Below are positions 1 through 28,328 of a stretch of DNA of 28,328 nt, piece by piece. Every line of letters starts with the position of its first letter. The first letter of the stretch is position 1. The notes beneath the pieces were generated by a model, which saw only the letters and a list, made by a program, of their open reading frames with translations, was not told the DNA's origin and searched no databases. The DNA comes from a virus, in the IMG/VR virus record IMGVR_UViG_3300028569_000135, positions 1 to 28,328 of that record; one strand, given 5' to 3'. The translations under genes were made by a program, and so were the position numbers.

Positions 1-784
1 GACATTTCATTTTGAAGTAAAAGACCTAGTTACCCAGTTTGTAGCTGCTTTTGATGATATTATTATTAAGCGCTATGATAAAAATAGAGTACCGCAAACA
101 AATATTCAAGTTCGTTATGTTTACTCGCCCAAGCAAAGAGTAATATATGATTTAGTAAATAAAGCGCAGAACATAACTGTACCAGTTGTTGCTATTAATA
201 TTACTAACGTTAGTCGTGATGAAAGTAGAGTCTTCAATAAGCTTGCTGGTTTTTATTTAACAAGAGGTTCAAGCGAGACAGATGCAGGTAAAACATCTAA
301 TTTCTATCGTACACCTGTGCCTGTTAATATTACTATTTCTATGTCCATAATTACAAAATTTCAAACAGACATGGATCAAATTATATCCAATTTTGTCCCT
401 TATAATAATCCTTATATTATTCTTTCCTGGAGAGTACCAGATGATGTGCTTCCAGGCTATGGTACCTCGCAAGAAATAAGAAGCGAAGTTTTATGGGATG
501 GTAATATTAGTCTCAATTATCCCATTGAAATAACAGCACTAGACAAATATAGAATAACAGGTGATACCACTTTTACTATCAAGGGATGGCTCTTCCAAGC
601 TACGCAAAGTGGTACAGGTAACATATTTTATATTGATAATAACTTCTATACTACCTCTATACTCACTACCTATGAAACACTTACATCTTTAAATTATACA
701 TATCCATTATCTACAGGCCTAGTAACAGAGACAGAATTTGTAGGTATATCTGCAAATCCTCAAATTACCAATGTCCAATACTAA
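1..784 (+). CDS. 15: Tail sheath stabilizer/completion protein gp15 (5' partial)
   Basis: The frame is open from base 2 to the stop at 782-784, giving about 260 visible residues; the true start lies outside the window, so the ATG at 317 is internal. T4 gp15 (272 aa) forms the terminator ring that locks the contractile sheath and tail tube and docks the tail to the neck. The central part resembles gp15 in the order of its segments: an 'VNITISMSIITKFQTDMDQI' stretch corresponds to gp15's 'YELSIFTRYEDDMFQIVEQ', followed by a 'VPYNNPYI' segment, and later an 'FTIKGWLFQ' strand matching gp15's 'LTFEVNGWMYPP'. In T4, gp15 lies several genes upstream of the portal; here it directly precedes gp20, so gp16-gp19 must lie elsewhere. 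The assignment rests on remembered motif order, not on an alignment. Confidence 0.72.
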   Translation, partial: TFHFEVKDLVTQFVAAFDDIIIKRYDKNRVPQTNIQVRYVYSPKQRVIYDLVNKAQNITVPVVAINITNVSRDESRVFNKLAGFYLTRGSSETDAGKTSNFYRTPVPVNITISMSIITKFQTDMDQIISNFVPYNNPYIILSWRVPDDVLPGYGTSQEIRSEVLWDGNISLNYPIEITALDKYRITGDTTFTIKGWLFQATQSGTGNIFYIDNNFYTTSILTTYETLTSLNYTYPLSTGLVTETEFVGISANPQITNVQY

Positions 785-821
785 TTGAATAACATATAGA
801 TCTTTTAATTATATAGTATAT

Positions 822-829
822 CATAAATA
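822..829 (+). promoter_or_regulatory. Late-promoter box CATAAATA before gp20
   Basis: CATAAATA lies 8 nt before the portal ATG at 838 and there is no Shine-Dalgarno sequence in between. It matches the T4 late consensus TATAAATA at 7 of 8 positions. The expected transcription start would give a leader of about 3 nt. Confidence 0.65.
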
Positions 830-837
830 ATACTGAT

Positions 838-2637
838 ATGGCAGACCCTAATCGCGAATCTACATTTGGTCGGGACTTAATGAAGTATGTATCTTCTAAG
901 TTACCATATCAATCTGTTAATATCCAAGATAAAATTAACACTCTTAATCCCAAATACGAGGAATTTTTTGATAAAGGTACAAAGAGAGAAGAGGCATTAG
1001 CGCGTCAATCCATATCATCATCACTTACCTTTACTGACGATCTTTACGCAAACGTTGTACAGAATAAAGATTATCATAACTTTATGTACGCTAACTTACA
1101 GCCTGATAAAGGCCGTAGGTTAACAGATTATAGAGTAATGGCAGCTTTTTCTGAAGTTGCAGATGCTTTGGATGAAATTTGTGATGAATTTATTAACAAA
1201 GATGATAACGGTGATATAGTAAAATTAAGATTTAGAGAAGCTAGGATTTCAGAAGAGCAAAAAGAAAAACTTAAAAAAGAGTTCCAAAAATATATTGGTT
1301 ATTTTGATTTAGAAAATAAAGGTTGGGAATATATTAGACAACTTTTAGTTGACGCAGAAGTTTATTGGGAACATATTGTTCATAAAAAATACCCCGAAGA
1401 AGGTATTCTCGGTGTAGTAAGCATTCCCTCTGACATCATTGATCCCATTTTTGAAAATGTACAAAACCAAATTATAAGAGGGTATTTGCTACGTAAAAAT
1501 ATTTACGATACAAAAAATCCTGGTAAAGTAGCTAAGGTAGAGCTTATTCCAATGGATGGAAATCAAGTCACGTATATTAATTCAGGTATATGGAATGAAA
1601 CAAAAACAGTGCGTCTACCTTTCATCGAGAACGCTCGACGCGCTTATAGACAGTTATCACTCATAGAAGATGCTATCGTGATTTATCGCTTAGTTAGAGC
1701 ACCAGAGCGTTTGATCTTTAACGTCGATGTAGGTAATATGGCGCCGCCTAAAGCAGAAGCCTATCTACGTAAACTAATGACAAATTATTGGTCGAGAAGA
1801 ACATATGATGCCGATCAAGGCGCAACAGTACAAAAATTTAATCCGCAATCAATGTTAGATAGTTTTTGGTTTGCAAAGCGTGCTGGCAGCGAAGGAACCC
1901 AAGTAACACAATTGCCCGGTGGATCAAATTTAGGTGAACTTACCGATTTAATGTACTTTGTTAAGAAGCTATATAAAGCGCTCAAAGTACCTACAAATAG
2001 GCTTAATCCTGAAGACACATTTAGAGATGGTACTGATATCCTCAGAGATGAATTAAAGTTTGCTCGATTTATTATTCGTCAACAACAAAGATTTGCAGCA
2101 GGCTTAAAGAACGGGTTTATCACTCATCTAAAGTTAAAAAAGATTTGGGATGAATATAATCTTAAGGAAATGGAGCTCGAGTTATTCTTTAATGTACCGA
2201 CAAACTTCTATGAGTTAAGAGAGAATCAGAAGTTCCAACTTAAAGCAGAAAACTTTAATAGCATTACACAAAGCGAGCTCGTTTCCAAAACATATGCACA
2301 AAAGAAGTATCTCGGATGGTCTGATACCGATTTAATGGCTAATAGAGAGTTCTTAAGAAAAGATCGAGAGATGTTATGGGAGTTAGATCAAATAACTAAT
2401 AATGGTCCAAATTGGCGCGAAGTTGGTGCAGTACAGGGTGGTCAAGGTGCAGAAGGCGCTGCAACTGATGGAGGAGCAGGTGGTGGCGGTTCAAGATTAC
2501 CTCCGCAATTTGGTCCCGCACCAGCAGAAGCCGGTGGCGAGACAGGCGGTGAAGCTGCAGCTGCTCCTGCAGCTACCGGTGGTGGATCTCAACTTCCTGC
2601 AGGAGCTCCTGGTGGTGCAGCAGCTGCTCCACAATAA
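838..2637 (+). CDS. 20: Portal vertex protein gp20
   Basis: This is the dodecameric portal through which DNA is packaged and ejected, and on which the prohead is nucleated. It matches T4 gp20 throughout its core: 'FNVDVGNM', the 'LPGGSNLGELTDLMYFVKKL' segment (T4 'LPGADNTGNMEDIRWF'), 'LKVPTNRL', and 'GTDILRDELKFARFI' (T4 'GTSITRDELTFAKFI'). It is 599 aa against 524 in T4. The excess is mainly a C-terminal tail from about residue 529 that is very rich in Gly, Ala and Pro and probably disordered; T4 has a short acidic tail instead. The ATG at 838 follows a late-promoter box. The next gene (gp13) starts 9 nt after the stop. Confidence 0.96.
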   Translation: MADPNRESTFGRDLMKYVSSKLPYQSVNIQDKINTLNPKYEEFFDKGTKREEALARQSISSSLTFTDDLYANVVQNKDYHNFMYANLQPDKGRRLTDYRVMAAFSEVADALDEICDEFINKDDNGDIVKLRFREARISEEQKEKLKKEFQKYIGYFDLENKGWEYIRQLLVDAEVYWEHIVHKKYPEEGILGVVSIPSDIIDPIFENVQNQIIRGYLLRKNIYDTKNPGKVAKVELIPMDGNQVTYINSGIWNETKTVRLPFIENARRAYRQLSLIEDAIVIYRLVRAPERLIFNVDVGNMAPPKAEAYLRKLMTNYWSRRTYDADQGATVQKFNPQSMLDSFWFAKRAGSEGTQVTQLPGGSNLGELTDLMYFVKKLYKALKVPTNRLNPEDTFRDGTDILRDELKFARFIIRQQQRFAAGLKNGFITHLKLKKIWDEYNLKEMELELFFNVPTNFYELRENQKFQLKAENFNSITQSELVSKTYAQKKYLGWSDTDLMANREFLRKDREMLWELDQITNNGPNWREVGAVQGGQGAEGAATDGGAGGGGSRLPPQFGPAPAEAGGETGGEAAAAPAATGGGSQLPAGAPGGAAAAPQ

Positions 2638-2640
2638 ATA
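2633..2640 (+). promoter_or_regulatory. Late-promoter box AATAAATA before gp13
   Basis: AATAAATA-GTTAA-ATG: the box overlaps the gp20 stop codon and lies exactly 5 nt before the gp13 start. With T4 late-promoter geometry (box at about -13 to -6) transcription would begin on the A of the ATG. Confidence 0.7.
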
Positions 2641-2645
2641 GTTAA

Positions 2646-3722
2646 ATGGATTGCTCTGCTATAACACCAGTTTCTGCTTTTCAAAGCACGAATCTAACAA
2701 GTAAGATAGATTCATTTTCTCGCTTAGCAGATAGGATAACACGCTCTCTAGGTGCTCCATTAGTTAATCTCGAACTACATCATGATCAACTATTTGAAAA
2801 TATTTCTATTGCATGCGAAATGTTCGCAAAATTTGCAGGCTATACAGAAGAATATCTAATTTTTGACTCCAATCTCTACGAAGACGGTAAAGGTATAAGA
2901 TTAGATGCACTATTCACTATTACACCTTATTTTAATCAGCGTATAGTTCCTTCAAGTACAGTTTATGCTGCAACATCTACAATTCCTGCAGCAGCCTTTA
3001 GTTCTTCTCCAGTCTTATCCTCAACATATAGTTCAGGTATTTTCGAAAATCAAATTCTTACAACATCAGCTTATCTAAGTGTTATTAATTACAATGGTGT
3101 TCTAGGTAATTATTTTGCAGCATCGCAAAACAGTCAGACAAATTATATTAATAGTTTTGACTATGATGTTATGGATTATAGAAAAGTTATAGATATTGTA
3201 GACTTTGAAGAAGGATCTACTACAGGAGTTAATACACTTTTTACAATTGAGCAGACATTAGCTCAGCAAACATACTTTAGCTACGCAATGGGTAATTATG
3301 GATTTGATTTAATTAGTTGGTATACCTTAAAGAACTGGCTTGAAGTTAGAGAAAAATTATTAGCCCAAAAGAGATCAATATCTTTTAATGACAGAACGCA
3401 ATATATGCAGTTTTATCCACCACCCCGTACACCGGGTTCTGGAAGTAGATTCTATGGAGTAGTAAATTGTTATGTTGAAAGACCATTAAGAGACTTAATT
3501 AAAGAGCAATGGGTATATCAATATGCTCTTGCTTTAAGTAAAATATCAATTGGTAATGTAAGAGGTAAATATACTGGTACAACGCTTTTCGGTGGTGGTC
3601 AAATTAATTATAGCGATCTTCTTTCACAGGGATTAAATGAAAAAGAAAAGCTTGAACAGAAGCTTTACGAAGGCGCGCCTGGATTAGGCGATGCAGCACC
3701 GCCTTCATTCTTTGTAGGATGA
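2646..3722 (+). CDS. 13: Neck protein gp13
   Basis: T4 gp13 forms the neck ring under the portal and is needed for head completion and head-tail joining. Residues about 33-60 read 'RSLGAPLVNLELHHDQL...ACEMF', like the N-terminal 'LGxPVxxxxLtDdQ' helix of gp13 proteins. The C-terminal part has 'LIKEQWVYQYALALSK', a 'GGGQINYSDLLSQG' segment, and the terminal PPSFFVG typical of neck proteins (P-P-x-F-F-x-G). It is 358 aa against 309 in T4; an insertion of Ser/Thr/Tyr-rich sequence lies around residues 100-180. Its position between the portal and gp4 is not the T4 order. The stop overlaps the next ATG (ATGA). A diverged structural protein of similar fold is the alternative. Confidence 0.68.
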   Translation: MDCSAITPVSAFQSTNLTSKIDSFSRLADRITRSLGAPLVNLELHHDQLFENISIACEMFAKFAGYTEEYLIFDSNLYEDGKGIRLDALFTITPYFNQRIVPSSTVYAATSTIPAAAFSSSPVLSSTYSSGIFENQILTTSAYLSVINYNGVLGNYFAASQNSQTNYINSFDYDVMDYRKVIDIVDFEEGSTTGVNTLFTIEQTLAQQTYFSYAMGNYGFDLISWYTLKNWLEVREKLLAQKRSISFNDRTQYMQFYPPPRTPGSGSRFYGVVNCYVERPLRDLIKEQWVYQYALALSKISIGNVRGKYTGTTLFGGGQINYSDLLSQGLNEKEKLEQKLYEGAPGLGDAAPPSFFVG

Positions 3723-4174
3723 TACCTCTTAACGGCAGTAATAAATTTAGACAAGGTTTGTTTAAACCAAAAAATTCATCTAAATATGTAGGTAGAACAC
3801 CTCCTGTATATCGTTCAGGATGGGAATTAAGGTTCTTTAGATGGTGTGATGAGAATACTAATGTATTAGAATGGGCCTCAGAAGCAATTATTATACCTTA
3901 TGTTAACCCTATTGACGGTAAAGGGCATAGATATTATACAGACGGCGTTGTAGTAATCCGTGAAACTAATGGAATAAACAAGTATATTATTGAGATAAAA
4001 CCAAGTGATCAATTGAAGCAACCAACAACGGGGAGAAAAAAAAATAGCACGTTAATTTATGAGAATAAGAGGTATATACAGAACATGGCTAAATGGAATG
4101 CTGCTAAAAAGTGGTGTGAACAAAGGAATTATAAATTTCTAATATTAACAGAGAAAGAGCTAGGATTAAGATAA
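3719..4174 (+). CDS. 4: Head completion nuclease gp4 (gp50)
   Basis: It is 151 aa, close to T4 gp4 (about 150 aa), and aligns along its length: 'FKPKNSSKYVGR' (T4 'WVPKNISKYRGD'), 'YRSGWELRFFRWCDEN' (T4 'YRSNWEKFFFEWLDKN'), 'YYTDGVVV', 'YIIEIKP' and 'AAKKWCEQRNYKFLILTE' (T4 'AAQSLAEKRGIKFRILTE'). D75 followed by E92-x-K94 is the PD-(D/E)xK arrangement of TnsA-like nucleases. In T4 the protein acts on filled heads before tail attachment. The start overlaps the gp13 stop by 4 nt (ATGA), so translation is probably coupled. No Shine-Dalgarno is at a useful distance. Confidence 0.93.
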   Translation: MIPLNGSNKFRQGLFKPKNSSKYVGRTPPVYRSGWELRFFRWCDENTNVLEWASEAIIIPYVNPIDGKGHRYYTDGVVVIRETNGINKYIIEIKPSDQLKQPTTGRKKNSTLIYENKRYIQNMAKWNAAKKWCEQRNYKFLILTEKELGLR

Positions 4175-4188
4175 TTTGGTATTAAAGT

Positions 4189-4196
4189 AATAAATA
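4189..4196 (+). promoter_or_regulatory. Late-promoter box AATAAATA before gp21
   Basis: AATAAATA-ATATT-ATG: the box ends exactly 5 nt before the protease start codon in the 27-nt gap after gp4. No Shine-Dalgarno is present. Confidence 0.72.
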
Positions 4197-4201
4197 ATAT
4201 T

Positions 4202-4873
4202 ATGGCTTTACGCTTATTAGTTGAAACACCGGCTCCTGAAGAGCAATTTGAATACATTTTAGAAGAAAAGAATTCTAAAGAACCAGCAAGACTTTATATT
4301 CAAGGTCCTTACATGATGTGTGAGACAGTTAATAAGAACCAACGAATTTATTCACGAGATGACATGGAAAAAGAAGTCAACCGTTATGTTACAGAGATGG
4401 TTAATACAAAAAGAGCCATGGGAGAATTAAACCACCCTACATCAGCTGAGGTTAATCTTGAGAGAGCGTGTCATATTGTTAATAACATGAGAATGGAAGG
4501 TAATCTTGTAATAGGCAAGTCACAAGTATTATCTACGCCTATGGGTCAAATTGTTCGTTCATTAATTAATGACGGTGTTAAGGTTGGTATGTCTAGCCGC
4601 GCACTTGGTAAATTAAATGAAGGTACCGGTGGTGTCAATCGTGTTACTGATATGAGATTAGTAGCGGTTGACTGTGTTGCTGATCCATCGTGTCCAAAAG
4701 CTTTTGTTAACGGTATTCTCGAAAGTAAACAATTTGTTTTAGATATGAATGGTGCTTTAGAAGAAGTTTATGAAGGCTTAGAAAAAGCCATTAAGAATCT
4801 TCCAGCAAAAGAAGTTCAAACATATCTTAAGGAACAAATTATTTCCTTTTTTACATTTCTAAGAACATCATGA
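4202..4873 (+). CDS. 21: Prohead core serine protease gp21
   Basis: This is the assembly protease that cleaves scaffold, core and capsid proteins after (L/I)-x-E during prohead maturation. The order of T4 gp21 motifs is kept: 'LYIQGPYMMCETVNKNQRIY' (T4 'LYIEGIFLQAEVVNRNKRLY'), 'GELNHP' with catalytic H78, 'VGMSSRALG' with catalytic S132 (T4 'GVSSRGLG'), and 'VAVDCVADPSCP' with D157 (T4 'VGVDAVWGPSAP'). Length is 223 aa against 212 in T4. The last 10 codons run to the start of the next gene, overlapping it as ATGA. The start is fixed by the promoter box 5 nt upstream. Confidence 0.94.
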   Translation: MALRLLVETPAPEEQFEYILEEKNSKEPARLYIQGPYMMCETVNKNQRIYSRDDMEKEVNRYVTEMVNTKRAMGELNHPTSAEVNLERACHIVNNMRMEGNLVIGKSQVLSTPMGQIVRSLINDGVKVGMSSRALGKLNEGTGGVNRVTDMRLVAVDCVADPSCPKAFVNGILESKQFVLDMNGALEEVYEGLEKAIKNLPAKEVQTYLKEQIISFFTFLRTS

Positions 4874-6234
4874 GCAAGGAGCAGATAAACGAGGCTGGCT
4901 TAGGTAAAGTATTAGGTACTGCTGCAGCTTTAGGAGGTGGAGCTCTTTTAGCTAATAAAGCAGGCTCATTCTTAAAACGTAATCCACAAGCTGCAAGTGC
5001 TTTAGCTTCTGGTGCAGGCGCAGCTGCAAAGGGGTTAATATCGCTAATTGCCCCTATAGTAAAAGAAGTTGGTCCTGCTGTTGCCAAATCAATTTTAAAA
5101 CAAAAATACGGTATAGATATACCTGACATTACAATTCAAAAAGCAGCTGCAGCGCCCACAGTTAGTACATCTATGGGATCACAAGGTCTTGCTGTGGCAG
5201 GTCAACAGCAACCCCAACAGCAACCACCGGTAATCAACAAGACACCTGCAACAACTACTACAACAACACCTTCTAGTAATCCTGAGGATGATCATGAAAC
5301 ACTGGAAACGCTCAATAACGATCCTGAATTAAGTAATTTAGCTAGAAGTACAGGATCAAGAGGACCTGCTCTTGGCAATAAGCTTAAATCCGATCCCAAA
5401 GCAATAGAAAGAGCAAAGAAGCTTGGATTTACACCTCAACAATTTAATAGTTATTTAGATTATACATACGGTAATACACCTTCTTCTACAGCAACTACTT
5501 CTTCAGCTACACCTGCAAAGACAATTTCATCAGACTTAATTTCTAAACTTAGAAATGATCCAGATGTTAAAGATTTTATGTCTAATAGAAAACCTGACAC
5601 AGATCCAGAGATGGCATCTAAGAAAACAACTATTGCTAAAAAATTTGGTATTAACCCGGATGATGTAAATACGTATCTAAGAGGAATAACTGATGAATCA
5701 GTTTATATAAAGGGCATGTTGTTAAACGAATTCATACCTGCTCTGCTAGCAGCTGGCAGAACACTGGCACCCATGGTAGCAAGGCAAGTAGCTTTGCAGG
5801 TAGGAACTGATGTTGCTTCTAGAGCCATTAACAAGAAATTACAGCAGAAAAAAGTTAATAAAGATATAAATAATAATGAAATGGAAGAGTCTAAGAAAAA
5901 GAAAATTATAGCTAAAGAGGGTATCGGGACTGGTACTTTAGGCGCTGTAGCAGGTGGTATGCTTGGTGGAGCTCCCGGCGCTCTTATCGGTGGTCTTACA
6001 GGTGCTGCAGCTCCCGGGGCAGTTAAAGAGATAAAGAGGGCTTTCTCTAATGAAAATGAAGAAGACAAGAAAAAGAAGAAAAAGAAGAAGATTAAAGAGT
6101 CTTCTGATATTTCTAAATTAGTTAGTCTTATTTCCCAAAAAAATTATGCTGAGGCAGATAAATATTTAAAGAACGTTGTCGATTCTAAAATTAAAGATAG
6201 AATAGAGAGCGCTTCAAACATAAATATATTTTAA
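4870..6234 (+). CDS. Composite prohead core protein with gp67-like C-terminus
   Basis: Not recognised as a whole. The C-terminal 43 residues ('DISKLVSLISQKNYAEADKY...RIESASNINIF') resemble the start of T4 prohead core protein gp67 ('LIEAIKSNDLVAARKLFAEA...'), and the gene sits between protease and scaffold, where T4 has core genes nearby. In order: an N-terminal MSKEQINE|A, fitting a gp21 site; an Ala/Gly-rich helix region; a Gln/Pro/Thr linker; two copies of an about 50-residue module ('NDPEL...KLGFTPQQFNSYL' and 'NDPDV...KFGINPDDVNTYL'); 'MLLNE|F', another possible gp21 site; a glycine-zipper segment near residues 358-395; a Lys-rich stretch; and the gp67-like end. It is likely an internal core protein cut several times. 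The start overlaps the gp21 stop. Confidence 0.6.
   Translation: MSKEQINEAGLGKVLGTAAALGGGALLANKAGSFLKRNPQAASALASGAGAAAKGLISLIAPIVKEVGPAVAKSILKQKYGIDIPDITIQKAAAAPTVSTSMGSQGLAVAGQQQPQQQPPVINKTPATTTTTTPSSNPEDDHETLETLNNDPELSNLARSTGSRGPALGNKLKSDPKAIERAKKLGFTPQQFNSYLDYTYGNTPSSTATTSSATPAKTISSDLISKLRNDPDVKDFMSNRKPDTDPEMASKKTTIAKKFGINPDDVNTYLRGITDESVYIKGMLLNEFIPALLAAGRTLAPMVARQVALQVGTDVASRAINKKLQQKKVNKDINNNEMEESKKKKIIAKEGIGTGTLGAVAGGMLGGAPGALIGGLTGAAAPGAVKEIKRAFSNENEEDKKKKKKKKIKESSDISKLVSLISQKNYAEADKYLKNVVDSKIKDRIESASNINIF
6219..6226 (+). promoter_or_regulatory. Late-promoter box CATAAATA before gp22
   Basis: CATAAATA lies inside the last codons of the core protein and 9 nt before the scaffold ATG at 6236. 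The expected leader is about 4 nt. Confidence 0.6.
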
Positions 6235-6235
6235 T

Positions 6236-7117
6236 ATGGACAACAAAATAACAGACGCTTTAAAGACAGCAACAAAAGACATTCTCACAGAGGATGTTTT
6301 AAAAGAAATCGAATCCGCATTTAATGCCTCTGTTGATGAAAAAGTAAAACTTCATGTAGAAAAAGCTCTTATGGAGCAAGATTCTGATTATTCAAAGAAG
6401 CTTGAAACCCTTTTAGAAGCTCTTGATACCGATCATACAAATAAGCTCAAGATGGTTGTTGAAGCCATTGATTCTGATAGAGCAAAAAAATTAAAAGCAG
6501 TTGTTTCGAGATATGAAAATGCTCTTAATAAAGAAGCCAAAAATTTTAAAGACACTTTAGTTGAACAGGTTAGCAAGTATCTCGAGGTTTACCTCGATGA
6601 GAAAGTGCCTTCTACTGAAATAAACGAAGCAGTAAAGAATAAGAGAGCAATCTCTGTACTTGAAGAAATTCGTAAACTTCTCTCCGTTGATATGGCACTC
6701 GCGAATGACAACATTCGTGATGCAGTTGTTGACGGCAAGCAGAAAATAGATGAAGCTGCATCGCAGCTTGAAGCCGCTAATAAGCAGGTTAATAAACTCT
6801 CTGATGAGAATAAGAAGCTAAAAGCAAATCTTGTTCTTGAGACGAAAGTATCCAATCTTGATGAGGACAGAAAAACTTACATGAAGAAGATGCTTGCGAA
6901 CAGAACAGCAGAGTTTATCTTGGAGAACTTTAACTATACATTAAAGCTCTATGAAAAAACTGAAGAAGAGCGGCTTGTAAATCTTAAGTCTGAAGCTTTA
7001 ACTGAAGCTTCTTCAAATGCAGTCGATAGACCAGTAATTGAAGAGTCAGCAGTTACAGGAGAAGAAGCAGTTGATCCGTCATTCAATAACTACCTCTCCG
7101 AGCTACAGAAGTATTAA
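6236..7117 (+). CDS. 22: Prohead scaffold protein gp22
   Basis: The 293-aa product is almost entirely charged and alpha-helical, with heptad-like coiled-coil stretches (about residues 50-110 and 160-205), as expected for the major scaffold of a T4-like prohead (T4 gp22 is 269 aa). Three short tandem segments near residues 53-90 repeat the pattern 'S/T-D-x-x-K-K-L-x-x-(L/V)-(V/L)-E-A-(L/I)-D'. Several I/L-x-E sites suit degradation by the gp21 protease on maturation. It lies between the protease/core genes and the capsid gene, the conserved T4 position, and that context carries much of the assignment. Confidence 0.9.
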   Translation: MDNKITDALKTATKDILTEDVLKEIESAFNASVDEKVKLHVEKALMEQDSDYSKKLETLLEALDTDHTNKLKMVVEAIDSDRAKKLKAVVSRYENALNKEAKNFKDTLVEQVSKYLEVYLDEKVPSTEINEAVKNKRAISVLEEIRKLLSVDMALANDNIRDAVVDGKQKIDEAASQLEAANKQVNKLSDENKKLKANLVLETKVSNLDEDRKTYMKKMLANRTAEFILENFNYTLKLYEKTEEERLVNLKSEALTEASSNAVDRPVIEESAVTGEEAVDPSFNNYLSELQKY

Positions 7118-7135
7118 TTTTGTAAGATTTACTTG

Positions 7136-7149
7136 AGGGCTTTGGCCCT
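7136..7149 (+). promoter_or_regulatory. Hairpin between gp22 and gp23
   Basis: AGGGC-TTTG-GCCCT forms a 5-bp GC-rich stem 18 nt after the gp22 stop. No U-run follows, so it is more likely a 3'-end stabiliser or processing/attenuation element than a full terminator. Confidence 0.45.
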
Positions 7150-7174
7150 GAACAGTAAAAAGGTCGACATTTAG

Positions 7175-7182
7175 TATAAAGG
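7175..7182 (+). promoter_or_regulatory. Probable gp23 late promoter TATAAAGG
   Basis: TATAAAGG is the best late-type box before the capsid gene. It lies 13 nt before the ATG, so this message would have a short leader of about 8 nt. A second AT-rich TATATA stretch lies between it and the start. Confidence 0.45.
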
Positions 7183-7195
7183 TATTTTATATATT

Positions 7196-8704
7196 ATGGC
7201 AAAACAAATCCGTCCTACACAGGCTTACATTGATGAGTCACGTGCGCGCGTTTTGCTTGAGAAGTGGGCACCAGTATTGGACTACTCCTCAAACAACGTC
7301 GCAACGATTGAAGACGATCACACTCGTTTAAACACCGCCATCCTCCTGGAAAACCAAGAGAAGTGGTGTTTCGAAGCCAGCAATTCTGCTGGTGGCACGG
7401 GTGGAGTATTTAGTGGTGGCAGCATCGATAATGGTGGAGCTGGCAATCAGTTCCCCTCACAAAATGATGGTGCTTATGCTCCTAACGACTCACGACTCCC
7501 TAAGATCCTCATTCCGATGATTCGCCGTACGTTCCCTGAGTTGATCACTAACGAAATCGTTGGTGTTCAGCCCATGAGCGGACCCGTAGGTCTAGCTTTT
7601 GCACTCCGTTATAAGTACGAACCTACAAGCTTAGGTTATCAGTCTGGTAGCATTGATGGTAACACTGGCGCCACCCAATTCGGTGGTTCCACAAACCGTC
7701 AAGGTCTATCGGCTAATCCTGAGCTAGGTTATCAGTACCTCAACTCCGGATTCACCGGTACCACCACGAATGCATTTTCTGGTGCTGCTGGTTACTTCAC
7801 AATGGTTGATCAGGACAAGGGTGTTGCACAGTTGCTCGCTAATTTCGAGTTAAACAGCAATATTCCTCAGGTCGTGGTCAGCTTTGAGAAGACCGCTGTT
7901 GAAGCTGGTACCCGTAGACTCGCTGCTCGTTGGTCAGTTGAACTCGAGCAGGATCTGAAGAACATGAACGGTATTGATATCGATACTGAGCTCACAAACG
8001 CTATGTCGTATGAGCTACAGGCCGAAATCGATCGTGAAATGATCATCAGAATGATCCAAACAGCCCTTAACGCTGGATATGGCACAGGCTTCTCAGTCTG
8101 GTCGCCCGTTTCAGCCGACGGCCGTTGGCTCGTTGAGCGTAATCGTGACTTCTATCAGAGGCTTATTGTTGAGGCTAACAGAATTGCAGTACGTAACCGC
8201 CGTGGCGCGGCTAACTTCATCGTAGGTACACCTCGTGTGTGCGCTATCCTTGAAATGTTACCCGAGTTCCAGTGGGTTCCAGTACAGGGCAATGTTAACA
8301 CTCAGCCCGTAGGCGTCGCTAAAGTTGGATCATTGGGTGGTCGTTTTAACGTTTACCGTGACACTCGTACAGAGGCACAGTTTGAGGCTAACGCCGGAGG
8401 AAACTTCGGTGGCAATGGTGGATTCCCTCCCTATGGCACTAGCACTCGCGATCGACGTCTTGAGTACGCCCTCCTTGGTTACAAGGGTCCGGAATTCTAT
8501 GACACTGGTATCATCTATTGTCCTTACATTCCGGTTATGGTGCAGAGAACTATTGGTCCTAATGACTTCGCTCCTCGCGTTGGTCTATTAACACGTTATG
8601 GTGTTGTAGATAACATCTTTGGTGCGAATCTTTACTACCACGTAATTATTCTGCAAGGTCTCGGAACAGCGTTCCTACCTGGCCAGCAATCAGTCTACTT
8701 CTAA
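7196..8704 (+). CDS. 23: Major capsid protein gp23
   Basis: It forms the hexamers of the head shell. It matches T4 gp23 at 'GVQPMSGPVGLAFALR' (T4 'GVQPMNSPTGQVFALR'), 'RRLAARWSVELEQDLKNMNG' (T4 'RQLKAAYSIELAQDLRAVHG'), 'GKFIV/ANFIVGTPRV', 'LGGRFNVYRD', 'LLGYKGPEFYDTGIIYCPYI' and 'FAPRVGLLTRYGV'. Length is 502 aa against 521. The gp21 cleavage site is expected near residue 60 (T4: 65), where the sequence reads CFE|A rather than the canonical (L/I)xE; LLE|N at 50-52 is the alternative. Codon use is visibly more GC-rich and selective than in flanking genes, as expected for the most abundant virion protein. Confidence 0.98.
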   Translation: MAKQIRPTQAYIDESRARVLLEKWAPVLDYSSNNVATIEDDHTRLNTAILLENQEKWCFEASNSAGGTGGVFSGGSIDNGGAGNQFPSQNDGAYAPNDSRLPKILIPMIRRTFPELITNEIVGVQPMSGPVGLAFALRYKYEPTSLGYQSGSIDGNTGATQFGGSTNRQGLSANPELGYQYLNSGFTGTTTNAFSGAAGYFTMVDQDKGVAQLLANFELNSNIPQVVVSFEKTAVEAGTRRLAARWSVELEQDLKNMNGIDIDTELTNAMSYELQAEIDREMIIRMIQTALNAGYGTGFSVWSPVSADGRWLVERNRDFYQRLIVEANRIAVRNRRGAANFIVGTPRVCAILEMLPEFQWVPVQGNVNTQPVGVAKVGSLGGRFNVYRDTRTEAQFEANAGGNFGGNGGFPPYGTSTRDRRLEYALLGYKGPEFYDTGIIYCPYIPVMVQRTIGPNDFAPRVGLLTRYGVVDNIFGANLYYHVIILQGLGTAFLPGQQSVYF

Positions 8705-8742
8705 GCAATTAGAAGGTGCGATAAAAAAGAAATCAGCTTTCA

Positions 8743-8758
8743 CCTGGTTCGTCCCAGG
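8743..8758 (+). promoter_or_regulatory. Hairpin upstream of the gp23 terminator
   Basis: CCTGG-TTCGTC-CCAGG forms a stem-loop between the gp23 stop and the terminator. It may protect the abundant capsid mRNA 3' end; the function is inferred. Confidence 0.4.
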
Positions 8759-8764
8759 AACTTT

Positions 8765-8795
8765 AAAAAAGAGCCTCTTGCGGGGCTCTTTTTTT
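8765..8795 (+). terminator. Rho-independent terminator after gp23
   Basis: AAAAAAGAGCC (8765-8775) pairs with GGCTCTTTTTT (8784-8794) in an 11-bp stem with an 8-nt loop, ending in seven T. It is the clearest intrinsic terminator in the window and isolates gp23 from the following gene, which has its own late promoter. Confidence 0.92.
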
Positions 8796-8824
8796 GTTTA
8801 AATATAAAAAAAACTACTGCGTAG

Positions 8825-8832
8825 AATAAATA
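8825..8832 (+). promoter_or_regulatory. Late-promoter box AATAAATA, 5 nt before the ATG at 8838
   Basis: AATAAATA-TTATT-ATG follows the gp23 terminator. It has the same geometry as the gp13 and gp21 promoters and no Shine-Dalgarno. Confidence 0.75.
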
Positions 8833-8837
8833 TTATT

Positions 8838-9362
8838 ATGGCAACATCAATTACTTCAGTACTTTCAACTCCAGCTAGTTTAACTAGTACTTTTAAGTCA
8901 GCAAATTCTGCATTTACTGCTTCATTTTCAGTATCTGGCTTAATTGATAGCAATTTCCCTACCGGTGTTCTTTCTGGTGCAGGCAACGTGTTTAACGCTA
9001 CACTTTCTTTTACAGTAACGGCTAACTCAAGTAACTTTATTACTGATGATGGAACTTCTGTTGTTCTTACCTTAGGTAGTATATATGGTACCCAAAGATA
9101 CTCCGGATTCGTAAGACCAGGGAGCACATACCTACAAACAAGAACATCTGCAGCATTTGTTCTTGGATTTAATGGATCAGACTTCTTGAATACAACAATT
9201 GCGCTATCAAGCAATGCTACCGCTGTTGTATTAAACCCTTATGTAACATCGTTTATCGACATTCCTCAAACAGTAATACCTTTTGATAATGACGCTTCTG
9301 GTAACGTTTCCTACTTACACACTGTAGGTGACAATGTAAGAAGATGGAATCTTTTCGGATAA
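8838..9362 (+). CDS. Putative virion protein, beta-rich (unknown)
   Basis: This 174-aa protein is not recognised. It is rich in Ser, Thr, Ala, Val and Asn with few charged residues, alternating hydrophobic strands and no helix-forming stretches, a composition usual for head decoration or tail-tube-like beta proteins. It ends in 'VGDNVRRWNLFG'. It lies just after the capsid gene and has its own late promoter, so it is probably made late and in quantity. A capsid decoration protein is a reasonable guess but there is no motif for it. Its stop abuts that of the convergent queF gene (TAATTA). Confidence 0.7.
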   Translation: MATSITSVLSTPASLTSTFKSANSAFTASFSVSGLIDSNFPTGVLSGAGNVFNATLSFTVTANSSNFITDDGTSVVLTLGSIYGTQRYSGFVRPGSTYLQTRTSAAFVLGFNGSDFLNTTIALSSNATAVVLNPYVTSFIDIPQTVIPFDNDASGNVSYLHTVGDNVRRWNLFG

Positions 9363-9373
9363 TTATTGCCGAA
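9354..9373. terminator. Hairpin over the convergent stops of the 8838 gene and queF
   Basis: TTCGG (9354-9358) and CCGAA (9369-9373) flank the back-to-back stop codons TAATTA. It is a short symmetric stem that could serve both strands; it is weak because no clear U-tract follows. Confidence 0.35.
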
Positions 9374-10283
9374 CAGTTTTAGTAAAGTATTTCCACTTGT
9401 CCCACATAGCATGGTTCTCTTTTAATAACTCTTGGCTACTAGCTCTAATAGGATTAATATCAATACCACCACGTCTTACATATAGACACGCAACCATTAG
9501 TTCTTCTGGTTTAGTCAAATCATATAGACGTTTATAAATGGTCTCACAAATCTCTTCATGAAAATGACATTCATCTCTGAATGAGACTATGTATTGTAAT
9601 AAAGAAGTTTGATTAAGCTCATAAGGTCCTTTGTAATGAATATAAACATCACCCCAATCCGGTTGAGATGTGACCCTGCAATTACTCTTTAATAGGGCTG
9701 AATGAAAGCGTTGAACCTTGCTTGTATTATTATCAAGCCAGCCTAATAGCTTAGGATCTTCCTTATAGCCGCGAGATTTAATTGACGTTACATCAATATT
9801 ATTTTCCAAGGTAGGGTAGTTGGCGCTAGAGAATAAAGGTGGATAATACATCGCATCATCAATAGCTTTTGTTAGTCTCACACAAACTCTAACTTCTGTT
9901 TCTAATAATTTAGATAAATCGTTTTCCATAACAGCTTCAAGCTGCTGTAAAACACTAATAATATTGCCTTGATATGTCTCCATATTAAATGAATTCATAT
10001 AGAGCTTAATAGACTTTGACTCAACAATATATTTGTTAGTTGCAGGGTATACAACCTTAGCAATAGCAGAGACCGGCATTCCTTCATTAGTTAAACAAGA
10101 CACTTCATAAGCATTCCAGATATCATAACCGTAAAACGGAGGATTATCATCAGAGATATCTAAATGCTTTCTATTATTCTGTCTCGGCTCACGAACCAAG
10201 AGCGAGGGGTCGTAGGTACATTTATACCCGGTTATTTTACCAAGATGCTTTGATATATTACTATTATCTAATTCCGTATTCAT
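9363..10283 (-). CDS. queF: NADPH-dependent 7-cyano-7-deazaguanine (preQ0) reductase QueF, long form
   Basis: QueF reduces the nitrile of preQ0 to the aminomethyl of preQ1. The 306-aa product aligns with the bimodular E. coli type (282 aa): 'YGYDIWNAYEVSCL' (E. coli 'HGTDIWTLYELSWL'), the family signature 'ESKSIKLYMNSFN' at residues 88-100, 'LLKSNCRVTSQPDWGD' with catalytic C202 and D209, 'FHE' at 241-243, and 'YVRRGGIDINPIR' near the end. All catalytic residues are present. It is the last gene of a six-gene minus-strand operon that begins with dpdA, and it overlaps the upstream P-loop gene by 20 nt. The context points to supply of preQ1 for DNA modification rather than tRNA queuosine. Confidence 0.96.
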   Translation of the reverse strand: MNTELDNSNISKHLGKITGYKCTYDPSLLVREPRQNNRKHLDISDDNPPFYGYDIWNAYEVSCLTNEGMPVSAIAKVVYPATNKYIVESKSIKLYMNSFNMETYQGNIISVLQQLEAVMENDLSKLLETEVRVCVRLTKAIDDAMYYPPLFSSANYPTLENNIDVTSIKSRGYKEDPKLLGWLDNNTSKVQRFHSALLKSNCRVTSQPDWGDVYIHYKGPYELNQTSLLQYIVSFRDECHFHEEICETIYKRLYDLTKPEELMVACLYVRRGGIDINPIRASSQELLKENHAMWDKWKYFTKTVRQ

Positions 10284-10842
10284 GTAGTTTTATTTTAATT
10301 GCTTCCATTCGTTCTTCAACTGTTCCTTTTAAAATAGTTACCTTTCCTTTTAACCTTTCATCTGACAACCAAAAATTTTCATACTTATCAATAATTGCAT
10401 CTCTAAATTCCTTATTCGTGCTTCTCTCACCATCATTTACTAACGGAACGTCATGCGGACTTGGATAAAAAATATGATCATACTTCTTAATATAGTTTGT
10501 ATAATACATCAAGCCCAAGCTATTTGATACCGGAAAATCATTCAGTCTACTTCCCGCAAAATAACTTGTATAAATCATTCCATCCATCAAGCAACGATCA
10601 TGCAATATGCCTTTAAATCCAAACCCTTTATAGTCATAAAACAAGTTTTCAAATTCTTTATTAAGAATTAATGTCTGCGTCACATCATTAGCACCTTCTT
10701 CGTTTATATCACAATTATGCCAGCGCTTAATTAACCTGGTTACTTCATCAATATAGAATAGCTTAGAACCATAATACTCCTTACACTTATTTAAAAGTGT
10801 AGTCTTACCTGAACTCTGTGGACCTGTAAAAGTAAATATCAT
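10264..10842 (-). CDS. P-loop NTPase/kinase, NadR-like AAA_28 type
   Basis: The 192-aa protein starts with a Walker A loop, 'GPQSSGKTT' at residues 7-15. It also has 'FYIDEVTR', 'NEEGANDVTQTLIL' and 'ILHDRCLMDGMIYTSYF', the layout of the AAA_28/NadR-kinase-like P-loop family common in phages. The family includes nucleotide and nucleoside kinases; the substrate cannot be told from sequence. It lies in the deazaguanine operon, overlapping its upstream neighbour as ATGA and queF by 20 nt. It could act on a purine nucleotide or a modified base precursor, but a general repair or kinase role is equally possible. Confidence 0.8.
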   Translation of the reverse strand: MIFTFTGPQSSGKTTLLNKCKEYYGSKLFYIDEVTRLIKRWHNCDINEEGANDVTQTLILNKEFENLFYDYKGFGFKGILHDRCLMDGMIYTSYFAGSRLNDFPVSNSLGLMYYTNYIKKYDHIFYPSPHDVPLVNDGERSTNKEFRDAIIDKYENFWLSDERLKGKVTILKGTVEERMEAIKIKLHEYGIR

Positions 10843-11021
10843 TTTCTTTGTAAGAGCATATTATACTCTCTTTCAATATCAGATACAAGCTTTTTTAAAT
10901 CTCGAATCTCTTTTAAAAGAATATCATTTTCCTCTTTAATCATTTTAAGTTGATTCTTTAAAACGTCTGCTTCACTATTTTTACGTCTAAATACTTCCAT
11001 TATTGACATTATTTGCACCAT
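10839..11021 (-). CDS. Small coiled-coil protein (unknown)
   Basis: A 60-aa protein not recognised by family. From about residue 10 to the end it is a heptad-patterned helix ('LKNQLKMIKEENDILLKEIR...'), so it is probably a dimeric coiled coil. It overlaps the upstream Nmad1 gene by 13 nt and the downstream P-loop gene by 4 nt, which supports it being a real member of the operon. A purine-rich GAGAAAG lies just before the start. M5 and M8 are possible alternative starts. Confidence 0.65.
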   Translation of the reverse strand: MVQIMSIMEVFRRKNSEADVLKNQLKMIKEENDILLKEIRDLKKLVSDIEREYNMLLQRK

Positions 11022-11356
11022 TTCTTTCTCTTTACAATTTCAGCAATTATACAATAAACAGCTGTATCGCTGAAGGCATCGAATATTGATTCATTAGCTG
11101 TTGCAAAGGTTTTCTTTCTCAAAACCATGTTAATTAAACGTTGTATTTTATCGTTTAAACGCACGACAATTGCGGATATTGATGCAACAATGTCTTCCTC
11201 TTTGTGGAGATCAGACCCCAAGCTAATATTATGTGGACCGTAATCGAACTGTTTTTTACAAAATACACTATATTGCTCGGCTTGTATTTCTTTAAATTCC
11301 TTACATGTTTCAGGATAATCTCTTTCCACCGCTTTAATATATTCTTCAGGGTTCAT
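11009..11356 (-). CDS. Nucleotide modification-associated domain 1 (DUF1599/Nmad1) protein
   Basis: The 115-aa protein has the pattern of phage Nmad1/DUF1599 proteins: a 'KKQFDYGP' segment (K-x-x-D-Y-G, residues 34-41), 'RLNDKIQRLINM' near 66-77, and an acidic-aromatic helix 'ESIFDAFSDTAVYCIIAEI'. Nmad1 was defined by comparative genomics as associated with modified-base phages; its activity is not established here. It overlaps the formyltransferase stop as ATGA and lies inside the DpdA operon, so the context agrees with the name. The family is also common in phages without known deazaguanine, so the link is suggestive only. Confidence 0.7.
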   Translation of the reverse strand: MNPEEYIKAVERDYPETCKEFKEIQAEQYSVFCKKQFDYGPHNISLGSDLHKEEDIVASISAIVVRLNDKIQRLINMVLRKKTFATANESIFDAFSDTAVYCIIAEIVKRKKWCK

Positions 11357-11928
11357 TTATCTAATATTTTATATGCTGTAAAAAAGCTTTTCCACAGATC
11401 AAGTGCAGTATGTCGCAATGTACTATATACACCGTCAAGGGTCATACCTTCAATACTAACCCCTTGACTCATCAATATTTCACCCTCATCAACACCTGGA
11501 GTGACTCTATGTATAACACAGCCTGCAAGCTTATAACCTTCTGTAAAAGCTCTCTCTTGAGGATTAAATCCCTTGAGTGAAGGAAACTTATCTATAAGAC
11601 CTGGATGCAAATTATATATCTCATATTTTTCGCATATTTCTTTTGGTACAATTCTCAAATATCCATGAAGCGTTATAATAGGGTTGTCATATCTCGATAA
11701 TATATTTTGATAGCTCAACAAGTCTGGGCTAGGTGGTATATGTTGCCAGCAATGTAACATATTAAGTTTAGTTGCTCGAAAAGTAGTCAGCTCAATTAAT
11801 TTTTGATTAATACCATCATTATTAAATTTATTATGAACAATACAATCCGGGTATACACCGAACGCATTACTAAGATCATATATCTCAGTACCTGTCTGTG
11901 AAAAAAATGCTATCCAGGGTCTACTCAT
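11353..11928 (-). CDS. dpdN: PurN-fold formyltransferase, probable dPreQ1 formyltransferase (DpdN-like)
   Basis: The 191-aa product has the formyl-THF transferase fold: 'IITLHGYLRIVP', the catalytic 'NLHPG' (N106, H108) and 'GCVIHRVTPGVDEGEIL' with D147, the N/H/D triad of PurN (E. coli N106, H108, D144). 'HPSLLPKY' of true PurN is replaced by 'HPGLIDKF', and the GAR-binding N-terminal loop differs ('FFSQTGTEIYDL' in place of the PurN glycine loop). Such phage formyltransferases beside dpdA and queF were proposed to be DpdN, which formylates preQ1 to the (formylamino)methyl form (literature on 7-deazaguanine phages, from memory). Here dpdA is immediately upstream with an ATGA-type overlap. 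The alternative is a purine-biosynthesis PurN. Confidence 0.82.
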   Translation of the reverse strand: MSRPWIAFFSQTGTEIYDLSNAFGVYPDCIVHNKFNNDGINQKLIELTTFRATKLNMLHCWQHIPPSPDLLSYQNILSRYDNPIITLHGYLRIVPKEICEKYEIYNLHPGLIDKFPSLKGFNPQERAFTEGYKLAGCVIHRVTPGVDEGEILMSQGVSIEGMTLDGVYSTLRHTALDLWKSFFTAYKILDK

Positions 11929-12737
11929 CTACGAATAATTCGTCGAAACATCTTTAGATTATAATTTAACAGTTCAACTTGATCTTCTGTAAATTGATGC
12001 TCTATTAAATCAGCTAACTTTACATCTGGCTTTGTATGAAGACCGTAATCTGCATCATATCTCATTCCTGTAATTGCTGCTACGACAGGGTTACTTGTAT
12101 CACAACTTACGATATTATAAATGTTATTATCAATATAATATCTAAATTCTTTAGCAAGAGAGCAACCAAGAAGATGATGGGGTTTATTCCATTCCCATAC
12201 ACCTCTTTCAATTAGTTGTGAAATAAATCTCTGTCTCCCAGTACAGAAGCGGTCAAGTTTATTGTTACCCTCACCTGTTACTTCGTAATAGCTAAAATCG
12301 AAACTTATTGCAATCATGTCCGCATCTGCTGCCATAAACTTATAACAGTTTAAAAGATCATGCCAAGATTGACCTTGTACTGCGCCAATAATCTTTGTAG
12401 TAAAATTACTTTTAAGTTGTCGAGCTTTTTCACTAAAATTAATATAGCTTGACACAGTTTCGTTTGCATCTTCAAGAACGTCTGGAGCAATAAGCATGTT
12501 CGGCTTTAAATCTAAAGCTGCTTCATAAAATTTCTCGCTATCAAAAGCTTTGCCGAGTTCAAAGATAGAGTTATCAAGAAGCACTTCTCGGTTGTATGTT
12601 TCTCTTGATGCTTTAAAAAAATTATAATATGCGGGCTGTCTTTCAAAGAGATGGACTAACGCATAGTCAAAGTCATTGTATTTTCTTGATTGCTCTAATA
12701 GAGATATAGGTGATTCGTGAGATACTTTCATTAGCAT
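11925..12737 (-). CDS. dpdA: DpdA-family DNA guanine transglycosylase
   Basis: DpdA enzymes are TGT relatives that exchange guanine in DNA for a 7-deazaguanine. The 270-aa product has a TIM-barrel pattern with 'EVLLDNSIFELG' (D55, in the place of the TGT 'DSGGF' aspartate), 'LIAPDVLED' (D86), 'IIGAVQG' (Q121), 'DMIAISFDF', 'HHLLGCS' and 'IVSCDTSNP' (D213, candidate nucleophile). The C-terminal zinc-site cysteines of tRNA TGTs are absent. It is the first gene of the modification operon. The start at 12737 is supported by TATAAT 6 nt upstream; M3 is an alternative. The subfamily (DpdA2/DpdA3) cannot be set by eye. Confidence 0.82.
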   Translation of the reverse strand: MLMKVSHESPISLLEQSRKYNDFDYALVHLFERQPAYYNFFKASRETYNREVLLDNSIFELGKAFDSEKFYEAALDLKPNMLIAPDVLEDANETVSSYINFSEKARQLKSNFTTKIIGAVQGQSWHDLLNCYKFMAADADMIAISFDFSYYEVTGEGNNKLDRFCTGRQRFISQLIERGVWEWNKPHHLLGCSLAKEFRYYIDNNIYNIVSCDTSNPVVAAITGMRYDADYGLHTKPDVKLADLIEHQFTEDQVELLNYNLKMFRRIIRR

Positions 12738-12743
12738 AATTAT

Positions 12744-12749
12744 ATTATA
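12744..12749 (-). promoter_or_regulatory. dpdA: -10 box TATAAT of the dpdA operon
   Basis: TATAAT-ATAATT-ATG on the minus strand: the box ends 6 nt before the dpdA start, so normal sigma-70 spacing puts +1 at the ATG. It lies in a 35-nt divergent region shared with the baseplate gene. Confidence 0.55.
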
Positions 12750-12772
12750 AATGTAAATATAGATATATCAAC

Positions 12773-15577
12773 ATGAAGTATCCGACATATTACGGAAATT
12801 ATCTTGGAATTGTTATTCAAAATAATGATCCTCTTAAGCAGGGAAGAGTTAAAGTCTTTGTACCGCATATTTCGCCTTCTGTTTATAATAAATGGAACGA
12901 AGTTGTAAGAGATAAAAAATTTAAATTTATAGGTAGGAATAACTTTAGTGACCTTACAGATATTTTAGACGATCTTAAGAAGATATTACCATGGGCACAT
13001 TTATCTGTTCCGCTTGCTGGTGAAAGTAGCAGCGGTAGATACAACAACTTTAATAACACTGGTACGATTAGTGATGGTAGTAATTTAAAAACAACTACTA
13101 GCAGTCTAACCTCTAACGCAATTGAGCCAGAAAACTTAACAAAATTTACTCAAAATTTGGACAACATAGGTGAGAAGCCTGGCAATTTATTTGATATAAG
13201 TTATTACAAATTAAAAGACGCTTTTACTAGCCCCGCAGAGACTAATGTTAATAACGTTAATAAATATAGCTTTAATTATACACCAGAGTGTTATAGTAAT
13301 TGTGCAAAAGGCAATTTTCCTATACCAAGTGTAGGTTCACACGTATGGGTGTTCTTTAATAGCGGTGATCCTTTATATCCTGTAGTATTTGGTTCTTCTT
13401 TTGGTAGCGAAGACTGGAAGGGCATCTTTAATATACCTAGAACAGATATACCTGAACTATCTGCTAAGGCTGATCACGGTTTAGATTATCCAGGTGAATA
13501 TGAAAACAACCTTCCTAAGGACGGTAAATATAATATTAATACCGAAACGTATAGAAATAAATACGTTATTAATCAAAAAGGCGGTACGATTGCTTTTATT
13601 AATTCTGATAATAGAGAGTCATTAAAACTGTCTCATTACTCCGGCTCGTTTAAAGAATTTAATAATCAAGCAAATATTGAACTAGCAACAAACAATGATC
13701 AAAAACTAGTATTAAACGATCAATTTCTAACGGTAAGAGGAACAAGAAATGAATTTACTCAACTTGATTACGATAATATAGTACAAGGAGACGTCTTTAA
13801 GAAAATAGGCAACTTAAAGGCTGATCTGCATAAACAATGGAAAGAGATATATAGTGACATAGCAGAGGTAAAGAGATTATTTGATATTCAAAGAACCGAT
13901 TATGCGGAAAGCAGTAACGGTGATAGATTGACATCTAAGTTTCAAAAAAAGAACGGCAAGCCAGATCCTTGCCCAGTTTGTAATAAAGATACAAACAAAT
14001 ATTTTGTTTATAATAATTCTGTAGTCCCTTCTTTTGTAAATCTGGTTTTTCCTTCAACTGCTGATGCCAGTGGTGACTTTGTTTTTGGTCTTTCATTTTC
14101 TAGTGTAGGTAATATTATTAATAGTGTTCAGAATTTAATGAACTTAGGGTCACCACAGCTTGCATCACCTCTTACAAATTTAGGGTTCTCAAACGGACCC
14201 GGCTATATATTCGGCAATAAGTGTCCTGCATGCAATGGTACTGGTATAAGCCCTAGCTCTCAAGGTGGAGAGTTTACTAAGGATACTGAAAAAGCTAACG
14301 TTAACGCTTTATACAGAGATAATATAGTTAAACTAGCAGAAATCGAAAAACAAATGGGGCTTGGTGGTAGCGAAATAATTGAAATTACTAAGCATAAAAT
14401 TGAAACTATTGGTATGGTTATGAACGATTTTGGTTCCATTAGAGTAGATCCAAAAGGTAAAATGTATATATCTGAAGTTAAAGTTCATGAATTTGGAACA
14501 TTTTACAACAGAACACCTACACCATTAGTTGAACTAGTTCACGTTGATGATCTACCTGGTGGTAATTATACGCTTAATGTGTGCAACCGTTATAACGTTC
14601 TTGTTGGAGCAGGTGGATTAAATCTTAAATCTTATGGCGTTGTTAATGTAAGTGGTTCTATTACTAATGTAGCTGGATCGCAGGTAAACATCTCCAGTGA
14701 ATTAGAGACAAATATAGATGGTGGAAAGAGATTATCTCTCACCGGTGATGTAGTAAGTATCAAGCAACGAGATGGTAAGCAAGTAGTAGTAGAAGGTTCA
14801 TTAGGAGTGACAAATAATGTTGTAATAGCAGGTGGTTTGCATGTAGAGGGTGAGATAACATTTAATCATTTAACTCATCCAATTGAACTTCAGAATACAG
14901 AAGGCGCTACCGCTTTTGCAGCCCCAGTATCAGACATAACCAATCAAACCGGTGCATGTATAGGATTTGGCGTGTTTAATAATAATGTGCCAATACCAGT
15001 ACAAAAATTAGGCACAACATATTACAAATATAATCCTGCTCCATCATATACCGGTGCACCTTGGATGGGCTTCACAGATGCACAACGAATCTGTGGAAGG
15101 TTGTTTAAAGATCTGCCTATAGGTTATATCAAGACAGGCACAATAACTAGTAAAGGTATAGTAGATTCAACTGGAGAACCAGTTACAGTTACAAATATAG
15201 CAGATGTACCGGTTTATGCATCAGCAACAGGATATCCCGGAGGAGGTGATACCCCGGTGTATGGATCTGGACCTGGTTCCGCAGGTCCGTGGTCACCAGT
15301 AGGAGCTGCACCATTTGATGGCTGCATAAAGGCGATATTTACCGGTGGTACTGATCCACGTCTCTTTGGAAGTGTACTTAACCCAAATACAATGCCTATT
15401 ATGGTTTTTGGTGCAGGTAGAGATGAAGATTGTATAAAAGTTGCAACACATTCACATGTTTATAAGACTCATCCAAGTACATTAAAACATAGAAATGCAG
15501 ATGTAAGAGAAGTAGCAATTAATAAAGATGGTCCAATAATGTGTGAATCTATAAACAATAGGCCTACAAGCGGTTAA
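12773..15577 (+). CDS. 5: Baseplate hub/central spike protein, gp5-like without lysozyme domain
   Basis: Residues 1-35 begin the OB fold of T4 gp5 ('GNYLGIVIQNNDPLKQGRVKV' region; T4 'FVGVVEDRMDPLKLGRVRV'), with 'LPWAHLSVP' (T4 'LPWMSVIQP'). It resumes after an insertion at 'IPSVGSHVWVFFNSGDPLYP'. The gp5 lysozyme domain is missing; instead a long helical and loop region carries two CxxC pairs, C400/C403 and C484/C487, the second in 'CPACNGTG' like DnaJ zinc knuckles. Residues about 560-700 are short beta repeats like the gp5 triple beta-helix. The end has 'HSHVYKTHP' (HxH), possibly a metal-binding spike tip. It punctures the outer membrane at the tail tip. The length of 934 aa is large. A TGTAAATA box lies 13 nt before the start. 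Confidence 0.85.
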   Translation: MKYPTYYGNYLGIVIQNNDPLKQGRVKVFVPHISPSVYNKWNEVVRDKKFKFIGRNNFSDLTDILDDLKKILPWAHLSVPLAGESSSGRYNNFNNTGTISDGSNLKTTTSSLTSNAIEPENLTKFTQNLDNIGEKPGNLFDISYYKLKDAFTSPAETNVNNVNKYSFNYTPECYSNCAKGNFPIPSVGSHVWVFFNSGDPLYPVVFGSSFGSEDWKGIFNIPRTDIPELSAKADHGLDYPGEYENNLPKDGKYNINTETYRNKYVINQKGGTIAFINSDNRESLKLSHYSGSFKEFNNQANIELATNNDQKLVLNDQFLTVRGTRNEFTQLDYDNIVQGDVFKKIGNLKADLHKQWKEIYSDIAEVKRLFDIQRTDYAESSNGDRLTSKFQKKNGKPDPCPVCNKDTNKYFVYNNSVVPSFVNLVFPSTADASGDFVFGLSFSSVGNIINSVQNLMNLGSPQLASPLTNLGFSNGPGYIFGNKCPACNGTGISPSSQGGEFTKDTEKANVNALYRDNIVKLAEIEKQMGLGGSEIIEITKHKIETIGMVMNDFGSIRVDPKGKMYISEVKVHEFGTFYNRTPTPLVELVHVDDLPGGNYTLNVCNRYNVLVGAGGLNLKSYGVVNVSGSITNVAGSQVNISSELETNIDGGKRLSLTGDVVSIKQRDGKQVVVEGSLGVTNNVVIAGGLHVEGEITFNHLTHPIELQNTEGATAFAAPVSDITNQTGACIGFGVFNNNVPIPVQKLGTTYYKYNPAPSYTGAPWMGFTDAQRICGRLFKDLPIGYIKTGTITSKGIVDSTGEPVTVTNIADVPVYASATGYPGGGDTPVYGSGPGSAGPWSPVGAAPFDGCIKAIFTGGTDPRLFGSVLNPNTMPIMVFGAGRDEDCIKVATHSHVYKTHPSTLKHRNADVREVAINKDGPIMCESINNRPTSG

Positions 15578-16542
15578 GAATATCTTGTTCCCCAGGTGAC
15601 TGTCTCATTTAAACAAGATAGATCTTTGCCACCTGCATAACTAATTGCACTTTGCAGATCTTGTTTTATCTCTTCAAGCTTCTCTTTATATGTAAAACTG
15701 TCTGTTTTCAAAAGCTTCATAGTACCTTCAATATTTTTCTTCTCTATTTTATTATGCACACTGGCTGATCCGTAGTATTGCTTGTATCTATGTCCATTGC
15801 TATCTTTTATTACAGGAGCAGGACTATCTGTACATGCTGCAAAAAGAGACCCACACATAACCATACTTGCTCCTGCTACTAAGGCTTTAGCAATATCACC
15901 ATTGCAGCTCACACCACCATCTGCAATAATAGGAATGTTTTTATCCTTAGCACATTCCAGTAAACAGCTAAACATAGGATATGTAAATCCTGTTTTATCT
16001 TTAGTAGTACATGCATAGCCGCCACCAATGCCAACTTTTACTGCATCTGCTCCTGCATTATACAGATATTCAACTCCTTGATACGTAGCCACATTGCCTG
16101 CAATAACTTTTGTAACTGGAAGTGTCTGTTTAATATGTTTTATTTGATCTGCTACTTTTGAATGATGACCATGTGCAACATCTATTGTTATAAAGTCTAC
16201 TCGAAGCTGTCGATTAGCTAATTCAGTAATTATTTTTACATCTTTTGATTGTATGCCGACACTAATTGATACTGTTTTAAAATTGTCCATCCATGCTCGA
16301 TCATTAGCATTCTCTACAAACTTTATGATGTCATTATCAAATCGATGCATGATATAAAAACAATTAGCAAAATCTAAAGCTTTACATATGTCATAATCTA
16401 CGCAACATTTCATATTAGCAGGTATGACGGGTAGCTCGAACGGTTTACCACAAAACTCTCTTGTTGTATCGATGTGGTATCGCGATGTTATATCATTAAA
16501 CTTTGGAACAAGGAATACATCCTTATAATGATAACTCGGCAT
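15574..16542 (-). CDS. guaC: GMP reductase (Bacillus GuaC type)
   Basis: It converts GMP to IMP and ammonia with NADPH. The 322-aa sequence tracks the B. subtilis/type-2 enzyme (326 aa): 'LPVIPANM', 'NCFYIMHRF', 'FITIDVAHGHHSKV', 'VIAGNVAT', 'GADAVKVGIGGG', the catalytic loop 'ACTTKDKTGF' with C178, 'PIIADGGVSCNGDIAKAL', 'MVMCGSLFA' and 'DLQSAISYAGG'. It has no CBS domains, unlike IMP dehydrogenase. The usual 'GxGxxC' reads 'GGGYAC', still compatible. Its stop shares TTAA with the convergent baseplate gene. TATAAT lies 6 nt before the ATG. With Gpt and the DpdA operon it suggests active management of guanine nucleotides during infection. Confidence 0.94.
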   Translation of the reverse strand: MPSYHYKDVFLVPKFNDITSRYHIDTTREFCGKPFELPVIPANMKCCVDYDICKALDFANCFYIMHRFDNDIIKFVENANDRAWMDNFKTVSISVGIQSKDVKIITELANRQLRVDFITIDVAHGHHSKVADQIKHIKQTLPVTKVIAGNVATYQGVEYLYNAGADAVKVGIGGGYACTTKDKTGFTYPMFSCLLECAKDKNIPIIADGGVSCNGDIAKALVAGASMVMCGSLFAACTDSPAPVIKDSNGHRYKQYYGSASVHNKIEKKNIEGTMKLLKTDSFTYKEKLEEIKQDLQSAISYAGGKDLSCLNETVTWGTRYS

Positions 16543-16548
16543 TAATTA

Positions 16549-16554
16549 ATTATA
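16549..16554 (-). promoter_or_regulatory. guaC: -10 box TATAAT before guaC
   Basis: TATAAT-TAATTA-ATG on the minus strand: the same 6-nt box-to-start distance as dpdA and nrdB. It overlaps the stop of the upstream small gene. Confidence 0.55.
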
Positions 16555-16750
16555 ATTTAGTTCTACCCTTTTTCCAGTTATTTCTATGCTTTGAAACCCA
16601 ATCAATAAGTGCTCGTTCAAACCCAACATCTGTTCCTGCTTTTTCAGACATATACCACTTGTTTCTTAAAATTTCTTCTCTCTCGGCGGTGAACTCTTTA
16701 TATAAATCTAAGCCGCAAAAATCGACGTCAATAGATGACAAACTACTCAC
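16550..16750 (-). CDS. Small DUF4032-like protein (unknown function)
   Basis: The preferred start is the GTG at 16748-16750 (66 aa), because AATAAATA lies exactly 5 nt before it, as at several late genes; an upstream TTG at 16769-16771 is in frame but would lie beyond the promoter. 'WYMSEKAGTDVGFERALIDWV' resembles the C-terminal 'SE.AGRDVG...A..DYV' motif of DUF4032 proteins. The function is unknown. The C-terminus is basic. It lies 7 nt upstream of guaC in the same direction. Confidence 0.72.
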   Translation of the reverse strand: MSSLSSIDVDFCGLDLYKEFTAEREEILRNKWYMSEKAGTDVGFERALIDWVSKHRNNWKKGRTKL

Positions 16751-16755
16751 ATAAT

Positions 16756-16763
16756 TATTTATT
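16756..16763 (-). promoter_or_regulatory. Late-promoter box AATAAATA, 5 nt before a GTG start
   Basis: AATAAATA-ATTAT-GTG on the minus strand. The constant spacing to a GTG is what decides the start of the 66-aa gene. Confidence 0.65.
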
Positions 16764-16782
16764 CTAAACAAAAGAATATACT

Positions 16783-16828
16783 ACACTAGTAACCTTCAAA
16801 AAGGTTCCCACCAACCCACCCCTAGTGT
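16783..16828 (-). ncRNA. Nested stem-loop with G-rich bulge (candidate structured RNA)
   Basis: Outer arms ACACTAG/CTAGTGT (16783-16789 and 16822-16828) enclose an inner hairpin AACCTT-CAAA-AAGGTT (16791-16806). The minus strand carries GGGGTGGGTTGGTGGG between inner and outer stems, close to a G-quadruplex pattern. It follows the nrd operon on that strand, so it may be its 3' end or a leader element for the next gene. No U-run follows. Confidence 0.4.
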
Positions 16829-16858
16829 AACTAAGTACAACTGCTCCTTCAGTTTTAT

Positions 16859-17089
16859 TTATATTTTACACGATAATTTTTCTCTTAAATTATCAAATAT
16901 TTGATGGTTCTCTACTGGTGCCTGTCTCTTCAAGGTGTCTATAATTTTTAATGTTAAATCTTTTTTCAACATACTCATCCATTTTACGCTTGGCTCATAG
17001 CCTAAAGGTTCGAGAGATTTATGAACTATAAAAAATAATATAGACTTTTCATCGTCTGTTAATGCATCAAGCTCCCAACTGTAGATCAT
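16859..17089 (-). CDS. Hypothetical protein downstream of nrdB
   Basis: A 76-aa soluble, mostly helical protein with no recognised motif ('ELDALTDDEKSILFFIVHKS...'). The start overlaps the nrdB stop (ATGA), so it is co-translated with nrdB. It is probably a real gene from the tight coupling; a role with ribonucleotide reductase is possible but unsupported by any motif. Confidence 0.75.
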   Translation of the reverse strand: MIYSWELDALTDDEKSILFFIVHKSLEPLGYEPSVKWMSMLKKDLTLKIIDTLKRQAPVENHQIFDNLREKLSCKI

Positions 17090-18150
17090 AGTTTAATATT
17101 ATCAAATATATCTTCTGAAATATTAGTATCCCTTGCACCAATCTTATATGCACTAATTTCTGTCTCTTGAGGCGCAACTTGCACCTTGCTACTATCTAAA
17201 TAGCTATCAAGCCATCCGGAGATAGGATTAGTTTTCTCATTAAAAATCTTTTTGTATCCTAAAGAACGTAAACGGTTGTCACAAAGCCAGCGAGCATAAC
17301 CACCTAGTACCTCGGCATTTAATCCTAGCAAAGAGCCTTTTTTAAATAGATATTCGGCCCATTCCATTTCGTTCTTCGCAGCTTGTTCATAAAATGCATA
17401 TATTTTATCTTCATTACGCTTCACAAGACCAGTAAACCCCTCACGGTCATCATCACGTAAAATCTTTATTAAATTCTGTGTAATACTAAAATGCTGTGAT
17501 TCATCGCGCTGAATAAATTTAATTATCTTTGCATTACCTTCCATTTTTCCGCGATAACCAAAATAAAAACTACAAGCAAATGAAACATAAAATACAAGGC
17601 CCTCCATACAATTAACAGATAGAATGCTGTCAAAGATCTTCTCTTTAATATCTTTTTTGTCTTCAGAGCCAAGAATTTTATCAAAATTATTTCTAATAAC
17701 CTCTGCACGATCAACAATTTCTTTATCTTCCATTACGCTATCAAAAAATGCTGATGCATCAGGATGAACGTTATTAAGAAGATAAGAATATGAATAACTA
17801 TGAATACCTTCAAAATGTGCCCATGTATTCATACAAATTTCTAATTCGGGATTAGATACATAATCTTTTAGTGAATGTATAGAGCGAGAGAGCATACTAT
17901 CGCCTAATGTCTGAAATTTTAAATTTGTATCAAAAACAAAACGTTCTTCACTTGTAAGTTCTTTATAATCATTACGATCTTTCTGTAATGATATTTCATG
18001 CGGCCACCAAAAGAACTCTTCTTGTTTCTTAAATAAATCAAAGAAAATAGGATACTTAAATTTATCATAGCGCTGTAAATTTAAATCTTCACCAAGAAAG
18101 AGAGGTTGCTTTGTATAGTCAATCTTCTTTCTGTTTAAAACTGTCTTCAT
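17086..18150 (-). CDS. nrdB: Ribonucleoside-diphosphate reductase class Ia, beta subunit
   Basis: The radical-generating subunit, 354 aa. Di-iron ligands are all in place: D84 ('LGDSML'), E114 and H117 ('FEGIHS'), E183 ('MEGLVF'), E217 and H220 ('RDESQH'). The radical tyrosine is Y121, four residues after H117 as in E. coli (H118/Y122). The enzyme is therefore the tyrosyl-radical class Ia type. It lies 15 nt after nrdA in the same direction. TATAAT occurs 6 nt before its ATG, so it may also have its own promoter. The last residues (EDIFDNIKL) are of the type that docks on NrdA. Confidence 0.97.
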   Translation of the reverse strand: MKTVLNRKKIDYTKQPLFLGEDLNLQRYDKFKYPIFFDLFKKQEEFFWWPHEISLQKDRNDYKELTSEERFVFDTNLKFQTLGDSMLSRSIHSLKDYVSNPELEICMNTWAHFEGIHSYSYSYLLNNVHPDASAFFDSVMEDKEIVDRAEVIRNNFDKILGSEDKKDIKEKIFDSILSVNCMEGLVFYVSFACSFYFGYRGKMEGNAKIIKFIQRDESQHFSITQNLIKILRDDDREGFTGLVKRNEDKIYAFYEQAAKNEMEWAEYLFKKGSLLGLNAEVLGGYARWLCDNRLRSLGYKKIFNEKTNPISGWLDSYLDSSKVQVAPQETEISAYKIGARDTNISEDIFDNIKL

Positions 18151-18156
18151 AGTACT

Positions 18157-18162
18157 ATTATA
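18157..18162 (-). promoter_or_regulatory. nrdB: -10 box TATAAT between nrdA and nrdB
   Basis: TATAAT-AGTACT-ATG fills the 15-nt gap between nrdA and nrdB. It would start nrdB transcription at its own ATG. Confidence 0.45.
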
Positions 18163-18165
18163 TAC

Positions 18166-20424
18166 TTATAGCTTGCAAGCTCCACTCGCGCAGTCATTAT
18201 CTACAGCTATCGATTGCTCTTTATCACCATCATCGGTATTGTTATAATAAAGACTAATTAGTCCCATGCTGTACGCATACATTAATTCTTTCATTACTTT
18301 ACTATCTGGTAATATGTTATTCGGGTAGTGACTATATGTATAATATATGTTAGTTGAAATAGCCATGTCGATATATTTTTGAATTACAGAACTTACATTT
18401 ATTATACCAGTATTATCTTTAAAATCGAAAGCGAGTTCGTAATTATCCTCATATTTACCTATACCAGGCACAAGTACAGGCAGCTTACCCATTTTAGACG
18501 TCTTGTATGTTATAAGTGATCTTACTGGCTCAATACCGTTAGTGGAGCTTTGAATAACTGAGCTTGATTCACAAGGCATACAGCATGAAAGAGTTGAATG
18601 TCTCATTCCATGTTGTTTTATAAGCTCTCTTAACGCATCCCAGTCAAGAGCTAGCTTGCGTTTAACTATATTATCAACATTCTTCTTATAAGTGTCTATC
18701 GGAAGAACACCTTTACTGTATTTGGTATTTAAGAATTTTTCACATTTACCTTTTTCAATAGCTAATTGAACACTTGATGAAATAAGATAATATTGAAAGT
18801 ACTCCATCCATTCATCGAGCGCAGTTAGTGCAGACTTACTATTATATGAGAGTTTATTCTTAGCAAAGAATGCCGCTAAATTAGTTATACCTATACCAAT
18901 GCTTCTTCTCTTTTTAGCAAAATTTTCTGCAGCATTATTAAAGTACGTTTGTATGTCAATTATTTCATCTAAAAATCTTACAGTTAAATCACATGTTTTC
19001 TCTAAATCTTTCCAATCTTTTATCTCAAGCATATTAATAGCCGATAAGATGCACATACCAATCTCCGCATCAGGATCGTTAAAGTCTTTTAGAGGTATCG
19101 TGGGGTGAATAACCTCTGTACATAAATTACTCATTGTTACCTTATCAAGCCAGGAGCTATGCTCATTAGCACTATCTACATTAAGAATATATATTCTTCC
19201 TGTTTCAACTCTCTCTTTTACAATCAAAGAGAATAATTTTCGTGCAGATATCTTTTTCTTTTGCTTTATTTTTTTATCATTCTCACACTCTAAATAAACA
19301 GAATCAAATTTTGAAGTGCCCCATGCTTCCATAAGCTGAGGGACAGTATGCGGACTGAACAACGTCACATCTTCGTTTTTTATTACCCTATCATAAAATA
19401 ATTTCGAAAGACCAACAGTATAATCTAATTTTCTAACTCTATTATCATCTGTACCTGCATTATTTTTTAATACAACCACATCGTCAATTTCATAATGCCA
19501 CCATTGAATATTTGTTGTTGCAGACCCTCCACGAAGTCCATTCTGTTGCCATGCTTTAACGGAAGCTTCATAAATCTTTAAGAAAGGTATAACGCCTGTA
19601 TGCACTACTTCGCCATTGTTTACAGGCGAGCCTATGGCCCGTATCTTTGATATATCGATACCAATCCCACAACGACTTGCAGTAGCAATTGAGATTGCTG
19701 TACCTGATGCAGTAATTGATTCTTTATTATCTTCTACACCAATCAAGCAGCAGCTTGCATATTGACGTGAGTTAGTTCGTACCCCTGCCATAACTGGGGT
19801 AGGTAAATTAATTTTATGTTTTGATATTGCATTATAAAAGCGTCTTACATATTCGGAGCGCGTCTCTTGTGGGTAATTTATAAAAGAATAACACGCAATA
19901 AGCATATAAGCAAATTGTGGCGTCTCATAAATGACATCTGTTACTCTGTTTTTAATAAGATATTTGTCACACAGCTGCTTTATACCTGCATATGTAAAGA
20001 TTAAATCGCGATCATGATCAATATACTCGCCAATTTTGTTTAACTCTTCTTCTGTGTATTTCTCTAAAATGCTAGGATCATAAATTTTATTCTTAATACC
20101 GCTATTGATAACGTCAATTAATCGCGGCGCATGACGACCACCCCATACATCTTTTCTAAGCTGATAATTTAGTAAACGACTAGCTACAAGCTGGTAGTTC
20201 GGCTTTTGTATTGAAATTAAATTTGCGGCAGAGTCGATAATGACCTGGTGTATTTCACGCGTAGTAATATTTTCTTTAATATTTAATTTCGCATTAATTT
20301 CAATTTCAGAAAGACTAACATCACTAACACCATCAATAGCCCATCTAATAACTTTATTAATTTTTTCTATATTAAATTTTTCTTGTTTGCCATTTCTTTT
20401 TTTGACAAATATTTGTGTGCTCAT
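18166..20424 (-). CDS. nrdA: Ribonucleoside-diphosphate reductase class Ia, alpha subunit
   Basis: The catalytic subunit, 752 aa against 761 in E. coli. The N-terminal ATP-cone (about residues 4-95, starting 'IFVKKRNGKQEKFNIEKI') implies dATP control. The active-site cysteines are in 'YASCCLIGVE', 'SNLCTEVIHP' (N-x-C-x-E) and 'IGMCILSAINML'. The radical-transfer pair Y-Y is in 'SLYYNNTDDGD', and the C-terminal shuttle is CASGAC. With nrdB it turns NDPs into dNDPs for phage DNA synthesis; a class Ia enzyme implies an aerobic host. An AATTATTTT-type inverted repeat lies in its leader. Confidence 0.98.
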   Translation of the reverse strand: MSTQIFVKKRNGKQEKFNIEKINKVIRWAIDGVSDVSLSEIEINAKLNIKENITTREIHQVIIDSAANLISIQKPNYQLVASRLLNYQLRKDVWGGRHAPRLIDVINSGIKNKIYDPSILEKYTEEELNKIGEYIDHDRDLIFTYAGIKQLCDKYLIKNRVTDVIYETPQFAYMLIACYSFINYPQETRSEYVRRFYNAISKHKINLPTPVMAGVRTNSRQYASCCLIGVEDNKESITASGTAISIATASRCGIGIDISKIRAIGSPVNNGEVVHTGVIPFLKIYEASVKAWQQNGLRGGSATTNIQWWHYEIDDVVVLKNNAGTDDNRVRKLDYTVGLSKLFYDRVIKNEDVTLFSPHTVPQLMEAWGTSKFDSVYLECENDKKIKQKKKISARKLFSLIVKERVETGRIYILNVDSANEHSSWLDKVTMSNLCTEVIHPTIPLKDFNDPDAEIGMCILSAINMLEIKDWKDLEKTCDLTVRFLDEIIDIQTYFNNAAENFAKKRRSIGIGITNLAAFFAKNKLSYNSKSALTALDEWMEYFQYYLISSSVQLAIEKGKCEKFLNTKYSKGVLPIDTYKKNVDNIVKRKLALDWDALRELIKQHGMRHSTLSCCMPCESSSVIQSSTNGIEPVRSLITYKTSKMGKLPVLVPGIGKYEDNYELAFDFKDNTGIINVSSVIQKYIDMAISTNIYYTYSHYPNNILPDSKVMKELMYAYSMGLISLYYNNTDDGDKEQSIAVDNDCASGACKL

Positions 20425-20434
20425 TTTAGGGGTA

Positions 20435-20454
20435 AATTATTTTAAAAAATAATT
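20435..20454. promoter_or_regulatory. AT-rich inverted repeat in the nrdA leader
   Basis: AATTATTTTAAAAAATAATT pairs over 8-9 bp. It lies between a minus-strand CATAAATA box (20462-20469) and the nrdA ATG. It could be a terminator for the 20488-21072 gene or a leader hairpin; it is weak because it is all A/T. Confidence 0.35.
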
Positions 20455-20487
20455 AAAAAAGTATTTATGCATTACTTGCAGTAAAAG

Positions 20488-21072
20488 CTAAGAATTATTA
20501 TACTTTTTTACAACGGCGTGAATAAAATTTTTAGTGCTTGTTCCGCACTTATTTTTATTACTCAAAACATAAATAACGGGATAACTTAATGCTTGAAATT
20601 TAGCTATATTTTTTGTATCAATAAAGCTCGAATATATTTCATCAATTGAAAATTTTTGCGAAGAAAAGGTATTTAAGCATTCGCTATCGATAGGGTAGAT
20701 ACCTTTCTGTAAAAAAGCAAAACAGTTGTTACACGTTAAATTAAACTTTTGCAGTAAAGCTTTATACTCTGTAGGGTTTATCTCTTCCTTATCTGTAAGC
20801 CCAAGAGTTTCAAGTGAGCTAACCAACGGTATGAATTCTGATCTAATAGGTATTCTTACGCCCCGAAAGAACTTTGGCATCATAGTTTCCTTTGGAATAA
20901 AATGAATTATGTCTGTAGACTTATATTGCTGACTTACTATGATTCGTTTTTGATCATAAAGATTTTTTAATTGAAACCCAAGCATTATAACTGGGTAATC
21001 ACTATCGCTTAAATACGAGAACGAGTCGATTTCTAGCGGCTCATTAACTAACTCTACATCAAGTAAATTCAT
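20488..21072 (-). CDS. Hypothetical protein (194 aa)
   Basis: Not recognised. It is a soluble mixed alpha/beta protein with no signal or membrane segment. Four cysteines, 'CNNC' at about residues 114-117 and two further on, could bind metal. Its N-terminus 'MNLLDVELVNEPLEIDSF' is acidic. TATAAT lies 7 nt before the ATG. It is transcribed toward nrdA with a short gap, so it may be an early or middle gene of the same unit. Confidence 0.72.
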   Translation of the reverse strand: MNLLDVELVNEPLEIDSFSYLSDSDYPVIMLGFQLKNLYDQKRIIVSQQYKSTDIIHFIPKETMMPKFFRGVRIPIRSEFIPLVSSLETLGLTDKEEINPTEYKALLQKFNLTCNNCFAFLQKGIYPIDSECLNTFSSQKFSIDEIYSSFIDTKNIAKFQALSYPVIYVLSNKNKCGTSTKNFIHAVVKKYNNS

Positions 21073-21107
21073 ATAAAGAATTATATGAACTGTTTTTTGT
21101 AGATCAA

Positions 21108-21494
21108 CTAAACCTTTTTCAAGAATTCAGTAAGCAATATCACTACTATTGAGGTAATAGATGCTAGTATTGAAGTTGTGATAGCTGTCTTAAAGCTCCA
21201 CTTGTGTGTATTCTCTACTCTTTTTTTATCGAACTCTTGCTTAATTTGATACGATATATTATTAAACTTTTCATTTACTACTTCGGCAATATTAATAAAC
21301 TTTAATCTCATTTCTGTCTCGAGGTTATCGAGCTTATTATCTAAATTATCACTCAATGTTGTAATACGGCCATCGAGCTTTGTAACCTGATTTGTTAAAG
21401 AAGGCGAACCATTACCTGTGTAAACGGTTTGATAGATATGCTCCATATCTTTCTGCAACTTATTAAAGTCAATTGGTGTAGGTTTTTTTGGCAT
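21108..21494 (-). CDS. Coiled-coil protein with C-terminal membrane anchor
   Basis: 128 aa. Residues about 40-90 form a long heptad helix ('KLDGRITTLSDNLDNKLDNL...'), and residues about 101-122 are a hydrophobic transmembrane segment followed by a short basic tail 'EFLKKV'. It is not recognised as a family. The layout is that of a tail-anchored membrane coiled coil, seen in hemolysin XhlA-like holin accessories and other phage membrane proteins, so a role in lysis or at the membrane is possible. It is one base from the upstream gene's end. Confidence 0.75.
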   Translation of the reverse strand: MPKKPTPIDFNKLQKDMEHIYQTVYTGNGSPSLTNQVTKLDGRITTLSDNLDNKLDNLETEMRLKFINIAEVVNEKFNNISYQIKQEFDKKRVENTHKWSFKTAITTSILASITSIVVILLTEFLKKV

Positions 21495-21495
21495 A

Positions 21496-21729
21496 TTATG
21501 AAATTTGAAAGGAATATGACAATATACCGCGAGGAAGCGAATAAACTTTACCTCTCGTTGATCCTGATTTATCTTTTACTACTATTGTCATTTTATCTTG
21601 TGTAACTACAGGTCCATTAACAATTTCTACGCTACCGAGGTTTATACTGTAAGTCTTAACACCCTTAATGACATCAAAGACTTCTATCGTATTTTTACCT
21701 ACTAGAACAGCAGAATAAAGCTTAGACAT
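21496..21729 (-). CDS. Small beta-rich late protein (unknown)
   Basis: 77 aa with alternating hydrophobic strands ('YSAVLVGKNTIEVFDVIKG...') and no recognised motif. A late-type box CATAAATA lies 6 nt before the ATG on the minus strand, so it is probably a late protein and perhaps a virion component. It is followed at once by the membrane coiled-coil gene. Confidence 0.72.
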   Translation of the reverse strand: MSKLYSAVLVGKNTIEVFDVIKGVKTYSINLGSVEIVNGPVVTQDKMTIVVKDKSGSTRGKVYSLPRGILSYSFQIS

Positions 21730-21735
21730 ATTAAG

Positions 21736-21743
21736 TATTTATG
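21736..21743 (-). promoter_or_regulatory. Late-promoter box CATAAATA before the 77-aa gene
   Basis: CATAAATA-CTTAAT-ATG on the minus strand, spacer 6 nt, in the divergent gap with the tail-fibre gene. Confidence 0.6.
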
Positions 21744-21780
21744 TAGGATATTAAATATAATTATTAAATAATAGAAATAT

Positions 21781-22959
21781 ATGGCTGATACAATTACGAA
21801 AATACTGATACGAAAAGGTACCGATGTTCAGCGCAGAACAGCAGACTCGACAGGAATTATTTTCAGTAGTGGTGAGCCTGGATGGTGTTTTGATACTAAA
21901 AGATTATTTGTAGGTGACGGCTCTTCTTCTGGTGGGTTTCCTGTTGGTATGGCTAATCTTGGCTCCGTTCAAGTATTTTACGGCGGAGCAACTAACGGAT
22001 TTACTAACGAAGCGCTCAATGCTTTTAATGTTTATGGAGCAGTAGCAGGAGATATAATTTATGATAGAGATACCCGCTCAATATATTCCTTAACAAGTAG
22101 TAATAATTTTCCACCACTAACTTCTGACTTTGTAAAATATGATGTCTCGCCTCTTTTAAATGAAGACATGCTTGAATATAATCTTTCAAGAGAAATACAA
22201 ATAAAAAATGGTGGTGTTGGACCGTCCCAGGTTGGGTTTGGTGTTGTCGACGGTGTCACTCTTGTAAAAACAGCAGTAGCAGATCCTATTTCAGTTAGAG
22301 ATGGTGGTATAACAAATGCAAAGTTAACCACGATGTACCCCAATACAGTTAAGGCCAATAGCTCTACGACTGCAGCATCACCGGTAGATGTAAGAGTATT
22401 TCCACGACAAGTAGTAGGAAGAACAGCATCATCAAACTTAACAGCATTTTCCTTTGATACAATTCTAGCTGAATCTTCTTTTAATGGCACAAACGGTGTA
22501 ATTGTTGATAAAACTGGTATAACTGTTAACGTAAGGCTTGATACAACAAAAATTACTTTAGGTTCGTCAATTAATCTTAGAGTACCTACAGTTGTAAATT
22601 CAACATTGAGTGCATCGGGTAATATAACCTGCGCGCAAGATATTATTGCTTATGCCTCTCTTTCAGATGAAAGATTAAAGAACGATTTAGTAAAGCTAGA
22701 GAGCCCACTTACAACGGTTACTACGCTAAATGGTTATGAATTTACATTCAATAACGAAGCACCAGAGCATTTAGCTAACAAAAAGTCTTACGGGTTAATT
22801 GCACAAGAAGTTGAAAAAGTACTGCCTCATGCTGTTGATCAAAGACCGAGCGGATTTAAGGGAGTTGATTATGAGAAAGTAATTCCTCTTCTTGTCGAGT
22901 GTATTAAGGAATTAAAAACAGAGATTGATACTTTAAAATGCAATTCAATAAACAAATAA
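21781..22959 (+). CDS. Tail fibre/spike with C-terminal S74 intramolecular chaperone
   Basis: The first 60 residues ('ITKILIRKG...RRTADSTGIIFSSGEPGW...RLFVGDG') are the glycine-rich module usual at the start of phage fibre proteins. The middle is beta-rich. The end is a peptidase S74 chaperone: 'SDERLKND' with the S295/K300 Ser-Lys dyad, 'GYEFTF', 'YGLIAQEVEKVLPHAV', 'VDYEKVIPLLVECIKELK'. In this family the chaperone trimerises the fibre and then cleaves itself off just before the Ser. It is a likely receptor-binding protein. Length is 392 aa. A late-type ATTAAATA box lies 10 nt before the ATG. Confidence 0.92.
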   Translation: MADTITKILIRKGTDVQRRTADSTGIIFSSGEPGWCFDTKRLFVGDGSSSGGFPVGMANLGSVQVFYGGATNGFTNEALNAFNVYGAVAGDIIYDRDTRSIYSLTSSNNFPPLTSDFVKYDVSPLLNEDMLEYNLSREIQIKNGGVGPSQVGFGVVDGVTLVKTAVADPISVRDGGITNAKLTTMYPNTVKANSSTTAASPVDVRVFPRQVVGRTASSNLTAFSFDTILAESSFNGTNGVIVDKTGITVNVRLDTTKITLGSSINLRVPTVVNSTLSASGNITCAQDIIAYASLSDERLKNDLVKLESPLTTVTTLNGYEFTFNNEAPEHLANKKSYGLIAQEVEKVLPHAVDQRPSGFKGVDYEKVIPLLVECIKELKTEIDTLKCNSINK

Positions 22960-23132
22960 AAAAAATCTTAGAAGATTTTAATGTTTATCCACAAGCACAA
23001 ACAGCAGCTAGTATGGGACCTGACGCAGGAATGACATCTGGTGATCAACAAAACACATTTCCCAGCAAAATGACTTCTTTAAAAGTACAGTTACCTAAGA
23101 AAAAAAAGTCTAAGCTGAAAAGAAGAGTTTAG
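22938..23132 (+). CDS. Small basic protein with capsid-targeting-like N-terminus
   Basis: 64 aa overlapping the end of the fibre gene by 22 nt. It begins 'MQFNKQIKKILE|D', closely like the start of the lysozyme gene on the opposite strand ('MRFNNLVKKLLE|A'). Both end in the (I/L)-x-E motif cut by T4-type prohead protease. The C-terminus 'PKKKKSKLKRRV' is strongly basic, suitable for DNA binding inside the head. It may be an internal head protein. The 3' end overlaps the convergent lysozyme gene by 23 nt. Confidence 0.6.
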   Translation: MQFNKQIKKILEDFNVYPQAQTAASMGPDAGMTSGDQQNTFPSKMTSLKVQLPKKKKSKLKRRV

Positions 23133-23682
23133 CTAGATTATTAGCTCTTCCTTTTACTTGACCAGCCCATTTGCTGTTTAGGATCTCTTCTCCAGCTTTC
23201 TTGTAATTACCGTCAGTAATATGTTGCTTTGTAATATTAAATTTACTCAGTCGAGTATAACCTAAATTAAAAGACATATCTAGTACAGCTAGCTTTACGT
23301 TGCGTGGTAATCCATCAAACTGGGGAAGAAATTTCTTTGCATCGTTATAAGCTGTCTTGACGTTAATTTGAAATAACGTTTTAATCTGATCGTCAGTTAA
23401 GTCTTGCTGACCATTTATTACTTTGTTATAATCTGCACCAATACTTTTAATTATAGCCGGTGCATCAGGTCTTGTTAGATTAAATCCTATACCAATTGTC
23501 TTCTTACCTACTGAATCAAGATAGACATGGTTCTTATGACCCTCGTGCTTTCTTATTAAATTAAGCACGTCATCGAAAGTAATACGCGTATCTGCTACAT
23601 TCTGAACAATAGCAGAGGAAGGCGGAGGCGGGACATCAGAAACGGCTTCTAATAGCTTCTTTACAAGGTTGTTAAATCGCAC
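23110..23682 (-). CDS. T4-type lysozyme (GH24) with N-terminal propeptide-like extension
   Basis: It hydrolyses peptidoglycan MurNAc-GlcNAc bonds. The catalytic set has exact T4 spacing: E47, D56, T62 ('RKHEGHKNHVYLDSVGKKTIGIG'-type segment; T4 E11, D20, T26). The remainder matches the lysozyme C-lobe ('AVLDMSFNLG', 'LNSKWAGQVKGRA'). The start is GTG at 23680-23682, supported by ATTAAATA-ATTAG-GTG. A 30-residue extension, MRFNNLVKKLLE|A then a Pro-rich linker, precedes the domain; it is not a signal peptide but fits a capsid-targeting sequence. It lies next to the 3D-domain protein. Either endolysin or packaged lysozyme is possible; the hub here lacks a lysozyme domain. Confidence 0.9.
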   Translation of the reverse strand: MRFNNLVKKLLEAVSDVPPPPSSAIVQNVADTRITFDDVLNLIRKHEGHKNHVYLDSVGKKTIGIGFNLTRPDAPAIIKSIGADYNKVINGQQDLTDDQIKTLFQINVKTAYNDAKKFLPQFDGLPRNVKLAVLDMSFNLGYTRLSKFNITKQHITDGNYKKAGEEILNSKWAGQVKGRANNLAKLFFSA

Positions 23683-23687
23683 CTAAT

Positions 23688-23695
23688 TATTTAAT
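23688..23695 (-). promoter_or_regulatory. Late-promoter box ATTAAATA before lysozyme
   Basis: ATTAAATA-ATTAG-GTG on the minus strand, exactly 5 nt before a GTG start; it overlaps the end of the upstream gene. Confidence 0.65.
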
Positions 23696-24248
23696 TAAGC
23701 ACTGCAACCTTTACAATCTTAGGATACCTGTTGGCAAAAATTTCAGCATCAACTTTATTAACAAAGAATACATCAATAACAGGCATTGTACCATGGGAAG
23801 CCACTTTATCCTTAACAGCTGTACCAGTATCAACAGCTCTAACTAACCCAACGTTAGGTATAATGACTTCTTTATGGTAAGGTATAATACGCGGATCAAC
23901 AGCAATAGAATCACCTTGCTTGAGTGTATAGCCTGTAGAACTACGAAGCCTTCTACTATCAGCATCTGTAGAACCACCGCGTGCCCAGTATACAGTTAGT
24001 CTAGCTGTTAACACCCTACAATCGCTACTCGTTGTAGGTATAAGTGTATTACAAAACATAATACCCTCTTTCTTAACTTGAATATTATTTGCTAACTTAG
24101 CTTCTTCCTTAGGTGCAAGATTCTTAAGCTGTTGCTTGACATCCTTTACAGTCAATGGACGTGGAGTGTAGAACATTGTCATGCTTGCTGTGGTTGTAGT
24201 GAGTAATATACCTATTACTATAGCTATTGTGGTTTGTGTTTTTTTCAT
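23691..24248 (-). CDS. 3D-domain (MltA-like) secreted wall protein
   Basis: 185 aa. Residues about 8-26 form a hydrophobic N-terminal segment after MKKTQ, a signal anchor or signal peptide. Residues about 80-183 fit the 3D domain, a double-psi barrel found in cell-wall lytic transglycosylases: 'TVYW..GGSTDADSRRLRSSTG', 'IAVDPRIIPYHKEVII' (D118), 'RAVDTGTAVK' (D140), 'PVIDVFF' (D159), the three aspartates that give the domain its name. It probably acts on peptidoglycan in the periplasm during lysis. It lies directly upstream of the lysozyme gene. A short hairpin GCCG-TTCT-CGGC lies before its start. Confidence 0.87.
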   Translation of the reverse strand: MKKTQTTIAIVIGILLTTTTASMTMFYTPRPLTVKDVKQQLKNLAPKEEAKLANNIQVKKEGIMFCNTLIPTTSSDCRVLTARLTVYWARGGSTDADSRRLRSSTGYTLKQGDSIAVDPRIIPYHKEVIIPNVGLVRAVDTGTAVKDKVASHGTMPVIDVFFVNKVDAEIFANRYPKIVKVAVLN

Positions 24249-24303
24249 AAAGATTAGTTTGCCGAGAACGGCTGAGGCCTAAATAGGCTAAATAAGTGTT
24301 TAA

Positions 24304-24768
24304 TTATTTATTAATAATACCGGATTCCCATGGGAAGTCAAGCCATATGTTGTCGTCAAAGCTTTTAACATAGTAATCCGGTTTAAATGAAGTAGATCTC
24401 TTTGTATAAAGTGTTCCAAATTTATAATTTTTAAATCTATGAAAATCAAGATGTTTCTTCACTGCATTGAGAGTGTTACCTTTATCAGATAAATCATCAA
24501 TAACAACTATGCTCTTTTCTCTATAATAATCATTAAAAACTAAATCTGGAACTTGCTTCTTCTCTATACTTCCCGCTGTATTATCATTATTATAGCTCTT
24601 AATACAAAAATTATATAGTTCACAATCCAATTTATATGAGATAATAGTTCCTGGAATAAGACCGCCTCGACCAATTGCTACAATTGCATCGCATGCTTGA
24701 ATCATATCTGCAAGATATCTACAGTCTCGTTCGATAGTATTCCAGCTAATATATACTTTTTGCGACAT
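24304..24768 (-). CDS. gpt: Xanthine-guanine phosphoribosyltransferase (Gpt-like)
   Basis: 154 aa against 152 in E. coli Gpt, with parallel motifs: 'YISWNTIERDCRYLA' (E. coli 'IVTWDMLQIHARKLA'), 'IVAIGRGGLIPG' (E. coli 'IIAVSRGGLVPG'), the PRPP loop 'IVVIDDLSDKGNTL' at residues 87-100, and 'NIWLDFPWESG' (E. coli 'DTWIEQPWDMG'). It transfers phosphoribose from PRPP to guanine, xanthine or hypoxanthine. In this phage it could reclaim the guanine released by DpdA base exchange and feed GMP reductase. TATAAT lies 5 nt before the ATG. The exact base preference is inferred. Confidence 0.9.
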   Translation of the reverse strand: MSQKVYISWNTIERDCRYLADMIQACDAIVAIGRGGLIPGTIISYKLDCELYNFCIKSYNNDNTAGSIEKKQVPDLVFNDYYREKSIVVIDDLSDKGNTLNAVKKHLDFHRFKNYKFGTLYTKRSTSFKPDYYVKSFDDNIWLDFPWESGIINK

Positions 24769-24773
24769 GCCTT

Positions 24774-24779
24774 ATTATA
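24774..24779 (-). promoter_or_regulatory. gpt: -10 box TATAAT before gpt
   Basis: TATAAT-AAGGC-ATG on the minus strand; the box sits inside a GCCTATAATAAGGC inverted repeat, which could be an operator or simply part of the promoter. Confidence 0.5.
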
Positions 24780-24791
24780 GGCTGTTTTAAA

Positions 24792-25064
24792 TTATTTTCC
24801 AGCTATACGAGAGATGTCTTGAATAATATTATTAAGGTTTAAGAGAATATAATTATAGTCTTCTTTAAGTCCTCTTTGAGCTCTTTTTGTCATGTTGTTT
24901 AGTTCAAGTGCTATGCGCTTACGAAGTGTATCTGTTGATTCTTCCTGCTCTTCTCTACTAGCAGGGTACTCCATTACCTTATATGAATAGCCCGTCTCTT
25001 TGGTTGTGGTATGATTGATACCTTGATCATAGTTTTCATATATAGCTTTTATATCCTTCTTCAC
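24792..25064 (-). CDS. Small helical protein with capsid-targeting-like N-terminus
   Basis: 90 aa, starting at the GTG at 25062-25064 because TATAAGTA lies exactly 5 nt upstream. It begins 'MKKDIKAIYE|N', which ends in the I-x-E cleavage motif. The rest is charged and helical ('LRKRIALELNNMTKRAQRGL...'). There is no known family. A packaged internal head protein is the favoured guess from the N-terminus. Confidence 0.68.
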   Translation of the reverse strand: MKKDIKAIYENYDQGINHTTTKETGYSYKVMEYPASREEQEESTDTLRKRIALELNNMTKRAQRGLKEDYNYILLNLNNIIQDISRIAGK

Positions 25065-25077
25065 CTAAGTACTTATA
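25064..25077. promoter_or_regulatory. Overlapping divergent late promoters on a TAAGTACTTA palindrome
   Basis: The minus strand reads TATAAGTA-CTTAG-GTG (start 25064) and the plus strand CCTAAGTA-CTTAT-ATG (start 25077). Both boxes overlap the same 10-bp palindrome TAAGTACTTA (25066-25075), and both starts are exactly 5 nt from their box. Confidence 0.6.
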
Positions 25078-25325
25078 TGGGCGAGGATGAAATAAAGAAA
25101 AGAAAGAAGCTTGCCGAAAAGATTTTAAAGAACATATATTATTATAAACTCTGTGAAGGCTGTGAATCTGTTATTCTAATTGATTCAATCTTCTGTCCGG
25201 TGTGTGATGGTTATCGCTTTAATAAAAGCATTGAGCATATTGAAAAGGCTGTACATGAGTTAGCCAATAAGAAACAATCCAGTGTCTTACCCGCTGATTA
25301 CTTTGATGAATATTTTGGTAAGTAA
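25077..25325 (+). CDS. Small zinc-ribbon protein
   Basis: 82 aa from ATG 25077 ('MGEDEIKKRKKLAEKILKN'). An upstream in-frame ATG at 25011 would add a hydrophobic stretch that is only the antisense of the neighbouring gene, so it is rejected. C26-x2-C29 and C40-x2-C43 ('CEGC', 'CPVC') form a zinc ribbon. The function is unknown; it may be a transcription-linked or nucleic-acid-binding late protein. Confidence 0.75.
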   Translation: MGEDEIKKRKKLAEKILKNIYYYKLCEGCESVILIDSIFCPVCDGYRFNKSIEHIEKAVHELANKKQSSVLPADYFDEYFGK

Positions 25326-25462
25326 TCGTTAAGATACTTTGACAAAAAGATTACCTGCTTCATTATTTCTTCCTTCTTAGCAGCACCCTTCGTCTTTTTT
25401 GCCTGGTTATATAGGTCCAGAATCTGGTCAGCGGTAACTTTTTTGCCGTCGGTTTTCACCAT
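25298..25462 (-). CDS. 54-aa Lys-rich late protein
   Basis: A short minus-strand frame starting 'MVKTDGKKVTADQILDLYNQ' and ending 'LNDYLPKYSSK'. It is helical, with a Lys-rich middle. A perfect T4 late consensus TATAAATA lies 3 nt before the ATG (6 nt before the GTG at codon 2, which could be the true start). It overlaps the 3' end of the zinc-ribbon gene by 28 nt, tail to tail. No family is recognised. The promoter and protein-like sequence support it as real. Confidence 0.6.
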   Translation of the reverse strand: MVKTDGKKVTADQILDLYNQAKKTKGAAKKEEIMKQVIFLSKYLNDYLPKYSSK

Positions 25463-25465
25463 ATA

Positions 25466-25473
25466 TATTTATA
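25466..25473 (-). promoter_or_regulatory. Perfect late-promoter TATAAATA
   Basis: TATAAATA on the minus strand just upstream of the 54-aa gene. It is the only exact T4 late consensus found in a start-proximal position in the window. Confidence 0.6.
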
Positions 25474-25535
25474 TAAATTATATTCAACAGGCAAATATCT
25501 GGTTGCATGAAAAAAAAATAAGATAAGTACTTTGA

Positions 25536-26207
25536 ATGTTATACACATCTTGTAGTGAATACAAAGCAAAATGTTACCCATTTCATTGGAACAAAATAAA
25601 TGATACATTGGGCTTTGTTGAGCATGCAGAGGATAAAGAACATTGGCCACCTTATGAAGACAATGATTCCAGAAATGCACTCTTAAATGTAATATTTTCT
25701 TTTACTTCATCTAAAAAAATTAATAATGCAAAGAAGATTAAATGGTTTATTGAAACTGGTACATGTAATGCTTTAACATGCATGCATGTATCTTCTGTCT
25801 TTGAAAAAGTTTCTACTGTAGAAAAATACAAGCCAGATGATAGTCGCTTGCCAGATAATTTTTACAGAAAGGTAAAAGACAATTTTAAGAACATAGATTT
25901 TTATCAAGGTGATTCTGTTACCTTTATTAAGACAGTCTTAAGTGAAGCCCCGCATGCACGTGCATGCTTCTGGCTAGATGCTCATAATGGTGTGCAAGAA
26001 GTACCGCTTATTGAAGAACTAAACGCTATTAAAGAGAGCAGTGAAGTTAAAGATCATCTAATCTTAATAGATGATGCCTGTGATTGTGGTCAAGGTAACT
26101 TCCCGGCATTCCCTGAAATTGCCAATGCTATAAGAAAAATTAACCCAGAGTATAATGTTGTCAAAGTAGATCACTGTAGAGGTATTATAGTTGGTTACGT
26201 GAGTTGA
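25536..26207 (+). CDS. Methyltransferase-like (class I SAM fold) protein
   Basis: 223 aa. 'IKWFIETGTCNALTCMHVSS' has the E-T-G-T-x-x-G/A glycine-loop layout of class I SAM enzymes, followed by 'VSTVEKY' (motif II acidic residue), 'IDFYQGDSVTFIKTVL', 'ACFWLDAHNG' and 'LILIDDACDCG'. This pattern occurs in many phage and bacterial proteins annotated as FkbM/TylF-like or sugar-associated methyltransferases; the substrate is unknown. The start is supported by GATAAGTA 6 nt upstream. A role in DNA-base methylation is not indicated, as no catalytic DPPY/NPPF or PC motif is present. Confidence 0.68.
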   Translation: MLYTSCSEYKAKCYPFHWNKINDTLGFVEHAEDKEHWPPYEDNDSRNALLNVIFSFTSSKKINNAKKIKWFIETGTCNALTCMHVSSVFEKVSTVEKYKPDDSRLPDNFYRKVKDNFKNIDFYQGDSVTFIKTVLSEAPHARACFWLDAHNGVQEVPLIEELNAIKESSEVKDHLILIDDACDCGQGNFPAFPEIANAIRKINPEYNVVKVDHCRGIIVGYVS

Positions 26208-26236
26208 ATTTTTAAGTGTATTGAATAAGATTATAC

Positions 26237-26431
26237 ATGTCAAACATTAATCCCCTCACCCTACAAGAACACGTTGCAACCTTCACTGCCGAATACGATA
26301 AGTTTTCTGGTGGTAATAACGCCGCAGGCACCCGCGCCCGCAAGGCCCTTCAAGAAGTGATTAAGTTCTCTCGTGATGCTCGTAAGGGTATCTCGGAAGA
26401 AAAGAACGCCCGCAAGGCTTCTAAGAAATAA
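26237..26431 (+). CDS. Histone H1-like (Hc1-type) DNA-binding protein
   Basis: 64 aa, Lys/Arg/Ala-rich and helical. 'YDKFSGGNNAAGTRARKALQEVIKF' matches the short Hc1/histone-H1-like proteins of Chlamydiae and Bacteroidota ('F..GN.AAGTR.RK.LQ...'), and the end is basic. It may coat phage or host DNA. Codon use is GC-rich and selective, like gp23, suggesting high expression. The convergent gene on the other strand ends at the next base, within an 18-bp palindrome. Confidence 0.7.
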   Translation: MSNINPLTLQEHVATFTAEYDKFSGGNNAAGTRARKALQEVIKFSRDARKGISEEKNARKASKK

Positions 26432-26440
26432 TTATTTCTT
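26423..26440. terminator. 18-bp perfect palindrome across two convergent stops
   Basis: AAGAAATAATTATTTCTT reads the same on both strands. It contains the stop codons of the Hc1-like gene (TAA) and of the opposing gene (TAA on the minus strand). It is a candidate bidirectional terminator. Confidence 0.5.
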
Positions 26441-26755
26441 TAAAGTAAGTTGTCTCTTACGTTCGCCCTTATGAACAGAGGCGATAGTACGGACAACCTC
26501 TGTGGCTCGTTCAAAGGTATCGGCCATCTTATAAATGGCCTCTAGAATATCGTATGCTATACCCCGGGCACGGAGATCAGAATTAATCTTCATGAAGGGT
26601 AAGGTGTGGGCTTTTTCTTCTTGTGCTTCCGGTGTTGTGGCAAGAGCTGTCATGGGACGAGCGGGTACAACGGGGGTGGAGGTATTGGTAGGAGGCACCG
26701 CAGGAAGACCCGGGGTAGAGTAAGCCTCAAAGATTAATTTACAATCACGATTCAT
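26432..26755 (-). CDS. Small basic protein with capsid-targeting-like N-terminus
   Basis: 107 aa. It begins 'MNRDCKLIFE|A', again ending in I-x-E followed by Ala, then a Pro/Thr-rich linker and a helical C-terminal half with a basic end ('HKGERKRQLTLKK'). Unlike most genes here it has a Shine-Dalgarno-like AAAGGA about 6 nt before the ATG, fitting its place as the second gene after 26903-26745, which it overlaps by 11 nt. No family is recognised. It may be a packaged internal protein. Confidence 0.68.
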   Translation of the reverse strand: MNRDCKLIFEAYSTPGLPAVPPTNTSTPVVPARPMTALATTPEAQEEKAHTLPFMKINSDLRARGIAYDILEAIYKMADTFERATEVVRTIASVHKGERKRQLTLKK

Positions 26756-26903
26756 TGTTTTCCTTTTCTAAAAGAAGACGGCTGTAATGTTTGAAGACAT
26801 GATTATAATATAAACTATCTGTTTGTTTGTTTACATTGGCCAGGATAGCTTCACATTCTTTAAGCTTTAGTTTATTAACCTTCTTCTTATACTTCCTGGG
26901 CAT
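26745..26903 (-). CDS. 52-residue-class basic hypothetical protein
   Basis: The start is taken at the ATG 26901-26903 ('MPRKYKKKVNKLKLKECEAI'), because AATAAATA lies exactly 5 nt upstream; a longer frame from 26972 would run through the promoter and encode a hydrophobic stretch antisense to the neighbour. It is Lys-rich, helical, with no known family. It is followed by the 107-aa gene with an 11-nt overlap. Confidence 0.68.
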   Translation of the reverse strand: MPRKYKKKVNKLKLKECEAILANVNKQTDSLYYNHVFKHYSRLLLEKENNES

Positions 26904-26908
26904 ATTAG

Positions 26909-26916
26909 TATTTATT
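26909..26916 (-). promoter_or_regulatory. Late-promoter box AATAAATA, 5 nt before the start at 26903
   Basis: AATAAATA-CTAAT-ATG on the minus strand, with the same geometry as gp13, gp21 and the 8838 gene. Confidence 0.68.
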
Positions 26917-26961
26917 ATAATCAATACAGTAGTATTTGATATTAAGGGTATTATAATAAAG

Positions 26962-27420
26962 ATGGTGACCACACAGCCGTTAACGGGTACTCCTAACTAT
27001 GATCCCGAAAAGGTTATAGAAGATAGAGCTTCTGCCTCTTATATTGCCGAATATTCGGCTCCTAAGATAACCCTGGTAGATACCAAGCAGTTTAAGCTAG
27101 ATAAAGACAACAATTTAAACAATAAAATTAAAGCGAGACTTGGGGATCTCCAAAGAGAATATAAAGACTTAGAAGATCTATACAACTTCAATTTACTGGT
27201 AGATGGGTACCAGCATAGCTTTATTCCGGTGGCAGGACACACATACTATCTTTACAATCATGATGGACACAAGTTCCTCAGTTTAATAGAACCCGATCAC
27301 TTCCTTTTGTGCAAGGAAAGCTTTGTATTATCTACCCGTTACAATGGACAAGGCTTCTTCGAAAGGGTGGGCGGGGGTACCAACAATGAGCGAAGCGAAT
27401 CCGGCGCGGCCCAGAATTGA
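26962..27420 (+). CDS. Possible DUF2452-family protein
   Basis: 152 aa from the ATG at 26962 ('MVTTQPLTGTPNYDPEK'). A farther upstream in-frame ATG (26827) is rejected because its extension is hydrophobic antisense of the divergent gene. 'YNFNLLVDGYQHSFIPVAGHTYYLY' and 'FLSLIEPD' fit DUF2452 (F-x-P-x-x-G-x-x-Y-x-L-Y...LSLI.P), a family of unknown function known from Bacteroidota, eukaryotes and phages. A long helix at residues about 45-80 precedes it. TATAAT lies 4 nt before the start. Confidence 0.65.
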   Translation: MVTTQPLTGTPNYDPEKVIEDRASASYIAEYSAPKITLVDTKQFKLDKDNNLNNKIKARLGDLQREYKDLEDLYNFNLLVDGYQHSFIPVAGHTYYLYNHDGHKFLSLIEPDHFLLCKESFVLSTRYNGQGFFERVGGGTNNERSESGAAQN

Positions 27421-27424
27421 GTTT

Positions 27425-27619
27425 TTACCAGTGATGAATTGCGTTGGCTATGATAAAGCCACAAGTAATAAAGTTAATCAGCACAATAAGCGTTCTAATT
27501 AATAAGCTGATATTAGCATCTCGTACCTTTAGATTAGGTACATCGGGCTTGCAATCATCTGTTAAGCCTACTCGATGGTCTACAGCCCTAGACCAGATTA
27601 ACCAAAGCCGGTGTAACAA
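27425..27619 (-). CDS. Small C-terminally anchored membrane protein (tentative)
   Basis: Up to 64 aa. The first codon is uncertain, with TTG at 27617-27619 the only usual candidate. The end ('LLIRTLIVLINFITCGFIIANAI') is a clear transmembrane helix. It follows the 51-aa basic gene by 2 nt in the same direction. An overlapping plus-strand frame looks less protein-like. No family is recognised; a holin-like or other membrane role is only a guess. Confidence 0.42.
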   Translation of the reverse strand: MLHRLWLIWSRAVDHRVGLTDDCKPDVPNLKVRDANISLLIRTLIVLINFITCGFIIANAIHHW

Positions 27620-27621
27620 TG

Positions 27622-27777
27622 TTAACTACGCTTCTTACCTGCATCCGAACGTTGTGAACGGAATGAAGGTTTGTGCCGGGTACCTAGAGGTTTGATGGGA
27701 CGTATGGTGTGTTCCCGGAACATACGAGCCAATGCTTTATTACCAGAGTTTGTAGAGTGTCTAACTATTCTTGCCAT
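27622..27777 (-). CDS. 51-aa very basic small protein
   Basis: From the ATG at 27775-27777: 'MARIVRHSTNSGNKALARMF' and then an Arg/Lys/Pro-rich tail ending 'SDAGKKRS'. The earlier in-frame start at 27843 is rejected because it overlaps the previous gene and precedes a TATAAT-like sequence (CTATAATAT) near the chosen start. It is probably nucleic-acid binding; no family is recognised. Confidence 0.55.
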   Translation of the reverse strand: MARIVRHSTNSGNKALARMFREHTIRPIKPLGTRHKPSFRSQRSDAGKKRS

Positions 27778-27794
27778 ATAGAGTATATTATAGG

Positions 27795-28091
27795 TTAGTT
27801 CTTTCCAAGGCAACAGTAAATTACCTCGGGGCGAACCGCACAAGGTATACCAAAGGTATCGTAGTGGGTGCCGCGAAACATCAAAGCAGGATCGTTTCTT
27901 AGGTAAGATAACTCTAATTCTGCCATGGTAAGAAAGGCTATATAGTCATTGGCCATCTCCAAGGTAGTCTTCTTCTTAGATGGTTCACCCAGTGCTGTTA
28001 TAATATCACTCAAGGTATTGGATGCCTCTTGATTAGACTGTTTAAAGAATGTGTAATATAACTTAATAATATGGCTAAACACAATAACCAT
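27795..28091 (-). CDS. Hypothetical protein (98 aa)
   Basis: A soluble helical protein after a hydrophobic start ('MVIVFSHIIKLYYTFF'), with 'TLEMANDYIAFLTMAELELS' and 'MFRGTHYDTFGIPCAVRPEV'. It is not recognised. It begins the minus-strand run 28091-27425. The N-terminal 16 residues could be an over-extension, but no better start is obvious. Confidence 0.5.
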   Translation of the reverse strand: MVIVFSHIIKLYYTFFKQSNQEASNTLSDIITALGEPSKKKTTLEMANDYIAFLTMAELELSYLRNDPALMFRGTHYDTFGIPCAVRPEVIYCCLGKN

Positions 28092-28328
28092 TTAATGTAT
28101 TAATAATACAAAAGCTAGTGGGGGGCGGAACGGGCGGAACCCTAATAAAGCCTATACAAAAATTTTGCAAAAAAAATTTATAAAATTTTTGGCATGCACC
28201 TATATAGAATCCAAAGTTTTTTTTCTATATATACAAATTCCCGTACTGGGGGTTATATCCCCGTGGGGGTTTTAGAACCCACTACGGTGTTTTAGAAACA
28301 GTACCTGTATCTAGATACCATGGTCTGG
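28092..28328. other. Non-coding structured region at the window edge
   Basis: No gene is visible in these 237 bases. They contain a 9-bp tandem repeat GGGCGGAAC (28123-28140), an A/T inverted repeat CAAAAATTTT/AAAATTTTTG (28157-28166 and 28182-28191), hairpins GGGG-TTATAT-CCCC (28249-28262) and GGGTT-TTAG-AACCC (28267-28280), a direct repeat GTTTTAGAA spaced 20 nt (28269, 28289), and palindromes GTATCTAGATAC (28307-28318) and ACCATGGT (28317-28324). It may be a regulatory or replication region, or a gap between transcription units. Confidence 0.5.

Follow-up and report, generated by a model that had tools for sequence, protein, structure and literature searches.

The window, the stretch of DNA analyzed here, comprises an entire IMG/VR record (28,328 bases) and is a fragment of a T4-like phage. 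Its relevant genes and features are the following.

4202 to 4873, forward strand: gp21-like prohead protease (PF03420, E = 1.1e-35), the proposed tag remover; its own N-terminus, MALRLLVE then T, is tag-like.
6236 to 7117, forward strand: probable gp22-like scaffold with many [IL]xE sites, assigned from its position between the protease and major capsid protein (MCP) genes and from the motif list; no Pfam match.
7196 to 8704, forward strand: gp23-like MCP (PF07068, E = 7.8e-87), with cleavage predicted after E60 from the alignment to T4 gp23 and from tagged arm fusions.
12773 to 15577, forward strand: gp5-like baseplate hub/spike without a lysozyme domain (PF04717, Phage_base_V OB domain, E = 4.7e-10).
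22938 to 23132, forward strand: small basic convergent gene, 64 aa, with a tag of its own, MQFNKQIKKILE then D, that is replaced by IPIII-type tags in relatives G001 and L153.
23110 to 23682, reverse strand: GH24 (T4-type) lysozyme of 190 aa with a GTG start and the catalytic residues E47/D56/T62 (PF00959, E = 2.9e-9).
23578 to 23646, reverse strand: Pro-rich disordered linker, lysozyme residues 13 to 35 (pLDDT below 50 through residue 30); relative G015 has the same linker ahead of a different enzyme.
23647 to 23682, reverse strand: N-terminal tag MRFNNLVKKLLE, lysozyme residues 1 to 12, with predicted cleavage after E12, recognized from conservation, tag statistics, and swaps.
23691 to 24248, reverse strand: 3D-domain protein (PF06725, E = 5.6e-6) whose N-terminus is a hydrophobic signal or anchor; its gene lies 8 nt upstream from that of the lysozyme.
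24792 to 25064, reverse strand: 90-aa protein with the tag-like N-terminus MKKDIKAIYE then NY; in G012, a similar body (NHTTTK) stands behind another tag, MKPFKKFIE then D.
26432 to 26755, reverse strand: 107-aa protein with the tag-like N-terminus MNRDCKLIFE then AY; a 289- to 315-aa family of relatives has the same N-terminus.

The PF00959 match of the lysozyme covers residues 45 to 174 and scores 37.7 bits against a cutoff of 22.3, and a profile search returned T4 lysozyme structures as matches. Orthologues found in viral contigs were 54 to 98% identical to it. E47, D56, and T62 were invariant across nine aligned orthologues and are spaced as E11, D20, and T26 of the T4 e gene (read from NC_000866). 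In the AlphaFold2 model, a T4 lysozyme fold extends from residue 36 onward with pLDDT mostly above 80, and the best Foldseek match was 1l86 (E = 1.3e-7). The score above the cutoff, the catalytic Glu/Asp/Thr, and the fold place the enzyme in GH24/PF00959. Thus, the original prediction of a T4-type lysozyme with exact T4 triad spacing was confirmed by the Pfam match, the comparison with T4 e, and the nine-orthologue alignment. The T4 e lysozyme shares the fold, the catalytic residues, and their spacing but has neither the tag nor the linker. In the window protein, these first 35 residues were modeled as a low-confidence helix (residues 3 to 14) followed by a disordered linker, with pLDDT below 50 at residues 1 to 30. 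A hydrophobic signal-peptide core was absent from residues 1 to 45, where the best 15-residue window had a mean of 0.65 versus 1.97 in the neighboring 3D protein; a signal peptide or SAR anchor on this lysozyme was thus ruled out. The model and the hydrophobicity values agree with the earlier description of the N-terminus as a tag-like sequence plus a Pro-rich linker and not a signal peptide.

In T4, the internal proteins IPI, IPII, IPIII, and Alt carry a capsid-targeting tag (CTS) that is cut by gp21, a short hydrophobic N-terminal sequence ending in [IL]xE. The lysozyme tag is likewise a short aromatic/hydrophobic N-terminal sequence, ending in LLE, and a gp21-family prohead protease is encoded by the same phage. 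Four tag positions (M1, F3, L11, and E12) were invariant in all nine aligned orthologues, with most of the others being variable. The tags of relatives, such as MKTFKEFYLE, are close to those of T4 ipI (MKTFKEF) and ipII/ipIII (MKTYQEFIAE, then A). In contrast to the T4 internal proteins, the putative cargo is a peptidoglycan hydrolase and the tag is about one helical turn longer. The tag was present at 14 of 17 clade loci (53 to 88% identity). At the other three (L151, L153, and L155, the last cut at its contig start), an unrelated N-terminus ends at exactly the tag's Glu junction, reading VAE then GADLPPPP, VKE then DADLPP, or VKE then DVDQPSP. The replacement segment (L151, 9875 to 10549; L153, 9893 to 10561; and L155) has a homologue in other relatives, where it forms a small protein on its own (QLYGGEISDYY).

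The tag was also evaluated statistically. When a tag profile was trained on the neighbor-gene tags, T4 ipII/ipIII, and gp2, with the lysozymes left out, the lysozyme family ranked second of 534 families at N-termini, and none of 2,122 internal windows scored as high; one family member with a miscalled start scored nothing. The strict IPIII pattern [FY]xx[FY][FYILVC]xE was sought in 1,147 gene calls from the window plus five relatives and was found at 12 N-termini from 8 families, against 1.38 hits and 0.64 families expected from internal positions, although the lysozyme tag itself, being longer than that of IPIII, does not match it. A conserved-family motif test yielded 12 of 145 families at N-termini versus 1 to 8 at internal positions, with several of the 12 probably not being CTS cargo (a 51- to 62-aa family, the gp22-like scaffold, a synthase-like family starting STKIIELGSCAF, and a 268- to 302-aa family). 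The loosest motif test was weak (36.4 family-weighted N-termini versus 22.2 ± 3.8 in shuffled sequences and 20 to 27 at internal positions), and the count for a "lysozyme-type" pattern is not independent, as that pattern was derived from these very tags. A simple positional count of [ILV]xE showed only a weak peak and a modest excess, so the conserved-family, profile, and IPIII-pattern tests were used instead. Judged by sequence, the lysozyme tag is beyond chance, and the first 12 residues are a recurrent, swappable tag of the T4 capsid-targeting type that ends at a Glu junction.

The small basic gene downstream of and convergent on the lysozyme gene is unrelated to it in its body and has the same kind of tag. 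Its body is joined to differing tags: MQFNKQIKKILE then D in the window, MNLKFYNLVASLLE then A in G006, MTFKEYFKE then A in G001, and MNFKQFFYE then E in L153, the last two being of the T4 IPIII type. One tag type common to several unrelated proteins of one phage, as is characteristic of a CTS, was found here. The lysozyme and neighbor tags both end hydrophobic-hydrophobic-E in 10 of 11 genome pairs, the exception being L004 with the neighbor tag MTFKEYFKE. The likeness of the two tags within a genome gave a permutation P of 0.0075 for 11 pairs and 0.020 for 9 pairs, a result kept out of the main evidence, as the genomes are not independent of one another and the fit of some pairs was below average. 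The 11 pairs were picked from 24 rows at one row per genome, leaving out same-genome repeats (L002, L003, L087 to L090, and L092), near-repeats (L152, L154, L158, and L160), L005 (neighbor start miscalled), and L153 (tag replaced); L004 and L162 were removed for the 9-pair count.

Tags of this kind were also seen in other settings. IPIII-like tags (MTFKRFLAE then Q) start proteins with a PGGFKPPHKGHF motif at G006 97741, G008 105425, and G001 60582; the motif is presumably nucleotidyltransferase-like, and packaging may extend to an enzyme of nucleotide or cofactor metabolism. In L153, a 146-aa protein starting MQTFKEFYDF (9453 to 9893; no Pfam match) lies between the 3D gene and the lysozyme gene. 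Three nearby genes in L171 (5519 to 8241) have the tags FNQFINE, FESWINE, and FESFIRE, and one of them is a lysozyme with an added domain. In T4 itself (NC_000866, 65416 to 66997; L147), the e gene is directly adjacent to ipIII and ipII, an arrangement resembling that of the lysozyme and the tagged small gene here.

The capsid protein provided a second view of the tag junction. T4 gp23 loses 65 residues (PMC9026906). Alignment of the window MCP to T4 gp23 predicted a cut after E60, KWCFE then ASNSAGG, the T4 site being LTE then A. In four relatives, small basic tagged proteins are homologous to the MCP from around this predicted scissile Glu and cover the mature N-terminal arm (best E values between 4e-12 and 1e-15). 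Their tags are MITFQQFYKE, MITFNQFCSE, MITFKQYFNE, and MKSIVSFKAKFLELLE (loci L125, L133, L109, and L119, i.e., G001 54399, G002 67677, G006 92639, and G008 101345). Four natural fusions thus place a tag of this kind in front of a mature head protein, at the bond where cleavage is expected.

Different catalytic domains can stand behind the tag. At the corresponding locus of G015 and G011, with a 3D-domain protein upstream and a fiber-like gene on the opposite strand, the same type of tag precedes a nonhomologous enzyme, Hydrolase_2 (PF07486, E = 1.7e-13 and 4e-7), and the G015 protein also has the linker PPPPPAIIQKAE. Scans with these two enzymes gave 16 loci, 11 of which are of the tagged-locus type; 10 of these were inspected, the remaining one (L254) being the G011 contig itself. 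Examples of the tags are MKFNNLVKKILE then Q (L259 and L260), MKFDDLVVSIIE then Q (L257 and L258), and MQFDDRVKELLNE then A (L247). The G015-type loci L245 and L246, with the tag MRFNELVNEIM/I then GDL, miss the Glu at the usual place and count against a strict rule. The other five loci (L248 to L252) match in the enzyme part only, and the three inspected (L248, L249, and L252) are without a tag. That the tag stays constant while the enzyme behind it changes suggests that delivery, and not one particular enzyme, is under selection.

GH24 enzymes are common as endolysins, and G003 and G007, which are without the tagged enzyme, have an untagged GH24 gene beside a membrane protein, a typical lysis pair. 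The window gene could be an ordinary late endolysin of this sort, with the N-terminal helix being incidental or a regulatory tail. However, the tag is conserved, recurs on unrelated genes, persists where another catalytic domain has taken over, and is swapped at the Glu junction, and we consider this explanation improbable.

A role for the tagged enzyme in lysis in addition to packaging deserves more weight. The 3D-domain gene is also upstream of the tagged enzyme in relatives, and a membrane-targeted 3D protein beside the lysozyme, together with a GH108 gene in two relatives, resembles a lysis neighborhood. The lysozyme might be packaged via its tag, with the unpackaged surplus serving as a late endolysin released by a holin, although no holin was identified. 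The tagged GH24 is the sole PF00959 match in each of the seven records having it, the lysozyme lies 8 nt behind the membrane-targeted protein, and the window, G001, G002, and G014 yielded no GH108, Hydrolase_2, M15, or Amidase_2 gene. These records are all fragments, however, which makes the absence of a second endolysin weak evidence. On the other side, an untagged GH108 gene is present in G006, G008, G012, and G015 and an M15 peptidase gene in G011, so that five relatives keep the tagged hydrolase despite a separate untagged endolysin-type gene. Such dual use is conceivable, though we do not favor it. G016 had no second endolysin among the families searched there (G014 and G016 were outside some family searches, and G016 was outside the SLT search), and Amidase_2 was found in none of 17 records; the endolysin search covered GH24, GH108, Hydrolase_2, M15, Amidase_2, and SLT. 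The search for another endolysin in the genome, suggested at the outset, thus gave a divided answer: none in the window fragment among the families searched, and separate endolysin-type genes in five relatives. A T4-type late promoter, TATAAATA, had 3 matches versus 5.3 expected. As for isolated relatives, neither a DNA match nor a hub match was found in the phage collection.

The original prediction also held that the baseplate hub lacks the internal lysozyme of T4 gp5, and this was borne out. The lysozyme HMM matched T4 gp5 (4.5e-29, 89 bits) and left the window hub unmatched (0.17, -0.5 bits); among the gene calls, none of the hubs of five relatives was matched either. T4 gp5 holds a GH24 domain related to the window lysozyme inside its hub, the mark of a gp5-type tail lysozyme; the window hub contains no such domain, and a gene of its own encodes the lysozyme. 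Hubs of the gp5 type that lack lysozyme are nothing out of the ordinary; phage P1 has one (PMC9024508). P1 also has an N-terminal head-targeting signal, on DarB, and is thought to use an SLT domain of the tape measure protein (PMC9024508); the window phage instead has a separate tagged lysozyme. Among 11 records, SLT was found only in G002, as one domain in a long open reading frame. Between the OB and C-terminal parts of the window hub, two CxxC pairs (CPVC and CPAC) resemble a zinc-binding insert.

With such a hub, a separate tail-bound lysozyme would be logical, and the gene upstream of the hub in G011 has a 3D domain. Nevertheless, the tag type is that of the T4 head-internal proteins and is common to the capsid-arm fusion proteins, and it is very improbable that the tag attaches the lysozyme to the tail or baseplate and not into the head. 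The 3D domain in G011 (L239, about 77.7 to 78.0 kb) is close to that of the window 3D protein and suggests a tail-associated wall enzyme in that relative.

We consider it probable that the lysozyme is a CTS-type internal head protein, which would be taken up by the prohead, lose its first 12 residues there, and be ejected when the phage infects. The sequence comparisons give good support to packaging and trimming; action on the wall at entry is less certain. For T4, PMC9026906 (section 2.6) states that 10 N-terminal residues of IPIII are enough for targeting and that processing depends on residues 8 and 10. In the window phage, the tag helix would bind the prohead core and target the lysozyme there, and the gp21-like protease would cut after E12 during head maturation. 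The mature enzyme (A13 to A190), with its flexible linker, would stay in the head with the DNA and be ejected through the tail at infection. It may then open or trim the peptidoglycan, making up for the lysozyme-free spike. The internal proteins of T4 end up in the cytoplasm (PMC9026906) and not in the periplasm, so to act on the wall a packaged lysozyme would have to be set free in the periplasm while the tube passes through. The head-targeting propeptide that was first proposed is thus strongly supported as a putative signal by the shared and swapped tags, the catalytic-domain replacement, the capsid-arm fusions, and the separate endolysin-type genes of five relatives, whereas we only infer that wall digestion has moved from the tail spike to the ejected enzyme.

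The known CTS cargo of T4 consists of anti-restriction and host-takeover proteins. The T7 gp16-type internal virion lysozyme/transglycosylase is a wall hydrolase inside the virion, as proposed for the window lysozyme, which has a weak profile overlap with phrog_2083, "internal virion lysozyme motif" (E = 2.1e-5). However, T7 uses a core protein complex and not a cleaved CTS, and its phage type differs from that of the window phage. As reported previously, CTS-tagged internal proteins are known for T4 (PMC3012670 and PMC5694885) and a packaging signal is known for P1 DarB (PMC9024508), and lysozyme and PF07486 domains have been proposed in large injected phage proteins (PMC5512222). In a literature search of open-license papers, mostly of titles and abstract starts, no description of a free-standing lysozyme as CTS cargo was found. 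If the proposal is true, contractile-tailed phages would have a further way of bringing along wall-cutting activity, namely a wall hydrolase carried as CTS cargo. In addition, the tag and its Glu junction would constitute a readable rule for predicting injected proteins in uncultured T4-like phages.

A second T4-like group was examined at 13 loci, several of them near-identical (L170, L173 to L175, L177, L178, L187, L194, L217, L221, L223, L224, and L226). Here, a signal-peptide-like segment comes after a T4-like start of the lysozyme, for example, MTFKEHFNKTQIQEE then G or MKSFKTYYYIQEE then G. In 11 of the 13, small basic genes with a tag, such as MKFNVLVEQYLTE then A, are found immediately downstream, and L174 and L221 contain a homologue of the window hub. 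This arrangement would allow export after injection; alternatively, the start may be an extended signal peptide of an exported endolysin. Tentatively, and with less confidence than for the window lysozyme, the head CTS might be a general delivery label for peptidoglycan hydrolases (GH24 and Hydrolase_2) in environmental T4-type phages, with packaging, trimming, and cytoplasmic injection in the second group being followed by Sec export to the wall from inside. Nine of the 13 second-group lysozymes were read with a GTG start, and the start in L173 is without the Glu.
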